Assembly: GCA_030729785.1 (NCBI GenBank)
Contig: JANQWS010000090.1
Location: 1 to 64,000 of the forward strand
Direction of reading: 5' to 3'
Source: Algoriphagus sp.
GTDB lineage: Bacteria > Bacteroidota > Bacteroidia > Cytophagales > Cyclobacteriaceae
DNA length: 64,000 nucleotides
Shown one piece after another: positions 1 through 64,000 of this stretch. Each line of letters starts with the position of its first letter. Positions within the stretch are counted from its first letter, which is position 1. Position numbers and translations under genes: made by a program. The notes beneath the pieces are model-generated. The model saw only the letters and a program-made list of their open reading frames with translations. It ran no database searches and was not told the origin of the DNA.

Positions 1-1292
1 CCCACCAAGAAGCTATTCGGGAGGCACTCTGGCTGGATTTCAACAAACCAGCGCCAGAAGTTGATCTCAATGAAATCTTTCCCGTCACGGCAGAAATTAA
101 ATATTGCCTAAAAAACTTGGCAACATGGATGAAACCACAATCTCAGCCGACCCCATTGTCGATGCTTGGAACCTCTGCTTTTGTCGTAGCTGAACCCAAA
201 GGGAGAGCCTTGTTGATCTCTCCTTGGAACTTTCCCTTTAACCTTGCCATTGGGCCTTTGGTAGCTGCACTAGCAGCAGGTTGTACAGCCATTCTGAAAC
301 CCTCAGAACACGCACCACATACTGCCCAGCTAGTTCAGGACCTTGTGAGCGAACTCTTTGCGCCTCATGAGGTAGCAGTTTGCTTGGGAGAAAAAGAAGT
401 GGCCTCAGAACTACTGTCTTTGCCTTTTGACCATATTTTCTTTACCGGGAGCCCGACGATTGGAAAAATTGTGATGCGTGCTGCTGCACAGCATTTGAGT
501 TCGGTGACCCTGGAATTAGGAGGTAAATCTCCCGTAATTCTAGATACTTCGGCTGACCTAAAAGATGCTGCAGAAAAATTGATCTGGGGGAAGTTTGTTA
601 ACTGTGGGCAAACCTGCATTGCTCCAGATTACATCCTAGTGCCTGAAGACAAGAAGGAACTCTTTATTGGCCATGCGTGCGAGGTGTTGACTCGCTACTA
701 CGATACCAATGGAAAGGGAATCATGCAGAGCCAGGACTATGCTCGTTTGATCAATGCAAGACATTTTGAACGAATTCGGGAGTTATTGGAAGATGCACTT
801 CAAAAAGGTGCTCAGGTAGAAGCAGGTGGAGAGTTGGATGAAGAATCCAGGTATGTGGCACCTACCTTGATTTCAACTATTCGCGAAGACATGCTCGTCT
901 TCAAGGAGGAAATTTTTGGTCCTATCCTACCAATTCTCACGTATAATCATCTCAACGATGCCCTAGCACTGATCCAATCCCAACCCAAGCCATTGGCACT
1001 CTACTTTTTTGGCAAAGACGAGATGCAAGCAAAGCGGGTAATGACAGAGACTAGCTCCGGAAATGTGGTTATCAACGATTGCGTGCTTCATTTTCTGCAT
1101 AGTGAACTCCCTTTTGGAGGGGTCAATAACAGTGGGATTGGTAAGTCTCACGGCAAGTACGGTTTTTTGGCCTTTAGCAATGAAAAGGGCGTATTGAAAC
1201 AGCGTATAGGATTCAATAACGTTACCTTATTGCGTCCGCCATACGGCATTCGTGTTAAGAAGTTGATTGCTACAATGATGAAGTGGTTTTAA
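1..1292 (+). CDS. Aldehyde dehydrogenase, class 3 type (5' end outside window)
   Basis: Oxidises an aldehyde to the acid with NAD(P)+. The reading frame is open from base 3 with no stop upstream, so the gene begins before the window and the TTG at 117 is not its start. Family marks are clear: the general-base glutamate in 'TLELGGKSP' (codon near 513), the nucleophilic cysteine in 'NCGQTCIAP' (codon near 615), the 'FTGSPTIG' turn of the cofactor fold and the late 'FGGVNNSGIGKSHGKYG' segment. The short C-terminal part fits the ALDH3/coniferyl-aldehyde type rather than the longer betaine-aldehyde type. The substrate cannot be read from sequence. About 430 codons are visible, so only roughly the first 40 residues are missing. 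Confidence 0.93.
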   Translation, partial: HQEAIREALWLDFNKPAPEVDLNEIFPVTAEIKYCLKNLATWMKPQSQPTPLSMLGTSAFVVAEPKGRALLISPWNFPFNLAIGPLVAALAAGCTAILKPSEHAPHTAQLVQDLVSELFAPHEVAVCLGEKEVASELLSLPFDHIFFTGSPTIGKIVMRAAAQHLSSVTLELGGKSPVILDTSADLKDAAEKLIWGKFVNCGQTCIAPDYILVPEDKKELFIGHACEVLTRYYDTNGKGIMQSQDYARLINARHFERIRELLEDALQKGAQVEAGGELDEESRYVAPTLISTIREDMLVFKEEIFGPILPILTYNHLNDALALIQSQPKPLALYFFGKDEMQAKRVMTETSSGNVVINDCVLHFLHSELPFGGVNNSGIGKSHGKYGFLAFSNEKGVLKQRIGFNNVTLLRPPYGIRVKKLIATMMKWF

Positions 1293-1298
1293 TTGGTC

Positions 1299-1390
1299 GA
1301 CAGACGACAGACTCCAGTCAACGGCTCAGGTAATTGGACTTCAAACCTTTGCTTTTTTGGATGCTTGTAAAAAAGTGGCTACTCAAAAAA
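1299..1390 (+). repeat. Dispersed intergenic repeat, copy A
   Basis: The stretch between the aldehyde dehydrogenase and the next terminator carries a CAGAC-rich head, then 'aattggacttcaaaccttt', then an A-rich part ending 'gtggctactca'. The same order of blocks appears near 16.74, 22.5 (inverted) and 26.2 kb. The copies have diverged but the core 'cttcaaacctt' is kept with at most one or two changes. It has no coding capacity. It may be a decayed miniature element or REP-like sequence. Confidence 0.5.
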
Positions 1391-1441
1391 AATTAACTGG
1401 GGTCTCAAGTGAAAAAATGCTAGGTAAGCCTAGCAAAAGAA

Positions 1442-1463
1442 AACCCCGCCGAAATGCGGGGTT
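1442..1463 (-). terminator. Rho-independent terminator of the sigma-factor operon
   Basis: An 8-bp perfect stem (aaccccgc / gcggggtt) closes a 6-base loop just after the stop of the minus-strand gene. The A-rich bases at 1432-1443 become a T-rich tail on the minus strand. The hairpin also lies downstream of the aldehyde dehydrogenase, but that side lacks a T-run. Confidence 0.8.
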
Positions 1464-1471
1464 ACCTTAGT

Positions 1472-1711
1472 TCAGACTTGTGGAAGTCTCGTAGACTGAG
1501 CCATTTTTTTGATGGCTTTCACTACTTTTTCGGAAGGTTGCAAGTTGACTTGCTCCAAAAACTCCACGGTGCTCAGCAGTTGAATATATTCTTGCATCAA
1601 GGCATTATCGCTGTGCAAGGCTTGCATTAAGAGTTCTTGTTCTACCTCCGGCATTTCCTGATAGATATACCTAATCAGGTCATTTGGGGTAAATTGTTTT
1701 TGCATAGGCAC
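1472..1711 (-). CDS. Small protein overlapping the ECF sigma gene
   Basis: A 79-residue soluble protein with no signal peptide, membrane segment or cysteine. It is mostly predicted helical, with an acidic first half (around 'YIYQEMPEVEQELL') and a basic C-terminus. Its start lies 32 bases inside the 3' end of the sigma gene, so the two are probably translationally coupled; an alternative start is the ATG two codons downstream. The position is that of an anti-sigma factor, but it is too short for the usual membrane anti-sigma and lacks the zinc HxxxCxxC motif. I do not recognise a named family. A cytoplasmic modulator of the sigma factor is an inference from context only. Confidence 0.7.
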   Translation of the reverse strand: MPMQKQFTPNDLIRYIYQEMPEVEQELLMQALHSDNALMQEYIQLLSTVEFLEQVNLQPSEKVVKAIKKMAQSTRLPQV

Positions 1712-2282
1712 TAGTTTGTTGTTTCATTTTTTTTCGAATATGGTTGAGCGCATAGCGCATCCTTCCCAAAGCTGTATTGATACTGACGCCTGTTTGTTCG
1801 GCAATTTCCTGAAAACTCAAATCTAAGTAATGCCGCATAATAACTACTTCTTTCTGTGCCTCTGGAAGCTCATCAATCAAATTTCTCACCCAAACCAAGG
1901 TTTCTTCCTTGATCTGCTGCTGCTCGGAAGACGCTGAAGCAAATTTTAGGGAATTAAGCAGATTGCTCCCATCTTCCAAGAGGATGGTCGGGTATCTTTT
2001 TGCCTTTCTAAAGTGATCGATGGCGAGGTTATGTGCAATGCGCAGCAACCAAGGCTGAAATTTACCCTCTTCGTTGTACTTGTCTGAATTCAAGGTATGG
2101 ATTACCTTAACAAAAACATCTTGTAACAAGTCTTCTGCTACATCTTGATCTTTTACAATCAAAAAGAGTGTAGTAAATACCTTACTCTGATACCGATCTA
2201 CTAATTGATTAAAGGCAGCTTCATTGCCATTGCGATACAGGGTGATCAACACACTGTCATCTGGACCTAATTGCTTACTCAT
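1680..2282 (-). CDS. RNA polymerase sigma factor, ECF (sigma-70) family
   Basis: Directs RNA polymerase to a specific promoter set. The 200-residue protein has sigma region 2 near residues 27-92, with 'DVAEDLLQDVFVKV' and the core-binding stretch ending 'LLRIAHNLAIDHFRKAKR'. Region 4 near residues 140-185 has the helix-turn-helix 'LSFQEIAEQTGVSINTALGR'. There is no region 3, as expected for ECF factors. It is transcribed first in a two-gene unit with the small protein downstream. A candidate promoter lies about 100 bases upstream. No target regulon can be deduced. Confidence 0.93.
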   Translation of the reverse strand: MSKQLGPDDSVLITLYRNGNEAAFNQLVDRYQSKVFTTLFLIVKDQDVAEDLLQDVFVKVIHTLNSDKYNEEGKFQPWLLRIAHNLAIDHFRKAKRYPTILLEDGSNLLNSLKFASASSEQQQIKEETLVWVRNLIDELPEAQKEVVIMRHYLDLSFQEIAEQTGVSINTALGRMRYALNHIRKKMKQQTSAYAKTIYPK

Positions 2283-2380
2283 TTTTAAGTTGGTTTATAT
2301 ACAACGTAAAAGTCTAGGCCATAGTATCGGGTTAGGTGAAAAGATGAGTAAACGCGTGGGAATTATTTTTTAAAAGGGAT

Positions 2381-2412
2381 CAAAACTAAGGCCAAATAAT
2401 TAAAACAAGCAA
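2381..2412 (-). promoter_or_regulatory. Candidate sigma-A promoter for the ECF sigma operon
   Basis: On the minus strand a TTG (2412-2410) is followed after 21 bases by TAGTTTTG (2388-2381). This matches the Bacteroidota housekeeping pattern TTTG-N19-21-TAnnTTTG. It would give a leader of about 90 bases. Confidence 0.45.
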
Positions 2413-2586
2413 CTTATTTTTAGGTTTTGATATTTAATTTTGTTTTTTATATTTTTTATTATATTTTATTTTATTTTTTGTATTTATTTCGTATTTTTAT
2501 TTGTTATGGAGACTCAGGTTTTGGATTAGATGGGTAATTGCAGCGAATTCAGGAAAGGCTCCTACCAAAAAGATGAAAATGAAGGT

Positions 2587-2618
2587 TTGAAAAAAGTAAA
2601 AGGCTTTGCTTACCTTCG
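2587..2618 (+). promoter_or_regulatory. Candidate promoter for the DUF3127 gene
   Basis: TTG at 2587-2589 and TACCTTCG at 2611-2618 are separated by 21 bases. The second box differs from TAnnTTTG at one position. The start codon is 24 bases after the box, so the leader would be short. Confidence 0.4.
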
Positions 2619-2642
2619 TACTCTTAATTAGAAAAAAGAAGA

Positions 2643-2987
2643 ATGGATTTAAGTGGAAAAGTAACCTCCCTCTTGCCGGAAGTGAGTGGGAGCTCAAAAA
2701 GTGGAAATGCTTGGCGCAAGCAAGAATATATTGTCGAAACAGGAGGTCAATATCCCAAAAAAGTATGTGTTTCCATCTGGGGGGATAAGATAGACCAGTT
2801 TGGCTTGAAAGTAGGGGAGCAAGTTACCCTTGGGATAGATGTGGAAAGCAGGGAATACAATGGGCGCTGGTACACTGAGGTAAAAGCCTACAAGGTAGAC
2901 CGCAGCCAGGGTGGAGGAATGCCAGTTGGCCCTCCGGATGTAGATACCTTCTATGAAGCTTCCGAAGACGACAAGCTTCCTTTTTAA
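2643..2987 (+). CDS. DUF3127 protein, OB-fold-like, with SSB-type C-terminal tail
   Basis: A 114-residue protein of the Bacteroidota family DUF3127. The first 85 residues are beta-rich and start like an OB-fold ('MDLSGKVTSLLPE'), with a WGDKIDQF / GLKVGEQVTL pair and 'WYTEVKAYKV' at the end of the domain. A glycine/proline linker follows, and the protein ends in 'SEDDKLPF'. That ending imitates the acidic SSB tip (DDDxPF), which in SSB docks repair and replication partners. Function is not established; nucleic-acid binding is inferred from fold and tail. It is a single gene closed by a strong bidirectional terminator. Confidence 0.85.
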   Translation: MDLSGKVTSLLPEVSGSSKSGNAWRKQEYIVETGGQYPKKVCVSIWGDKIDQFGLKVGEQVTLGIDVESREYNGRWYTEVKAYKVDRSQGGGMPVGPPDVDTFYEASEDDKLPF

Positions 2988-3012
2988 CCGAATTTCCTGT
3001 CCACAAGACCAT

Positions 3013-3058
3013 AAAAAAAAAGCGAGACTTACTCAGTCTCGCTTTTTACTTTAGTTCG
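3013..3058. repeat. Direct repeat A: copy of the rng 3' end plus terminator
   Basis: Bases 3013-3050 are identical to 3785-3822, and the match continues to the 'agttcg' block with one T fewer. The second copy contains the last nine codons and stop of RNase G. This copy is therefore a detached duplicate of the rng tail, with the reading frame broken by the missing base. The two copies bracket the ydeI-like gene. Confidence 0.85.
3017..3047. terminator. Bidirectional rho-independent terminator
   Basis: A 13-bp perfect stem (aaaaagcgagact / agtctcgcttttt) has a 5-base loop 'tactc' and runs of A on the left and T on the right. It serves the DUF3127 gene on the plus strand and the ydeI-like gene on the minus strand. 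Confidence 0.9.
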
Positions 3059-3069
3059 TTTTCAATTTT

Positions 3070-3648
3070 TTAACTACCCTTCAATTTTTCGCCTTTTGCA
3101 GATAGTAGTGCTAGTTGACTTATTCTTGCCATCCTAGTTTTTTCTGTTTTGGCTAACTTAATCCATCTCAAAACAAAACGCTTGCTCGAGTCATTGATCG
3201 AATGAAAAAATTCAGTTGCTCCATTGTAGCGGTTCAATTCTTTCTCTAGGTCATCGGGAACAATAAGACGATCAACCTCATCCATAAAATCCCATAATTC
3301 ATGCTCCTTAGAAAGTTGAATGGACAGAAAACCCGCATCCTGCATTTTCCCTTCGCTAATCAACCTTTCAGCACGATCTTTATACGTCTTTGCCCAATGT
3401 TCTATTCTCCGTGGAGAAATTAACTGCATGGTACGTGTATCATCCAATTTTCTGCGAACCCCATCAATCCAACCGTAACACAACAACAGGTCGAGTACGT
3501 CCGAAGTAGACAGGTACTTTTCAGGAACAATTTTTTTAAACGTAACCAACCATACACTTTCCTTTTGGTGATGATTTTTTTCCAACCAATTGCTTAGCTC
3601 TTGTATGGAACTAACTTCAATTTTTTGAAAATTCTCTGTTTCAATCAT
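3070..3648 (-). CDS. YdeI/OmpD-associated family protein
   Basis: A 192-residue cytoplasmic protein of the YdeI/OmdA family, some members of which are named for bacteriocin protection; the biochemical role is unknown. Family features are 'WLEKNHHQKESVWLVTFKK' near the N-terminus, 'LLLCYGWIDGVRRKLDD' and 'ISPRR..HWAKTYKDRAERL' in the middle, and a basic helical C-terminus with 'FVLRWIKLAKTEKTRMARI'. A longer frame begins at 3747, but the family starts near the ATG at 3648; the extra 33 residues are low in similarity and cover the upstream region. The gene and its flanks (3059-3784) lie exactly between two copies of the rng 3' end, which suggests insertion there. Confidence 0.8.
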   Translation of the reverse strand: MIETENFQKIEVSSIQELSNWLEKNHHQKESVWLVTFKKIVPEKYLSTSDVLDLLLCYGWIDGVRRKLDDTRTMQLISPRRIEHWAKTYKDRAERLISEGKMQDAGFLSIQLSKEHELWDFMDEVDRLIVPDDLEKELNRYNGATEFFHSINDSSKRFVLRWIKLAKTEKTRMARISQLALLSAKGEKLKGS

Positions 3649-3784
3649 GGGAGTAACGGATTTCAAAATCAGTCCTTGAATTTGCTTTTTAGGTGAAACT
3701 GACCTGGGGCCTGACTGTTTACCTGTTGAAAAAAAATGGCCGTGCAACTGCGCAAGAGGTCTCTCAAAAAAGAAGGCGTTGAGG

Positions 3785-3831
3785 AAAAAAAAAGCGAGAC
3801 TTACTCAGTCTCGCTTTTTACTTTTAGTTCG
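3785..3831. repeat. Direct repeat B: authentic rng 3' end and terminator
   Basis: This is the partner of 3013-3058. It includes the last codons of rng, its stop codon at 3803-3801, and the complete terminator stem. Confidence 0.85.
3789..3819 (-). terminator. Terminator overlapping the rng stop codon
   Basis: The stem is the same 13-bp hairpin as at 3017-3047, followed on the minus strand by nine T. The rng stop codon TAA (3803-3801) spans the loop and the last base of the stem, so the final sense codons form one arm. A ribosome finishing rng would sit on the hairpin. Confidence 0.8.
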
Positions 3832-5372
3832 ATTTCTTCTCCAGATTCATCTAGGAATCTGTATTCCGTCACGGGTAGCGAAGAATCTTTGATCAGTTTT
3901 ATCCATTTGTAATATTTAAAAAACCACTTTACACGTTGGCTAATCAGGCCAGTGGTAAAGTAGGCATGCAGATACGGATGCAAGCCGATGTGGATTTTAT
4001 CCACGTTTTGGATGGTAGCCATGTGCTCCAAATCCTTTTCCAACTTATCGGCGACTAGAATAGACGCTTGGATTTTGCCGGTACCATTGCAAGCAGGGCA
4101 GGTTTCCTTGGTCACAATATTGACTTCAGGACGCACGCGCTGTCGGGTGATTTGCATTAGCCCAAATTTGCTCAAGGGCAAAACGGTATGCTTGGATCTG
4201 TCAAATTTCATCTCCAGCATCATGGCATCGAAAATCGCCTTTTTGTTTTCGGCTTTTTTCATGTCGATAAAATCGACCACGATGATACCTCCCATATCAC
4301 GGAGGCGGAGCTGTCTAGCAATTTCTTTAGCAGCCACCAGGTTGGTTTTAAGTGCTGTAGATTCCTGGTCACTTTCTTGGTTGGACTTGTTGCCACTATT
4401 GACGTCAATGACGTGCAGGGCCTCGGTGTGCTCTATAATCACATAGCCACCCTGGGGTAGGCTTACGGACTGTCCAAACAAGCTTTTGATTTGCTTTTCG
4501 ATTCCAAAACTTTCAAATAGCTTGACTTTACCGTTGTAAAGTTTGACAATTTTTTCTTTTTCAGGCGCTATAGACCTGATGTAGGAACGGATCTGATCGT
4601 AAGTAGATTCTTCTTCTACGGTGATTGCATCGAATGATTCATTGAGTAGGTCTCTCACAAGTGAGGAAGCCATACTCATCTCTCCAATGATTTTGTCCCG
4701 ACTTTTGGCTTTCAGCAATTTGCTCATTCCCTCTTCCCAATTGGTGAGAAGATTTCGAAGGTCTTTATCCAGTTCCGTCACGGACTGTCCTTCGGCCACG
4801 GTTCGGATGATTACTCCAAAGTTGGCAGGTTTGATCGAATTGATTAGTCTGAGCAGCCTTTTGCGCTCTTCGTTGCTACGAATCTTCTTGGACACATTGA
4901 CGGTGTCAGAGAAGGGAACGAGCACGAGATATCGCCCGGGTAGAGAGAGCTCACAGGATAGTCTAGGGCCTTTAGTTGAAATGGGTTCTTTGACAACTTG
5001 CACCAATACCTGATTGGTTTTAGCCAGAATTTTGTCGATTTTCCCGACTTTTTCTATTTCTGGTTCGTTTTCAAAGCCCTTCAACAGGTGGTTTGAATAG
5101 TTGTTGTTGCGTACCATTTTGGTAAACTTGAACAAGCTATTGCTATTTGGACCAAGGTCTTGGTAATGCAAGAAGCCATCTTTTTCATAGCCAACGTCGA
5201 TAAACGCGGCATTGAGGCCATTGACAATTTTGCGGACCGTACCCAAATAAATGTCTCCCACCTTAAACTGGTTATCCATCCCTTCGGAATGGAGCTCCAC
5301 CAGCTGCTTTTCTTGCAATAAGGCTATTCGACTTCCATTTTGAGCAGAATCGATTAACAATTCCGTACTCAA
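3801..5372 (-). CDS. rng: Ribonuclease G (Rne/Rng family)
   Basis: Endoribonuclease for 5' maturation of 16S rRNA and mRNA decay. The 523 residues match RNase G length, without the long E-type scaffold tail. Residues 36-75 form the start of the S1 domain ('QFKVGDIYLGTVRKIV'). The catalytic magnesium site uses D323 in 'HVIDVNSG' and D367/D370 in 'IIVVDFID'. The zinc-link cysteines are C425 and C428 in 'CPACNGTGK'. It is read after the 29-residue ribosomal-type protein and the TPR/HU genes, an order common in Cytophagales. Its stop codon lies in the loop of its own terminator. Confidence 0.95.
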   Translation of the reverse strand: MSTELLIDSAQNGSRIALLQEKQLVELHSEGMDNQFKVGDIYLGTVRKIVNGLNAAFIDVGYEKDGFLHYQDLGPNSNSLFKFTKMVRNNNYSNHLLKGFENEPEIEKVGKIDKILAKTNQVLVQVVKEPISTKGPRLSCELSLPGRYLVLVPFSDTVNVSKKIRSNEERKRLLRLINSIKPANFGVIIRTVAEGQSVTELDKDLRNLLTNWEEGMSKLLKAKSRDKIIGEMSMASSLVRDLLNESFDAITVEEESTYDQIRSYIRSIAPEKEKIVKLYNGKVKLFESFGIEKQIKSLFGQSVSLPQGGYVIIEHTEALHVIDVNSGNKSNQESDQESTALKTNLVAAKEIARQLRLRDMGGIIVVDFIDMKKAENKKAIFDAMMLEMKFDRSKHTVLPLSKFGLMQITRQRVRPEVNIVTKETCPACNGTGKIQASILVADKLEKDLEHMATIQNVDKIHIGLHPYLHAYFTTGLISQRVKWFFKYYKWIKLIKDSSLPVTEYRFLDESGEEIELKVKSETE

Positions 5373-5432
5373 ATTTTCTTTAAACTACTGTTAATGAACG
5401 TACTTTACTTCTACTGGCTCAAAAAGAAGGAA

Positions 5433-5522
5433 TTACTTCTTCTTGTGTCTGTTTTTTCTAAGTCTCTTCTTACGCTTGTGCGTAGCGATCTTATGTCTTT
5501 TTCTTTTCTTACCGCAAGGCAT
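5433..5522 (-). CDS. Tiny basic protein of the AURKAIP1/COX24 (bS22/mS38-like) type
   Basis: The frame encodes 29 residues: ATG at 5522, stop at 5435-5433, sequence beginning MPCGKKRKRHKIATHKRKK and ending in HKKK. Eighteen residues are lysine, arginine or histidine. This matches the short bacterial proteins of the AURKAIP1/COX24 C-terminal family, homologous to mitochondrial mS38 and mycobacterial bS22 on the small ribosomal subunit. It lies between the TPR gene (30 bases upstream) and rng (60 bases downstream), so an RNA-related role fits. The family assignment is from memory of the conserved sequence. Confidence 0.8.
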   Translation of the reverse strand: MPCGKKRKRHKIATHKRKKRLRKNRHKKK

Positions 5523-5552
5523 AGTTGTACAATTTAAAGTGTTGATAATTTG

Positions 5553-6371
5553 TTATAGCTGGTCTAAGTAGCCTTGAATACTTCCTAAAATCATAGGATC
5601 TTCGGTCATGTTCTTCACTAGCTCAAACTGTGCTTTTGCTTTATTTTTTTCTTTGGACTCAAAATAGCTTACCCCAAGATAAAATTGCCCTTGGATATTT
5701 TGCGGATGGAACTGTACCAACTCTTCAAAACGAAGAATAGCACGTTCGTATTGACCCGACTGCATGGAAAGAATTCCCATGTTAAATAAACCTTCTTCAT
5801 TTTTCGGATCTTCTTCCAAAATCTCACGCAATAAGGTAATTCCTTGCATGGGATTCGACGAAGAGACATAGGTCATCGCTATTTTAGATTTCAAATCCAA
5901 ACGGGTGGGATCTTTCTCCAACACCCTACCAAGAAAGCTCCTGGTTTTGTCTGCCAGGGCTTCTACTTTGTCTTTGTCCAAGGCAAAAGAAAAAGCATCG
6001 TAATTTGCCTTTCCCGCTTCCTCGGCAATAAATAAATCGCTTGGCAAAAGGGTACTCGCTTCGGACCAGTAGAAAGCAGCACTATCAAATATCCCTTCCT
6101 CTTTGTAAATCCCAGCTAAAACCTGTGCTGCAGTCACTTTCTCCTCTAGGATTGGAGCCGTTTGGAAAGTGGCAATCAACTGATTCGCTTGAATTCTATT
6201 TTTGGCGGATAACTCATTCGTATGCGATTCGGAAATAGAAGAAGAAGCAGTTGCCTCTGACTCCATTTTAGCTCCAGTAGCCTCGTTGTCTACTACTACT
6301 TTAGGTAATAGATACAAGACAGCCACTGTGAGTACTCCGACTCCAATTAGAATAAGCTGCTTTTTCTTCAT
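5553..6371 (-). CDS. Membrane-anchored tetratricopeptide repeat protein
   Basis: A 272-residue protein with one N-terminal membrane segment ('LILIGVGVLTVAVLYLLP'), a serine/threonine-rich linker to about residue 55, then helical repeats. At least three TPR units are visible, including 'LFNMGILSMQSGQYERAILR' and 'GQFYLGVSYFESKEKNKAKA'. The repeats would lie in the periplasm. It is 15 bases downstream of the HU gene and upstream of the ribosomal-type protein and rng, probably one transcript. No catalytic residues are seen; it is likely a scaffold or assembly factor. The partner is unknown. Confidence 0.85.
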   Translation of the reverse strand: MKKKQLILIGVGVLTVAVLYLLPKVVVDNEATGAKMESEATASSSISESHTNELSAKNRIQANQLIATFQTAPILEEKVTAAQVLAGIYKEEGIFDSAAFYWSEASTLLPSDLFIAEEAGKANYDAFSFALDKDKVEALADKTRSFLGRVLEKDPTRLDLKSKIAMTYVSSSNPMQGITLLREILEEDPKNEEGLFNMGILSMQSGQYERAILRFEELVQFHPQNIQGQFYLGVSYFESKEKNKAKAQFELVKNMTEDPMILGSIQGYLDQL

Positions 6372-6386
6372 CCTCCACGCTCAGCC

Positions 6387-6695
6387 TTATACTTGAGCTG
6401 CCAATTGTTTAATTTTCTTACTGTTTTTAATCTTTTCTACAAATACCTTGGAAGGCTTAAATGCAGGTATGTGATGCTCTTCAATAACTATTGCCGTATT
6501 CTTTGAAATGTTTCGAGCAATTTTCTTTGCTCTTTTTTTGTTGATGAAACTTCCAAATCCTCTGACATAAATGTTTTCTCCATCTGCCATGGAATCTTTC
6601 ACTACCTTGAAAAATGCCTCAACCGCTTGAGTTACATCGTCTTTTTGAATTCCGGTCTTTTCGGAAATTTTAGTAATTACTTCTGCTTTGGTCAC
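6387..6695 (-). CDS. HU-family DNA-binding protein
   Basis: Bends and compacts DNA in the nucleoid. The 102 residues contain the N-terminal helical part ('MTKAEVITKISEKTGIQ'), the 'YVRGFGSFINKKR' strand-turn and a DNA-contacting arm 'RNISKNTAIVIEEHHIPAF' with a proline at the tip region. An extra basic C-terminal tail ('KNSKKIKQLAAQV') extends about ten residues beyond E. coli HU. It is first in the leftward unit HU-TPR-bS22-like-rng and divergent from mutY. HU and IHF cannot be told apart here. Confidence 0.93.
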   Translation of the reverse strand: MTKAEVITKISEKTGIQKDDVTQAVEAFFKVVKDSMADGENIYVRGFGSFINKKRAKKIARNISKNTAIVIEEHHIPAFKPSKVFVEKIKNSKKIKQLAAQV

Positions 6696-6761
6696 TGTGA
6701 TTAAAATTTAGAAATTTCGAAATAAGCTTAACAACCTATTAACCAAGTATTTTTGGGATTG

Positions 6762-6769
6762 CAAATGTA
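6762..6769 (-). promoter_or_regulatory. Candidate -7 box upstream of HU
   Basis: TACATTTG is present on the minus strand and fits TAnnTTTG exactly. No good -33 TTG is found at the expected spacing. It lies 66 bases before the start codon. Confidence 0.35.
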
Positions 6770-6840
6770 CAAGAACCAATGCAATTAAAAAAGATATTCA
6801 AAAAAAATACCTTGGTTTGTATTTTATTAATCCTGCTCCA

Positions 6841-7893
6841 ATGAAGAGTAAATCGCCTGAAAATCAATGGTTTTCAAACTCAATTATTTCTTGGTACCGA
6901 GAAAATCCTAGGCATTTGCCTTGGCGAGAAACCCAAGATCCCTACCTAATTTGGCTCTCCGAAATCATCCTTCAGCAAACACGGGTTGCACAAGGATTGC
7001 CTTATTTCGAAGCCTTTTCAAAAGCCTATCCCACTGTACATCACCTAGCAGCAGCCCCAGAAGAAGAGGTCTTGAGACTCTGGCAAGGACTTGGCTATTA
7101 CAGCCGGGCACGCAACCTGCATGCTTGTGCCAACTACATCGTCGACAAATTGGATGGAAAATTTCCTGACCAGTACGCAACACTTATCCAACTCAAAGGA
7201 GTAGGGAGCTATACGGCTGCTGCTATCTCTAGCTTTGCTTTTGGAGAAGTACAGGCTGTGGTAGATGGAAATGTATTTCGGGTGCTCGCTCGGCATTTTG
7301 GCATTGCAACTGATATTAATAGCAGCAGTGGGAAAAAAGAATTTGAAGCACTCGCCAATCAACTCATCCCTGTGAATGCGCCGGGAGAATTTAATCAGGC
7401 CATGATGGATTTTGGTTCCCGTTGTTGTACTCCAACTAACCCAAACTGCGATACCTGTCCACTAACCCGTTCTTGTTTTGCTTATCAAAATGAACTCATT
7501 GACTCCTTGCCTGTAAAAATAAATAAGACCAAAGTCAAGGAACGAATACTCAACTATCTCGTCATTACCTGTGCCGGCCATCTGGTGGTGCATAAAAGAG
7601 GTGAGGGAGACATATGGACAGGCTTGTACGATTTTCCTCAATCTCCTCAAACCTTCCCTTGGCAGGGAAATATTCAATCAGAAGCAACCCTATATCCTAA
7701 AAAATACCGACATCTACTGTCACACCAACGGATACTTGCCAGCTTTTGGGAATGCTCTCTTTCCGAAGAAAACCTTCCCAAATTAAGAGATTGGTGCCAA
7801 AATGAGGGGTTTGATCTAGTAGTTGAACAAGAAATTGACGGTTTACCCAAGCCTAAATTGATCCTTCGCTATTTGACTGATCGAGAGAATTGA
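6841..7893 (+). CDS. mutY: A/G-specific adenine DNA glycosylase
   Basis: Removes adenine mispaired with 8-oxoguanine. The 350-residue protein has the catalytic glutamate in 'LSEIILQQTRV', the helix-hairpin-helix 'LKGVGSYTAAAISSFAF', the catalytic aspartate in 'AVVDGNVFRV', and the 4Fe-4S loop C-x6-C-x2-C-x5-C ('CTPTNPNCDTCPLTRSC'). The C-terminal NUDIX-like 8-oxoG recognition domain starts near 'RILNYLVITC'. A TTG eight codons upstream keeps the frame open, but the ATG at 6841 fits the family start ('NSIISWYRENPRHLPWR' follows). It heads the conserved mutY-ssb-gldE block. Confidence 0.95.
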   Translation: MKSKSPENQWFSNSIISWYRENPRHLPWRETQDPYLIWLSEIILQQTRVAQGLPYFEAFSKAYPTVHHLAAAPEEEVLRLWQGLGYYSRARNLHACANYIVDKLDGKFPDQYATLIQLKGVGSYTAAAISSFAFGEVQAVVDGNVFRVLARHFGIATDINSSSGKKEFEALANQLIPVNAPGEFNQAMMDFGSRCCTPTNPNCDTCPLTRSCFAYQNELIDSLPVKINKTKVKERILNYLVITCAGHLVVHKRGEGDIWTGLYDFPQSPQTFPWQGNIQSEATLYPKKYRHLLSHQRILASFWECSLSEENLPKLRDWCQNEGFDLVVEQEIDGLPKPKLILRYLTDREN

Positions 7894-7939
7894 TTACTTT
7901 CAGTTTTCTAAACTTTTTAACTATCTAAACAAAAACAGT

Positions 7940-8383
7940 ATGGCAGGAGTAAATAAAGTCATTTTAGTAGGTCACCTTGGTGCTGACCCTGAAGTGAAAT
8001 ACCTCGAAGGGGAGAAAGTTGTAGCCAATCTCAGCCTTGCAACCTCAGAAGCGTACCAGGATAGATCTGGAAATAGAGTAGAACAAACCGAATGGCACGA
8101 TTTAGAATTGTGGGACCAACAAGCAAAAATCGCGGAGAAATACTTAAAAAAAGGTTCACAAATTTACGTCGAAGGAAAAATCAAATCAGATAAATGGACC
8201 GATGAACAAGGGCAAAATCGGAAGCGAATGAAAATCCGAGTTTTGAATTTTACCATGCTTGGAGGCAAACCAGATGGAATGCCAAGTAATCCTCCTGCAG
8301 CTGCACCTGCAGCAAATTCAGCCCCACTAGCAACGGCACCGCAAGTTTCCCTTGACGAGGGAGACGATGACCTCCCTTTTTAA
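7940..8383 (+). CDS. ssb: Single-stranded DNA-binding protein
   Basis: Coats single-stranded DNA in replication and repair. The OB-fold covers residues 1-108, beginning 'MAGVNKVILVGHLGADPEV' and including 'EWHDLELWDQQAKIAEKYLK'. A proline/alanine linker of about 25 residues leads to the acidic tip 'DEGDDDLPF', the docking site for partner proteins. The gene is 46 bases after mutY and 70 bases before gldE. Total length is 147 residues, normal for the phylum. Confidence 0.96.
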   Translation: MAGVNKVILVGHLGADPEVKYLEGEKVVANLSLATSEAYQDRSGNRVEQTEWHDLELWDQQAKIAEKYLKKGSQIYVEGKIKSDKWTDEQGQNRKRMKIRVLNFTMLGGKPDGMPSNPPAAAPAANSAPLATAPQVSLDEGDDDLPF

Positions 8384-8390
8384 TGGAAAT

Positions 8391-8423
8391 TCAAATCCCC
8401 TGTACACGAATCAGGGGATTTGA
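8391..8423 (+). terminator. Hairpin after ssb (possible weak terminator)
   Basis: A 12-bp perfect stem (tcaaatcccctg / caggggatttga) has a 9-base loop and starts 7 bases after the ssb stop. It lacks a following T-run, so it may stabilise the ssb mRNA end or attenuate rather than end transcription. A promoter box follows at once. Confidence 0.5.
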
Positions 8424-8424
8424 T

Positions 8425-8432
8425 TACCTTTG
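8425..8432 (+). promoter_or_regulatory. Candidate -7 box for gldE
   Basis: TACCTTTG matches TAnnTTTG exactly and lies 21 bases before the ATG at 8454. It overlaps the TTG that would otherwise extend the gldE frame, which argues for the ATG start. No clear -33 box is visible. Confidence 0.4.
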
Positions 8433-8453
8433 AACACCTATTTTCACGAACAC

Positions 8454-9803
8454 ATGGATGATCCCTACCCGAGTTACTTTCTGTTGGCCCAGGTTACTTC
8501 CTACACATTCTCTTATTTTTTAGTCAACGGCCTTGCGCTCCTGCTTCTACTAGTCGCCTCAGCTCTAGTTTCCGGTTCAGAGGTGGCATTTTTTTCCTTA
8601 GGGAAAGACGATCTAATCGAACTGAATCAAAAAAATCCTGAAAAAGGGAGCGTCATCACGAGCCTGTTGGCCATGCCAAAAGTCCTCCTAAGTACCATTC
8701 TGATTCTAAACAACCTAATTAATATCGCTATCGTTACGCTCACTACCTTTGTGACTTGGACCTTATTCGGAACAAATGCCACAGGCGTAGTGATCATTCT
8801 TTTTCAAACTGTAGGCATCACTTTTGCTATTGTTTTTTTTGGTGAAATTGTGCCCAAGGTCTATGCAAACCAAGCCAAGGGCCAGTTTGCACAAGCACTG
8901 GCTTCCCCTTTATTTTTCTTTACCCAGATCCTCAAGCCATTTTCTAGCTTATTGATTGTATTTAGCAATGTCATAGAAAAACGAGTTCAACAAAAAGGAT
9001 ACACCCTATCCGTAGATGAACTCCATCAAGCACTAGAACTAACTACCGAAGATACCCCAGAAGAGGAAAAAGAAATCTTGCGGGGAATCGTGAATTTTGG
9101 AACTCTAAGCGTACGTCAAGTAATGAAAAGTAGGATGGAAATTTCTGCAGTAGACGTAGAAATTGATTTCCATGAGTTAATGGACAAGGTAAATAAGAGC
9201 GGATACTCCCGAATCCCCGTCTACGAAGAAACTATAGACCATATATTAGGGATACTCTACATCAAAGACTTACTCCCACACATTGATAAGGACGAATCTT
9301 TCGATTGGAAAACCTTGATTCGAAAAAGTTTCTTCGTCCCTGAAAACAAAAAAGCCGACACTTTACTTAAAGACTTTCAAAAAATGCGGGTGCATATGGC
9401 GATTGTCGTAGATGAATATGGAGGCACTTCTGGATTGGTTACCTTTGAAGATTTAATCGAAGAGATAATCGGTGAAATCAACGACGAATTCGACGATACA
9501 GATACGTTGTTTTTTCAAGAACTTGATGCAGATACCTTTATTTTTGAAGGAAAGGTGTCCTTGCATGATTTTTGTAAAAAACTAGACCTAGACCCGCAAC
9601 TTTTTGAAGAGGTAAAAGGAGAAAATGAATCACTTGGAGGACTTTTACTTGAACTCAATACAAAACTTCCAAAGAACGGTGCCAAAATACGGTACGAAAA
9701 CTTTGAATTTACCATTCTGGCAGTAGATGCTCGCAAAATCAAAAAGGTGAAAGTTCACCTCTCTAACCCAGAAAAAGATAGCACATCTCCTTTTACAGAT
9801 TAA
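8454..9803 (+). CDS. gldE: GldE-like CNNM/CorC membrane protein
   Basis: A 449-residue protein with a DUF21/CNNM membrane domain of three to four segments (about residues 15-185), a pair of CBS domains near 200-330 ('VMKSRMEISAVDVEIDF', 'VVDEYGGTSGLVTFEDLIEE') and a CorC/HlyC C-terminal domain. The place after mutY-ssb is that of gldE, a gliding-motility gene in Flavobacterium that is also kept in non-gliding members. The usual partner gldD is not found next to it; gltB follows. The frame extends to a TTG at 8430, but that codon lies in a promoter box. A related protein is encoded at 58939-60219. Confidence 0.82.
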   Translation: MDDPYPSYFLLAQVTSYTFSYFLVNGLALLLLLVASALVSGSEVAFFSLGKDDLIELNQKNPEKGSVITSLLAMPKVLLSTILILNNLINIAIVTLTTFVTWTLFGTNATGVVIILFQTVGITFAIVFFGEIVPKVYANQAKGQFAQALASPLFFFTQILKPFSSLLIVFSNVIEKRVQQKGYTLSVDELHQALELTTEDTPEEEKEILRGIVNFGTLSVRQVMKSRMEISAVDVEIDFHELMDKVNKSGYSRIPVYEETIDHILGILYIKDLLPHIDKDESFDWKTLIRKSFFVPENKKADTLLKDFQKMRVHMAIVVDEYGGTSGLVTFEDLIEEIIGEINDEFDDTDTLFFQELDADTFIFEGKVSLHDFCKKLDLDPQLFEEVKGENESLGGLLLELNTKLPKNGAKIRYENFEFTILAVDARKIKKVKVHLSNPEKDSTSPFTD

Positions 9804-10175
9804 CTCATTTTTCAGTACTACCTCTTTTTTATTTGGCATTCAAAGCGCTATTCCCAAACAATATTGGGGTCTTTGGAATAAATACCCTCATTTTATTAAA
9901 AAATAAATTGTGAATTTAAATTCAGACTCAAAAAGCGGGTAAATCCATCATTTTCAAAAAATCACGTTTAAAACACAAGTCATTTGTTTAAAAAAGTGAT
10001 CATTTTCCCAATTTTTTGATTTGATTTAAATTCAATCGACATTTCGCTTTTTCTAAAAAAGTTGATTTTTTTGAACATTTTGACATTTTTGTGCTTTTTT
10101 CATTACGCATATTTTAAAGAAATAAGTAAATTTTGTACATTTTGAAAATTTTTGAACCTATTAAATCAATTAAGA
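9804..10175 (+). other. Gap between gldE and gltB
   Basis: These 372 bases are AT-rich with many short T- and A-tracts and no coding frame. No clear terminator hairpin follows gldE. Near 10,124-10,144 there are two overlapping imperfect promoter-like boxes (TAAATTTTG and TACATTTTG, each with one extra T), about 30 bases before the gltB ATG, so the gltB promoter is probably here. Confidence 0.4.
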
Positions 10176-13100
10176 ATGCAGCAAGGGTTATATCGGCAGG
10201 AGTTTGAACACGATTCCTGTGGTATTGGAGCGGTAGTGGATCTTTCAAATGAGCCTACCCATGAAACCATAAGTGGTGCTTTGTACATGTTGAGTAACAT
10301 GGAACACCGTGGTGGACGCGGGTCTGATCCCAAAACGGGCGACGGAGCAGGTATATCTATACAAATCCCTCATCAGTTTCTTCAGGATGTTACTGCTCGT
10401 ACGGAAATCCAATTACCTCCTCCAGGAGAATTTGGACTTGGAATGACTTTTTTTCCAAACAATAAACAACTGTATGCCAAAGCAAAAGCCCTTCTAAACG
10501 AACTAATTGACGAGCTGAACTTCGAATTGATTGGCTATCGAAAAGTTCCGGTGGACGAAACTATCCCTGGTTCAAGTGCCCTAGAGGTCATGCCTATCAT
10601 TGAACAGGTATTTGTCCGACACAAAAACGGACTGCAAGGTATTGACTTAGAACGTAAGTTATACGTGCTTCGAAACTACGCCAGCTCAACAATCAATGCG
10701 TCTATCCCAGGAGTAAATCAAGCCTTTTATTTTGCCAGCTTTAGCTCCCTCACCTTAGTATACAAGGGACAGCTCCGAACAGATCAGGTATTGCCCTTTT
10801 TCAAAGACCTACAAAACCCACGTATTGCATCCGCTTTTGCGATCGTTCACTCCCGCTTCTCGACCAACACTTTCCCAAATTGGAGGCTTGCTCAACCGTT
10901 TCGTTACCTCTCTCACAATGGGGAAATCAATACCATTCGTGGTAACCTGAATAAAATGAAATCCAAGGAGGCTTTAATGAAGTCCTCCTTGTTTACGCCG
11001 GAAGAGTTGGCCATGCTGATGCCAATCACCAATAAGCTGAACTCTGATTCAGCTAACTTGGACGCTATGGTGGAGCTACTAACCTTGAGCGGAAGAAGTC
11101 TTCCACATGCCATGATGATGTTGGTTCCTGAGGCTTGGCAGGACAATGAAGTGATGGATAAGGATAGAGCCGCCTTTTATAAATTCCACGCCTCTTTGGT
11201 GGAGCCCTGGGATGGACCAGCCGCTCTTCTATTCACAGATGGTAAATCGGTGGGGGCTACCCTAGATCGCAATGGACTTCGCCCACTCCGGTATTTCATT
11301 ACGAAAGACCAACGGCTGATTTTATCTTCAGAAGCAGGAGCTCTTCCAATCCGAGAAGCAACGATCACTCAAAAAGGGCGAATTAGTCCGGGTCGTATGC
11401 TTTGGGCAGACCTTGAAAAAGGGAAAGTCCTTGTAGACGAAGAAATAAAAGGTGAAATCTGTAGCCAACAACCTTACGAAAAATGGGTAAACGAACAGCG
11501 GACCAAATTACGACTCGTTCCTGCCCCGGAAGAACTGAGTTACCCTTACCTCACTGAAAAAATCCAAAAACAACAAACCATCTTTGGCTATACTTCTGAG
11601 GAACTGAAAATAGTACTAAGTCCCCTTGGGAATGCAGGTCAAGAAGCAGTTGGGTCTATGGGCGCAGATACGCCACTGGCGGTGCTTTCCAAACAAAGTC
11701 AGCATATCTCTAATTACTTCAAACAACTTTTTGCTCAAGTAAGCAATCCTCCTATTGACCCTATTCGTGAACGATTAGTAATGTCCCTATTTACTCGAAT
11801 AGGAGAAGGGCACAATATTTTGGAGGAAAGTCCCCAGCACACCAAACAGATTCACATTTCCCAGCCCGTTTTATTAAATGAGGATTTGGAAAAAATCACG
11901 CGTTTGGAACACCTAGGTTACCGCTCCAAGCGCTTATTTGGTCATTTTATCGCAGACCATCAGCCAGGTAGACTCCTTGCTGCCTTAGATTTACTCTGCC
12001 AGCAAGCAGAAGACGCGATCCTCTTGGAAGGAAAGAATGTGTTGATCCTTTCCGACAGAGAAAGTAGTGACACGCTCGCTCCGATTCCTTCCCTATTGGC
12101 CATTGGGGCTGTTCACCAGCACCTAGTCAAGAAAAAAATCCGTACGCGGGCAGGACTAGTCCTTGAATCAGCAGATATCCGTGAAGTACATCACTTTGCT
12201 ACAGCCATTGGGTATGGGGTATCTGCTATCAACCCCTATTTAGCACTAGAATCGCTGGTTGAACTTTTTAGAAAAGGGGATCTCCCAGGGGCAAAAGATG
12301 AAAAAACTGCGCTTAGCAATTACCAGAAAGGCATTGGAAAAGGGCTACTCAAAGTACTTTCCAAAATGGGAATCTCTACACTACAATCGTACCAAGGTGC
12401 TCAGATTTTTGAGGCGATCGGCCTTGGTCCAGAGGTAATGGACCGCTGTTTTAAAGGAACTGCTTCTCGAATAAGTGGAATTTCCTTTGATGAGCTCGCA
12501 GAAGAAGTATTGATTCGCCACCGCGCAGCCTACCTCCCTCAAGAAGGCGTATTGGAGGCAGGAGGACTATACCAATGGAAAAGGAGAGGTGAAAAGCACT
12601 TGTTCAATCCCGAGACCATCCACCTACTTCAAAAATCTACCCGCTTAGGTGACTATGAGCTGTATCGAAAATTTGCTCAGAAAATTAACGAGCAACGTCA
12701 AGATGCAATGACCTTGAGAGGATTGTTTGAATTTAAAAAGCAAATCCCTGTACCGCTTGATGAAGTAGAGCCTACAGAAAAAATCATGAAGCGCTTTGCT
12801 ACTGGAGCTATGTCCTTTGGTTCCATCTCCCATGAAGCTCATACCACTCTGGCTATTGCAATGAACCGGATCGGTGCCAAAAGTAATTCCGGGGAAGGGG
12901 GAGAAGACGAAGTGCGCTACGAAAGAAAGGAAAATGGAGACTGGGAAAGATCTGCTATCAAACAAGTAGCCTCCGGGAGATTTGGCGTTACTTCCCATTA
13001 CCTAACGCATGCTGCAGAACTTCAAATCAAAATGGCACAAGGAGCCAAACCGGGTGAAGGAGGACAGCTACCTGGACATAAAGTCGATGACTGGATTGGA

Positions 13101-14669
13101 CGAGTGCGACATGCAACTCCAGGTGTAGGATTAATTTCTCCACCTCCACACCATGACATCTATTCGATTGAAGATTTGGCGCAGCTGATTTACGATCTTA
13201 AAAACGCAAATCGAACAGCCCGCATTAATGTGAAGCTTGTATCTCAAGCAGGTGTAGGTACCGTAGCTGCTGGGGTAGCTAAAGCCATGGCAGATGTAAT
13301 CTTGATCTCTGGTGCCGATGGTGGTACAGGCGCTTCCCCACTCAGTTCTATTCGACACGCAGGACTTCCTTGGGAGCTAGGTCTTGCAGAAGCACACCAG
13401 ACCCTAGTTAAAAACAACCTACGAAGTCGCGTAGTCCTTCAAACAGATGGACAATTGCGTACAGGGAGGGACCTGGCCATTGCTACACTCCTCGGAGCGG
13501 AGGAATGGGGAGTTGCTACTGGAGCTTTGGTAGCCGAAGGGTGCATCATGATGCGTAAATGCCATTTAAATACCTGTCCAGTAGGCATTGCAACACAAGA
13601 CCCTGAGCTACGTAGGTTATTTACAGGAGATCCCGAACATGTTATCAATTACTTCAAATTTATCGTTCAAGACTTACGTGAAATTATGGCTTCTCTTGGC
13701 TTCCGAACTATTGACGAGATGGTGGGGCAAAGTCAAGTATTGCAAGCCAGTACACATCTGAAGCATTGGAAATGGGATAAGCTTGACCTGTCTCCTATCT
13801 TCCATAAAGTAGAGGTCCCAAGCCATGTGGGAATCTTCAAGCAAATTGACCAAGAGGTTGCTCTGGAAGATGTTTTAGATCGTAAATTAATTGCCACAGC
13901 CACTCCCGCGCTCGAGCAAGCCATACAGGTCACTGGGCACTTTGAAATCAAAAATACAGATCGATCCGTTGGAGCAATGCTCTCCAATGAAATTTCAAAA
14001 ATCTACGGCAGTGTAGGACTTCCGGAGGACAGCATCCATTTTAATTTTATGGGTTCCGCGGGCCAAACCTTTGGTGGATTTTTGGCTAGAGGGGTAAATT
14101 TTGAATTGGAAGGGGAGGCCAATGACTACTTTGGCAAAGGTCTTTCTGGAGGAAGACTTATCGTCTATCCTAGTAGAAATGCGCGATTCCTAGCGGAAGA
14201 AAATATTCTCATTGGCAATGTTGCCTTCTACGGCGCAACCTCTGGGGAAGCATTTATCAACGGAAAAGGGGGTGAACGCTTCTGTGTACGAAATTCAGGG
14301 GTAAAAGCAGTCATTGAAGGAATAGGCGATCATGGATGCGAATACATGACTGGAGGATTGCTAGTTAATCTCGGCGAAATTGGAAGAAACTTTGCGGCAG
14401 GAATGAGTGGAGGAATTGCCTATATTCTCCAAGACTATCATACGGAAATCAACCCCGAATTAGTGGACATCGACCCCTTGGAGGAACAAGATTATGACTT
14501 GCTCTCAAGTTACCTCAAACGACACTATGCCTTGACAAAAAGTGCTTTAGCAAAGCAGTTTTTAGATAATTGGGATCAGGCAAAAGCCAGGTTTATCAAA
14601 GTTATTCCAAGAGACTACAAGGCGGTTCTCGCAAAAAAATTACTACAACACGAAAAAACAGTTGCTTAA
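10176..14669 (+). CDS. gltB: Glutamate synthase, large (alpha) subunit
   Basis: Makes two glutamates from glutamine and 2-oxoglutarate. The 1,497 residues contain the glutaminase domain with nucleophile C15 in 'HDSCGIGAV' (after removal of a short propeptide), a central domain, the FMN-binding synthase domain ('GAMSFGSISHEAHTTLAIAM'), the 3Fe-4S cysteines spaced C-x5-C-x4-C in 'CIMMRKCHLNTCPVG', and the glycine-rich beta-helix at the C-terminus. The frame extends to a TTG at 10152, but the ATG at 10176 matches family starts. gltD begins one base after the stop, so the subunits are co-translated. Electrons come through GltD. Confidence 0.97.
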   Translation: MQQGLYRQEFEHDSCGIGAVVDLSNEPTHETISGALYMLSNMEHRGGRGSDPKTGDGAGISIQIPHQFLQDVTARTEIQLPPPGEFGLGMTFFPNNKQLYAKAKALLNELIDELNFELIGYRKVPVDETIPGSSALEVMPIIEQVFVRHKNGLQGIDLERKLYVLRNYASSTINASIPGVNQAFYFASFSSLTLVYKGQLRTDQVLPFFKDLQNPRIASAFAIVHSRFSTNTFPNWRLAQPFRYLSHNGEINTIRGNLNKMKSKEALMKSSLFTPEELAMLMPITNKLNSDSANLDAMVELLTLSGRSLPHAMMMLVPEAWQDNEVMDKDRAAFYKFHASLVEPWDGPAALLFTDGKSVGATLDRNGLRPLRYFITKDQRLILSSEAGALPIREATITQKGRISPGRMLWADLEKGKVLVDEEIKGEICSQQPYEKWVNEQRTKLRLVPAPEELSYPYLTEKIQKQQTIFGYTSEELKIVLSPLGNAGQEAVGSMGADTPLAVLSKQSQHISNYFKQLFAQVSNPPIDPIRERLVMSLFTRIGEGHNILEESPQHTKQIHISQPVLLNEDLEKITRLEHLGYRSKRLFGHFIADHQPGRLLAALDLLCQQAEDAILLEGKNVLILSDRESSDTLAPIPSLLAIGAVHQHLVKKKIRTRAGLVLESADIREVHHFATAIGYGVSAINPYLALESLVELFRKGDLPGAKDEKTALSNYQKGIGKGLLKVLSKMGISTLQSYQGAQIFEAIGLGPEVMDRCFKGTASRISGISFDELAEEVLIRHRAAYLPQEGVLEAGGLYQWKRRGEKHLFNPETIHLLQKSTRLGDYELYRKFAQKINEQRQDAMTLRGLFEFKKQIPVPLDEVEPTEKIMKRFATGAMSFGSISHEAHTTLAIAMNRIGAKSNSGEGGEDEVRYERKENGDWERSAIKQVASGRFGVTSHYLTHAAELQIKMAQGAKPGEGGQLPGHKVDDWIGRVRHATPGVGLISPPPHHDIYSIEDLAQLIYDLKNANRTARINVKLVSQAGVGTVAAGVAKAMADVILISGADGGTGASPLSSIRHAGLPWELGLAEAHQTLVKNNLRSRVVLQTDGQLRTGRDLAIATLLGAEEWGVATGALVAEGCIMMRKCHLNTCPVGIATQDPELRRLFTGDPEHVINYFKFIVQDLREIMASLGFRTIDEMVGQSQVLQASTHLKHWKWDKLDLSPIFHKVEVPSHVGIFKQIDQEVALEDVLDRKLIATATPALEQAIQVTGHFEIKNTDRSVGAMLSNEISKIYGSVGLPEDSIHFNFMGSAGQTFGGFLARGVNFELEGEANDYFGKGLSGGRLIVYPSRNARFLAEENILIGNVAFYGATSGEAFINGKGGERFCVRNSGVKAVIEGIGDHGCEYMTGGLLVNLGEIGRNFAAGMSGGIAYILQDYHTEINPELVDIDPLEEQDYDLLSSYLKRHYALTKSALAKQFLDNWDQAKARFIKVIPRDYKAVLAKKLLQHEKTVA

Positions 14670-14670
14670 A

Positions 14671-16146
14671 ATGGGTACAAAAGACGGATTCTTACACTTA
14701 AGCAGAGAAACTCCAACGAGCAGGGACCCTAAAGATCGCCTAGGAGACTACCAGGAGATTTATACTCCATTTTCAGACAAGCAATTGCACAATCAAGCTG
14801 CACGTTGCATGGACTGTGGCGTTCCCTTTTGCCACCACGGCTGTCCTCTTGGAAATGTGATTCCTGAATTTAATGAAGCGGTTTTTGAGAACAATTGGGC
14901 CCAAGCCATCCGCATCTTGAAGAGCACCAATAACTTCCCGGAGTTTACAGGTAGGATTTGTCCTGCCCCTTGTGAAGCGAGCTGCGTTTTAGGGATCAAC
15001 AAAGACCCTGTTACCATTGAATTAATTGAAAAAAATATTGCTGAAAAAGCGTATGAACTTGGCCTCATTGCCCCTAATCCCCCAAAAAAACGGACGGGGA
15101 AACGCGTAGCTGTAATTGGCTCAGGACCTGCAGGCTTGGCCACGTCGGATCAATTAAATCAAGCAGGTCATGAGGTAACTTTATTTGAAAAAAATGCCAA
15201 AATCGGTGGACTTCTCCGATACGGTATTCCGGATTTCAAATTGGAAAAATGGGTGATTGACCGGAGAATTACCTTGATGGAAGAAGAAGGTGTCCGTTTT
15301 AGCCCTCAAACAGAAATAGGAATAAACATCCAAGCAGCAGAAATTTTAAAGGAGTACGATGCAGTAGTCTTGTCTATAGGAGCCCAACAACCACGGGCCT
15401 TAAACATTCCAGGAAGTAGCTTAAAAGGGGTCCATTTTGCCATGGATTTTCTTGGAAAGCAAAACCAAGTGATTGGTGGAGAAGCAGCAACAAACCCCAT
15501 TTCAGCAAAAGGAAAGAAGGTGTTGGTGATCGGGGGTGGAGATACAGGAAGTGATTGTATCGGCACTTCAAGAAGACATGGCGCTTCGCAAGTAACCCAG
15601 TTGGAATTACTCCCTAAACCTCCAATAAAGCGAACTACCGCAAATCCTTGGCCAGAATGGCCCATGACCTTACGCACTTCAAGTTCGCATGAAGAAGGTG
15701 CAGAACGTTTATTTGCCGTTTTGACAAAAGAATTTGTTGGCAACGAAAAAGGGGAATTAACGGGGATGGTACTTGTAGATATTGAATGGAAAGAGGCAGG
15801 GGGTCGAATGACTTATGAAGTAATTGAGGGAACCGAACGCACACTTCCCTGCGACCTAGCCTTTCTTGCAATCGGTTACGTTGGGCCAGGACAACAAAAC
15901 CTGCTGTCTGATTTTGGAGTAGAATTACTAGAAAACCAACTCCCAAAATCTAAAAATTATGTAAGTACCAACCCAAAGGTATTTCTTGCTGGAGATATGA
16001 GAAGGGGTCAATCTTTGGTTGTATGGGCTATCTCTGAAGGCCGAGAGGCTGCTGTAATGGTAGACGAGTATTTGATGGGCTCCTCCTCCCTTCCTCGAAA
16101 AGATGCCTCCTTGTACGAAGTTGAAGAACAACGAGAATCATTATAA
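14671..16146 (+). CDS. gltD: Glutamate synthase, small (beta) subunit
   Basis: Carries electrons from NAD(P)H to GltB through FAD and iron-sulfur clusters. The 491-residue protein has N-terminal cysteine motifs 'CMDCGVPFCHHGCPLGN' and 'CPAPCEASCVLG', an FAD-binding 'VIGSGPAGLA' near residue 150, and a nucleotide-binding 'VIGGGDTGSDC' near residue 290. The ATG at 14671 is one base after the gltB stop; the TTG three codons earlier would overlap gltB. A strong terminator follows at 16161. Confidence 0.97.
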   Translation: MGTKDGFLHLSRETPTSRDPKDRLGDYQEIYTPFSDKQLHNQAARCMDCGVPFCHHGCPLGNVIPEFNEAVFENNWAQAIRILKSTNNFPEFTGRICPAPCEASCVLGINKDPVTIELIEKNIAEKAYELGLIAPNPPKKRTGKRVAVIGSGPAGLATSDQLNQAGHEVTLFEKNAKIGGLLRYGIPDFKLEKWVIDRRITLMEEEGVRFSPQTEIGINIQAAEILKEYDAVVLSIGAQQPRALNIPGSSLKGVHFAMDFLGKQNQVIGGEAATNPISAKGKKVLVIGGGDTGSDCIGTSRRHGASQVTQLELLPKPPIKRTTANPWPEWPMTLRTSSSHEEGAERLFAVLTKEFVGNEKGELTGMVLVDIEWKEAGGRMTYEVIEGTERTLPCDLAFLAIGYVGPGQQNLLSDFGVELLENQLPKSKNYVSTNPKVFLAGDMRRGQSLVVWAISEGREAAVMVDEYLMGSSSLPRKDASLYEVEEQRESL

Positions 16147-16160
16147 AGTGTATATAAACT

Positions 16161-16193
16161 AAAAAAAGGGCCAGAAAAACTGGCCCTTTTTTT
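16161..16193. terminator. Bidirectional terminator between gltD and the Spy-like gene
   Basis: A stem of at least 13 bp (aaaaaaagggccag / ctggccctttttt) has a 5-base loop 'aaaaa' and A/T runs on both sides. It overlaps the stop codon of the leftward gene by two bases. Confidence 0.92.
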
Positions 16194-16593
16194 AGTGTGC
16201 TCTTCTCGGTCCCCTACCTCCAGAGTGGTCCCCAGAAGAAGTGTGTTTTTCTCTAGGCCCCCTAGCTGCTTTTCGTTTTTCCAAAATTTGCTTTTGCTCT
16301 TCCGTAAGAATTGCGTCCATTTTTTGTTTTTGTCCCTTTCGAAACTCCTTCAAGGCCTCCAACTCTGTTTCCCTTTTTTTCAAAAGTTTTTCTTGATGAG
16401 TTGCATTTTCAAGCTTGAGTTGTTCTACCTGCTTTTTTTGTTCATCCGTTAACTTGAGTTCTTCTGCCATTCGTTGAGTCATTAGCTGAGGGTGCTCAGC
16501 CGGACCCCGATGTGAAAAATTCCTGTGTTGCTGCGCAGCAAGTCCGAAATTCATGCCGATCAATACGGCTACTCCTAAAATCCATTTTTTCAT
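16192..16593 (-). CDS. Spy/CpxP-like periplasmic LTxxQ protein
   Basis: A 133-residue exported protein. It has a signal peptide ('MKKWILGVAVLIGMNFGLAA') and two LTxxQ motifs, 'LKLTDEQKKQVEQL' and 'ILTEEQKQIL', the mark of the Spy/CpxP periplasmic chaperone family. Between them runs a strongly charged helix rich in lysine and glutamate. The C-terminus is glycine, arginine and histidine rich. A role as an envelope stress chaperone or metal-binding protein is inferred from the family. It stands alone, with no sensor kinase beside it. Confidence 0.8.
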   Translation of the reverse strand: MKKWILGVAVLIGMNFGLAAQQHRNFSHRGPAEHPQLMTQRMAEELKLTDEQKKQVEQLKLENATHQEKLLKKRETELEALKEFRKGQKQKMDAILTEEQKQILEKRKAARGPREKHTSSGDHSGGRGPRRAH

Positions 16594-16737
16594 GATATAA
16601 TTGGTTTGTTTCGAAAATTAGACTCCAGCCAAGGGGATAGGTTTAATTGAACCCAACATCTCATTTAAATTGAGTGACCTGATTCCCCACGGGCATGACA
16701 GTGGCTCAATAGGAGTACTAACCCCTATGGAAAATCG

Positions 16738-16800
16738 ACCATGGCTCATTAAAATGAGCTTCAAACCTTACATTCCTTTGGCTACTGGTGACAAAGCGGA
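16738..16800 (+). repeat. Dispersed intergenic repeat, copy B
   Basis: The block 'gagcttcaaaccttacattc' followed by 'gctactgg' and 'aaagcgg' parallels copy D at 26.2 kb and copy A at 1.3 kb in the same order. The head of the repeat is replaced by a small hairpin. Confidence 0.4.
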
Positions 16801-16878
16801 TAATTAAATTGAGTAGTTTTTCCTCCTAGAGGAAACTCAACTTTAAAAATTTGCACTTTATCCAAGAAAAGAAAATGC

Positions 16879-16886
16879 TATTTTTG
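16879..16886 (+). promoter_or_regulatory. Candidate -7 box for yebC
   Basis: TATTTTTG matches TAnnTTTG exactly, 21 bases before the ATG at 16908. A TTTG at 16850-16853 lies upstream, but the spacing of 25 is longer than usual. Confidence 0.4.
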
Positions 16887-16907
16887 TCATCTATAAACAG
16901 CAACTCC

Positions 16908-17615
16908 ATGGGAAGAGCATTTGAATTCCGAAAAGAAAGAAAGTTCAAGCGTTGGGACAAAATGTCCAAGGTTTTTACACGATTAGGGAAAGAAATCGTG
17001 ATGGCCGTAAAGGCCGGAGGTCCCGATCCTTCCAGTAATGCCAAGCTTCGAACGGTGATTCAAAATGCCAAAGGTGCTCAAATGCCGAAGGATCGAATTG
17101 AAGGTGCCATCAAACGTGCTTCCAATAAGGATGAAAAAGATTACGAAGAAGTAGTTTACGAGGGATATGGTCCCTTTGGCGTTCCTTTCATTGTAGAAAC
17201 CTCCACTGACAATACCAACCGCACTGTGGCTAATGTACGCTCCTATTTTTCGAAAGCTGGTGGTTCGTTAGGCACTTCAGGATCGGTAAGCTTTATGTTT
17301 GAGCGAAAAGCAGTATTCCGCTTTGCCAAAGCATCGTTCGACCTGGAAGAACTCGAATTGGAATTGATTGATTTTGGACTTACCGAAATTGCTGAAAACG
17401 AGGGTGAAATTTTTGCTTACACTGAATTCGAAGATTTTGGATTGATGCAGAAGGCGTTGGAAGACCGCAATATCGAGGTTATTTCAGCAGATTTCCAGCG
17501 CTTCCCTACCACCCTTACGGAATTGACTGAAGAGCAGGAAGAACTCATCAATAAGCTTATTGATCGCTTGGAAGAGGATGACGATGTCAACCAGGTATTT
17601 ACCAACATGGCTTAA
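16908..17615 (+). CDS. yebC: YebC/PmpR family protein
   Basis: A 235-residue protein of the YebC/TACO1 family, described as a DNA-binding regulator and, more recently, as a translation factor for difficult peptide stretches. The opening 'MGRAFEFRKERKFKRWDKMS', the 'VMAVKAGGPDPSSNAKLR' segment and 'YEGYGPFGVPFIVETSTDN' are diagnostic. The frame is open to 16851, but the family start is the ATG at 16908. The C-terminus ends 'EEDDDVNQVFTNM' as usual. yjjX follows with no gap. Confidence 0.93.
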   Translation: MGRAFEFRKERKFKRWDKMSKVFTRLGKEIVMAVKAGGPDPSSNAKLRTVIQNAKGAQMPKDRIEGAIKRASNKDEKDYEEVVYEGYGPFGVPFIVETSTDNTNRTVANVRSYFSKAGGSLGTSGSVSFMFERKAVFRFAKASFDLEELELELIDFGLTEIAENEGEIFAYTEFEDFGLMQKALEDRNIEVISADFQRFPTTLTELTEEQEELINKLIDRLEEDDDVNQVFTNMA

Positions 17616-18185
17616 GTGTTGACCAAAAAGGCAGACCCCCAGGGCACTTCCACGCGAGTCGTCGTAGGCAGCAAAAACCCAGTGAAGGTTGGCTGTACCC
17701 GAGAGGCATTTTTACAAGCCTTTGGAGGGGAATGGAGAGTAGAAGGGGTAGACGCTCATTCTGACATTCCTGCCCAACCACGCTCAGAGTCAGAAACACT
17801 TCTAGGTGCCAGAAATCGAGCTACCCATGCTAAAAACTTGTTGCCAGAAGCAGACTTCTGGGTAGGCATAGAAGGAGGGGTAGCCGAGGACCCGGTAGGG
17901 ATGTATGCTTTTGCCTGGATCTATGTAATGCATCATTCAGGAAAATGTAGCCAATCCAAGACCGGAACTTTTTATTTACCTCCTCCCGTTGTGGCGCTGA
18001 TTCGCGATGGAATGGAATTGGGACATGCAGATGACCTCATCTTTCAAGCCAAAAACTCCAAGCAAAAAGGCGGTTCAGTGGGTCTACTTACCCAAGGGCT
18101 GGTTACTAGAGAAGCCTATTACCAACAAGCGATGGTATTGGCATTGATCCCTTTTCTAAATGAAACCTTGTATCCCAATAAATAA
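17616..18185 (+). CDS. yjjX: Inosine/xanthosine triphosphatase (YjjX/DUF84)
   Basis: Hydrolyses damaged purine triphosphates (ITP/XTP) to keep them out of nucleic acids. The 189 residues show 'VVVGSKNPVKVGCTREAF', 'PRSESETLLGARNRA' and 'FWVGIEGGV', the phosphate- and metal-binding signatures of the family. Translation probably starts at the GTG directly after the yebC stop, which implies coupling. A few residues before 'STRVVVG' are not conserved. Confidence 0.88.
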   Translation: MLTKKADPQGTSTRVVVGSKNPVKVGCTREAFLQAFGGEWRVEGVDAHSDIPAQPRSESETLLGARNRATHAKNLLPEADFWVGIEGGVAEDPVGMYAFAWIYVMHHSGKCSQSKTGTFYLPPPVVALIRDGMELGHADDLIFQAKNSKQKGGSVGLLTQGLVTREAYYQQAMVLALIPFLNETLYPNK

Positions 18186-18240
18186 ATCTTGACCGAACCA
18201 ACACAAGATCTGGATTCGTAAAGATTGGGTATTTCTGAAC

Positions 18241-19227
18241 TTATTTTTTAAGGTTAGCTAAAAATTGCTTCAAAGCAATTTGCCAATTCGGATGAGCATC
18301 CCAGGTAGGGCCTAGATAAAGCTCTTCACGAACCAAAAATCGGATGTAGTATTTAACTACTGTTCTGCTTCCCTCCTCACCTGTCAGTGGTTCAAGCCCC
18401 ATACTTTTCATCAGGTCAGCTTGCTTACCTTCTACTTTGACGAGTAAAAATTGAATTCGATCTGCAAGCAGCTGTTGGTTGGTCTTTGTTTCCACTAGCC
18501 AAGCAATTTCATGGGGATACTTGCTTGAAAAAATTTCCTCAAGTCCTATTTTTTGGGCGCTTTGCTCGGCTAGGAGAGTTTCAGGAGATTTCCCATACGT
18601 CTCATATCGGTAGGAATTGATCGGACCATTGATGGCAGATGTTCCTTCAAGCGGAATGCCCAACCGAAAAACTTCTAAGTTTAAGGGGTTTCGAGAAATA
18701 AACTTTTGACTTCCTGGGTTAGCTCCTTGAACGAGCAGAACAGGAAATTCTGCTACCTCTGAAACTAATAAATTTTGAGTAGCGGTCATGGCCCCATAAG
18801 TGGCAAATTGCTGGCCTACAGATTTCCAATCAATCCCTGATACCCCAAGAAGGTTTTCTTCAGCAATGAGTTTTGCGTCCTCTGAAAATTTTCCGACATG
18901 GATACTAGTTTGTGCTTTTTGACGGGTGATTAGAATTACGTTTTGTACCTGACGCTGCAAAAAAGCTTTGGCAAAAACTCCCTGTTGCTCGGCAGACAAG
19001 GCCACTTGCTCCAGCTCGTAGTAGGCTATTGGATCCCCACCGGCTCCTACCAAATACGGGTGGATACTATCTGAAAGTGACTGCCAAGTCATCGAGGGGA
19101 TAGCACTAGGATCATTAGAAACTAGTACCACAGCCTTTCCTTGGAAAAAAGTAGCAGGTAGCGTTCCCTGGGCTTTCGCGAAGAGTGGTAAGGCAACAAA
19201 CAAAAGAAGACTACAGATATATTTCAT
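18241..19227 (-). CDS. Unknown secreted protein
   Basis: I do not recognise this 328-residue protein. It has a signal peptide ('MKYICSLLLFVALPLFAKAQ') with a likely cleavage after AKAQ and no lipobox, so it is probably periplasmic. The mature part is mixed alpha/beta, with 'GKAVVLVSNDPSAIPSM' and 'VQNVILITRQKAQTSIHVG' suggesting alternating strands, and a helical C-terminus. It contains no cysteine after the signal. It diverges from the M28 peptidase gene across a 69-base gap, so the two may share regulation. It converges on yjjX at 18185 without an obvious terminator. Confidence 0.75.
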   Translation of the reverse strand: MKYICSLLLFVALPLFAKAQGTLPATFFQGKAVVLVSNDPSAIPSMTWQSLSDSIHPYLVGAGGDPIAYYELEQVALSAEQQGVFAKAFLQRQVQNVILITRQKAQTSIHVGKFSEDAKLIAEENLLGVSGIDWKSVGQQFATYGAMTATQNLLVSEVAEFPVLLVQGANPGSQKFISRNPLNLEVFRLGIPLEGTSAINGPINSYRYETYGKSPETLLAEQSAQKIGLEEIFSSKYPHEIAWLVETKTNQQLLADRIQFLLVKVEGKQADLMKSMGLEPLTGEEGSRTVVKYYIRFLVREELYLGPTWDAHPNWQIALKQFLANLKK

Positions 19228-19296
19228 AAAATAATGGAGGTATTGATCTGAAGCACTGTATTTTTACGGCAGCATTACACCTTTTTATTGATTCCG

Positions 19297-20232
19297 ATGC
19301 ATTCCCTACAACGCAAATTAGGCACAATAATTTTAGTTCTTGCCGCTTATGTTGGCTCATTTGCCCAAGAAATTGATGGAAACAAACTCCTTCGCCATTT
19401 GGAATACTTGTCTTCTGATACTCTTGAGGGGAGAAAACCCTTGAGTAAAGGTAGCACTATGGCTCAAAATTACCTTCTAATGGAGCTCAGCTCCTTGCCC
19501 CTAGTAGCCCCGCTCTATCCTGATTTTATTCAACCCTTTTCCTTTGAAGATCGCAGATCCAAAAAAATGGTGGTCGATGCACGCAATATTGTGGCCTTTA
19601 TTCCAGGGTCTACCTCAAAAAAAGTTATTGTGGTCACCGCACATTACGATCATGTAGGGATTGGTAGGCCTGATACATCAGGAGATTCTATTTACAATGG
19701 TGCGGATGACAATGCTTCAGGAACTGCCGCCTTGTTGGAACTGGCAGCCTATTTTTCAAAAAATCGACCTGAACATGGGATGCTATTTGCCGCCTTGGAT
19801 GCAGAAGAAATGGGTCTTCAAGGGGCAAAAGCCTTGGTCAATGATTTTCCATATCCCCTGGAACAAATCGTGTTGAATGTAAATATGGATATGCTCTCAA
19901 GGAGTGAGGCCAAGGAAGTCTTTGTATCTGGCACCCATTATTATCCTGAGTTTAAGTCCATCCTTGAAAAAATTCCACAAGGAACAGGTTCAACTCTTCG
20001 CTTTGGCCACGACATTCCAGGCACAGGGGCAGAAGACTGGACCAGATCTTCAGATCATGGGGCCTTTTTTGAGAAAAAAGTTCCGCATTTGTATTTTGGA
20101 GTGGAAGACCATGTGGACTACCACCAACCGAGTGATTCCTTTGAAAAAATACATCCTGAATTTTACAAATCCACCGTGGAGTTAATCTTGAAATCTTTGC
20201 TTGCATTGGATCATCAACTCCTCAAAAAATAG
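19297..20232 (+). CDS. M28-family metallopeptidase, exported
   Basis: A zinc aminopeptidase-type enzyme of 311 residues with a signal peptide ending near 'YVGSFAQ'. The zinc and catalytic residues are visible: His in 'TAHYDHVG', bridging Asp in 'YNGADDNASG', catalytic Glu-Glu in 'ALDAEEMGLQGA', Asp in 'NVNMDML', and His in 'VDYHQPSD'. It is a single-domain enzyme without a PA domain. The frame extends to a TTG at 19288; the ATG at 19297 gives a better signal peptide. Its natural substrate is unknown. Confidence 0.92.
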   Translation: MHSLQRKLGTIILVLAAYVGSFAQEIDGNKLLRHLEYLSSDTLEGRKPLSKGSTMAQNYLLMELSSLPLVAPLYPDFIQPFSFEDRRSKKMVVDARNIVAFIPGSTSKKVIVVTAHYDHVGIGRPDTSGDSIYNGADDNASGTAALLELAAYFSKNRPEHGMLFAALDAEEMGLQGAKALVNDFPYPLEQIVLNVNMDMLSRSEAKEVFVSGTHYYPEFKSILEKIPQGTGSTLRFGHDIPGTGAEDWTRSSDHGAFFEKKVPHLYFGVEDHVDYHQPSDSFEKIHPEFYKSTVELILKSLLALDHQLLKK

Positions 20233-20277
20233 TAAACTTACAAACTCAACTTCGTTGGGCTATTACTCTTTACGCTC

Positions 20278-22056
20278 TTGGCAAAAAATGACTTTATCAC
20301 CCGCCTCCTCATATTTAGATTGAGGCACATGAGTAATCAGACTTTTATCCTGATTCTCAGCGGATGCATTGGTATATTTTCAGGAATTGCTGCCGTCCTT
20401 CTGAAAACAGGGGTACATACGATTCAAAATTTTTTAACAGAAGATTTTTATCCTTCGTATGCCAATTTTATGTACATCCTTTATCCTTTAATTGGAATCA
20501 CAACTGCCTTTTTGCTTGGAAAATACGTATTGAAGGACTTCGGGGGCCATGGAATTCCAGATGTATTGTTTTCCATTTCCAAAAAATCAAGCCTCCTTCC
20601 TCGGGTAAAAATCTTCAGTCGAGTGCTTACTTCCTCCTTCACGGTAGGTTTTGGCGGCTCTGTAGGGCTAGAGGCTCCCATGGTCATGACAGGATCAGCA
20701 ATTGGTTCGAACGTGGGAGCGTTGATGCATTTAAATGCTAAAAAAAGAACCTTACTTATTGGTTGTGGAGCTGCAGGAGCCATTTCTGCAATTTTTGGAG
20801 CCCCTATTGGGGCAGTAATATTTGCTATTGAAGTTATATTGATGGAAATAAGTACCGCAAGCTTTATTCCTTTGCTTATCGCCTCTGTGACTGGTTCACT
20901 TACTTCCATGCTGCTAATTGGGGAAGATTCATTATTCAACTTCAATTTAAAGGATAGTTTTCAGGCAACCCATATGCCCTATTACTTGCTTTTAGGTATT
21001 ATTTCAGGGCTGGTATCACTTTACTTCAGCAAAATGGTGGTGGCAACAGAGCGACTGATGGGAGCTCTAGGAAGTCATTGGATGCGGATTACCTATGGTG
21101 GCGCTTTTTTAGGATTCATGGTCTTTTTGTTTCCTCCGATCTATGGGGAGGGATACCAAACATTGAATGTATTAATTGATGGAAATGCCACTGAAGTTCT
21201 AGAGAAAAGTCTCTTTTTCTCTAGTTTAGGAGAAACTAAAACCCTCCTATTATTCCTAATCGGGATTATTTTATTAAAACCAATTGCTTCAGCAATCACT
21301 ATTGGAGCTGGAGGGAGTGGGGGAATTTTTGCTCCTTCCCTTTTTGTAGGAGGTATTACCGGCTTTGTTTTTGCTTATTCCAATAATCTACTAGGAATTC
21401 ACTTAGACCTACCGATCGCTCATTTTGTATTGGTGGCAATGTGTGGGGTAATGGCAGGGGTTCAGCATTCACCACTATCTGCAATCTTCTTAATTGCAGA
21501 AATCACTGGGGGTTATGAACTATTTGTTCCACTCATGTTTGTCTCAGCCATCTCTTTCATCACAAAAACCTACTTTCAGAAACACAGCGTCTACACTTTG
21601 CAACTTAAAGCCCAAGGCAAATACCTACCAGAAACCAAAGATGAAGAGTTGTTGGATAACATTTCGATCACGCAAGTCATAGAAAAGGATTTATTACCAA
21701 TCCATCCAGATGCCCAGCTTACCGATTTAATTGAACTAGTCAAATTGTCTAAGCGGAATATTTTCCCTGTGGTAGATTCTGCTCAAGTATTGCAAGGAAT
21801 TGTGACTTTGGATGACATTCGTCACATCATGTTTGATGCAGAAAAGCAGAAAATTGTTCGGGTAAAGCAACTCATGCATAGTCCTCCAGAAATCCTATTT
21901 TCTTCAGAAAATATGCAATCTGCAATGGAAAAGTTTGAGCGATCTGGAGCCTGGAATCTTCCCGTAGTGGACAATAATCAGTATTTAGGTTTTGTGTCAA
22001 AAGCCAAAATCTTTAATGCTTATCGAAAAAAATTACAGCGGCAAAAAGAAGATTAA
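20278..22056 (+). CDS. ClC-family chloride channel/transporter with CBS domains
   Basis: A 592-residue membrane protein with about ten membrane helices and two C-terminal CBS domains (about residues 455-585). The anion selectivity motifs are 'FGGHGIPDV', 'GFGGSVGLEAP' (with the gating glutamate) and 'GGSGGIFAPSLF'. At the site of the inner proton glutamate of E. coli ClC (E203) the protein has valine ('FAIEVILME'), so it may be a channel or an uncoupled transporter. The start is a TTG at 20278; the first ATG, 17 codons later, would cut into the conserved N-terminal helix. It follows the peptidase by 45 bases. Confidence 0.93.
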   Translation: MAKNDFITRLLIFRLRHMSNQTFILILSGCIGIFSGIAAVLLKTGVHTIQNFLTEDFYPSYANFMYILYPLIGITTAFLLGKYVLKDFGGHGIPDVLFSISKKSSLLPRVKIFSRVLTSSFTVGFGGSVGLEAPMVMTGSAIGSNVGALMHLNAKKRTLLIGCGAAGAISAIFGAPIGAVIFAIEVILMEISTASFIPLLIASVTGSLTSMLLIGEDSLFNFNLKDSFQATHMPYYLLLGIISGLVSLYFSKMVVATERLMGALGSHWMRITYGGAFLGFMVFLFPPIYGEGYQTLNVLIDGNATEVLEKSLFFSSLGETKTLLLFLIGIILLKPIASAITIGAGGSGGIFAPSLFVGGITGFVFAYSNNLLGIHLDLPIAHFVLVAMCGVMAGVQHSPLSAIFLIAEITGGYELFVPLMFVSAISFITKTYFQKHSVYTLQLKAQGKYLPETKDEELLDNISITQVIEKDLLPIHPDAQLTDLIELVKLSKRNIFPVVDSAQVLQGIVTLDDIRHIMFDAEKQKIVRVKQLMHSPPEILFSSENMQSAMEKFERSGAWNLPVVDNNQYLGFVSKAKIFNAYRKKLQRQKED

Positions 22057-22089
22057 GCACCCATTTAAAATAAAATTTTGTGTTTGAAA

Positions 22090-22247
22090 TTATCCACTTT
22101 TACTAGTGCATTTGAAATTGATAATCATACAGTTAGCAAATATTATCCACAAAATCAGCTAAAAATTAATGTCTTAACTAATTGATTTACAATTTTTTAT
22201 ATATTAATTAATTATGAGTGTGGATAAATAATTGAAATTGTGGATAA
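22090..22247. other. Cluster of four DnaA boxes (candidate oriC or DnaA-binding site)
   Basis: Three perfect consensus boxes are present: TTATCCACA at 22143-22151 and its complement TGTGGATAA at 22219-22227 and 22239-22247. A fourth, TTATCCACT at 22090-22098, has one mismatch. The two left boxes face right and the two right boxes face left. Between them lies about 65 bases of almost pure AT sequence suited to unwinding. Against an origin, the surrounding genes run towards the site, and neither dnaA nor other typical origin neighbours are close. A DnaA-regulated or titration site is the alternative. Confidence 0.45.
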
Positions 22248-22493
22248 ATTTTTCTTGCATTTTTTAACCCTCTTTAATTTCTCATTTAAGGGCATTTTGT
22301 ATGAAATTTATCGAAAGAAAATTAGAAAAAGAGATCCCGTTGTAGATACGATTTCAAATAAAAAAATAAAATAAAATTTGGAAAATGACTTGAAGATTTT
22401 GTGAACACAGAGCAAAAAAAATTAGGAAAATATCCCATCTTGGGCCTGAACTAGGTTTAGTGATAATTTACCCTTTAATATTTTAATTTTTTT

Positions 22494-22578
22494 ATTGTCT
22501 ACTTTTTCAACAGTAACGGGGTGAGGAATAAAATAAGGTTTGTAGTTCAATCCCATGAACTGTGGTCTGTAGGCAGTC
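22494..22578 (-). repeat. Dispersed intergenic repeat, copy C (inverted)
   Basis: Read on the minus strand it gives a CACAG head, 'attgaactacaaaccttat', 'tttattcc' and 'gttgaaaaagtag', the same order as copies A and D. Confidence 0.5.
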
Positions 22579-22651
22579 CTCTATCAACGATTTAACTCCA
22601 ACAATTCAACTAGATTTTACGCACTGGTACGATTGGGGATAATCCTATCAT

Positions 22652-23347
22652 TTATTTTCCAAAGCCCGTGGAAGGAAGGTTACTCATCTGCCTTATGATC
22701 CAAGTTTTCCGGCCCTGAATGTAGGAAGTAGGTCTAGCTGGATTCCAGCGCCTTGGATTGGGCAATACCGCAGCAATCAAGGCTGCCTGCCCCTTAGCAA
22801 GTGTGGAAGCATCCCTATCAAAATAAGTTTGGGAAGCTGCCTGAATTCCATAAATCCCATTTCCCATTTCAATGACATTAAGATACACCTCCATGATCCG
22901 TTCCTTGGACCAAATCAATTCAACCAGCACGGTAAAGTAGGCCTCTAGCCCCTTTCGAACATAGCTCCTAGATGGCCACAAAAACACATTCTTCACGGTC
23001 TGCTGGGTAATTGTACTTGCTCCTTTGATGCGTTTCCCTTTTTTATTGTTTTCCCAAGCTTTTTTCATCGCTTCCATATCAAATCCATGATGATCCATGA
23101 ATTTTTGATCCTCAGCAGCATAGACGGCCTGTGGCGCATGTTTGGACATCTCTGAAATAGAAACCCAGTCCTTTACCAAACGTAATTCTTTGTCAGGATC
23201 GAATCCCTGCTCTACCAACCGAATCACCATCAAGGGGGTAATCGGCACAGGCAAGAACCGGTACAGGATAACCAGCCCAATTGAAAGTCCAAAAAACCAC
23301 AATGTGGACTTCCAAATAAATTTTCCAATCCAGCGAATACCTTTCAT
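22652..23347 (-). CDS. mtgA: Monofunctional biosynthetic peptidoglycan transglycosylase
   Basis: Polymerises lipid II into glycan strands at the inner membrane. The 231-residue protein has one N-terminal membrane segment ('LWFFGLSIGLVILYRFLP') and a GT51 domain. Catalytic glutamates lie in 'AAEDQKFMDHHGFD' and in the 'SKERIMEVYLNVIEMG' motif, with 'GASTITQQTVKNVFL' between them. There is no transpeptidase domain. It starts 9 bases after the stop of the methyltransferase gene and is probably co-transcribed with it. Confidence 0.95.
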   Translation of the reverse strand: MKGIRWIGKFIWKSTLWFFGLSIGLVILYRFLPVPITPLMVIRLVEQGFDPDKELRLVKDWVSISEMSKHAPQAVYAAEDQKFMDHHGFDMEAMKKAWENNKKGKRIKGASTITQQTVKNVFLWPSRSYVRKGLEAYFTVLVELIWSKERIMEVYLNVIEMGNGIYGIQAASQTYFDRDASTLAKGQAALIAAVLPNPRRWNPARPTSYIQGRKTWIIRQMSNLPSTGFGK

Positions 23348-23356
23348 GAACGAGAA

Positions 23357-24151
23357 TTAAAGGGTAACTATTGCTTGTACAAATTGGTAGAAAAAAATGG
23401 CATTTTCATCATTGCCTAACTTCTCCAGATCAACTATCATTTTTTCTACTGCAAAAGGAGTACAGGCTTCCGCAGCAACTAAGGCAGGCGCCGCACTTTT
23501 TAGTAGCCCCTTCCAATAAGCTGCCACAATTTTTCTTTGTTCCCCACTTCTTGCATCAAGATAAAAGCCATCAAAGCGAGTGGTACAGGAGGGAAACCCC
23601 GCCATAGAAAACAAATTACCCAATTCAATACCCACATCAGGATTGCCTCCAATCTTCCGCTGAAAAGCACTCATAACTTCTACATATTCTTGAAGATGAG
23701 CGTATCCTGGAGTCGTATACAAACTGGAATTAAATACTTCTGTCGCATAAACCCGAGCGCCTGGTTGTAGATGCTCCTTGAGCCTGATCAAAAGTTGAAG
23801 TGGAGAGGAAACATGCTCTAAAGTCCAGCAAACAAATGCTGCATCAAATCGCTCTTCTAAGTGAAGTGCACAGCCATCCTGTTCTACAAATCGAACTCTA
23901 TTTTCAAAGCCCGCCAAATTGATCCGGGCTTTGGCTAATTGTACCGCTGAAGAATCCACACAAGTGATCTTGAGCTTGGGAAATTTTTCTAAGAGAATAC
24001 GAGTTTGTGCTCCTACACCACTTCCTACTTCAAGAAGTTCGTTGCAATCACTGAAATCCACTTCCTTATAAACCATCGGAGCCAAAATAGCTGCCTGCTC
24101 CGTCAATCGAAGCTGTTCTTCCGAATCAAAACCATGTACATAGTTGGTCAT
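23357..24151 (-). CDS. SAM-dependent methyltransferase
   Basis: A class I methyltransferase of 264 residues. Motif I is 'LLEVGSGVGAQTRILLE' near residue 40; motif II ('ITCVDSS') and the post-motif acidic region ('RFVEQDGCAL') follow, and 'FVCWTLEHVSSPLQLL' is the motif IV region. It has no membrane segment. The substrate is not evident; the wide C-terminal half resembles small-molecule enzymes. It is the first gene of a short unit with mtgA. Confidence 0.85.
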   Translation of the reverse strand: MTNYVHGFDSEEQLRLTEQAAILAPMVYKEVDFSDCNELLEVGSGVGAQTRILLEKFPKLKITCVDSSAVQLAKARINLAGFENRVRFVEQDGCALHLEERFDAAFVCWTLEHVSSPLQLLIRLKEHLQPGARVYATEVFNSSLYTTPGYAHLQEYVEVMSAFQRKIGGNPDVGIELGNLFSMAGFPSCTTRFDGFYLDARSGEQRKIVAAYWKGLLKSAAPALVAAEACTPFAVEKMIVDLEKLGNDENAIFFYQFVQAIVTL

Positions 24152-24276
24152 ACTTACTAAATAAAGTAGGTCTAGGATCTTGAAAGGACGAAGATGAAAC
24201 TTTTTTGAGGATACAAAAATTCAGGTCCTTACTTTTTCCTATTTTCGAATTTATTACTATTTCAAACCACCCCCCT

Positions 24277-24744
24277 ATGAACCCTATCTCTATTAGCAAC
24301 TTTGAAGAATTTGAAGCCTATTTGGGCAAAGAACTTGGTGCATCTGACTATTTTCAAATCACTCAAACACAAATCAATTGTTTTGCAGAGGCTACCTTAG
24401 ATCACCAATGGATCCATACCGACCCAATCCGAGCAAAGGCTGAAGGAGGATTTGGCAACACCATCGCACATGGCTACCTCACACTCAGCATTGTCCCCTT
24501 CCTTTGGGAACAAATCGTACAGGTCAACAACCTCAAAATGATGATCAATTACGGAATCGAAAATCTTCGATTTGCTCAAGCCGTCACCGTGGATAGCGAG
24601 GTCCGCTTGGTGGCTTTTCTAAAAAATATAACAAACCTCCGAGGAACCATTAAAGCGGAAGTGGAAGTCAAATTAGAAATTAAAGATCAAAAAAAACCTG
24701 CTTTTGCAGGTCTACTCATCTTTTTGTACCACTTTAAGGAGTAA
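24277..24744 (+). CDS. MaoC-family (R)-specific enoyl-CoA hydratase-like protein
   Basis: A 155-residue hotdog-fold protein. The catalytic Asp/His pair is seen in 'ATLDHQWIHTDP' followed by 'GNTIAHGYLTLS', as in NodN/MaoC hydratases. It probably hydrates a trans-2-enoyl-CoA. The frame extends to 24205, but the ATG at 24277 fits family starts. Its stop codon directly abuts the stop codon of the convergent tcdA, leaving no room for a terminator. Confidence 0.87.
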   Translation: MNPISISNFEEFEAYLGKELGASDYFQITQTQINCFAEATLDHQWIHTDPIRAKAEGGFGNTIAHGYLTLSIVPFLWEQIVQVNNLKMMINYGIENLRFAQAVTVDSEVRLVAFLKNITNLRGTIKAEVEVKLEIKDQKKPAFAGLLIFLYHFKE

Positions 24745-25470
24745 TTAAGTAGCAAGCAGGTCATTGATAACTGTGGCAGCACAAGCACAGCCAAAGGCGG
24801 CTGGGAGAAATGACATGGTGCCATAGGCGGATTTCTTGAAATTTTTACCATCTGTAAGCATAAGGCTATCCTTAATTACTACCTCCGTAGAAAACACCGC
24901 CTTGAAGCCCCCGGAAATATCCCTTCTTTTCAATCGCTTCCGCAACATCTTGGCTAGCTTGCATTGGTGCGTATCTGCAAAATCAACTACTTTGATTTGT
25001 GTTGGATCTACTTTTCCACCCGCACCCATGGAACTGACCAAAGGAAACCCACGCTTTTTTGCACCTTCGATAAGGTGCATCTTGGGTGTAAAGCTATCGA
25101 TGCAATCCACTACATAGTCGTATTGGTAAGCCTCCAATAAGGCCGTCATCTCCGATGGATCTAAAAATTTCTTAAGTGCCACCAACCTCATCGCTGGGTT
25201 AATGGCTAATAACCGCTCTTCCATCCAACTCGCTTTAGCCTGCCCTACATTGAGCTGAGTTGCAGGTAGCTGACGATTCACATTGGAAATATCCACCGTA
25301 TCCCCATCAATGATCGTCATTGCTCCCACACCAGAGCGAGCGATAAACTCGGCTGCAAAGGACCCTACACCCCCTAGTCCCACGACTAAGACGTGCTTTT
25401 TTGCCAATTTTTCTAACCCTTCACGACCTACAATCAATTCGGTACGACTCAGCCATGCAAATTCATTCAT
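24745..25470 (-). CDS. tcdA: tRNA threonylcarbamoyladenosine dehydratase
   Basis: E1-like enzyme that cyclises t6A37 of tRNA to ct6A with ATP. The 241 residues contain the adenylate-binding 'VLVVGLGGVGSFAAEFIA', 'IIDGDTVDISNVNRQL' and 'CIDSFTPKMHLIEGAKKRG'. The lysine/arginine stretch 'RKRLKRRDISGGFKAVFS' fits the tRNA-facing side of TcdA/CsdL. The ATG at 25470 overlaps the tatD stop as ATGA, so this start is preferred over 25500. No cysteine desulfurase partner is nearby. Confidence 0.92.
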   Translation of the reverse strand: MNEFAWLSRTELIVGREGLEKLAKKHVLVVGLGGVGSFAAEFIARSGVGAMTIIDGDTVDISNVNRQLPATQLNVGQAKASWMEERLLAINPAMRLVALKKFLDPSEMTALLEAYQYDYVVDCIDSFTPKMHLIEGAKKRGFPLVSSMGAGGKVDPTQIKVVDFADTHQCKLAKMLRKRLKRRDISGGFKAVFSTEVVIKDSLMLTDGKNFKKSAYGTMSFLPAAFGCACAATVINDLLAT

Positions 25471-26114
25471 GAGATCTTTCTTTTGGAAATCGCATTCCAA
25501 TTAACAATTACCTGCTCCGCAAGTCTCGACACTGGAAGTTGCAAAATTAGGGAAGCGGCTTGATAAATTGATTCGATCTTCAACTCAGAATCATCGGTTT
25601 CAAAAAAAACACGGTCAATTGGGCATATTGCTAGCCATTTTGCTGAATTACTTTCTGGGTGTACCACCTGTTTACCAAAAGAGAAACATACAGGATAAGG
25701 AAGTAGCTGGCTTGCCAACTGGGGCCTTTGATTCCAGCCATGCCAGATGATGTTGGGAGGATTAGTTGCTGACTTCAGATATGCCAAGAGCAAGTCATGG
25801 GATTTCACACAATGCAAAATCAAGGGGATTGCTAACCTAGCTGCTAAGTTTGCTTGTGCAAAAAATACTTCTTTTTGTAATGGAATTTCTGACCCCTTCA
25901 GCCGATCAAAGCCGACTTCCCCAATGGCCAAAACCTGTTCATTCCCTTGGGCACATTCCTCGATACGTTTGATCTCCCCTTCCCAACCCAAGTCTACTCT
26001 CCAAGGGTGAATTCCTAGCGAACAGGCCCCCTCAACAGCATTAGCAGGGCTTTCTGCCTGATAGATGGAATGGTTCCGCCCGGCTTGGTGTGTATGGATA
26101 TCCCAACAATGCAT
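25467..26114 (-). CDS. TatD-family metal-dependent hydrolase, short
   Basis: Member of the TatD DNase family, 215 residues against a usual 255-265. Metal ligands are recognisable: 'DIHTHQAG', the glutamate in 'AIGEVGFDR', the histidine in 'LILHCVKSH' and the aspartate in 'FETDDS'. The regions between them are shortened, mainly after 'GWNQRP'. It is translationally coupled to tcdA by a 4-base overlap. 3'-5' DNase or RNA-trimming activity is inferred from the family. Confidence 0.85.
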   Translation of the reverse strand: MHCWDIHTHQAGRNHSIYQAESPANAVEGACSLGIHPWRVDLGWEGEIKRIEECAQGNEQVLAIGEVGFDRLKGSEIPLQKEVFFAQANLAARLAIPLILHCVKSHDLLLAYLKSATNPPNIIWHGWNQRPQLASQLLPYPVCFSFGKQVVHPESNSAKWLAICPIDRVFFETDDSELKIESIYQAASLILQLPVSRLAEQVIVNWNAISKRKIS

Positions 26115-26204
26115 TCCCGAAGGTCGAAAAAATCAATGTAATTATCTGCAATCCTACCCGTAGTTCAAAAATTGGAGTGGGGCCATTGCGGATAATCGTT
26201 CACA

Positions 26205-26290
26205 GACAGCAGTCCACGGTCCACAGCGGATTTAATTGAACTTCAAGCCTTATTTTCTTCCATAAATGGAAAAAAAGCGGCTATTCACAA
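26205..26290 (+). repeat. Dispersed intergenic repeat, copy D
   Basis: The head is made of CAGAC/CCAC units ('cacagacagcagtccacggt'), followed by 'taattgaacttcaagcctta', an A-tract and 'gcggctattca'. It is the most complete copy and lies in the 277-base gap upstream of tatD. Confidence 0.55.
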
Positions 26291-26330
26291 AAATCGATTC
26301 GGGGGAAAACGCTATCCACCGCCCAAAACA

Positions 26331-26368
26331 AAAAAAATGCCCCCAATAAGGCATCCTTAGTTGGGGGC
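26331..26368 (-). terminator. Terminator of the outer-membrane receptor gene
   Basis: The stem gcccccaataagg / ccttagttgggggc pairs over 13 bp with one bulged G and a 3-base loop. Seven A at 26331-26337 form the T-tail on the minus strand. It lies 23 bases after the receptor stop codon. Confidence 0.88.
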
Positions 26369-26391
26369 AGGGACACATCAACTAATTATTA

Positions 26392-28818
26392 TTAATCCAG
26401 ACGCTTTCGCTCTTCAGAACTTCCAGAATTTGAATTCACCCGGAAACTTTGTCCTTTAGAGAAATTGTAGCGGAGCGTGATCCGTACATTTTGATTGTTT
26501 CTATATTGCCGAAAACTGGTATCAATGTCTGCAAAATTCACTTTCGCACGAATGAGCTGAGAACGGAAAAGATCTCCTCCGTTAATTGCTAAGGCTAATT
26601 TATCCTTCATTAAAGATTTACTTAGCCCTGCATCTACCCATCCAAACCCTCTGATTTCAGCTTGACCCCAGATTTGGGGACTTAGATAGAGCCCGACTAG
26701 CTCTAGTTTAAATCCTTTTGGTAAAATAAAGTTGTGTTGACTTCGAAGTAAGTAGGATACTTGACTCACATCGAGCAGTTCGGCCCCCAATTGAGAAGTA
26801 AATTGGTTGTAATTTACCTGTAACAAGTTGGCCGAATTCCACCATTTGGCAATTTCAACCGGTACCACGCCTTGAAAATTGATGTTCTTGGTCTTGTCAA
26901 AATTCGCTGTAAAGGTGGTAGTCGTTCGGGCTTCTTGATCTTGTTCAAAAACCTCCATAAAGGCGTCTTGTATTACACTATAGCCTAAAGTAAATTGGTA
27001 CATGCCTTTAATTACATGGTTCATTTCCAAATTTGTAGCATACTGAGGCCTTAAGCTGGGATTTCCTTTTTCAGAGGTCAGAGGATCAATGTAATAGATA
27101 AAGGGATTGAGTAATCGGTAGTTAGGACGTGTAATTCGACGATTCAAATTGTAAATCACCTGATAAGCGTCACTTACCTTGTGTTGCAAAAACAAACTGG
27201 GAAAAAGGTTGATATATTCTTGTCGATTGACTTGGTTGAGCGTCTTGGAAGTCCCGGTCACGTCAGAATATTCCATTCGTAAGCCCGCCTGATAGGATAA
27301 TTTCTTCGAAAAATCCCCTTTCAATGAGCTGTAGGCAGCCAAGACATTTTCCTGGTAGATAAAGCGATTGGAGTTGGGATCAGGCTGAAGTGGCCCCTCA
27401 TTTATTCCTCGGCTCAATTTCAAATCATTGTCCGACTCCACCCAACTTCCTTTTAGGCCTGTCTCTACTACTTTGCCTCCCTTAAAGGGTTTGATCCAAT
27501 CTACCTTTGAGGTAAGTATGGTGTAGTACATGTCATTGACAGTCAAAATGCGGTCATTGTTCTGGGCAAAGCCAGATGAATACGCATTATTCAATAAGGC
27601 ATTGCTAGACATGTCCATTAGGGTAAAATCTAGGTCTGCAGAAACCTTTCCTCCTAGAGTATCCAACTTTACCTCGTAGTGTAGGTTCGAAAAAAGTCGG
27701 CTGCGCTCTCCTTCAGAGTCATTGAGTGAATTGAAATTCGTAGTAGTCGACTGTCCGGGATTGGAAATTAATGTTTCGGAGGTATTGAGTCCGCTACTTG
27801 TTGAAGTGGATGCCTGTACATTTATTCCCAAATTTTGGTTGGGCGTCAATTCGTAATTCGCTGCTCCAGTAAAGGAGGGGGTTTTACTTCGATCAATGAT
27901 TTGAGACTCCTGGAAGAACGTTGATTTACCTCCTTCAACCTGAAAATTTCGTTTGATTTCCAAGTCGTTCAATTCCACATATTCATTGTAATTCAGCGTT
28001 CCATTACTTGTCCATTTTCCTTTTTTTACGTTGATAGTTAAGCCTGTAGTAGGCGCTGCTTTCCCATTGTATTGACCTCCAAGCATCACATTGCCAAATA
28101 CCCCATCCACGGTATTTTTCTTAAGTTGAATGTTGATTACCCCTGCGGCACCCTCTGCGTCAAAGCGTGCAGATGGACTGGTTATTACTTCAATACTTTT
28201 GATGTTGTCCGCAGGCATGGAACGTAAAAAACTTGTCAAGTCAGCCGCACTCATGTACATCGGCCGGTCGTTGATCATCACGGTCACTCCTGCTCTCCCA
28301 TTCAGATTGATACTTCCATCTGAGGATATGAATACCCCCGGTGATCTTCCCAATACATCCAGTGCATTGGCTCCTTCTGCCATCACGGTGCCTTCTACGT
28401 TGACAATGGTCTTGTCTGGCTCAATAATGATTTGCGGACGGCTTGCCTTGACTGTCACTTCATCTAGTCCCATCAATTCGTCGGCAAGGATAAGTGTCCC
28501 AAAATCCTTTTGCAACCCCGCATGAAGGTCAAACTCCTCAGAAGAGTAAGAAGTATATCCTAGTGAAGAGACTACGAGCCTAACTTGAGCAGTCTTGGTT
28601 GTAGAAATCAAAAATCCCCCCTCTTCATCGCTGATGGCACCTTCTAGAAGCTCCCCTTGGAGAGATAGTAAGGCCACATTTGCATACGGTACAGGTTCCC
28701 CTATTTGATTGGTAATAGTTCCACGCAACAGGGCTGATTCCTTAGGTTGAGCGGCAAGCGTACTCATTCCTAGCAGGTACACAAAAATTGCTAAGAAAAA
28801 TAAGTGACGGGTTTTCAT
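26392..28818 (-). CDS. Outer-membrane beta-barrel receptor (TonB-dependent type)
   Basis: An 808-residue outer-membrane protein. After a signal peptide ending near 'STLAAQ' it has a carboxypeptidase-like regulatory domain (residues 28-115, 'LRGTITNQIGEPVPYANVAL'), then a plug domain ('NALDVLGRSPGVFISSDGSI', 'MINDRPMYMSAADLTSFL', 'VITSPSARFDAEGAAGVINI'), then a long beta-barrel. This layout is the Bacteroidota OMP_b-brl_3 type rather than SusC; there is no SusD neighbour. The ligand is unknown. It is a single-gene unit with its own terminator. Confidence 0.9.
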   Translation of the reverse strand: MKTRHLFFLAIFVYLLGMSTLAAQPKESALLRGTITNQIGEPVPYANVALLSLQGELLEGAISDEEGGFLISTTKTAQVRLVVSSLGYTSYSSEEFDLHAGLQKDFGTLILADELMGLDEVTVKASRPQIIIEPDKTIVNVEGTVMAEGANALDVLGRSPGVFISSDGSINLNGRAGVTVMINDRPMYMSAADLTSFLRSMPADNIKSIEVITSPSARFDAEGAAGVINIQLKKNTVDGVFGNVMLGGQYNGKAAPTTGLTINVKKGKWTSNGTLNYNEYVELNDLEIKRNFQVEGGKSTFFQESQIIDRSKTPSFTGAANYELTPNQNLGINVQASTSTSSGLNTSETLISNPGQSTTTNFNSLNDSEGERSRLFSNLHYEVKLDTLGGKVSADLDFTLMDMSSNALLNNAYSSGFAQNNDRILTVNDMYYTILTSKVDWIKPFKGGKVVETGLKGSWVESDNDLKLSRGINEGPLQPDPNSNRFIYQENVLAAYSSLKGDFSKKLSYQAGLRMEYSDVTGTSKTLNQVNRQEYINLFPSLFLQHKVSDAYQVIYNLNRRITRPNYRLLNPFIYYIDPLTSEKGNPSLRPQYATNLEMNHVIKGMYQFTLGYSVIQDAFMEVFEQDQEARTTTTFTANFDKTKNINFQGVVPVEIAKWWNSANLLQVNYNQFTSQLGAELLDVSQVSYLLRSQHNFILPKGFKLELVGLYLSPQIWGQAEIRGFGWVDAGLSKSLMKDKLALAINGGDLFRSQLIRAKVNFADIDTSFRQYRNNQNVRITLRYNFSKGQSFRVNSNSGSSEERKRLD

Positions 28819-28981
28819 GAAGAAAGTAGTTGGTTTAGTTTTCTAATAGATGCAGAAAACCAAGAAAAGGATGTGCCAAATAGAAAAAAAGGCGAAAAAA
28901 TGACTAGAAATGGGGTTTAAGTTGACTTCGAGCAGGTCATTGTCTCATTTTCGAACAGTAATTTTTCAGAATGGAACAAAA

Positions 28982-29010
28982 AAACTCCTGAAGCGTAGCC
29001 TCAGGAGTTT
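28982..29010 (-). terminator. Terminator of the superoxide dismutase gene
   Basis: A 10-bp perfect stem (aaactcctga / tcaggagttt) has a 9-base loop. A run of seven A at 28978-28984 supplies the T-tail on the minus strand. Confidence 0.88.
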
Positions 29011-29034
29011 GATTACTTCAGATGGATTTTAAGC

Positions 29035-29640
29035 TTACTTGGCAGCAGCGTATCGTTTGCTCACCGCATCCCAGTTGACTAGGTTCCAAAACGCTGCGAT
29101 ATAATCCGGGCGTCTGTTTTGATAGTTTAAATAGTAGGCATGCTCCCAAACATCCAGGCCTAGGATTGGCGTACCAGGGCAATCAGAGACATCCATCAAG
29201 GGATTGTCTTGGTTTGGGGAAGAACACACGCAAAGTTCTTTTTTGGTATCTACGCAAAGCCAAGCCCATCCCGAACCAAAACGGGTAGCGGCTGCTTTAT
29301 TAAATGCTTCTTTAAACGATTCAAATGAGCCAAATTTAGCATCTATGGCCGTAGCCAAATCCCCTGAAGGAAGACCTCCACCATTTGGTGAAATAATTTC
29401 CCAAAAAAGACTATGGTTCCAGTGGCCACCTCCATTGTTTCGAACAGCAGGATTTGACCCAGCTACTTTCATCAAGTCTTCCAATGACTTGCCTTCCAAG
29501 TCAGTACCTGTGAGTGCTGCATTTAAATTAGTCACATACGCATTGTGATGCTTTCCATGGTGTATTTCCATGGTGCGGGCATCAATGTGTGGTTCCAATG
29601 CATCTAAAGCATACGGAAGGGCAGGAAGTTGAAAAGCCAT
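29035..29640 (-). CDS. Superoxide dismutase, Fe/Mn type
   Basis: Converts superoxide to hydrogen peroxide and oxygen. The 201 residues show all four metal ligands: His in '[13 protein letters not shown]', His in '[10 protein letters not shown]', and Asp and His in '[16 protein letters not shown]'. No signal peptide is present, so it is cytoplasmic. Iron and manganese forms cannot be separated by eye. It has its own terminator. Confidence 0.96.
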
Positions 29641-29728
29641 ACAAATAGGGTTTAATGAATGTTAAAATTAAGTAGTTCTGGTGATTATGTCCTTAAAACC
29701 AGCCTTTTCTTGAAAAAGTTCTGTTGAA

Positions 29729-30181
29729 TCACAAAGACTTTTTTCGAAGACCTTGGAAGAAGTCAAGAAGCAACTGCGTTGCTTCTTTCTCTAGTAGTCC
29801 TTCGGTCACTTTAGTTTTAGGGTGAAGCATGTGTGTATTGCATTGCCGATAACCTCTCTTGGGATCCTTGGCGCCAAAGTAAATTTCACCCACTTGCGCC
29901 CAGTAAAGGGCCCCTGCACACATAGGACAAGGCTCAAGGGTTACATAGAGTCGACAATCATTCAGAAATTTTCCTCCTAAATAATTTGCCGCTGCTGTAA
30001 TTGCAAGAACCTCTGCATGTGCAGTGACATCATTCAATTTTTCTGTTTGATTGTAGGCTCGAGCGATCACCTTATTTTTGGCTACCACTACAGCCCCCAC
30101 AGGAACTTCCCCTTCCTCAAAAGCAAGTTTCGCCTGTTTAAAGGCTTCATTCATGAAGTATTCGTGGCTGTAAATTTCCAA
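29729..30181 (-). CDS. tadA: tRNA-specific adenosine deaminase
   Basis: Converts A34 to inosine in the anticodon of tRNA-Arg. The 150-residue protein has the zinc site of cytidine-deaminase-like enzymes: 'TAHAEVLAI' (His and catalytic Glu) and 'EPCPMCAGAL' (two Cys). 'NDCRLYVTLEPC' precedes it as in TadA. It lies 10 bases after the PiT-like permease gene and may be transcribed with it. Confidence 0.93.
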   Translation of the reverse strand: MEIYSHEYFMNEAFKQAKLAFEEGEVPVGAVVVAKNKVIARAYNQTEKLNDVTAHAEVLAITAAANYLGGKFLNDCRLYVTLEPCPMCAGALYWAQVGEIYFGAKDPKRGYRQCNTHMLHPKTKVTEGLLEKEATQLLLDFFQGLRKKSL

Positions 30182-30191
30182 AGAGCAAAAA

Positions 30192-31325
30192 TTAAAAAAA
30201 GGCTAAAATTTCCTCTCGAACGCCTTTATTGATAAGAATGGCCAATAATAAAGAAACAAGTAATCCAAATAGTGCTTTATAAACATCTTTTCGAGCGAGG
30301 GAGAGCGCTCTTGCCATCCATGCATTTCGGTTTTTCGCTTTGCCATGTTTCCCTAGGGCAATGGCCAATTCTCTTCCTGCCAATAGTCCAATAAATACCC
30401 ATGTGGTACTCATGGGAACATTATTATAGAGTTTAAAATAAAAGAGTATCACTGCATATACCAAATCAACAATGGTTGCTGCCCGAACATCGGTAACGTT
30501 GGATTTTTCATTGACGATTTCTTGAATTTTATCCCCCTTTTGGAAAAACAAAAAGCCAAGTCCCAAAAACACAAAGCCCGAGTAAACCACAAATTCAAGG
30601 GTTCCTAATTGGCGCGGGAGAAAAACCGCGATATTGGCAGCATCCTGCATGATCCAAACTGACCACAAGGTTCCGGAAGTAATCCATTGAAGCACCAACC
30701 AATAGGGCTTTGCTTCTCCTTTCAAATAGTTTCTAACAAACCGCTCCAGGATAAACCAAACAATAATAGCCAAAACAAATGCTAAAATATACCCCACAAA
30801 GCTTTTGAACATCACATCCAAAATTGTTCCTGCTTTGTAGGTAAACACATTCAACAATAGAAAAGTAGTTGAAACAGGCATCCGCATTCTAGTCAACACC
30901 AGTAGGGCTATTGGCGCAGCAAGTTGTAGATAGACAAAGCTTTCAGGAGCCTTTTCCAAGCCTGGAACAGACAATCTGCCATAACTCACATCCCCATCAA
31001 AGGTGTACCAACTGTAAAATACCGTGACAATCCAGATTCCACCCATAAAAATCCAAAGCAACCACCATGGGCGTTTGCTATTGGAGGAAATAAATGTGCC
31101 TATTGTCTGAATACTATCGTTAGCAATCGCAGAATAGGCCGCTAACGCAAAACCAAACCACATGGCTGCATAGGTGAATGGAGTAACCAGACCAGCAAAT
31201 GCCAAAAGAATACAAACAGTAATCAAAAAAGGTCGCTCACTTTTGGGAAAATCAAACATGAGGTATGTTTTTTTTGAAAGCTTTTCTTGGTTGATGTTTT
31301 GATCAATCGGCTGTCTCTTTGCCAT
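30192..31325 (-). CDS. PiT-like inorganic phosphate permease
   Basis: A 377-residue protein with about nine membrane segments. It resembles the PiT/PHO4 family: 'AIANDSIQTIGTFI' corresponds to the first GANDVANA-type motif, and the inverted repeat carries 'RMPVSTTFLLLN' and 'VPMSTTWVFIGLLAGRELAI'. The match to the canonical signature is partial, so the ion is inferred. It diverges from an Na/Pi cotransporter gene (31556), which supports phosphate as substrate. tadA follows 10 bases downstream. Confidence 0.75.
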   Translation of the reverse strand: MAKRQPIDQNINQEKLSKKTYLMFDFPKSERPFLITVCILLAFAGLVTPFTYAAMWFGFALAAYSAIANDSIQTIGTFISSNSKRPWWLLWIFMGGIWIVTVFYSWYTFDGDVSYGRLSVPGLEKAPESFVYLQLAAPIALLVLTRMRMPVSTTFLLLNVFTYKAGTILDVMFKSFVGYILAFVLAIIVWFILERFVRNYLKGEAKPYWLVLQWITSGTLWSVWIMQDAANIAVFLPRQLGTLEFVVYSGFVFLGLGFLFFQKGDKIQEIVNEKSNVTDVRAATIVDLVYAVILFYFKLYNNVPMSTTWVFIGLLAGRELAIALGKHGKAKNRNAWMARALSLARKDVYKALFGLLVSLLLAILINKGVREEILAFF

Positions 31326-31555
31326 TGGATAAAAGCTTGTTGGGTCTCAGAAGCCAAATTAAAGAAGATATTCCTTACCACGTGTTATTAAATTGTTAAT
31401 AGAGCATAAAACCTTTGGATGAGGGGGGACTACAAATTGATTTCTGCAAAAAAAATCCAACTTTTGTGCTTTGGGTTTCTTGACACTGCCATAAAAAGCA
31501 TCTAGCTTTAGAAAGAAGGTGATTTTAAGAGTAATTCCGCCGGTAAATTGACTAA

Positions 31556-32668
31556 ATGGAAGGTTTGGAAGGGCGAAAGCCAAATTCTGTATGGATTTTT
31601 TTAAGGTATGGGCAAGTAGTTCTTGCCTTGTTGTTGTTTATTTTTGCCATTGACTTACTTACTGTTGCAGTTGGTAGAATCAATAGTGGTCTTGCGTTAG
31701 AATTTCTTCAAGCAACCGAAAATCCATTTATCAGTTTGTTTATTGGTCTATTAGTCACGGCTCTTATCCAAAGCAGCTCCACGGTCACGGCTAGTGTCGT
31801 AGCAATTGTAGCTTCGGGTAACCTCACCTTGCAGCAAGCGGTTCCACTTGTTTTAGGAGCAAATATAGGGACTACCTTAACCTCAACACTGGTATCCCTT
31901 TCTTATCTGATGAATCGAAAAGAATTTCGACGTGCCCTGTCAGCGGGGATTTCGCACGATGTATTCAATATTCTCACCGTTTTTGTACTTTTTCCACTAG
32001 AAATTTCTTTCGGCTTTCTTTCAAAAACAGCTATTCAAATTGCTTCCTGGTTTGCTGCCGACAACTCTTTCGAAGGGCCAATCGTTTACAATCGCATGTT
32101 TACTAGGTCTTGGACGGATTGGCTTGTAGACCAAATTCAAATTCCACTTATTTCCATGTTGCTGTCTATTTTATTGATTTTTTTGGCAATTAAATTTTTG
32201 TCCACAGCCATGTATCGTTCCTTTGTAAAAAATACATTCCAAGACATCAACAAAGTCATCTTTGAAAAAACAGGGCTGGCATTTTTTTATGGTCTTTTCT
32301 TTACTGCGGCGGTCCAATCGAGTACAGTGACCACCTCCTTGGTAGTGCCTTTGGTGGCCAATAAAAAAGTAACGTTAGCAAAAGCTTTTCCTTTCATTAT
32401 AGGAACGAATATAGGCACCACCATTACTGCTGTCCTTGCTTCCATCTACAAACCAGAGGCTGCAATTGCGCTTGCCTTGGTGCATGTTTTATTCAATAGT
32501 TTTGGTGCACTGCTGTTCTTACCGTTCCAAAGCATCCGAATCCTTCCTGTTTGGATAGCCAATTACATGGGAAAAATTTCACTTCAAAATCGTTTGGTAG
32601 GCTTGGCCTACATACTTCTTACCTTTTTTATCATTCCCTTTCTGTTGATTTACTTCTCAAAACTTTAA
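31556..32668 (+). CDS. Na/Pi cotransporter family protein
   Basis: Sodium-coupled phosphate uptake or export of the NptA/SLC34 type. The 370 residues carry the inverted pair of QSS motifs: 'ALIQSSSTVTASVVAIVASG' followed by 'LGANIGTTLTSTL', and 'AAVQSSTVTTSLVVPLVA' followed by 'IGTNIGTTITAVLA'. About eight membrane segments are seen. There is no PhoU-like C-terminal domain, which some family members have. Its stop codon overlaps that of convergent deoC. Confidence 0.92.
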   Translation: MEGLEGRKPNSVWIFLRYGQVVLALLLFIFAIDLLTVAVGRINSGLALEFLQATENPFISLFIGLLVTALIQSSSTVTASVVAIVASGNLTLQQAVPLVLGANIGTTLTSTLVSLSYLMNRKEFRRALSAGISHDVFNILTVFVLFPLEISFGFLSKTAIQIASWFAADNSFEGPIVYNRMFTRSWTDWLVDQIQIPLISMLLSILLIFLAIKFLSTAMYRSFVKNTFQDINKVIFEKTGLAFFYGLFFTAAVQSSTVTTSLVVPLVANKKVTLAKAFPFIIGTNIGTTITAVLASIYKPEAAIALALVHVLFNSFGALLFLPFQSIRILPVWIANYMGKISLQNRLVGLAYILLTFFIIPFLLIYFSKL

Positions 32669-33327
32669 GCTTCACGCTGCCTCCATTCTTGTAATAGGGC
32701 TTTTGCAGCACTGGTCCCTAATCTGTCGGCTCCCGCATCCAGTAATGCCAAGGCTGTTTGTAGGGTTTTTATTCCTCCACTCGCCTTAATTCCCACGGTT
32801 GATGGGAGAATTTGACGCATCAATTTGACATCTTCCACTTTTGCTCCATAAGGAGCAAAGCCCGTAGAAGTTTTTACAAAATCCGCACCAGCATCTTGAC
32901 AAATCAAACAAGCTTCTTGAATTTGAGCTGGGCTCAAATAAGCAGTTTCAATAATTACTTTTAGGATTCGTTCTCCCTCGTGACAAAGTTTCGACAATTT
33001 GGCTAACTCTATTTTTGGCCAGGACATTCCAGAATGAAAAGCTGTTTGAGACCAAACTACATCCAACTCATCTGCACCTGACTCAATTGCAGCGCCCATT
33101 TCAGCAATTTTCGCTGCTGTCGATTCAAATCCAAAAGGAAAACCAATGACTGTGACTACTTGCAGGTCGTGGGCATCCAGCTCCCTTTTGACTTTCTTGA
33201 CCCAAAAGGGGGGAACACAAACCCCCAAAACCTGCTCTTGTATCGCCTCTTCAAGAAATAAGTCTAGTTCCTGATCGGTAATCGTAGGTTTGAGCAAAGT
33301 AGATTCTAAAAATCGATTTAATTTCAT
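32665..33327 (-). CDS. deoC: Deoxyribose-phosphate aldolase
   Basis: Cleaves 2-deoxyribose 5-phosphate to acetaldehyde and glyceraldehyde 3-phosphate. The Schiff-base lysine is in 'DFVKTSTGFAPYG', and the second lysine in 'VGIKASGGIKTL'. Length is 220 residues, as usual. The gene follows the saccharopine-dehydrogenase-like gene by 9 bases, so they are probably co-transcribed. Its 3' end overlaps the Na/Pi cotransporter gene on the other strand by 4 bases. Confidence 0.94.
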   Translation of the reverse strand: MKLNRFLESTLLKPTITDQELDLFLEEAIQEQVLGVCVPPFWVKKVKRELDAHDLQVVTVIGFPFGFESTAAKIAEMGAAIESGADELDVVWSQTAFHSGMSWPKIELAKLSKLCHEGERILKVIIETAYLSPAQIQEACLICQDAGADFVKTSTGFAPYGAKVEDVKLMRQILPSTVGIKASGGIKTLQTALALLDAGADRLGTSAAKALLQEWRQREA

Positions 33328-33336
33328 AGAGTTAGA

Positions 33337-34545
33337 TTAGGAAACATCATCAACGTAATCACTCAAATACTTAAATTCCAAAGTAAGGTCGCCATCTCTG
33401 GCAATGGTTGCTTTTTCCAAGATGGAGGAATTAGCTTTCCCTAATTCTGGGATAACCCATTGGCGAAGCTGCTGAGCAAATTCTGTGGAAGATTCTCGAG
33501 GAAGTTCACAGGGTAAATTGTCAATGGCCATCACCGAAATACTATCCTGCTTGCCAAATGCTGGAAGTTCTTGTGCGGTTTTGCGATCTACGTCATAAAT
33601 AGGATCTTGTATCGTGGTTGTCCGATGGGTAGTTGGAATCGATCCATTCAGATCGCAGGTGATGTCAGCAATAACTGAAATGGAGAAATTAGAGGATTTT
33701 ACTGCTTCCAACTCAAATAATCGAGGTGCTTTTGGGTCCCAATAGGCGGCTGCTATCAAGAGTTCCCCAACCCCAGCGAAAGGCAAGAAATGGCTTTCAT
33801 AGTCCTCAGGATGTGCGTAAAAATGGGTTTGATCAAAGCCCCCATCTGATTTTCTTTTGAGATAATCCGAGGAAGAGACGACTACAAATACAGGTTCCTC
33901 AAACTGCTGAAGGAGAAATTCTTGGGGGTTTATTTCCTTAATTTTCAAGATTTCTAGAATTTCTACTACTCCTTTTCCGACCCTTCCCCTGCCGGTAACG
34001 ATGATTTTTATGGGGGGGAGTACCACCTTCTTTAATTCTCCTTTTAATCCTTCCAAATCTTTTAAAGCCATGGCACGACGAATGTCAAATAATCCAGTCT
34101 TCTTGCCATACGTCCAAAAAGCCGTGTAGGCTCCTACTATGCCGGCCCATCGTCCAAATGCAACGACACGTTCCCCAGCTGGGTTTTTTAACAATTCGTA
34201 ATCAATTAGGCGTATGGATTTTGCCAAAATAGCTTGGAGTAAGCCTTTATTTTTAGCTTGCTTTTTTATGGTATGAGAAAAGAAAAAATAGGTTTTATTT
34301 GGAATCAGCTGCTCAATAGGAACCTCCTTTACTCCAAACAAAACATCAACATCAGACAAGTCCACAACGATTTCCACCCCTTTGTTAAGGTATTCCTGAT
34401 CGGAAAATGCCCTTAGATTGGATTGCTCTACACAACATTCAAGTTGGTCAGCAAAGGAATCCGCTACTGATTTCAGAATCTCCGGAGTAAATGGAGTTCG
34501 TGGATCAGCTGGGATTTTTCCTTCGCGGATAATTCCAATTTTCAT
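33337..34545 (-). CDS. Saccharopine/alanine dehydrogenase-like oxidoreductase
   Basis: A 402-residue NAD(P)-dependent enzyme of the AlaDH/PNT and saccharopine dehydrogenase group. The N-terminal domain starts 'MKIGIIREGKIPADPRTPFT' and contains 'KTYFFFSHTIKKQ'. The dinucleotide fold shows 'IIVTGRGRVGKGVVEIL' near residue 185. 'ITCDLNGSIPTTHRTTTI' near residue 300 is typical of the lysine-forming saccharopine dehydrogenase type. The role in a bacterium that makes lysine through diaminopimelate is unclear. Co-transcribed with deoC. Confidence 0.8.
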   Translation of the reverse strand: MKIGIIREGKIPADPRTPFTPEILKSVADSFADQLECCVEQSNLRAFSDQEYLNKGVEIVVDLSDVDVLFGVKEVPIEQLIPNKTYFFFSHTIKKQAKNKGLLQAILAKSIRLIDYELLKNPAGERVVAFGRWAGIVGAYTAFWTYGKKTGLFDIRRAMALKDLEGLKGELKKVVLPPIKIIVTGRGRVGKGVVEILEILKIKEINPQEFLLQQFEEPVFVVVSSSDYLKRKSDGGFDQTHFYAHPEDYESHFLPFAGVGELLIAAAYWDPKAPRLFELEAVKSSNFSISVIADITCDLNGSIPTTHRTTTIQDPIYDVDRKTAQELPAFGKQDSISVMAIDNLPCELPRESSTEFAQQLRQWVIPELGKANSSILEKATIARDGDLTLEFKYLSDYVDDVS

Positions 34546-34812
34546 AAAAGTTAGTCATTTGGGTTTTACATTAGGATACTCCACAATCCTACTTGTCGTT
34601 TGAGCTTGGTTGAATCAATGCAGATAATCAAATTATACATGCTTCGTATTCCTCAATTGCGAAAATAAACAGCAGGAAAAGTAAGATTCCTACTACAATT
34701 TAAAACTTTTTAATTCACCACTTACCTGCCCAACTTGAGAATTTCTGGGGAATAGAAGCCAATAGTAAACAGTCTTTTTTCGCCTTGACAAACTATTGTA
34801 GTCAAAAAAAGA

Positions 34813-34827
34813 GGGGCTAAAAGCCCC
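34813..34827 (-). terminator. Terminator of the FKBP lipoprotein operon
   Basis: A short GC-rich stem (ggggct / agcccc) has a 3-base loop and seven A at 34804-34810, giving a T-tail on the minus strand. It lies just after the stop of the last FKBP gene. Confidence 0.8.
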
Positions 34828-34831
34828 TTCA

Positions 34832-35383
34832 TTAATCTATTCCTAAGAAATCTACTTCAAAAATTAAAATAGAGTTTTCGGGGATTTTGTCGTTGTTATT
34901 TTGACTGCTATACCCATAAGGTGATGGTATTACAATCAGCGCCTTGGAGGTAGGTCGAAGTCGTTTGAAAGCCACGTCCCAACCGGTGATCACAGTTGAT
35001 CCCCCTATGACAAAACTTAAAGGGGCATACACTCTTCCTTCTACAAAAATATTATTGAGTTGAGCTACTGATTCGTAGGACGTATCAAAAACACTCCCCG
35101 TTTCCATTAAACTCCCAATGTAATCCGTGTAGACAACAGTGTTGTTGGTAGGTCTAGAGCCAGTTCCTTCCTGCTGTACAATGACCACCACTCCGCTTGG
35201 ATCGTGAATCCGGTAGAGACTATCAATTTGGGCGGTGTCTAAATAGGCGTCAATTTTCTTTCGATCTATAGCTAGATTTCCCTCAAAATCATAAGCAGGG
35301 CCTTGATCAAACGGGCTTGTCGTTTCACAAGCACTAAAGCCAACTAAAAGGAATAAAAGAAGAAGAAGGTAGGTTCGCATCAT
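34832..35383 (-). CDS. FKBP-type peptidyl-prolyl isomerase lipoprotein (third in tandem)
   Basis: A 183-residue lipoprotein with lipobox 'LLVGFSAC' at residue 19 and an FKBP domain in the second half ('TVVYTDYIGSLMETGSVFDT', 'ITGWDVAF', 'PSPYGYSSQ', 'ILIFEVDF'). The domain holds the insertion 'NNIFVEGRVYAPL' shared by all three neighbours. The start overlaps the preceding gene by 4 bases. Active-site residues Asp, Trp and the terminal strand Phe are kept, so isomerase activity is plausible. It is related to GldI of gliding Bacteroidota. Confidence 0.87.
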   Translation of the reverse strand: MMRTYLLLLLFLLVGFSACETTSPFDQGPAYDFEGNLAIDRKKIDAYLDTAQIDSLYRIHDPSGVVVIVQQEGTGSRPTNNTVVYTDYIGSLMETGSVFDTSYESVAQLNNIFVEGRVYAPLSFVIGGSTVITGWDVAFKRLRPTSKALIVIPSPYGYSSQNNNDKIPENSILIFEVDFLGID

Positions 35384-35940
35384 GGATTTAAATTCGGGCC
35401 CTTGGTGATCTGTGCTAGTTCGAGTTCAAAAATCAACGGAGAATTAGCTGGGATTTCACCGCTACTTTGTGTTCCATAGCCTAGTCTGGATGGAAAAATA
35501 ACGGTAGCTTTTTCACCAGGATGCATCATTGAAATAGCAAACTCGAATCCAGTAATGGTAAATCCATATCCTATGGCATAGCGCAAGGGCTCGTACCGCC
35601 TACTAGAGCTGTAGATGCCATTGTCCTTGGCTACTTGTTCGATCGAGGTATCAAAAATCTTATTGCTGAGTGTCTTGCCAACGTAATTTACAGAAACAGT
35701 ATCACCCCTTGGAATACTATTTCTTTCGTCCTTCACAGATACTTGCCAAAACATATAAAACCCTTCAAAAGGCTCACTATACTCTTTTACACCCGTGATT
35801 GGATTTTCTTGTATGTATTTTTCAATCGCCTCCTTGTCTCGCTCCAAGATAGCCTCTTGGGTCTGATCAGCATCTACACAAGAAAACAAGGATAGTGAGC
35901 CTAATAGTAGCGTAATAGAAGAAAGGAATCTAAATTTCAT
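35380..35940 (-). CDS. FKBP-type peptidyl-prolyl isomerase lipoprotein (second in tandem)
   Basis: A 186-residue lipoprotein with lipobox 'SLSLFSC' near residue 21. The FKBP domain has 'VSVNYVGKTLSNKIFDTS', the family insertion 'NGIYSSSRRYEPL', then 'ITGFEFAI' where the pocket Trp is replaced by Phe, and 'PSRLGYGTQSSGEIPANSP'. The Trp change may lower isomerase activity and favour a chaperone role. It is placed between two paralogues, 39 bases after the first. Confidence 0.87.
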   Translation of the reverse strand: MKFRFLSSITLLLGSLSLFSCVDADQTQEAILERDKEAIEKYIQENPITGVKEYSEPFEGFYMFWQVSVKDERNSIPRGDTVSVNYVGKTLSNKIFDTSIEQVAKDNGIYSSSRRYEPLRYAIGYGFTITGFEFAISMMHPGEKATVIFPSRLGYGTQSSGEIPANSPLIFELELAQITKGPNLNP

Positions 35941-35979
35941 TAGTTAGTTTTTGGGGTCTGTAATGGATGAAGTACACCG

Positions 35980-36906
35980 TTACTTTTGAACGTCTGTTAC
36001 TTCTACGTCAAACACAAGGATAGAGTTGGCTGGAATCAAGGCTCCTGCACCCGCTTCACCATATCCCAAAGGCGAAGGGATAATTAACTTGGCTTTAGAA
36101 CCTTTCTTCAAAAGCATTAATCCTTCATCCCATCCAGGGATGACTTGTCCCATTCCTACATTCACAGGAAGTGGCTCGTAAGGTCGACCTTCATTAAAAA
36201 TATTATTTGCCTTTGCAACCTCTGGAATAGAGGAATCGAATAGCGTTCCATCCAACAAATATCCAGCGTAATTCACATAAAGCGTGGTACCAGGCGTAGT
36301 GGCTTCCCCTGTTCCCTCTTTTTCAATCACGTAATACAGACCGTTTTCTGTCTTCTGTGCTTGTAAATTATTTTTGGTCAAATAGGATTCGATGGTCTTT
36401 GATTCCTCAACCAAGAGCTCCTTTGCGCGCTCTGCTGACTTCTCTTGTTCCTTCTGCATCGCCTCTTCGTAAAACGCCTGCATTTCGGCTTCCGTTTTTG
36501 ATTCATACGCACCAAGTCTTACCTTAATCAAATCATCTTCTTGGATCGGCGCAGGCTGGTTCCCACTAAAAATAATTTTTGCAGCAGCTTCAAAGGTTAT
36601 TGAATCACCTACTTTCAACCCCAAAAAAATCTCATCCATTCCATTCTGCGGCTTTAAAGTATCGTTTGCCATCAGGTAACCTGGAAATGGCTGCGTCAAG
36701 GTACTATAAATTACAGAGTCAGACTCAGTCATTATTTCTAAGTTGTACAACAAGAAATCTCCATTTGCAGGCTTTTCTTTTCCTTCTTTGATGTAGGTAA
36801 ATTCGATAGCATCCTGTTCGGTAAGTTGAGTTTTTTGACAAGATGAAAGGGTAGTCACTCCTGTAATCAAGGTAAACAGAAGAACCAGGGATTTGTAATT
36901 TTTCAT
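35980..36906 (-). CDS. FKBP-type peptidyl-prolyl isomerase lipoprotein, two-domain (GldI-like)
   Basis: A 308-residue lipoprotein with lipobox 'TTLSSC'. The first 120 residues hold a degenerate FKBP-like domain ('NGMDEIFLGLKVGDSITF'), followed by a charged helix ('EEAMQKEQEKSAERAKELL') and a complete C-terminal FKBP domain ('LYVNYAGYLLDGTLFDSS', 'VIPGWDEGL', 'PSPLGYGEAGAGALIPANSI', 'LVFDVEV'). The frame extends to 36954, but the ATG at 36906 gives a proper lipoprotein signal. FKBP lipoproteins in this position, after a DHH phosphoesterase, include gliding protein GldI. Confidence 0.88.
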   Translation of the reverse strand: MKNYKSLVLLFTLITGVTTLSSCQKTQLTEQDAIEFTYIKEGKEKPANGDFLLYNLEIMTESDSVIYSTLTQPFPGYLMANDTLKPQNGMDEIFLGLKVGDSITFEAAAKIIFSGNQPAPIQEDDLIKVRLGAYESKTEAEMQAFYEEAMQKEQEKSAERAKELLVEESKTIESYLTKNNLQAQKTENGLYYVIEKEGTGEATTPGTTLYVNYAGYLLDGTLFDSSIPEVAKANNIFNEGRPYEPLPVNVGMGQVIPGWDEGLMLLKKGSKAKLIIPSPLGYGEAGAGALIPANSILVFDVEVTDVQK

Positions 36907-36960
36907 AAAGTAAGAAGTGTGAGTCAAAATTAATTCGTTAAAGGTAAGTGTCAATACAGC

Positions 36961-37977
36961 TTAGGAGGAGAATAATTCTATTTGTTGCTCTTGAACTAAA
37001 GCCTCAAAACGCGCTAGCGTTTTTTTAAGACTTAATCCAGATTTTCCTCCCGCAGCATTTTTGTGTCCTCCACCACCAAAATGGGCAGCAGCAAATTTAT
37101 TTACAGCAACATCTACGCTGGATCGGAAAGAAATTTTAATTCCATCTTCTCGTTCAGAAAATAATGCTGCCATTTTTACGCCCTCCAAAGATAAAGCATA
37201 ATTCACCAATCCTTCGGTGTCCCCAGTCTGGCTTTGATATTTTTTAAGATCTTTTTTAGTTATGGCAAAATACGCCAAATGCAAGTCCTCCCGAACTACT
37301 AGCCGTCGCGTAAGCGCAAATCCAATAAATTTGAGTCGATTTAAGGAATTGGAATCGTAAATGAGATTTGCTATTTCTGTTGCATTTGCGCCAGCTTCCA
37401 ACAATTCCGCTACGACCAAATGCACATTTTTAGTGGTGTTGGGATGTCTAAATCCTCCCGTATCGGTCAAAATCCCCGCATAAAGGCAGGAAGCAATGGA
37501 CTTATCGATCAATTCCTTGTCGCCAAGAGTCACAATCAATTCGTACACCAACTCACAAGTAGCTGCTGCTGCCGTACTCCACAGTCTAAACTGTGCAAAG
37601 TCCTCCGGGTCTTGATGATGGTCTATATTGACAATGTAGGCCTTTGACTGTCGAATCAATTCCCCCAATTCATTCACTCGATTCAACACAGAAAAATCTA
37701 AACAAAAAATTACCTCAGCCTCTTCTAATTTTCTTAAGGCCTGCTTTTTATGTGCCTCCTTGGAAAAATCTAAGACCTTTTCATTGCCTTTCATCCAAGT
37801 TAAAAAATTAGGGTAATCCGATGGAGAAATTACCGTAACCTCATGCCCTTTCTTGATCAGGTAATTGGAAAGCCCCAAAGAAGAGCCCAATGCATCCGCA
37901 TCCGGCTTTACGTGGGTGGTAATGATAATTTTCCTTGGTAAGGAAAGTTTCTGGATAAACGTACCTAAAGCTTCCAT
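36961..37977 (-). CDS. DHH/DHHA1 phosphoesterase (NrnA-like)
   Basis: Probably degrades short oligoribonucleotides or pAp. The 338 residues have the DHH domain ('ITTHVKPDADALGSSLGL', 'FCLDFSVLNR', 'NIDHHQDP', 'LYAGILTDTGGFRH') and the DHHA1 domain with 'HFGGGGHKNAAGG'. All metal-binding Asp/His residues are present. It is the first gene of the leftward unit with the three FKBP lipoproteins and diverges from ndk. Confidence 0.92.
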   Translation of the reverse strand: MEALGTFIQKLSLPRKIIITTHVKPDADALGSSLGLSNYLIKKGHEVTVISPSDYPNFLTWMKGNEKVLDFSKEAHKKQALRKLEEAEVIFCLDFSVLNRVNELGELIRQSKAYIVNIDHHQDPEDFAQFRLWSTAAAATCELVYELIVTLGDKELIDKSIASCLYAGILTDTGGFRHPNTTKNVHLVVAELLEAGANATEIANLIYDSNSLNRLKFIGFALTRRLVVREDLHLAYFAITKKDLKKYQSQTGDTEGLVNYALSLEGVKMAALFSEREDGIKISFRSSVDVAVNKFAAAHFGGGGHKNAAGGKSGLSLKKTLARFEALVQEQQIELFSS

Positions 37978-38050
37978 TAATTTGATTCAGCAGCACATTT
38001 GGCTTTGGAGGCAGCAAATGTCAGCAAATTTTAGACAAATCCCAAAGTAT

Positions 38051-38058
38051 CAAATTTA
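38051..38058 (-). promoter_or_regulatory. Candidate -7 box for the DHH-FKBP operon
   Basis: TAAATTTG on the minus strand matches TAnnTTTG, 73 bases before the start codon. No convincing -33 TTG is found. Confidence 0.33.
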
Positions 38059-38120
38059 CTGATCCTGAAGCACCTAGGAGAGATTTCTTTTCCCGTTTCA
38101 AATTATGAATCAAAAAGCGC

Positions 38121-38128
38121 TAATTTTG
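38121..38128 (+). promoter_or_regulatory. Candidate -7 box for ndk
   Basis: TAATTTTG matches TAnnTTTG exactly, 33 bases before the ndk ATG. The upstream 'gttt' near 38,095 is a weak -33. Confidence 0.42.
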
Positions 38129-38161
38129 CAACCGAAATAAACCAATGAAACTCCAAATCCC

Positions 38162-38584
38162 ATGGCAGGAAACAGAACATTCACCATGATTAAGCCAGAT
38201 GCATTCGAAGCAGGCAACGCAGGTGCAATTTTAAAAATGATTGAAGAAGCAGGATTTAAAATTGTTGCTCTAAAAGCAACACGTTTAACGGCGGCTTTAG
38301 CAGGAAAATTTTATGAAGTACATCAAGAAAGACCTTTCTACAAGGACCTATGTACTTACATGTCCTCAGGATCAATTATCGCCGCCATCCTTGAAAAGGA
38401 AAATGCTGTGGAAGACTTTCGTACACTAATCGGAGCTACCAACCCTGCCAATGCAGCAGAAGGAACTATCCGAAAAATATTTGCTAAATCCATAGAAGCA
38501 AATGCGGTACATGGATCTGACTCTGACGAGAACGCAGCCATCGAAGGCAGCTTCTTCTTCAACCAATACGAGCGAGTACTTTAA
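38162..38584 (+). CDS. ndk: Nucleoside diphosphate kinase
   Basis: Transfers phosphate from ATP to nucleoside diphosphates. The 140 residues contain the phosphohistidine in '[12 protein letters not shown]' and the typical '[18 protein letters not shown]' start and '[16 protein letters not shown]' segment. The gene diverges from the DHH-FKBP unit and has its own terminator at 38605. An ATG at 38145 opens a 14-codon frame overlapping the start, probably by chance. Confidence 0.97.
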
Positions 38585-38604
38585 TCCCCATTTACAATAG
38601 TATA

Positions 38605-38634
38605 AGAGCAACCTCGTTGGTTGCTCTTTTTTTT
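38605..38634 (+). terminator. Terminator of ndk
   Basis: A 9-bp stem (agagcaacc / ggttgctct) has a 5-base loop, followed by eight T (38627-38634). Confidence 0.92.
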
Positions 38635-38642
38635 GAAATCAA

Positions 38643-40115
38643 CTACTTTTTTAATTCTGGTATTTCTTCCGACATAATCTTGGCAGAAAGTAAAGCCAAA
38701 GGAATGCCACCCCCTGGATGAACCGAACCCCCACAGAAATAAAGATTTTTGAGTTGTGAGGAAACATTGGGATGTCTCAAAAATGCAGCAAACCGCGTAT
38801 TGGAGCTATTGCCATACAATGCTCCTTGGGCAGAAGAGGTTTTAAATTCAATACTTCTTGGATCTAAAACCTCTTCAAATTCAATCAGTTTTTCAATATC
38901 AGCATGCAACAACCGGCTCAATTTGGAGAGAATATCTTTTCTTGCTTGGGCTATTAGCTGGTCCCAATCTTGACCTTGGTTATTGGGAACATTGATCATG
39001 GTAAACCAATTCATGCACCCCGAGGGCGCATCGTCTGGCTTGCTTACAGCAGTGCAATTGATGTAGACTGTGGGGTCCTTGTAAATAGTCCCTTTCTTGA
39101 AGATGCATTCAAATTCTTTCTTGTAGTCTTCTGAAAAAAAGATATTGTGCATGTCTATTTCCTCAAATACTTGAGTAATGCCCCAGTAAAAAATCAGCGC
39201 AGAGCTAGACTTGGGCTGCTCCAATAATTTTTTCGGTTGTACCTGCTTTTTGAGGATAGTTTTATACGCATTGACCATATCCATGTTGTTGACTACAAGA
39301 TCTGCAGACACATTTTCTCCCTTCACCCGCAAGCCACAAGCACGGCCCTTTTCTACCAAAACTTCTTCTACGGGAGCATTGAAATGGTAACGGACGCCCA
39401 AAGACAAAGCCAACCGATACAAACTCATGCTTATGTCATGCATACCCCGCTTGGGGAAATAAGCTCCCATATTAAACTCGAGGTGGGGAATAATGGTCAG
39501 CGTAGCTGGAGTCTGGTAGGGATCAGAGCCATTGTAGGTCGCATATCGATTAAATAGCTGTACCAACTTAGGATCTTTCAATAACTTGGTATTGGAAGCG
39601 TGCATGGTGGAAAAAAGCCCCAATCTCCCCAAATTCAAATAGGCCTTTAGCGCTTGTGAACTTAGCCAGGTTCCAACTTTACGAAGGGAACGGTGCATAA
39701 ATAAGGGTGCAAGGTGCTCATAAATAAATGCTGAGCGCTGCAACACCTCCCTAATTCCTTGATCCGAAAGCCCTAGCTGAGTGGCAACTTCTGTAGCAAA
39801 ACGTTCCGGGTCTGCCCATGCTTTCACCCGCTTGCCGTCTTCCCAAAAATAGTGACAGACCACCTCCAAACGGGAATACTCAAAGTGTTCCTTTGGGTCT
39901 TTTCCTGCCAAAAGAAACAATTCTTCCACTTGTTCGGGTAGCGTAAACAAGGAGGGGCCTGCATCAAAGCGATATCCCTTCCCCTCAATCGCCGTAAGCT
40001 TTCCACCAGGGTAGGCGTTGGCTTCAAAAACCTCCACCTCATACCCTTTGACCGCCAAGCGGATGGAGGCCGCTATGCCTGCAATACCTGAACCGACGAC
40101 AAGCGCTTTTTTCAT
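38643..40115 (-). CDS. Phytoene desaturase-family carotenoid oxidoreductase (CrtI/CrtD type)
   Basis: FAD-dependent desaturase or related carotenoid enzyme, 490 residues. The dinucleotide-binding motif 'ALVVGSGIAGIAASIRLA' opens the protein, followed by 'VFEANAYPGGKLT' and 'FDAGPSLFTLP'. The family's C-terminal motif is 'NLYFCGGSVHPGGGIPLALL'. Together these identify the CrtI superfamily. Whether it acts on phytoene or on a hydroxylated carotenoid (CrtD) cannot be decided. No other carotenoid gene (crtB, crtY) is in the window. Confidence 0.88.
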   Translation of the reverse strand: MKKALVVGSGIAGIAASIRLAVKGYEVEVFEANAYPGGKLTAIEGKGYRFDAGPSLFTLPEQVEELFLLAGKDPKEHFEYSRLEVVCHYFWEDGKRVKAWADPERFATEVATQLGLSDQGIREVLQRSAFIYEHLAPLFMHRSLRKVGTWLSSQALKAYLNLGRLGLFSTMHASNTKLLKDPKLVQLFNRYATYNGSDPYQTPATLTIIPHLEFNMGAYFPKRGMHDISMSLYRLALSLGVRYHFNAPVEEVLVEKGRACGLRVKGENVSADLVVNNMDMVNAYKTILKKQVQPKKLLEQPKSSSALIFYWGITQVFEEIDMHNIFFSEDYKKEFECIFKKGTIYKDPTVYINCTAVSKPDDAPSGCMNWFTMINVPNNQGQDWDQLIAQARKDILSKLSRLLHADIEKLIEFEEVLDPRSIEFKTSSAQGALYGNSSNTRFAAFLRHPNVSSQLKNLYFCGGSVHPGGGIPLALLSAKIMSEEIPELKK

Positions 40116-40194
40116 GAAACAAAAGAGATAGAAATAAATCTGTTTTTCAAGGCAAATTGTTTAGATAGCCATGAAAATTAAGGTTACAAGGAAG

Positions 40195-40776
40195 TTATTC
40201 ATGGGCTGTTGGCGATGGAAGTTCTGAACTAAGACCAAAAACTAAAGGAGCTATCACCTTCCATCGGCCCTCCACTTTTTTCAATAAATAGGCTTGAGTG
40301 ACCAAAAACTCCGCTGTAAACTCATTTTTTCGCGCATATGCAAGTGTCTCCTCAAAATTGCTAGGCTTCAAATCCTTGTAAGCCAAGGTCATGTGGGCTT
40401 GAAAGTTCCGATCACTGAGTTCCTCCACCAAGTGCAACGATCTTTTACAAAAGGTACGTAAACTCGTTTGAAGGGATAGTAAGGGTTCAGAAGGCGCAAC
40501 TTTTTGGTGGATATTTCTATTCCCAAAATGCCCAATACCCGTAAGTTGGAGTTGAAATGGTCCCTGTTTCTCCAATAAAGTCCTGAGCCGAATTCCTAGC
40601 TCTCTTTCTTTCGCTTCCTTGTACCGAAAAGGCATCTTGAGGGTAAGGTGGGCAGGAGCTTGAAGCGCATATTTTACCTGAAACTGGGTTGCAATACCCT
40701 GTTTAAGCGTATTAAATTGAGACTCGACCGCAGGAGGAGGAAGCAACCCTACAAAATACTTGCCCATTCCTTTCAT
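40195..40776 (-). CDS. 2'-5' RNA ligase-like 2H phosphoesterase
   Basis: A 193-residue LigT/2H-family protein. The two catalytic HxTL motifs are 'HLTLKMPF' near residue 43 and 'HMTLAYKDL' near residue 127, each on a pseudo-symmetric half. It probably acts on cyclic or 2'-5' nucleotide bonds. The start overlaps the upstream methyltransferase stop as ATGA, so the two are translated together. The link to that enzyme is not understood. Confidence 0.85.
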   Translation of the reverse strand: MKGMGKYFVGLLPPPAVESQFNTLKQGIATQFQVKYALQAPAHLTLKMPFRYKEAKERELGIRLRTLLEKQGPFQLQLTGIGHFGNRNIHQKVAPSEPLLSLQTSLRTFCKRSLHLVEELSDRNFQAHMTLAYKDLKPSNFEETLAYARKNEFTAEFLVTQAYLLKKVEGRWKVIAPLVFGLSSELPSPTAHE

Positions 40777-41714
40777 GCTTGCTTCTCCACAAGCTTAGCA
40801 GGCTTGACGCAAAAGAAGCAAGCTTGATCTCCTTTGCCCTGTCGGTTGTATTCTAAGGCTTGTTGCTCCCAGGTTTTCATTTGCTCCTGAGAAAAATAGG
40901 CATGGATCCTAGTTCGATCTAGCATTTCTCCGTTTTCATACAATCCGGTTCCCCAAAACTGAAAAGATGTGGAATCAAAAAGAATTTCATTTACCTCAAA
41001 TCCAATTCGTTGAGCTAACTCCACAAAGCCATTTGTACTGGGTATGGATAGGTGCCTAGGTGCATCGAGTTGTACCCAGAGGGATTCTTTCTCTTGCCAA
41101 ACGGCTGCATCTGCCACTGGACAACGAATCAAAAGCCTCCCGCCGGGTGTTAACCGGTCAAAGCAAGCAGTAAGGATGGATTTAGGATCTGCTACGTGCT
41201 CAAAAGAATGATGCAACATAATCACATCAAAATGAAGATCCGTCTGATCAAACTCCATTTTCCAGAGTTGAAGCCCAGCAGGCAGCGAGGGAGAATTTTC
41301 CAAATACGGGTCAAAACCATGCAAATCCTGAAATCCTGAAACACTCAATTCGTACAACAATTGGCCTGTACCACAGCCTACATCAGCAATTCGATCTGTT
41401 CGCTTTAGTTTTAACTTTTGAAGCCAGTCTGTACCAAAAGGTGGACAAAAAAATGAACTCCCAGTAGTCAAATAGACCTGCATGCGGAGGTATTTAACCA
41501 GCCTTCTTAAATAACCAGAAAATTGAAGGCGTTGAAAAGAATAATATGCGCTAGGATAATAGACGCTTAAGTCTTTAGGGATTTCTAAAATTTGAAGGGA
41601 ACCACAACTGCTACAGCATGTGTAAGGAAACTCGCCCCCCAGTCCGAGCATTCGCTCTGTCGCAAAAAAAATTGTTCCTCGTGTTGAATGGCAGTAATGA
41701 CAGGAATACTCCAA
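40773..41714 (-). CDS. Methyltransferase with N-terminal cysteine knuckles
   Basis: A 313-residue protein. The first 40 residues carry CxxC pairs ('CHYC' and 'CSSCG'), likely a zinc ribbon. A class I SAM domain follows with 'RIADVGCGTGQLLYEL', 'GFDPYLENSP' and 'MLHHSFEHVADP'. Such proteins are common in polysaccharide gene clusters and often modify sugars. It begins 1 base after the sugar transferase gene, which fits that setting. Confidence 0.82.
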   Translation of the reverse strand: MEYSCHYCHSTRGTIFFATERMLGLGGEFPYTCCSSCGSLQILEIPKDLSVYYPSAYYSFQRLQFSGYLRRLVKYLRMQVYLTTGSSFFCPPFGTDWLQKLKLKRTDRIADVGCGTGQLLYELSVSGFQDLHGFDPYLENSPSLPAGLQLWKMEFDQTDLHFDVIMLHHSFEHVADPKSILTACFDRLTPGGRLLIRCPVADAAVWQEKESLWVQLDAPRHLSIPSTNGFVELAQRIGFEVNEILFDSTSFQFWGTGLYENGEMLDRTRIHAYFSQEQMKTWEQQALEYNRQGKGDQACFFCVKPAKLVEKQA

Positions 41715-41715
41715 A

Positions 41716-43086
41716 TCAATAGGCGTTTTCGCGATTAAATAATAGCTCGTACACGGTTTTGATCATAATCTCCATATCCAAAATAAATGACCAATTGTTG
41801 ATGTAAAAATAGTCTAGACGAACTCTTGATCGAATTTGATGGGTATTTTCAATTTCTCCCCGGTATCCTCTTACCTGTGCAAGTCCGGTTATCCCCGGCT
41901 TTATTTTATGTCGTGAATTGTAACGTTCGATTTGAGGACGGAACGCATCATTCATTGGTAAAGTATGTGGCCTAGGACCCACAATGGACATGCTACCCAT
42001 AAGTACATTCAAAAATTGTGGCATTTCATCCAGGGAAGAATTCCGTAAAAACGAGCCAATTCGGGTTACCCTAGGATCATTTTTAGTGGCTTGATGGGAA
42101 TCGGCATAATCGTTCGGTGTCATAGACCGAAACTTGAGACAATTGAACACTTTATTGTTTAGGCCATTCCTCTTTTGAATAAAAAATACAGGTCCTCTGG
42201 ACTCCAGTTTAATCAAAATTCCTACCAATGGAATTAACCAGGTAAGGATAAAAACCGTTACAAAACTTGCAAAAACTAAGTCAAAAATTCGTTTTGCAAA
42301 ACTATTCAACGGGTGATCTAAAGGAATTTCATTGACATTAATGACAAAGAAATCTCCATATCGGGAAAAGGAAAGACTTTTTTCCAACTGCAAACTTTTG
42401 CCTGGGATCATCTTCACCTTGATGTAATGCTCATCTGCAAAGTCAATGACACGTTTGACAAGACTAGACTCCAACTTTTCATTGATATAAATCAGGTCCA
42501 AGTTCATCTTTGGTGCTTTTTCAAAAAGATCTGCAATTCCTCCTTGCGTTTGATCGCAATTGGACAAATCGTCAAAGTACCCTAAAAAATTAATCCCAAA
42601 ATCTTTTCTTATTCGAAATACATCGACTAATCGAGGGCTAGTAGATCCTTTACCAACGATAATTGCATTTTGATAATTTTTTCCAGAAGCTCTGTATTTT
42701 CTGAGGAGGAGTTGAACAGAAACTCTAAACATTCCCATTAGGAATCCCATCGTGATCCCTAATGCCAAAATTTGGATCCACCGGTAATTCCCCGCTTGCA
42801 ATGGGGTCCAAAGGATAGCCGTTACTCCTAAAAACCACAATAAGGTAACCGAAAAGCTACTCAAGGTTTGGTCGTACTCATCAGTGCGACTGATTCTATA
42901 ATCTTTACGAAGTATTGATATCAATATCCATACTAGCCCAAGTGGAAGGAAGGCGGAAAATTCGGTTGCCCCTAAAACATGGAAACGCTGTAAAAAGTAG
43001 TTTGCTACCGCCAAGGAAAGCAAAGAGGCAAAAAAGTCGCTGATTGTAAACAACCAGGGAAAATACGTATCAAATCTTCTCTTCAT
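41716..43086 (-). CDS. Undecaprenyl-phosphate sugar phosphotransferase (WcaJ type)
   Basis: Starts surface-polysaccharide repeat units by moving a sugar 1-phosphate to undecaprenyl phosphate. The 456-residue protein has four N-terminal membrane segments, a Rossmann-like middle domain ('NAIIVGKGSTSPRLVDVFRI') and the catalytic bacterial sugar transferase domain ('KRIFDLVFASF', 'PVFFIQKRNGLNNKVF', 'LKFRSM', 'SLDEMPQFLNVL', 'MSIVGPRP', 'KPGITGLAQVRGYRG'). The frame extends to 43134; the ATG at 43086 is preferred because it starts the conserved region. Flippase and polymerase genes are not in the window. Confidence 0.92.
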   Translation of the reverse strand: MKRRFDTYFPWLFTISDFFASLLSLAVANYFLQRFHVLGATEFSAFLPLGLVWILISILRKDYRISRTDEYDQTLSSFSVTLLWFLGVTAILWTPLQAGNYRWIQILALGITMGFLMGMFRVSVQLLLRKYRASGKNYQNAIIVGKGSTSPRLVDVFRIRKDFGINFLGYFDDLSNCDQTQGGIADLFEKAPKMNLDLIYINEKLESSLVKRVIDFADEHYIKVKMIPGKSLQLEKSLSFSRYGDFFVINVNEIPLDHPLNSFAKRIFDLVFASFVTVFILTWLIPLVGILIKLESRGPVFFIQKRNGLNNKVFNCLKFRSMTPNDYADSHQATKNDPRVTRIGSFLRNSSLDEMPQFLNVLMGSMSIVGPRPHTLPMNDAFRPQIERYNSRHKIKPGITGLAQVRGYRGEIENTHQIRSRVRLDYFYINNWSFILDMEIMIKTVYELLFNRENAY

Positions 43087-43235
43087 AAAAATAATAAAAA
43101 TGCTAACCTTTCCCCTGTCAGCATTTTTCGACAAAAGATAAGATTAAGGAAGGAAATCCTGTAAAATTAAGAAAGAAATTCTCAAGGCTTATTAATTTTG
43201 AATAAATTTCTCGTCTTTTAAGAAACAAAAAGTAA

Positions 43236-43907
43236 ATGTCCACACTTTTTAATTTTTTTGCATCTTCCGATAATCCCCAATCACTAGGCTTTAAGTTTCG
43301 TAAAAAACGACTCCAAGAGTTTGAAAAATTATTTTTTAGTCATTTTAAAGACTTAACATCCCTAGAAATTTTGGATGTGGGGGGAACTGCGAGTTTCTGG
43401 CAACATAGCACACTACTTACCCATCCTGGCATTCGAATCACCTTGCTTAACTTACATTTGGAAGCGACAAATCATCCTTCCATCCAAGCAGTGCAAGGGG
43501 ACGCCACAGACCTAAAGGAATTTAGCGCACAAAATTTTGACCTTGTTTTTTCAAATTCAGTCATTGAGCACGTTTACAGCTTTGAGAATCAACAAAAGAT
43601 GGCTTTGGAAATCCGACGTGTAGGCAAAAATTACTTTGTTCAGACTCCGAATAAATATTTTCCAATCGAAGTGCATTATGCCTTGCCTTTTGCCCAATTT
43701 TATCCGAAAGGGATCTTGAGATTTATTTTAATAAGGACAAAATTGAGCCGGCTGAAAAATTGGAATGAACAAGAAGCCAACCAATACTTGGAAGAAATTC
43801 GCCTTCTACATGAAAAAGAAATGATTGGATTATTTCCAGGGGCAACAATGCTAAAAGAAACTGTGTTGGGAATCACTAAATCACTCACATCCCATACCCT
43901 TTTTTAA
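43236..43907 (+). CDS. SAM-dependent methyltransferase
   Basis: A 223-residue class I methyltransferase. Motif I is 'LEILDVGGTASFWQHS', and the motif IV region is 'FDLVFSNSVIEHVYSFEN'. It ends near 'GATMLKETVLGITKSL'. It diverges from the sugar transferase and converges on the ABC exporter, with which its last 4 bases overlap. A role in polysaccharide or lipid modification is inferred from neighbours only. Confidence 0.82.
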   Translation: MSTLFNFFASSDNPQSLGFKFRKKRLQEFEKLFFSHFKDLTSLEILDVGGTASFWQHSTLLTHPGIRITLLNLHLEATNHPSIQAVQGDATDLKEFSAQNFDLVFSNSVIEHVYSFENQQKMALEIRRVGKNYFVQTPNKYFPIEVHYALPFAQFYPKGILRFILIRTKLSRLKNWNEQEANQYLEEIRLLHEKEMIGLFPGATMLKETVLGITKSLTSHTLF

Positions 43908-45691
43908 TCCGCAAATTGAAGACGAACAAGGTTGGCATACACACCTGCAGCATCTTGAACTAATTCTTGATGGGTACCTTGTTCCGCAATCTTCCCTTCC
44001 GTCAATACATATATTCGATCCACCTTGCGGATGGTCGCCAAGCGATGGGCAATTATAAGGGTTGTCCTTCCCTTCATCAATTCATTTAACGCTTCTTGAA
44101 CTAGGGCCTCTGATTCCGCATCCAAAGAGGAAGTAGCTTCATCCAGTACTAAAATTGCAGGATCCTTCAAAATTGCCCTAGCAATGGCCACTCGCTGTCG
44201 CTGCCCTCCAGAAAGTTTAATTCCTCGCTCCCCCACCAACGTATCCAACCCCTCTGGAAACTGAGCGATAAACTGCCAAGCATTTGCTTTTTTAGCAGCG
44301 CCAATAATCTCTTCCTCAGTAGCACCTGGCTTTGCATAGCCGATGTTGTCCCGGATACTACCCCCAAACAACAAAACTTCTTGAGGCACAATGCCAATTC
44401 TACTTCGCAAACTAGCCAAAGACCAATGGCTTATTGGCTTGCCATCAATTTGAATTTGGCCTGTAGTAACTTCATAAAAGCGAAGAAGTAATTGAATTAG
44501 GGTAGATTTTCCAGCCCCAGATGGGCCGACAAGAGCTATTTTTTCCCCAGGTTGAATTTGAAAAGATACCCCCTGCAATACTTCCGCCTCAGGTCGTGTC
44601 GGGTAATTAAATGTTACTCCCTTGAAATCAATAGATCCCTTACAATCGTGCAAGACTATTCCTTGCTCCACTTCTTCTTCTTCTTTTAATAATTCCACCA
44701 CTCGCTCTGAGCTTCCAATTGCCTTTTGTAGCTGGCTATAAATATCCCCCAATCCAGCAATGGAACCCCCAATAAAGGTGGTATACAAAACAAAGGAGAC
44801 CAATTCCCCAATACTCATTTCCCCGGAAGCAACCAAATTTGCTCCATACCACATCACCCCGACAATCCCTCCAAACAGCGCAAAAATAATGAAGGAAATA
44901 AATGCCCCTCGGTATTTGGCTGCGGACAAGGCTACCCGAACTACCTTATCTAAACCCTTGCTATACCGATTCACTTCATATCCTTCTCCAACAAAAGATT
45001 TGACGGTAGTAATCGACTGCAAGGTTTCCTCTACAATCACATTAGCAGCTGCAAGCTCGTCTTGTGTTTTTTTAGAGAGTTTTCGAATAAATTTTCCAAA
45101 AACCAATGCAAATAGCACCAGCACAGGAAAGGTGGCAAGCATAAATACGGTAAGCTTTGGCGTATTTATTAATAAAAAAGCAACCCCAGCAACCAGCGTC
45201 ACTACTTGCCGAAAAAGCTCAGCTAGTGTGGTGGAAAAAGTATCTTGAAGTAACCCGACATCTGAAGTGATTCGACTTAATAGCTCTCCTGTGCGGCGCT
45301 GGTCGAAAAAAGGAATCGGAAGCCGCACCAATCTGCCATAAACGGCTATACGAATATCTCGCATGGCCTTTTCTGAAACTAAAGCAAATAACCAAACCCT
45401 GAAAAAAGAAAAAACACTTTGCAAGGCTAAGATTCCTAAAAGTAGTAGGGCAATGTGATGAAGATCTGAAAAAATCCATACCTCACCCTGAGCAGTATCT
45501 ATTAGTTTACCTGCTACAAAAGGAAAACTCAGCAGGGTAAGTGAAGAAAATAATAAAAAAACTAAACCTGAAGTAAAAGCCCCTTTGTAAGGAATCAGAA
45601 ACTGGAAAATTTGGTTCAACTTACTTAGATTCTGCTTATTGAGCTTCCTTTTTTCTTCGGGCTCCAATGCAGTCCCTCGTTGCTTTGCCAT
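43904..45691 (-). CDS. ABC exporter, fused permease/ATPase (MsbA/BmrA-like)
   Basis: A half-transporter of 595 residues with six membrane segments (about 35-330) and a C-terminal ATPase: Walker A 'GPSGAGKST', signature 'LSGGQRQR', Walker B 'ILVLDEATSSLD' and H-loop 'LIIAHRLAT'. It would work as a dimer to export lipids or drugs. Nearby sugar transferase and methyltransferases make lipid-linked glycan export possible but unproven. Its 3' end overlaps the convergent methyltransferase. Confidence 0.93.
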   Translation of the reverse strand: MAKQRGTALEPEEKRKLNKQNLSKLNQIFQFLIPYKGAFTSGLVFLLFSSLTLLSFPFVAGKLIDTAQGEVWIFSDLHHIALLLLGILALQSVFSFFRVWLFALVSEKAMRDIRIAVYGRLVRLPIPFFDQRRTGELLSRITSDVGLLQDTFSTTLAELFRQVVTLVAGVAFLLINTPKLTVFMLATFPVLVLFALVFGKFIRKLSKKTQDELAAANVIVEETLQSITTVKSFVGEGYEVNRYSKGLDKVVRVALSAAKYRGAFISFIIFALFGGIVGVMWYGANLVASGEMSIGELVSFVLYTTFIGGSIAGLGDIYSQLQKAIGSSERVVELLKEEEEVEQGIVLHDCKGSIDFKGVTFNYPTRPEAEVLQGVSFQIQPGEKIALVGPSGAGKSTLIQLLLRFYEVTTGQIQIDGKPISHWSLASLRSRIGIVPQEVLLFGGSIRDNIGYAKPGATEEEIIGAAKKANAWQFIAQFPEGLDTLVGERGIKLSGGQRQRVAIARAILKDPAILVLDEATSSLDAESEALVQEALNELMKGRTTLIIAHRLATIRKVDRIYVLTEGKIAEQGTHQELVQDAAGVYANLVRLQFAD

Positions 45692-45778
45692 AATCTATTT
45701 AGCTATTCAAAGGACAAAAGTACAGTTTTCAAGGCGTAATTGATCAGAAAAATTGAAAGGAATCTGAGGAATAGCTCT

Positions 45779-46903
45779 TCAGTATCCCAATCTTTTTACA
45801 ATCTCTTCGCCTAAGGCTGCAGAATGTTTAAATCCATGGCCTGAACAAGCAGAAATCCATAAGAAATTAGGATTCCCTTCCATTGGTTCAATTAAAAAAC
45901 GAGCATCATCGGTGACTGTATAAAAGCATACCGCGCTTTTAACTACTTCCTTCTTCAAGCCATTGATCTTGCCCATAACTTTTTCCCTCCAAAAAATTTC
46001 TTTTTCCTCTTCAGAAACTATCCGATTAAGTTGGTCAGGATGCGTCACTTCCAAAAAAGATTCAGAAGCCATTTTTACGGTTTTCCCATCCAAAGAAGGA
46101 AACCCATAAATAAAATCTTCTGGATTTGGACCAAAACCCCACATCCATACCGGATAGCGTTCCCAGCCATCAAACCCCTCCTCTATGGCCAGCCAATACA
46201 ACACCTGGCGACAAATCTTCAATTTGGGTTGCATCCCTTTGGGTAAAAAATCCTTTACCCATCCACCAGCACTGAGTACGACTTGCCTGGCATGAACTAC
46301 TTTCCCATCCAATTCAAGTTGAAAATAAGACTCTTTTTGGAGAATGGACTGTACCTTAGAAGAGGTCCACACAGATGCTCCATTTTTCTTTGCCAGGTGC
46401 AACTGTGCTTGTAGGGCTAGTTCGGGAAAAAGATACCCCGCTTCCTGTTCCCAGTAAATCTTTCCGGTGGACGGGAGAATAAAGGCTGGGTAAGATTGTT
46501 GAAGCTCTTCTGGCCCAAAAATCCGATAGGCTACATGTTGGTTTTTAGCAAAACGGAGGGTCCTCTCCCAAAAACCCTCTACTCCATGCTTGGACCAAGG
46601 ATTACGTCCAGAATCTAAAAGAATCCCACCCGTCTTTGTCCGAATTTTTTCCCCATACGCTGCCTCTATTTCCTCCCATATTTCATGGGAACGTTTGGCT
46701 AACTTCACGTAATCTTCTCCTTCACCTACAGCCAATCGAGTAATACGGGTTTCTCCATGACTAGACCCCAATTGATGAGGAGGTTCATATTGGTCGATAC
46801 CAAGAATTTCCAATCCTTTTTTCTTACTAAGTTGGTACAGCACTGCACTTCCAACAGCCCCAAGACCAACGACAACGGTATCAAAAAAAGGTGCTTTCAT
46901 CAA
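45779..46903 (-). CDS. solA: FAD-dependent oxidase, sarcosine oxidase/N-methyltryptophan oxidase-like
   Basis: Oxidises a secondary amine with FAD and oxygen. The 374-residue protein has 'TVVVGLGAVGSAVLYQL' for FAD, 'LGSSHGETRITR' typical of monomeric sarcosine oxidases, and the cysteine in 'KSAVCFYTVTDD' at the site of covalent FAD attachment. 'WISACSGHGFKHSAALGE' is the conserved end. The substrate could be sarcosine, N-methyltryptophan or pipecolate. The symbol follows the closest known type and is tentative. Confidence 0.82.
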   Translation of the reverse strand: MMKAPFFDTVVVGLGAVGSAVLYQLSKKKGLEILGIDQYEPPHQLGSSHGETRITRLAVGEGEDYVKLAKRSHEIWEEIEAAYGEKIRTKTGGILLDSGRNPWSKHGVEGFWERTLRFAKNQHVAYRIFGPEELQQSYPAFILPSTGKIYWEQEAGYLFPELALQAQLHLAKKNGASVWTSSKVQSILQKESYFQLELDGKVVHARQVVLSAGGWVKDFLPKGMQPKLKICRQVLYWLAIEEGFDGWERYPVWMWGFGPNPEDFIYGFPSLDGKTVKMASESFLEVTHPDQLNRIVSEEEKEIFWREKVMGKINGLKKEVVKSAVCFYTVTDDARFLIEPMEGNPNFLWISACSGHGFKHSAALGEEIVKRLGY

Positions 46904-46969
46904 TAAATCGTACTGTAAGTTGAAGAGAACTCAGTTGCAAAAACCGTGCATACATACTTGGTTGGGTAC

Positions 46970-48196
46970 TTACAATTCTTGTGCGGCATTGACCTGTGAT
47001 GCAATCCAGGCTGGACGCCAAGAAGCAACCAATGTAATCGCCACCACGGCCAAACTTATCCACACTAAATCAGGCCAATGAACTCGTACTGGATACGCGT
47101 CGACTACACCTGAAATAATTCCTAAGGAAACCAATCCAAATTTATCCTGTGCACCTACTAATAACAGGCCCAAAATCAAACCTAATACCGCACCAGAAAA
47201 TGCTATCAATGCTCCTTGCTTCAAAAATATACCTTGAATCAATCTGTTTTTTGCCCCCATAGCCTTGAGAACTGCAAGGTCTTTTTTCTTTTCAATTGCC
47301 AGCATGCTTAAGGAAAAGAAAATATTGAAAGAAGCTAGCCCAAGAATAAAGGTGAGTGTCAAAAACACAAAAAGCTTTTCAAGTTTAACCGTCCGGATTA
47401 ATGTAGCATGCTGCTCATCCGCATTTTTAACATTAAATCTTACTCCCAAATGCTCCTGAACGGCCTTTTTAACAGACTCTACAGAATATCCTGGACTTAC
47501 TTTGAGTTCAAGTGCTGTTCGTTTTTGGCCATATTCCAACAGTTCTTTAAAAAAATTCAATGGGACTAGCACGTAGGAGTTGTCCACCCCCTGTTCCACG
47601 CTGAAAAATCCTCTCGGTTCAACTTGCCCAGAAGCATACAATTGGTTTGGATCCAAGGAAGCAGCGGATTTTGGGGCTTTTGGATAGTAAATTTTGAGTG
47701 AGGAATTGATGTCTTCCAAACGAACCGAAAGAGCAAAGGCCACCCCTCTTCCAAGAATAGCGGCTGGTCTTATCTCCGTACCTAGTGTAGACTCTCCCCA
47801 AAAAAAGCCTTTTTTAAATCGCTCGTGTTCAAAATAATTAGGAGATACTCCCTTGACTCGTGCCACTTGCTGATTCCCTCTGTATTCCAATAAGGCATTG
47901 TCTTCTATTATTTCTGTAACCAACTCCACCCCTTGTACCTGATTTAGTGCTTCCAACCATTCCTCACTGACCACAAAATTTTTCCCCACAGCTGCTGTCA
48001 CTTGAAGTTCGGAGTCAAAACTGGTAAATAGTCCGCGAATTAGGTCTTCTAGGCCATTAAATACAGACATAACAGCCACTAAAGCCATGGTGCTGATTGA
48101 CACGCCTACCATCGAGATAAGAGAAAGGATCGTGATGAAGTTTTGTTTCTTCTTACTACGAAAATACCGACCCGCTATAAAGGAACTTGTATTCAC
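46970..48196 (-). CDS. LolC/LolE-type ABC permease (FtsX domain)
   Basis: A 408-residue permease, probably for lipoprotein release from the inner membrane. It has an N-terminal membrane helix ('FITILSLISMVGVSISTMAL'), a large periplasmic domain (about 55-265) and three C-terminal helices with the FtsX pattern ('VLKAMGAKNRLIQGIFLKQG'). The start is a GTG at 48196, 15 bases after the rbfA stop, so it is co-transcribed with rbfA as in many Bacteroidota. The ATPase LolD is not in the window. Confidence 0.88.
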   Translation of the reverse strand: MNTSSFIAGRYFRSKKKQNFITILSLISMVGVSISTMALVAVMSVFNGLEDLIRGLFTSFDSELQVTAAVGKNFVVSEEWLEALNQVQGVELVTEIIEDNALLEYRGNQQVARVKGVSPNYFEHERFKKGFFWGESTLGTEIRPAAILGRGVAFALSVRLEDINSSLKIYYPKAPKSAASLDPNQLYASGQVEPRGFFSVEQGVDNSYVLVPLNFFKELLEYGQKRTALELKVSPGYSVESVKKAVQEHLGVRFNVKNADEQHATLIRTVKLEKLFVFLTLTFILGLASFNIFFSLSMLAIEKKKDLAVLKAMGAKNRLIQGIFLKQGALIAFSGAVLGLILGLLLVGAQDKFGLVSLGIISGVVDAYPVRVHWPDLVWISLAVVAITLVASWRPAWIASQVNAAQEL

Positions 48197-48211
48197 AGAA
48201 TCACCTCCAAT

Positions 48212-48589
48212 TTAATCTTCCTCTTCCTCCTCCTCTGGAGCAGGGGGAATGTGCAGATCTGAAATTACCTTGTCCATATGCTGGGCATAGGTTGCAGATT
48301 CATCTGAGAAAAATGCCAATTCAGGAATCACACGAACTGACTTCCCAATTCGCCTTGCCAAAGCGTGACGAATTTCCTTTTTATGTGCATTAATGCCATC
48401 AAAGTGTACCTTTGGTGTAGAAGACAAAAAACTTAGGTAGGCCTTTGCAAGACCCAAATCTGGGCTCATCAAAACTCGGGTAATCGTCACCAAGGTGGGG
48501 CCTACTACCTGTTTGGCTTCTTTTTGAAAAATATCACCCAATTCCTTTTGAATTAACTTGGCGTATTTTAATTGTCTTTTGCTTTCCAT
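48212..48589 (-). CDS. rbfA: Ribosome-binding factor A
   Basis: Assists late 30S subunit assembly. The 125 residues form a KH-like domain ('KRQLKYAKLIQKELGDIFQK', 'RIGKSVRVIPELAFFSDES') with a short acidic tail of alternating glutamate and aspartate. Length and motifs match RbfA. It starts a unit with the LolC-like gene. Confidence 0.94.
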   Translation of the reverse strand: MESKRQLKYAKLIQKELGDIFQKEAKQVVGPTLVTITRVLMSPDLGLAKAYLSFLSSTPKVHFDGINAHKKEIRHALARRIGKSVRVIPELAFFSDESATYAQHMDKVISDLHIPPAPEEEEEED

Positions 48590-48606
48590 CTGAAGTATTT
48601 ATGATG

Positions 48607-48614
48607 CAAATTTA
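48607..48614 (-). promoter_or_regulatory. Candidate -7 box for rbfA
   Basis: TAAATTTG on the minus strand matches TAnnTTTG and lies 17 bases before the rbfA ATG. A matching -33 box is not seen. Confidence 0.35.
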
Positions 48615-48671
48615 GCGAAATACTTGGGCATGCTTTAATTTCGAGTCAAAACCAAATTTACCTCCACTCCC

Positions 48672-50063
48672 TTGCTTAGCTTTTTTAAAGTAAATGACCC
48701 TTTTCGCTTAGTTGGAATTGCAATCTACCTGATTGCATTTAGCGTAATTTCTTGGGTATTTTTTTCATTTCCAAATACCACTCCCATGCTAATCTGGATG
48801 GTCTTGGGTGAACGACTCAGTGAGGGCTATTTTCTTTATGTAGACGTAATTGACGATACAGGACCCTTATCTGCGGGGGTATTTACTGGTTTGCACTTGT
48901 TGTTTGGTCGAAGTGAACTCGCCTACTTTTTTTTAGGTAAGGTACTCACCTTTTTTCAAATCTATTACTGGAATCATACCCTAATAAAATACCGTGTTTT
49001 TGATGAGAACTCCTACTTACCCGCCATTGTACTTGCCGCACTTTTTCATTTTTCATTTGACTTGACCTACCTATCTCCAACCTTATTGGGTAGCACCTTT
49101 TTATTATTGGCATTTGGGCAACTTTTCTCCCATACCGTACTGCAAAAAGAAAGTAATGAATCCACCCTATTGATTGGTATTTATGGAGGGCTTGCTACCG
49201 GCTTCCATTGGAATTTCGTGTTTTTCCTTCCCTTCTTAATCTTCACAGGCCTAGCGATTTCAGGTTTTACCATACGACAGTTATTTCTGTCTATTATGGG
49301 CTTTATAATGCCTATCCTGCTCATTTTGGTATTTTATTTTTGGAACGATGGCCTGATGCAGGCACTGCAAGTTTGGCCGATGGTTTTTACCTATCCCAAC
49401 TATGCTTACCAACCCTATTTGAGCTGGCTTCTACCTGGACTTCTCCCATTATTAATTGCTTTTGCGGGCTTTTTCATCGGTACTTTCTTTAGAGGCGCGA
49501 CCATCAACCAACAAAAGCAGCGTCAACTAATTGTCATTTGGCTAATGTTTTCAGCAGGTTTATTCTTTCTAATAAAAAATACTGCCACCTACCAGCTCGT
49601 TATTTTACTTCCAGGATTAAGCTATTTTATCTGTCATTTTTTTCTTCATTTTAGTTGGAGAATTCTAATTAAACCTGCATTTCTAGGACTGATTTTAATT
49701 TTACCGCTTTGGACAATTACCTATTGGACGTCACGTATACCGGTAGATACTACTTATTTTGTGCAATCAAAAGGGGATCAAGCACCGATGCCCCAGGGCA
49801 GCGTGTTGGTTTTGGAAGAGGATCCCAGTCCTTACTTGGGTAGGCCTTTAGGCGGGCCATTTTTAAACTTTCACTTATCCAAAAGCTACCTCAATCAAGA
49901 AAAATCCTTGTCCCAGAAAACACAAATTTTTGAAATGATTCGAAAACAGCAACCTGAACAAATACTGGATAGGGAGGGACTATTTAGGTCCCTTTTAGAA
50001 GAATTACCTGCCCTTTCTGAATTATACTTGGAAACAAAACCGGGGGTATTTGTGAAAAAATAA
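48672..50063 (+). CDS. Unknown polytopic membrane protein
   Basis: I do not recognise a named family. The 463 residues hold about eleven hydrophobic segments up to residue 350 and a soluble C-terminal domain of about 110 residues ('KGDQAPMPQGSVLVLEED' onward). A loop after the first segment reads 'GERLSEGYFLYVDVIDDTG', with acidic residues near the membrane, as seen in some GT-C glycosyltransferases. The opening 'MLSFFKVNDPFRL' resembles a group of Bacteroidota membrane proteins of unknown role. The start is a TTG at 48672; the next ATG would remove the first helix. Confidence 0.75.
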   Translation: MLSFFKVNDPFRLVGIAIYLIAFSVISWVFFSFPNTTPMLIWMVLGERLSEGYFLYVDVIDDTGPLSAGVFTGLHLLFGRSELAYFFLGKVLTFFQIYYWNHTLIKYRVFDENSYLPAIVLAALFHFSFDLTYLSPTLLGSTFLLLAFGQLFSHTVLQKESNESTLLIGIYGGLATGFHWNFVFFLPFLIFTGLAISGFTIRQLFLSIMGFIMPILLILVFYFWNDGLMQALQVWPMVFTYPNYAYQPYLSWLLPGLLPLLIAFAGFFIGTFFRGATINQQKQRQLIVIWLMFSAGLFFLIKNTATYQLVILLPGLSYFICHFFLHFSWRILIKPAFLGLILILPLWTITYWTSRIPVDTTYFVQSKGDQAPMPQGSVLVLEEDPSPYLGRPLGGPFLNFHLSKSYLNQEKSLSQKTQIFEMIRKQQPEQILDREGLFRSLLEELPALSELYLETKPGVFVKK

Positions 50064-50065
50064 GG

Positions 50066-50117
50066 TTATCCACAAACCCCCCAGCAGCATAAAATCTGTT
50101 TGAATTACTGTGAATAA
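50066..50117. other. Pair of DnaA-box sequences
   Basis: A perfect TTATCCACA lies at 50066-50074 and a one-mismatch TGTGAATAA at 50109-50117, facing each other. They sit between the convergent membrane-protein gene and rpiB. The bases after the second box read 'atcagctaaaaa', the same 12-mer that follows the perfect box at 22143. Confidence 0.4.
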
Positions 50118-50130
50118 TCAGCTAAAAAAA

Positions 50131-50156
50131 AAGGCTCGATCATAAAATCGAGCCTT
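50131..50156 (-). terminator. Terminator of the glyA-tatC-rpiB operon
   Basis: A 10-bp perfect stem (aaggctcgat / atcgagcctt) has a 6-base loop and nine A at 50124-50132 giving the minus-strand T-tail. It follows the rpiB stop by 9 bases. Confidence 0.9.
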
Positions 50157-50165
50157 AATTATGTT

Positions 50166-50609
50166 TTAGGAACAGGAAATTTTTGACACCCTACCTTGAT
50201 GTCTCCCTCCCTCAAATGAGGTAGAAATAAAGATCTCCACTAATTTTTGCGCTAGCTCGTAGGTAATAAACCGTGCTGGTATCGCCAATACATTTGCGTC
50301 GTTGTGCTGTCTCGCTAAAGCTGCCAATTCTTCATTCCAGCATAAGGCTGCACGGATTCCTTGGTGTTTATTTGCTGTGATTGCAACCCCATTTCCACTC
50401 CCACAGATTACAATCCCCAAGTCAAATTCTCCCAACTCGACTGCCTGAGTAAGTGGGTGCACGTAATCGGGATAATCTACCGAATCCGTAGAAGCTGGGC
50501 CAAAATCCTCCACAAAGTACCCTAGCTTACTCAAATGCTGAATAAGTTCCTTTTTGTAGGTAAAACCTGCATGGTCTCCTCCCAAAGCGATGCGCTTTAT
50601 ATTTCTCAT
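50166..50609 (-). CDS. rpiB: Ribose-5-phosphate isomerase B
   Basis: Interconverts ribose 5-phosphate and ribulose 5-phosphate. The 147 residues contain 'IALGGDHAGFTYKKELI', the catalytic cysteine in 'VICGSGNGVAITANK' and the histidine/arginine pair in 'ARQHNDANVLAIPAR'. The ATG overlaps the tatC stop by 4 bases. Last gene of the glyA-tatC-rpiB unit. Confidence 0.95.
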   Translation of the reverse strand: MRNIKRIALGGDHAGFTYKKELIQHLSKLGYFVEDFGPASTDSVDYPDYVHPLTQAVELGEFDLGIVICGSGNGVAITANKHQGIRAALCWNEELAALARQHNDANVLAIPARFITYELAQKLVEIFISTSFEGGRHQGRVSKISCS

Positions 50610-51457
50610 TCGTCTACGTTTTTAGTCCCCAATTCTGCTTCCTTTAACGCACGCTTTTTTTCCAATCGCTTTGCTATTTCAATCCCCACCTCGTACAAAA
50701 CGACGATAGGCATTGCAATCAATAATTGACTAATTACATCGGGAGGCGTAATCACTGCTGAGAGTACTAGAATTACCACAATTGAATGTTTACGGTATGC
50801 TTTCAACATACGAGAGGTAACCAATCCGGACATCGATAAGAAATACACCACTACAGGCAATTGAAACATGATCGCGGATGCCAATACCAGCATAGAAAGC
50901 GTAGAAACATAAGAGGTAATATCAAATTCATTGGTAATACTTGGATCAAGCTGGTAATTAGCCAAGAAATTGATGGAAAGGGGAGATAAAATATAATACC
51001 CAAATGAAGCCCCTGAAAGGAACAGAAAGCTTACAAAAAATACTGCACCTCGAGCGGCATTTTTTTCCTTGGAGTACAAACCTGGACTAATAAACCTCCA
51101 GACTTCCCAGAATAGATAGGGAAATGCAGCGATTATTCCAACTACAAAACTCGAAGTCATGTGCATTGAAAATTGACCTGTCATCTGCCTACTTTGAATG
51201 GTAAATGGTAGGTCATCTATACACAAAGCGGTTACCCCCAAATAATTACCTACTTCACAAAGCAGGCGATACGTCAAAAAATCAACCTTAGATGGACCTA
51301 AAATCAATATTCCAAAAACAAAATCCTTGGCAATAAACGCTGCCACTGAAAATACGAGAACCGCTGAAACCGCTCGAAGTATATGCCACCTCAACGCTTC
51401 CAAATGGTCTAAGAAGGACATCCCTTCCTCTTCTTCCTGGTATTGATCTAGAGCCAC
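50606..51457 (-). CDS. tatC: Sec-independent protein translocase TatC
   Basis: Core receptor of the twin-arginine export pathway in the inner membrane. The 283 residues show the TatC opening 'MSFLDHLEALRWHILRA', six membrane segments, and 'FWEVWRFISPGLYSKEKNAA' with the conserved glutamate of the signal-peptide site. The start is a GTG at 51457. tatA/B are not in the window. It lies 13 bases after glyA and overlaps rpiB. Confidence 0.95.
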   Translation of the reverse strand: MALDQYQEEEEGMSFLDHLEALRWHILRAVSAVLVFSVAAFIAKDFVFGILILGPSKVDFLTYRLLCEVGNYLGVTALCIDDLPFTIQSRQMTGQFSMHMTSSFVVGIIAAFPYLFWEVWRFISPGLYSKEKNAARGAVFFVSFLFLSGASFGYYILSPLSINFLANYQLDPSITNEFDITSYVSTLSMLVLASAIMFQLPVVVYFLSMSGLVTSRMLKAYRKHSIVVILVLSAVITPPDVISQLLIAMPIVVLYEVGIEIAKRLEKKRALKEAELGTKNVDE

Positions 51458-51470
51458 TTTTTCTGACTAA

Positions 51471-52739
51471 TTAGTACAAAGGAAATTTGACCATCCATGC
51501 ATTGACCTCGGCTTTAATGCTTGCCAAAGCTGCATCATCTTGATGGTGTTGAAGCGCACGATCAATTAGACCTACGATCTTTTTCATGTCCTCCTCTTTC
51601 AATCCTCTTGTAGTCACAGCGGCTGTACCTACACGCATTCCCGAAGTAACAAATGGGGATTTGGTGTCAAAGGGCACCATATTTTTATTGATAGTAATAT
51701 CCACTTTACCAAGTGTCTCTTCGGCAATCTTTCCTGTCAACTCCTTATTCCGGAGGTCAATTAACATCAAGTGATTGTCTGTACCTCCGGAGATCAATTG
51801 ATATCCTCTTGCCACAAATTCTGCAGCCATCACCGAAGCATTCAATTTTACTTGAACAACATACTCCATGTACTCATCTGAAAGTGCCTCTTCAAAAGCC
51901 ACTGCCTTAGCCGCAATAATATGTTCCAATGGCCCCCCTTGTGTACCTGGAAATACTCCCATATCCAACAAGGAAGACATTTTTTTGATTTCTCCTTTGG
52001 GTGTGGTTAATCCCCAAGGATTATCAAAGTCTTCACGCATAAGAATCAACCCACCCCTAGGACCTCTTAGCGTTTTGTGGGTAGTAGTAGTTACAATATG
52101 ACAATGTTCCAATGGGTCATTGAGCAAGCCTCGGGCGATTAACCCGGAAGGGTGAGAAATATCAGCAAGAAGCAGTGCATCTACCTCATCGGCGATTTCG
52201 CGCAAACGAGCATAATCCCAATCTCTTGAATAGGCCGAAGCTCCGCAAATAATCATTTTTGGACGAACCGCAAGTGCTTTTTCCGCTACTTTATCGTAAT
52301 CAATTACTCCAGTAGCTTCCTCTACCCCATAAAAATTGGCTTGGTACAATTTCCCAGAAAAATTTACAGGTGATCCATGGGTCAGGTGACCTCCATGTGC
52401 TAAATCAAAACCCAAAATTGCATCTCCAGGCTTTAAGCAAGCAAGCATTACTGCTGCATTGGCCTGAGCTCCAGAATGCGGCTGCACATTTGCCCAGGCC
52501 GCCCCAAATAGTTTTTTTGCTCGATCTATGGCTAATTGCTCAATCTCATCGACTACCTCACAGCCTCCGTAATACCGCTTGCTAGGAAGACCTTCTGCAT
52601 ATTTATTGGTTAATACGCTTCCAGCTGCCTCCATTACTTGTTTGGAAGTAAAATTCTCGGAAGCTATCAGCTCAATACCACGCTTTTGTCTGTCTTCTTC
52701 TTGGGAGATAAGGCCAAAAATTAATAAATCTCTTTTCAT
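51471..52739 (-). CDS. glyA: Serine hydroxymethyltransferase
   Basis: PLP enzyme that makes glycine and methylene-tetrahydrofolate from serine. The 422 residues include '[17 protein letters not shown]', '[17 protein letters not shown]' and the PLP lysine in '[14 protein letters not shown]'. Length is normal. It is first in the unit with tatC and rpiB, with a good promoter 70 bases upstream. Confidence 0.97.
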
Positions 52740-52808
52740 AAGTAAGGGGAAATAAACACGAAGAAACTGTAAGAAAACTATGCCACCCTATCTGGCGGAT
52801 TGGGAATA

Positions 52809-52839
52809 CAAAAATAACCCTAAAGTCCTGATTATCCAA
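52809..52839 (-). promoter_or_regulatory. Candidate sigma-A promoter for glyA-tatC-rpiB
   Basis: On the minus strand TTG (52839-52837) and TATTTTTG (52816-52809) are 20 bases apart, matching the phylum consensus in both boxes and spacing. The leader would be about 65 bases. Confidence 0.55.
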
Positions 52840-52958
52840 TCCAATCTATGCTAGGAAGCCTACTAAAATTGAATTTTATAACTCAACCTTAAAAATCAAT
52901 CTACAACGCCCAATCTTTCTAGAAAATACAGTACTTTATCCTTTCAAAACGAAAGCGT

Positions 52959-53330
52959 ATGGATTTTCAGTTTAGACCCCCAACCTATTTTTCCGAAGGG
53001 ATTACCTCCGTTTTGTTGGTGCGGCTACACTATCCAGAGAGCACATGGGGAGAACAAATTAGCATTTACGGCCATGCGATGGACCAAAAAATACACTTCG
53101 AAGCAGTAGATTTTTATGGAAACGACTACCTACTTTACCCGAGTACAAGCGAGGAACCACTTAGCCTAGAAGAATTAATTTACCTTATTGAAGGAATGCA
53201 ACTCAATCAAGATCGACTTGAAGGAAATATGGAATTGGTGTTGGATGGGTTTCCAGAAACTACCAGTGACTGGTATCCCCAACTAAAAAGTTATTTTGAA
53301 GAAAAACGAAAACAAGTCGGCCTAAACTAA
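52959..53330 (+). CDS. Unknown small soluble protein
   Basis: A 123-residue acidic protein that I do not recognise. It has no signal peptide, membrane segment or cysteine. The first half is probably beta-stranded ('SVLLVRLHYPESTWGEQISI'), the second helical, with 'LSLEELIYLIEGMQLNQDRL'. It converges with and overlaps the next gene by 4 bases. The two sit between the glyA unit and an AEC carrier. Confidence 0.7.
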   Translation: MDFQFRPPTYFSEGITSVLLVRLHYPESTWGEQISIYGHAMDQKIHFEAVDFYGNDYLLYPSTSEEPLSLEELIYLIEGMQLNQDRLEGNMELVLDGFPETTSDWYPQLKSYFEEKRKQVGLN

Positions 53331-53554
53331 AAATCAAAAATCGGAGATTTGGTGTAGGTCAACTCTTTCAGGCGTAGCCAGCAAGCATAGGTTTTAAAAT
53401 CCAAACATTCATTCAAAACTACCCCAGGAAGTTCCACCCTTTTTAACCGGTAGCTAGGCAGCCATTCCTTAAATGATTTTTTCTCCTGTTCAGAAAAATA
53501 AGTAAGTGGAATCCACTTTTCTCCTTCGATGTAAATTGGCAAGTGATTGGTCAT
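53327..53554 (-). CDS. Unknown small protein
   Basis: A 75-residue protein from the ATG at 53554; the frame is open to 53596, giving 89 residues, but the ATG start is better placed before 'NHLPIYIEGEKWIPLTYF'. It holds two cysteines ('NECLDF', 'YACWLRL') and no membrane segment. No family is recognised. Its 3' end overlaps the neighbouring convergent gene. Confidence 0.55.
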   Translation of the reverse strand: MTNHLPIYIEGEKWIPLTYFSEQEKKSFKEWLPSYRLKRVELPGVVLNECLDFKTYACWLRLKELTYTKSPIFDF

Positions 53555-53662
53555 GATTGTTCCCTTTGGTTTAGCTAAAACTATAGTGACAATCATTTGG
53601 TTACAAGTAGATTACATTATCTTTCGGTTACTCAATAGTTACCTTCACTTCATGTACTTGTT

Positions 53663-54568
53663 ATGGGCCTTTGGATCCCTTTTTTAAGCCTAATTTTGGG
53701 TTTTTTACTCCAATTGTTTTCTTCTTTTCCAAAGCAAAAAATTGCAGCTATTGGAAAATCTTACCTGATCTACCTAGTACTTCCTGCACTTGCATTACTC
53801 CACATTCCCCCTTTAAAACTATCTTGGAATTTGGCTATTGCTCCTTCATCTGCCTGGCTGACATTTTTGATATCCTGGGTAGTATTTGAGTATTTAGGAA
53901 GAAAGTACCACTGGGAGAAGAGCCTTACTGGCTGCTTAATTTTGGTTGCTGGACTTGCCAACACCTCATTTCTAGGGTTTCCTGTGGTTGCAGCCGCCTA
54001 CGGTACGGAAGCATTAGCCACTGCGTTTTTAATTGATCAGGGAGGATCGTTTTTAATTGTAAGTACCCTAGCAGTTGCAATTGGTTCAAAATACGGACAA
54101 GGGAACCCTACTCTTCAAACTATTTTGAAAAAAATGTTTCTATTCCCACCCTTTATTTTTATGCTCCTTGGTCTTTTCTTGAGCTTTTCCCAAATCACCC
54201 TTCCCAGCTATTGGTTAATCCTACTTGAAGGGATAGGCACTACCATGGCCCCGGTAGCTTTATTTGTGATCGGCACAAGTATTTCTTTGGATCCCAAATG
54301 GATTCAATCTCGCTACCTCTGGTATGGCTTAAGTTACCGGCTCCTGCTTGCGCCTGCCCTAGTCTGGGGCATATACCTAAGTTTCTTTCCCACTTCAAGT
54401 TTGGACCTGAAAGTGACCGTCTTAGAAAGTGGAATGGCACCGATGATTACCGGTTCATTAATTGCTATGGAATTTAATCTACAGCCCCGACTTGCTGCCT
54501 TACTTGCAGGTCTTGGTATTCCTATTTCAGGGATTACTTTGCTAGTATGGTACTATTTGTTAGGCTGA
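53663..54568 (+). CDS. AEC-family transporter
   Basis: Auxin-efflux-carrier-type membrane protein of 301 residues with about ten segments in two inverted halves. Family features include 'LAGLANTSFLGFPVVAAAYG' (asparagine and phenylalanine at the crossing helix) and 'ESGMAPMITGSLIAMEFNL' in the second half. Bacterial members often carry malate or malonate; the substrate is not known here. Its last 9 bases overlap the convergent suhB gene. Confidence 0.88.
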   Translation: MGLWIPFLSLILGFLLQLFSSFPKQKIAAIGKSYLIYLVLPALALLHIPPLKLSWNLAIAPSSAWLTFLISWVVFEYLGRKYHWEKSLTGCLILVAGLANTSFLGFPVVAAAYGTEALATAFLIDQGGSFLIVSTLAVAIGSKYGQGNPTLQTILKKMFLFPPFIFMLLGLFLSFSQITLPSYWLILLEGIGTTMAPVALFVIGTSISLDPKWIQSRYLWYGLSYRLLLAPALVWGIYLSFFPTSSLDLKVTVLESGMAPMITGSLIAMEFNLQPRLAALLAGLGIPISGITLLVWYYLLG

Positions 54569-55372
54569 TTCATTCCAATTAAATGCCAAAAGGCCTAGTA
54601 ATTCCTCGTGAATAAACAAATTCGTAGCTACTACCTGACGGCCAAAAATAAAATCATTGCCCCCAGCAAAGTCCGTTACTTTTCCTCCAGCTTCTTGGAC
54701 CAAAAGGACCCCTGCAGCTACATCGTAGGAATTTAAATTGTATTCGAAATAGCCTTCTGTCCGTCCTGCAGCAACATAACACAGATCTACTGCTGCTGAA
54801 CCAAGTCTCCTCAATCCATGCGAACGCTGCATGACCAATTTCATTGTAGCTAGGTAACGGTCGATTAAGTCAAATTGATAGTAAGGGAAGCCCGTAGAAA
54901 TTAGGGAGTCAGCTAGTTTGGGGGCCTTACTTACCTGGAGCCGAGCATCGTTGCAAAATGCCCCTCCTCCCTTGTATGCATGAAAACATTCCTTTCGGTT
55001 CACCTCATATACCACACCAAGGACTACCTCACCACGCTCCATCAAGCCAATGCTGACCGCAAAGACAGGTAACCCATGGATAAAGTTGGTGGTGCCATCC
55101 AGGGGATCGATCACCCAGTCGTACTCCACCCCTCGAGTGGTGTTGGTACCTTCCTCGGTGATGAATCCTGCCTCTGGAAAAATAGCCTGTAGTTGAGCTA
55201 CAAGCTGCTTTTCAGCTTCTTTATCCACATAAGAGACCAGGTCGTTAAATCCCTTATGCTCGACTCGATCCATGGAAAAATGAAGTCGTTCTTTTTCAAT
55301 AAAGGTCCCTACCTCCTCCGCTATTTTGCGAGTTTGTTCCAAGAGTTGGGAGAGTTGGGATGAGGTTAGCAT
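54560..55372 (-). CDS. suhB: Inositol monophosphatase-family protein
   Basis: Mg-dependent phosphatase of the IMPase/SuhB family. The 270 residues include 'AGFITEEGTN', the metal site 'WVIDPLDGTTNFIHGLPVF' and 'SYDVAAGVLLVQEAGG'. SuhB in other bacteria also aids rRNA antitermination, which cannot be judged here. It is last in the DUF493-phhB-rsmI-suhB run, 10 bases after rsmI. Confidence 0.9.
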   Translation of the reverse strand: MLTSSQLSQLLEQTRKIAEEVGTFIEKERLHFSMDRVEHKGFNDLVSYVDKEAEKQLVAQLQAIFPEAGFITEEGTNTTRGVEYDWVIDPLDGTTNFIHGLPVFAVSIGLMERGEVVLGVVYEVNRKECFHAYKGGGAFCNDARLQVSKAPKLADSLISTGFPYYQFDLIDRYLATMKLVMQRSHGLRRLGSAAVDLCYVAAGRTEGYFEYNLNSYDVAAGVLLVQEAGGKVTDFAGGNDFIFGRQVVATNLFIHEELLGLLAFNWNESA

Positions 55373-55382
55373 ACGTAGTTGT

Positions 55383-56153
55383 TCATTCTAGTTCCTTACG
55401 GGATTTATTTTCTTTTTTCCATTCTGATTGCTTTTTTTCCTGCCTTTCAGTGCGGCTTTCTCGTTGTTCAGTACAGCCGGCCACCACTAGCACAAGCTCA
55501 CCTTTAAGGGGGTTTACTTGATAGTAGTCCATCAATTCAATCAAGGTACCCCGAACTATCTCTTCGTGCAATTTGGTCAGCTCTCGAGCCACTGCTGCTT
55601 GTCTATCTCCACCAAAAGCGGCTGCCAATTGTTCTAATGTTTTGAGCAATCGATGAGGGGATTCGTAGAAAATGAGTGTACGAGGCTCATTCACTACCGC
55701 GTCAATCCGTGTTTTTCTGCCTTTTTTATGAGGGAGAAACCCTTCGAAAACAAAACGATCATTGGGTAGTCCACTGGCCACCAAGGCCGGGACAAATGCC
55801 GTAGGGCCGGGCAAACACTGGACTTCCAGTCCTGCTGCCAGGACGGCACGCACCAATAAAAATCCTGGGTCTGAAATAGCAGGGGTTCCTGCATCACTAA
55901 TTAAGGCAAATGTCTCTCCTTTCTTCATTCGTTCTACCAGCTTTTCCACAGCCTTGTGCTCGTTAAAACTATGGTAGCTTTGTAGGTTTTTGGAAATCTG
56001 AAGGTGCTTTAATAGAATCCCACTTGTCCGTGTATCTTCCGCAAGAATAACGTCTACAGCTTGCAGTACATCTATAGCCCGAAGGGTAATGTCTCGGAGG
56101 TTTCCAATGGGAGTTGGAACCAAGAATAAAGAAATTAGTGACTGCTGACTCAT
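55383..56153 (-). CDS. rsmI: 16S rRNA (cytidine-1402-2'-O)-methyltransferase
   Basis: Methylates C1402 in the ribosomal P site. The 256 residues contain '[20 protein letters not shown]', '[15 protein letters not shown]', '[17 protein letters not shown]' and '[18 protein letters not shown]'. The last 30 residues are an unusual charged tail rich in lysine, glutamate and arginine. The start overlaps the phhB stop by 4 bases. Confidence 0.95.
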
Positions 56154-56383
56154 CCAAAAAGCTGATCTATGGCCTTTGCTAGTTTGAAATCCTTATCAGT
56201 GACCACATTCCCAGCATCGTGGGTAGTAAGTACAATCTCCACTCGATTGTAGACATTCGACCAATTGGGATGATGCTGCTGAGACTCTGCCAAAAAGGCT
56301 ACCCGAGTCATAAATGCAAAAGCCTCTGTAAAATCAGAGAAAGTAAAACTCTTTCTCAGTTGATTTGATTCTTCTATCCACAT
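56150..56383 (-). CDS. phhB: Pterin-4a-carbinolamine dehydratase
   Basis: Recycles the pterin cofactor of aromatic amino acid hydroxylases. The 77 residues contain the catalytic '[20 protein letters not shown]' signature and '[18 protein letters not shown]'. The frame is open to 56416, which would overlap the next gene; the ATG at 56383 ('MWIEESNQL') matches the family start. No aromatic hydroxylase gene is in the window. Confidence 0.9.
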
Positions 56384-56393
56384 ATGATTTTTA

Positions 56394-56660
56394 TTAAAGT
56401 GAAATAACTCCCTCAATCAGCGCTGCTTTTTCATAGTAGTCAATGACTTGCTCGGCATTGTCAACCTGCTTGTGAATAGTCGTACTCATGTACTTTCCTC
56501 CACTGCTTGGCTTAATCACCACATCGTCTCCCAGAAAAATTGCGGAAATTTCAGACTCCTTCCCAACCGGAACAATAAACTTAAACAAGTAAGCCATTGG
56601 AAATGTGCCATAGGATTCTAGCTTTTCTTTGAAAGCAAGTTTATCGAAAGACTGTTTCAT
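56394..56660 (-). CDS. DUF493-family protein (YbeD-like)
   Basis: An 88-residue ferredoxin-fold protein of the DUF493/YbeD type, seen from '[18 protein letters not shown]', '[17 protein letters not shown]' and the C-terminal '[16 protein letters not shown]'. Function is unknown; in enterobacteria YbeD is near lipoate genes. It heads the run to phhB, rsmI and suhB. Confidence 0.82.
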
Positions 56661-56701
56661 ACTTAAAATTACTTCTTTATTAGAAGAATATGGCTAAAAA
56701 A

Positions 56702-56725
56702 AACCCATGCTTTTCAACATGGGTT
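56702..56725 (-). terminator. Terminator of ppiD
   Basis: An 8-bp stem (aacccatg / catgggtt) has an 8-base loop, with eight A at 56696-56703 supplying the T-tail on the minus strand. It lies 19 bases after the ppiD stop. Confidence 0.87.
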
Positions 56726-56744
56726 CCCTTTTACTACTTCACTT

Positions 56745-58853
56745 TTAGAAGTATTTATACCTGTAATCTTTTACTTTAGCTAATTCTTGAAGCGCCATCA
56801 TGATTTGATAGGTCATTCGCTGGAATGCACCTTGTGTCAGTTGACTTTGATATACCGTATAATCACCGATCTCTGCAGCAGGAGTGAGGGTATTTAACCT
56901 ACCCACAAGCACTCCAATATCCTCCTGAACCGGCTTAGTGAGTTGACCACTACCTTGTAAACCAAAAATAGTACCGATTGCCTTAGGCGCAAAACCTATA
57001 CCAGGAAGTACTGCATCACTCAAACGCAAACTTGGAACCTCATTGATAGCAGCATCTGTAAAGACACCCTTCATTTCTTCTAGCGTAGCTTTAGCAGACA
57101 GTTTTTCTTGAATCAGAGCTGCTTTCTTTTCATTCAGCACCAATTGTTTCACCTGGTCTTTCACGTCTTCTAATTTTGCCTCTCCTTCTTCTTTCCTACT
57201 TACTAAGGAAGCAACAAGGTAGGCATCATTTAATTCAAAGACCGTTGAAACCTCCCCAACAGCTGCCTCACTAAATGCCCAAATTACCACCTGTCTTGCA
57301 TCCGTGAGGTTGTTCAAATTTCTAGACGTTGGGTCCACATTATTAGCTTGGATAATTCTAAACCCTTTTTCGGTAGCATTTTCTGTAAACTCATTTCGAT
57401 TCCCACTTTCAGCAACGAATGCATCTGCATTCCTAAATGCTTCGTTTCGAGTAAGGTCAGAAGCAACGAGTTCTAGCTCCAATATCGCTAGTTTGGTGTA
57501 GGAAGTAGCTGGGAGCTCAGTCACCTGAATGATGTGGTAGCCATACTCTGTTTCCACAAGATTTGGAAGCAATCCCTTAGATCTAGCAGCGTAGGTGGCA
57601 TTTGCGAAAGGCTCTACAAAGTCAGCTTTTGCAAACCAGCCTAAGTCTCCTCCATTTTGAGCAGTACCATCTTGACCGTATTGTCTTGCAGCTACCTCAA
57701 AATTACCTGAAGCTTTGATTTCTGCTAAAACCGTCTCTGCTTGCGTTTTTACGGCCGCCTTTCCTGAATCATCCATCCCTTCTGTGCCAAACAAAATATG
57801 AGAAGCTCTCATTCGTGGAGTTCCCTGATACTGGTCTGTAATTTTGTATGTTACATACGAAGAATTAGCAGTTATAAATGGACCATAAGTTTCTCCTTTT
57901 GCAGGAACATCTACATTGGTAGTTAGCGCCACAGGAAGTTGATCTCCAGGGGCAAAAGTCTGGAAAGGCTGCTGCAGTTCTGAGTTTTTACTTACAAAAG
58001 CAGAATCATTTTCTGCCGCCTTTAGTTCATCTGTTAGTGCTGTAATTTTAGAAATTACAGCAGCGGAATCTTCTCCACTTGGTAGGATGCTAAAAGACAC
58101 GTATTCCAAGTTAGCAGCATTCCCTACTTTAAATTTCTCTTTATTTTTTGATAAATAAGCCGATAATTCGCTGTCTTGGATTTGAATATCTCCGTCAGGA
58201 ATTACGTAATAGGGGACAAATAGAATTGATGCATCCGCAATGGTATTTGCCAATTTATGTTCAAATTTTGCTTCTGCGGTTGTTGCATATTCTGTAGTAG
58301 CAATCAGATTGTCGTACTTGACACGGCTTCTTGCTTGAGCGAATAACTTTTCCTGTTGCGCCCAGGCTGCTTGCTGAGCTGGATCTGCAGTCTCAAGCGA
58401 TTGTAAAAACGTAATTAGCTGCGTTTTGTCAAACTGACCAGTTTGCGGGTTCATCAATTGGGCTCGAAGTTCTGGGACAATATTTTTCCCCTGAACCATA
58501 TCGATTAGTTCTTGACTTGAAATAGTCAAGCCTAATTTGTCGTATTCTTCTTGAAAAACACGTTCTACAATTAGTGCCTGCCAAGCTTGCTCGCGGACAG
58601 AAACTAGTTCAGCTTCAGCAGGAATTCTACCGGTACGCTGTTGAAAGGCCGCTTTATACTCTTCTACTTTTAGCGAAAATTCTTCAAGGGTAATTTCTTC
58701 CCCTGCAATTTCTCCAACGATATTCTGATTGGAATTGAGAAGGGTAGAATTTGGGCTCAACAAATCGCCTCCCAAAAGAAATAAAATTAACCCGCCAGCA
58801 ATTACGCCGATTGCGAGACCTGTTCGTTGTCTAATTTGCTTAATTAACGCCAT
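56745..58853 (-). CDS. ppiD: Periplasmic folding factor PpiD-like (SurA/PpiC domains)
   Basis: Inner-membrane anchored peptidyl-prolyl isomerase and chaperone at the exit of the Sec channel. The 702 residues have one N-terminal membrane segment ('TGLAIGVIAGGLILFLLGG'), a SurA-like N-domain ('LEEFSLKVEEYKAAFQQRTG'), and a parvulin domain near residues 345-455 ('MRASHILFGTEG', 'GGDLGWFAKADFVEPF', 'TEYGYHIIQV'). A second, degenerate parvulin-like part follows. It is 85 bases downstream of the CNNM/CorC gene. Confidence 0.9.
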   Translation of the reverse strand: MALIKQIRQRTGLAIGVIAGGLILFLLGGDLLSPNSTLLNSNQNIVGEIAGEEITLEEFSLKVEEYKAAFQQRTGRIPAEAELVSVREQAWQALIVERVFQEEYDKLGLTISSQELIDMVQGKNIVPELRAQLMNPQTGQFDKTQLITFLQSLETADPAQQAAWAQQEKLFAQARSRVKYDNLIATTEYATTAEAKFEHKLANTIADASILFVPYYVIPDGDIQIQDSELSAYLSKNKEKFKVGNAANLEYVSFSILPSGEDSAAVISKITALTDELKAAENDSAFVSKNSELQQPFQTFAPGDQLPVALTTNVDVPAKGETYGPFITANSSYVTYKITDQYQGTPRMRASHILFGTEGMDDSGKAAVKTQAETVLAEIKASGNFEVAARQYGQDGTAQNGGDLGWFAKADFVEPFANATYAARSKGLLPNLVETEYGYHIIQVTELPATSYTKLAILELELVASDLTRNEAFRNADAFVAESGNRNEFTENATEKGFRIIQANNVDPTSRNLNNLTDARQVVIWAFSEAAVGEVSTVFELNDAYLVASLVSRKEEGEAKLEDVKDQVKQLVLNEKKAALIQEKLSAKATLEEMKGVFTDAAINEVPSLRLSDAVLPGIGFAPKAIGTIFGLQGSGQLTKPVQEDIGVLVGRLNTLTPAAEIGDYTVYQSQLTQGAFQRMTYQIMMALQELAKVKDYRYKYF

Positions 58854-58938
58854 GGTTGTGACTTCTCTTTTTTAAAGTGTCGCAAAATAAGATGTTTCAG
58901 GGCGAAATTCAAAATTTCAGCCCCAACAATGTAACACC

Positions 58939-60219
58939 TTAGAAATTATCTGAATCGTTGATTTTCAGTCGGACAGTCTCAATTCGATGTGCTTGTTTGG
59001 AGACTATTGTAAAGGTAAACCGACCATAAGAGATTGTTTCGCCTATATTGGGTAAATTTTCGGTTTGGGAAAGGATAAAACCAGAGAGTGTTTCAAAGTC
59101 TCCATAAGGCAATTCCCAACCATATTTATCGTTAACATAATCTATTTCTAGTCGAGCACTCAACAAAAACTCTTGTTCTCCAATAACTTGCTCGGTCAAC
59201 GCCTCATTGTCGTACTCATCATCAATCTCCCCAAAAATCTCTTCAATGAGGTCCTCCATGGATACCAGACCACTGGTACCTCCAAACTCATCGACTACTA
59301 AGGCGAGGCTTTTCCGCTCTTGGATAAATTGGATTAAAAGTTCGTTGGCCAGCGCAGATTCTGGAGCGATTAAGATTGGTGTGAGGATGTCTTCAATAGA
59401 TTTTGGCTTTTTAAATAGCTCTAATTGATGGCAATAGCCGATTACCTCGTCAATAGACTCCCGATAGATCACTACTTTGGAATGCCCACTTTCTTCAAAG
59501 ATTTTTCTTAATTCGTCGATGGAATCTGAAACCTCCACTGCCACGATATCCGTGCGAGGGATCATGCATTCCCGTACCCTGACTGTTTTGAATTCTATGG
59601 CATTATCAAAAATCTTTGAATCAACCTCCACATCACCAGGGTTTCGATTTTGGCGCATCTGGTCCTTGATAAAGGAATTCAGATCGGTAATGGTAAAGAC
59701 TGGCTTTTCCTCGTTGTAATCCAGCCGCAATACCTGAGTAATAAATCCTTTGGATAAACCCACAATCAACCATACAATGGGGTACATGACGCTGTAAATG
59801 ATTAGGAAGGGCAAGGCAAAAAAGTTTAACATCCGATTTGGATCCAGTAAAAAAATACTTTTGGGTAAAAATTCTCCAGTAATCAAAACCAAAAGCGTAG
59901 AAAGAATGGTTTGAGCAAACAAAATCACAGCTTCATTGACTAAAGGCTCAGGCAATAGGCGACGAAGTGGGGCATCCAAAAGAAAGGCCATAAATATGCC
60001 ATACAGCACCAGCATAATTGTATTTCCAATCAGCGTAGTGCCAATAAATTGCCCCGGTTTATTGATAAACTTACTAACTATTTTTCCAGTCCAAAGTCCT
60101 TGCTTTTTCTGCAGTTCTATTTGAAGCTTATTGGCAGAGATGTAAGCAATTTCAATCCCAGAAAAGAAAGCTGAAAAAACCAAGGTAATGCCCACATAAA
60201 TAAGGTAGCTGCTGTCCAT
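58939..60219 (-). CDS. CNNM/CorC-family membrane protein (hemolysin-like)
   Basis: A 426-residue paralogue of GldE in this window. It has a DUF21/CNNM domain of about four helices with 'FSAFFSGIEIAYISANKLQI', two CBS domains near 200-330 ('CMIPRTDIVAVEVSD', 'VVDEFGGTSGLVSMEDLIEE') and a CorC/HlyC domain at the end. Family members are linked to magnesium or cobalt transport; hemolysis is only historical. It is 5 bases after the small membrane protein gene, in the lptC unit. Confidence 0.88.
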   Translation of the reverse strand: MDSSYLIYVGITLVFSAFFSGIEIAYISANKLQIELQKKQGLWTGKIVSKFINKPGQFIGTTLIGNTIMLVLYGIFMAFLLDAPLRRLLPEPLVNEAVILFAQTILSTLLVLITGEFLPKSIFLLDPNRMLNFFALPFLIIYSVMYPIVWLIVGLSKGFITQVLRLDYNEEKPVFTITDLNSFIKDQMRQNRNPGDVEVDSKIFDNAIEFKTVRVRECMIPRTDIVAVEVSDSIDELRKIFEESGHSKVVIYRESIDEVIGYCHQLELFKKPKSIEDILTPILIAPESALANELLIQFIQERKSLALVVDEFGGTSGLVSMEDLIEEIFGEIDDEYDNEALTEQVIGEQEFLLSARLEIDYVNDKYGWELPYGDFETLSGFILSQTENLPNIGETISYGRFTFTIVSKQAHRIETVRLKINDSDNF

Positions 60220-60224
60220 AGAAA

Positions 60225-60443
60225 TTACTTTCGTTTAGGCTTTATGGGTTTTTTGGAGTGGTCCAACCCCTCTTTCGGTTTTGCTTGCCCTTTCGTTTTT
60301 CTTAATTGAAACCAAAATAATAGCCCTACGGCAAACATAAAAAAGGAATAGGAAAACCCGATGCCCTGAAGCATGGTTTGATGGACCCCAACTACTATTA
60401 GTGCCAGCGCAATAGACAACAAACTAACATCCATTAATTTCAT
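60225..60443 (-). CDS. Small two-helix membrane protein
   Basis: A 72-residue protein with two hydrophobic segments ('LLSIALALIVVGVHQTML' and 'FSYSFFMFAVGLLFWFQL') and a basic tail rich in lysine and proline. No family is recognised. The ATG overlaps the lptC stop as ATGA, and the CNNM gene follows after 5 bases. Function is not known; the position suggests envelope work. Confidence 0.75.
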   Translation of the reverse strand: MKLMDVSLLSIALALIVVGVHQTMLQGIGFSYSFFMFAVGLLFWFQLRKTKGQAKPKEGLDHSKKPIKPKRK

Positions 60444-60985
60444 AGTCCTTCGCCAGGTAAGAGTGTTCGACTATCCCGTACTTTTTGAAGCCGATAGGTC
60501 GCAAAACTATCGTCTGCCTCCATACCAGTACCATTGAATAGTGTCTGTTTTTCTTGGATAGTGACAAATTTATCCGTGTAAATTTTTCGCTCTGACTGAT
60601 TCCAAAACAATTCTTCAGTTTGCAATTTTTGATCTTTAGGAAAATTTTTCACTTGTACATTTCCTTCCCCCTTGTACAGATTTTGATCGCGAAGGAAAAA
60701 CCCCCTATCTGCACGCATGGTTGTTTCTAACTGACCATTTACATCGAAAAACTGAACCGCAATACCTTCAGGGAATTCTAAATTTCCGTTTGCAAATTCC
60801 AACTGTTTGGATGCAATAATCTCAGAACGAAGTACCGCTGAATCGCTGTAAAAAATATGAATATCTAGGGCAGAATTTATAGGCCCCTCGTACTTGGGAA
60901 GGGTGCTTGGATCCACTCCTTCTCGACACGCAAGTACGCTACTCGCTATAAAAAAAATTAAATAAAAGGAACCCCTTTTGCTCAT
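60440..60985 (-). CDS. lptC: LPS export protein LptC
   Basis: Bridges the LptB2FG transporter to LptA in lipopolysaccharide export. The 181-residue protein is a predicted lipoprotein (lipobox 'SSVLAC') with the beta-jellyroll pattern of LptC: 'ADRGFFLRDQNLYKGEGNVQ', 'KLQTEELFWNQSERKIYTD' and 'FNGTGMEADDSF'. The ATG at 60985 is chosen over the TTG at 60994, because a promoter box covers the TTG and 60985 gives a cleaner signal peptide. Confidence 0.88.
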   Translation of the reverse strand: MSKRGSFYLIFFIASSVLACREGVDPSTLPKYEGPINSALDIHIFYSDSAVLRSEIIASKQLEFANGNLEFPEGIAVQFFDVNGQLETTMRADRGFFLRDQNLYKGEGNVQVKNFPKDQKLQTEELFWNQSERKIYTDKFVTIQEKQTLFNGTGMEADDSFATYRLQKVRDSRTLLPGEGL

Positions 60986-60991
60986 TACTTG

Positions 60992-60999
60992 CAAAGATA
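60992..60999 (-). promoter_or_regulatory. Candidate -7 box for lptC, almost leaderless
   Basis: TATCTTTG on the minus strand is a perfect TAnnTTTG and lies 6 bases before the ATG at 60985. With the usual distance, transcription would begin at or next to the start codon. It follows the terminator at 61027. Confidence 0.42.
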
Positions 61000-61026
61000 A
61001 TAGGAAAGTAATGGGAAAGAAAAAAA

Positions 61027-61052
61027 TAAAGGCAGCTTGAAGGCTGCCTTTA
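61027..61052 (-). terminator. Terminator of the TPR gene
   Basis: A 10-bp stem (taaaggcagc / gctgccttta) has a 6-base loop, with an A-run at 61019-61026 that becomes the T-tail on the minus strand. It separates the TPR gene from lptC. Confidence 0.88.
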
Positions 61053-61071
61053 TAGAATACTTGAAATCAAT

Positions 61072-62373
61072 TTAATCTCTTGTTGAAAGGGTAACTGTCT
61101 CACCTACCCAGCACCCGGTACTTAAGGTTGATCCTACTTGAAAACCTTCGGTGAATAGTTCTTCCTTGGAAGGGAATCTTGAACGAGCACTTCCCATTCC
61201 CTTAGAATCCCCCGCTCGCTGGTAAGCATTGTAGGCAGCAATGAATACTGAATAATCTTTTGCACGGCTTTCACCCCCTCTGCAATCGTTGTACGAGGAC
61301 ATATACAAATCTCCAATCAATCCATAGGCAGAAGAAACTAATTCAGAATCTAGTCCAGCAGCCTCTCTTGCGGCAGTTCTAGCGGCGGATTTTTTTCCTC
61401 CTCTCGCATAAATTTTGGCCAATTCCATTTGTACCTCTGCCTTTTCTTTGTCAGTAGCAGCAAGTGTCAACGCCTTTTCAAATACAGGCTCTGCCTTCTC
61501 AAAATCATTTGCTGACATGTACAGCATTCCTCTTACCTGTGAGGTTTTATAGGTTGGATTCTTGGAATCCTTAAATTCTAAAGCAGCCAAAAATGCTTTG
61601 GTAGAAATACACTTGTACTGAAGGGAGTAGGTAAAAATCTGTTCGGCAAGCTCCTCATTTGTGGGATCCGCGGCAAGTTTTGGTCCCATTGTATTTTCAA
61701 TGAAATCACAATCAATTAACTTCATCTTAACCAAGAGCGTTTCGAGCGTGGCCTTAGATCCACTCACGTCTTTGCCTGTAGCCCCGGCTGCATCCAATAA
61801 TTTGTTTGACTTATCGTAGATGGTCAATACTTGTTCTGGGGAATAGGCCTTATTCAAGGTGTAATTCTTCTCAACCAGGTCAAAGTAAGCTGGAACAAAT
61901 TGATAATTAATAGCTCCTTTTAATTCTACTGCTTTCTCAAAATCCGCAATTACACCAGGGATTTTAGCTTTATCGCCTCTGTAGAAAAGGTATCCATAAT
62001 AGCCTTTTGTCTCTATCCACTTGACAGCGTTGTTATACAATTCTCCTCTCTTGTCGTAAATAGCCATCACACTGTCTTGATAAACTCTTTTTTGAACAGC
62101 ATCTTCGGTCTTGTCAGCAGCACCCTTGTACACGGTCACTCCTTGAATGTAGATAGACTCATTCAAATCGGGTACGTTTACCAAAAGCCAGTTTAATGGT
62201 TTGGTCGCCTCCACAAACTGCTCTGCTTTCATGTAATCAAAATAAGCAGCATTGTATTCGCGCGCTTTTGCTTCTTCTGCAGGATCTGAAGGCCAGTTCC
62301 AACCGTCCTGCGCAAAGGTAATCCCAGAAGTGAGCAACGCTACAAGGATTAGAAGGGTTGATTTAATTTTCAT
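61072..62373 (-). CDS. Exported tetratricopeptide repeat protein
   Basis: A 433-residue periplasmic protein with a signal peptide ending near 'SGITFAQ'. Helical repeats run through most of the chain, clearest around residues 270-360 ('VRGMLYMSANDFEKAEPVFE', 'EVQMELAKIYARGGKKSAAR', 'AYGLIGDLYM'). Two cysteine pairs lie in the second half. It follows an outer-membrane protein gene by 67 bases and has a terminator. The role is likely structural or in envelope assembly. Confidence 0.83.
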   Translation of the reverse strand: MKIKSTLLILVALLTSGITFAQDGWNWPSDPAEEAKAREYNAAYFDYMKAEQFVEATKPLNWLLVNVPDLNESIYIQGVTVYKGAADKTEDAVQKRVYQDSVMAIYDKRGELYNNAVKWIETKGYYGYLFYRGDKAKIPGVIADFEKAVELKGAINYQFVPAYFDLVEKNYTLNKAYSPEQVLTIYDKSNKLLDAAGATGKDVSGSKATLETLLVKMKLIDCDFIENTMGPKLAADPTNEELAEQIFTYSLQYKCISTKAFLAALEFKDSKNPTYKTSQVRGMLYMSANDFEKAEPVFEKALTLAATDKEKAEVQMELAKIYARGGKKSAARTAAREAAGLDSELVSSAYGLIGDLYMSSYNDCRGGESRAKDYSVFIAAYNAYQRAGDSKGMGSARSRFPSKEELFTEGFQVGSTLSTGCWVGETVTLSTRD

Positions 62374-62440
62374 AATCTTAAAGGTTTAATCAGTGGTTGA
62401 CGCTAAAGTAAATCCCCAATCGGGTTAATTGTTTTAATTT

Positions 62441-63718
62441 TTATTCAAAGACACGCTTGTAAAACCAGCTGTTGTCATTTAAGGAAAGGCCAAAGGTAAA
62501 ATTCACATACCCCTCACGAATCAATCCATTGTCCAAAGTTCCTCTTCTTCCCACCTTAACTGCAAAATTTACCAAGGACAACTGATTTACAGGAATAGAA
62601 GTACCAAAGTTGATGCCAATGTCATTAATTGTAGTCTGATTAATAAAATAAGGCGTTCTCAACCACTCCAGTCCCATTCGGTAGGTAGCTCGATTGAATA
62701 GATTGTCAAAATCCATAAAATCTGGTACCACCTGAAATCCAAGCCCTACTTTTTGAGCTGATTGCAAACTCAAGGTCTCTCCAAAGAAGTTTCGATAATC
62801 CGCAAAATCTTGGTATTGACCTTCTAGTCCAATGACGAATTTATTAATTTTTTCGTAGCTCATCCCAAACCCCAAACGATCAGGGATGTAAATGGCTCCT
62901 CTGTCATTATTAGCAATGAGGTATCCGTCAGTTTTTACACTACTAGCTTGGCCAATTGGTGCCAGTTTTGCAAATGCTGTTCCATTAACATTGCCAAATT
63001 TCTGATAAATGGCTCCAAAATGAAGGTTGCTCTTCTCAGAAGCTTTTAAAAAGTAATGTGCCCCAAGCTTTAGAGCCACATCTGAGACCGTCATCCGCTC
63101 GTAGTATTCAGAAGGTCGACCTACTTCAACACCATTGGGATCAAAAATTAGTAATTGATTGGAACGAATCGAAGACCCAAAAAGATAGGATCCATGGACC
63201 CCAATACTAAGATTTTTGGTTACCAAGTACCCGAAATTAAGATAGGCTTCAGAAATACCTCCGTCTCCCTCAAGATAATTGCTTGCACTCAAATCTGAGT
63301 TATTGACTGGGCTATCCACCTTGAGTCGGTAATTAATACTTGAAATCTGACCCAAACCAAGTCCTGTGGTTAATTTGCCTGTTTTGACTGGAAGCGACAA
63401 AGCCAAATAAGATAGTCCGCCCCCATCTACTGTTGAATTCTCTGTTTCATTGGAAACAGCTATTCTCTTGTAGTTCAGCGATGCTTGAAAGTTAAAGATG
63501 GTATTCCGTGTAGAAAGAGCAGGATTGACCACATTTGCCCCCCAACCTGTACCAAAACTTATTCCTAACCCCCCCATGCCTTGGTTTTGAACCTGACCTC
63601 CATAGTTAAATTCTCCAATACCAAGGGCACTGTAGGTGGAAGCACTATTTTGACCGAAGCCTTCTGAAAATACAACAAAGGTGCAAAGGACACCCAACGC
63701 TAGTTTACGCAACATCAT
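62441..63718 (-). CDS. Outer-membrane beta-barrel protein
   Basis: A 425-residue outer-membrane protein with a signal peptide ending near 'FSEGFGQ'. The opening 'SASTYSALGIGEFNYGGQVQ' and 'GMGGLGISFGTGWGANVVNP' resemble PorV/FadL-like barrels of Bacteroidota. Alternating hydrophobic strands run throughout, with a strand-like ending '...NDNSWFYKRVFE'. No ligand is evident. It is upstream of the TPR gene. Confidence 0.8.
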   Translation of the reverse strand: MMLRKLALGVLCTFVVFSEGFGQNSASTYSALGIGEFNYGGQVQNQGMGGLGISFGTGWGANVVNPALSTRNTIFNFQASLNYKRIAVSNETENSTVDGGGLSYLALSLPVKTGKLTTGLGLGQISSINYRLKVDSPVNNSDLSASNYLEGDGGISEAYLNFGYLVTKNLSIGVHGSYLFGSSIRSNQLLIFDPNGVEVGRPSEYYERMTVSDVALKLGAHYFLKASEKSNLHFGAIYQKFGNVNGTAFAKLAPIGQASSVKTDGYLIANNDRGAIYIPDRLGFGMSYEKINKFVIGLEGQYQDFADYRNFFGETLSLQSAQKVGLGFQVVPDFMDFDNLFNRATYRMGLEWLRTPYFINQTTINDIGINFGTSIPVNQLSLVNFAVKVGRRGTLDNGLIREGYVNFTFGLSLNDNSWFYKRVFE

Positions 63719-64000
63719 GGTTTAGAATTCAATTTAGTCCAAAGGGCACTAAATTTAGGACTACAAATATGTGGTCTTTTAGCAATGAATCAAAAGATTT
63801 GAATTCCGCACTAGGTAGATATCTAACTATTTCTGAAAATTTAACGCAAAAGGATTCCGTGCATTGTCTACTGCATGCCTTTACTTTTTGTTAAAATTAT
63901 GCTTCCATCAACGAAATCTAGCCCTCTTTTAGCCAAACTAGATTGACTTAATGCGGTATTTATTAATTTAGGAAGTAAATTTTCATTAGAGAGGTGAAAT
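63719..64000. other. Right-edge gap
   Basis: These 282 bases hold no coding frame I can support. The left part should contain the promoter of the outer-membrane protein gene, but no clean TAnnTTTG box is seen on the minus strand. The next gene lies outside the window. Confidence 0.4.

Follow-up and report, generated by a model that had tools for sequence, protein, structure and literature searches.

A conserved array of four DnaA boxes near the predicted oriC of Algoriphagus, a probable DnaA control element

DnaA-box clusters outside oriC

Control of DnaA outside oriC is known mainly from E. coli, and box clusters have also been described in B. subtilis and Streptomyces (PMC5742627, cited in part here and below). 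In E. coli, datA is a non-coding cluster of DnaA boxes with an IHF site, located outside oriC and thought to form a loop, and in DARS1 and DARS2 one box is opposed to two others, with DARS2 also using IHF (PMC5742627). In B. subtilis, six box clusters lie outside oriC, and removal of all six advanced initiation (PMC5295017, cited in part). Olivi et al. 2025 reported that boxes are concentrated near oriC in E. coli and Salmonella (PMC12371093, cited in part). Within the open full-text literature, subscription journals being outside this scope, we found no paper title pointing to such an element in Bacteroidota.

Here we describe an array of DnaA boxes in Algoriphagus sp. (Cyclobacteriaceae, Cytophagales) that is probably a DnaA control element, non-coding and close to the origin but separate from oriC. 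The window, that is, the whole analyzed stretch of 64,000 nucleotides, makes up the first 64 kb of contig C90, which is 134,648 bp long and belongs to a draft genome of 96 contigs and 2.57 Mb that is 84% complete. The array has four boxes in a near-fixed geometry around a central palindrome, occurs in single copy throughout the genus and in 40 of the 84 family genera, and lies 67-305 kb from oriC in the genus. On our best reading, it would be akin to datA, DARS, or the B. subtilis clusters, as a titration or regulatory element. Being compact, single-copy, and near-invariant, it is a ready experimental target.

Like datA, the array is a non-coding box cluster outside oriC, with a putative IHF site recognized by motif alone. 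Unlike datA, in which the essential boxes point one way (PMC5742627), its box pairs face each other and its centre is a palindrome, as far as the described layout allows comparison; because the one-way feature fails, we did not file the array as datA. It resembles DARS in that box 2 is opposed to boxes 3 and 4, matching box I versus boxes II and III of the described layout, but it is origin-near, and the starts of its opposed boxes are 76-77 bp from each other in the genus. With the B. subtilis clusters it has in common several boxes, probably strong ones judging from their sequence, clustered outside oriC. It differs in being one compact array per genome, in contrast to six clusters, and in its IHF-type centre, which the cited part of PMC5295017 does not mention for those clusters. 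As in the study of Olivi et al. 2025, perfect boxes are enriched near oriC in the complete Algoriphagus chromosome G009: of its 103, at least 48 lie no more than 300 kb away, against about 13 if uniform. The array, by contrast, is a fixed four-box module rather than a diffuse density gradient.

The array and its conservation

Box 1 (22090-22098, plus strand, TTATCCACT) has one mismatch and, as a non-consensus box, is presumably weaker. Box 2 (22143-22151, plus strand, TTATCCACA), box 3 (22219-22227, minus strand), and box 4 (22239-22247, minus strand, 20 bp from box 3) are all perfect. The G+C content between boxes 2 and 3 is 14.9%. The surrounding interval (22057-22651, 595 bp, G+C 27.9%) contains no listed ORF of at least 80 aa. 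The recount at 22090-22247 thus agreed with the initial annotation, which had reported three perfect boxes and one single-mismatch box within 158 bases, arranged as inward-facing pairs around an AT-rich core in a gene-free interval. It had also stated that genes on both sides mostly run towards the interval, and this holds for the immediate neighbours, which are convergent and both end there: a ClC chloride channel gene with CBS domains (20278-22056, plus strand; Pfam PF00654 and PF00571) and mtgA, encoding a monofunctional peptidoglycan transglycosylase (22652-23347, minus strand; Pfam PF00912, and TIGR02070 above its cut-off).

Degenerate boxes (TTWTNCACA) were not enriched across the window (11 versus 8.9 expected), and the unusual feature is the clustering of boxes, not their window-wide count. 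None of 60 windows simulated from the window's dinucleotide frequencies had two perfect boxes inside 105 bp. Likewise, none of 4000 intervals simulated from the interval's own frequencies had more than one, compared with the three observed. The draft genome contains 51 perfect boxes, against 21 for a reversed-pattern control, and no other trio is as tight. The boxes of the array are real and far beyond chance.

We searched for the array in the genome collection, whose taxonomic groups are called 'genus' and 'family' here. A stricter pattern, which matched 6 of 194 order genomes, fixed variable bases between boxes 3 and 4 and was therefore relaxed for the genus, family, and phylum searches to TTATCCAC, 56-85 bases, TGTGGATAA, 10-13 bases, and GTGGA. 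With this pattern, 68 of 72 genus genomes gave a single match each, and the reversed control had 0 matches. All 50 high-quality genus genomes matched, and the four misses were 67-83% complete. At the family level, 136 of 390 genomes matched, representing 40 of 84 sampled genera with Algoriphagus itself counted; the other 254 may have diverged forms of the array or none. The phylum sample gave 13 matches in 395 genomes: five in the same family, one at the order level (G045), and seven in one distant genus, in which the flanking bases are different. Anchoring on ClC instead of the boxes, we found three perfect boxes with equal spacing past the ClC stop in 27 of 28 genus loci, the window's own included, and the remaining locus ends at a contig edge. 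Conservation in close relatives, which the initial annotation had proposed to check, was thus strongly confirmed.

The alignment statistics cover 68 sequences from the genus, 4 from the family, and 1 from the order, with identical sequences removed beforehand; loci L060-L065 and L146-L158 were left out, and the order-level L037 was kept separate from the 68 genus sequences. Boxes 2, 3, and 4 were perfect in 68/68 genus sequences, an invariance that is partly selected because the search pattern fixes most of their bases, including all nine of box 3. A fairer test comes from the ninth base of box 2, the last three bases of box 4, the whole of box 1, and the spacing inside the allowed range. Box 4 was perfect with its last three bases free in the pattern, the offset between boxes 3 and 4 was 20 bp in all 68, and the start-to-start distance from box 2 to box 3 was 77 bp in 61 and 76 bp in 7. 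Box 1 read TTATCCAC with T, G, or C as the next base in 61/68 sequences and was perfect in none; it started 52-53 bp before box 2 in 65/68. In the five sequences from outside the genus (L230, L236-L238, and L037; four family and one order), box 4 was TGTGGAAAA in every case and box 1 was recognizable in one.

The alignment also revealed conserved blocks next to the boxes. The left block (22064-22080, plus strand), delimited by column conservation over the 68 genus sequences and one order-level sequence, has the consensus TTTAGAATAAAATTTGG, from which the window's own copy, TTTAAAATAAAATTTTG, differs somewhat. An AGTTAGC block stands directly before box 2 (22131-22137, plus strand, alignment consensus), and the right block, TCTTGCATTTTTTAA (22253-22267, plus strand), is conserved above 0.9 in 10 of 15 columns.

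The array persists where ClC is lost or reduced. Two genus loci (L214 and L215) have no ClC match, and seven (L220-L226) retain only about the last 66-101 codons, three of them together with roughly 30 to 60 codons from the beginning of the gene. All nine of these loci keep the four boxes at standard spacing, and they do not represent nine independent events because the lineages are related. Among the four family loci examined, ClC was beside the array in three; at L236, no ClC was found there. The remnants in L220-L226 often begin near residue 523-525, which could reflect common ancestry or a functional element that extends further.

Matches beyond the family had layouts of their own. In the distant genus of the phylum, the boxes of L232-L235 are arranged much as in the array, in opposed orientation, with TGTGGATAACT; this may be the oriC of that genus or a parallel element. 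The order-level L231 (G045) is matched by the array pattern on both strands, the matches overlap, and the centre reads CTGTTTTTCAG.

Position relative to the predicted oriC

We drew the skew reading from two complete chromosomes, G009 and G033; G021 was sampled too coarsely, and the skew of G044 is too irregular, to place an origin. In G009, the cumulative skew over 4.12-4.47 Mb has its minimum at about 4.390 Mb, and the array is at 4.286 Mb, ~104 kb away; coarse sampling of the whole chromosome agrees with this minimum. In G033, the lowest value is near 607-609 kb and the array is at 455 kb, ~152 kb away. The skew keeps its sign through the array in both chromosomes. In G009, it is -0.040 in the 120 kb on the left-hand side of the array, -0.052 between the array and an intergenic gap linked to mnmG, and +0.032 in the 70 kb beyond. 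On the window's contig, the mean skew is close to zero in the 22 kb before the array and -0.057 in the 112 kb after it, the reverse of what an origin would give.

The mnmG-linked gap is about 470 bp long in G009 and G033 and lies some 2.6 kb after mnmG (identified by TIGR00136), before a gene of the acyl-CoA-ligase type (FadD homologue). The skew turns about 10-12 kb short of it in both. The gap has many DnaA boxes in both complete chromosomes, and in 17/17 genus genomes searched, the 700 bp before the ligase gene contain 5-11 boxes that deviate from the consensus at no more than one position; 0-2 of these are perfect. Pairs of parS-like sites are located about 4.5 kb from the gap in both chromosomes, with one and two mismatches in G009 and none in G033. 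These observations suggest the gap after mnmG as a candidate for oriC in Algoriphagus, which provides a predicted oriC position for the genus. The candidate is similar to the array in having DnaA boxes and a similar, weaker palindrome. It differs in that its boxes are mostly imperfect, in contrast to the perfect boxes 2-4 of the array, and in its closeness to the skew turn and to parS-like sites. A cluster of perfect boxes alone can therefore mislead an origin finder to the wrong place.

The members of each parS-like pair are about 45 bp apart, just before mnmG (4395362/4395407 in G009; 613936/613979 in G033).

In 15 of the 17 genus genomes, the array and the oriC gap are on one contig, and their distances are 67, 67, 69, 76, 83, 92, 111, 113, 115, 119, 154, 164, 233, 287, and 305 kb, with the array on the upstream side of the ligase gene in seven genomes and on its downstream side in the other eight. 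The other two are G010 and the window's own genome, in which the gap and the array are on separate contigs (in the latter, C18 and C90, respectively). Outside the genus, the distance from the array to the FadD homologue was 1.47 Mb by the short way in G044 (order level), 0.9-1.1 Mb in G754 and G848 of the family, 145 kb in G652, and 91 kb in both G751 and G777. These six distances bear little on position because FadD does not mark oriC there, with 0-1 boxes upstream in the six genomes. As a second origin test, rRNA orientation was discarded, with matches in 1/6 and 1/7 genomes.

The central palindrome and a possible role of the array

Between boxes 2 and 3, the letters are variable in the 68 genus sequences apart from a central palindrome (22175-22199, strandless) of the form TAA-N5-TGANNNTCA-N5-TTA, that is, two overlapping inverted IHF-type half sites. 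The window's own copy, TAACTAATTGATTTACAATTTTTTA, matches at 11 of 12 positions. At least 10 of 12 positions matched in 60/68 genus arrays versus 1.3 expected from shuffles, a score that is partly circular because the template was defined on the same alignment. The fairer test, with one listed row per genus, found the palindrome at this threshold in 30 of 39 further genera versus 0.6 expected. The motif WATCARNNNNTTR, which we take to be the IHF consensus, is present in 40/68 genus arrays and in 45/73 over the full set (1.5 expected); with one position freed, it is present in 58/68 genus arrays and in 29/39 other genera (2.1 expected). By this likeness to the consensus, the central palindrome is IHF-like and a candidate site for an HU/IHF-type protein.

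A candidate binder is encoded nearby. The only HU/IHF-family gene (PF00216) found in the draft genome is at 6387-6695 on the minus strand, and a PF00216 search gave a single match per genome in 4/4 genomes, 15-17 kb from the array. The best named model for the protein was IHF beta, at 67 bits versus a cut-off of 120, and it passed the cut-off of no IHF model; the nearest solved chains were engineered IHF and then HU. Because one PF00216 gene was found, we infer that the protein acts as a homodimer, which suggests a fit to the symmetric palindrome.

A palindrome-like motif also occurs in the oriC gap. In 15 of 17 genus genomes it falls at one and the same column of the oriC alignment, which common descent could explain. 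It scores 10 or more in 11/17 genomes, compared with 70 of 850 shuffles, and is thus weak.

The initial annotation had raised an unusual placement of oriC. On this reading, DnaA would melt the AT-rich core of the array. The boxes do surround a core of 15% G+C, include the tightest trio of perfect boxes in the draft, and are strictly conserved. However, the skew minimum that was to be sought at the array lies ~104 kb (G009) and ~152 kb (G033) from it, with no change of sign at the array, the skew on the window's contig shifts there in the wrong direction, and the mnmG-linked gap has its own oriC-type boxes in 17/17 genomes and parS-like pairs nearby. The skew and the separate gap led us to reject the array as oriC, the least probable of the readings considered here. 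Scarcely more credible is a site for chromosome organization, in tethering or segregation, that would use DnaA and an HU-like protein without regulating initiation. The single copy, the origin-near position on either side, and the survival of rearrangement and neighbour loss would suit such a site, but the parS-like sites are beside mnmG, and none with up to two mismatches was found on the array's own contig.

It is also improbable that the array serves some hidden or neighbouring gene, either as a structured RNA or as a regulatory site, with DnaA as the transcription factor. DnaA does have this second function (PMC5742627), and the blocks conserved next to the boxes might belong to a promoter. 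Yet the array persists without ClC, and both ClC and mtgA end at the interval, so that a DnaA-controlled gene, the form in which the initial annotation's DnaA-controlled element would be realized, is unlikely. As for RNA, the array has no Rfam match, and the possible pairing of boxes 2 and 3 lacks covariation support because both are invariant. Somewhat better placed, though still unlikely, is a DARS-type element that would recharge ADP-DnaA and promote initiation. Its case is that box 2 points against boxes 3 and 4, the relation that box I has to boxes II and III in DARS, and that DARS2 uses an IHF site (PMC5742627). Against it, DARS1 and DARS2 of E. coli lie between oriC and terC, and DARS2 is impaired beside oriC (PMC5742627), whereas the array is origin-near and, in the genus, has the palindrome between boxes 2 and 3, whose starts are separated by 76-77 bp. 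The suggestion of a DnaA titration site fared better: the array best fits either titration or regulation.

As an origin-near control element, the array could act as follows. DnaA would bind the three boxes that appear strong from their sequence, and an HU/IHF-type protein, probably a homodimer, would bend the central palindrome. The bend would bring DnaA on boxes 1-2 and DnaA on boxes 3-4 into a single looped complex. As replication reaches the site shortly after initiation, the doubling of the site would trap DnaA or alter its nucleotide state, and premature re-initiation would be discouraged. The complex might merely titrate DnaA, speed up ATP hydrolysis as datA does, or recharge ADP-DnaA as DARS does. 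We favour a negative role, titrating or inactivating, because the array is origin-near. More tentatively, and with less confidence than in the control element itself, we consider a family-wide DnaA switch of Bacteroidota. Its opposed box pairs would flank a palindrome read by an HU/IHF homodimer encoded 15-17 kb away, and the resulting loop would change the nucleotide state of DnaA after each initiation. If this is true, the switch would combine the box order of DARS, a datA-type centre, and an origin-near site, with a bending site in common with oriC.

Further DnaA boxes are present outside the array. At 50051-50117 of the window, three TTWTNCACA matches fall within 67 bp, and the perfect one among them, at 50066, is intergenic. 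In G033, the stretch 9-49 kb to the right of the array has no perfect box. Contig C90 has eleven further perfect boxes at 66539-114707 (L159-L161), ten within predicted ORFs, and three of the eleven sit in one photolyase-type gene. A 47-bp offset between boxes there recurs in a pair of G033, at 558006/558053.
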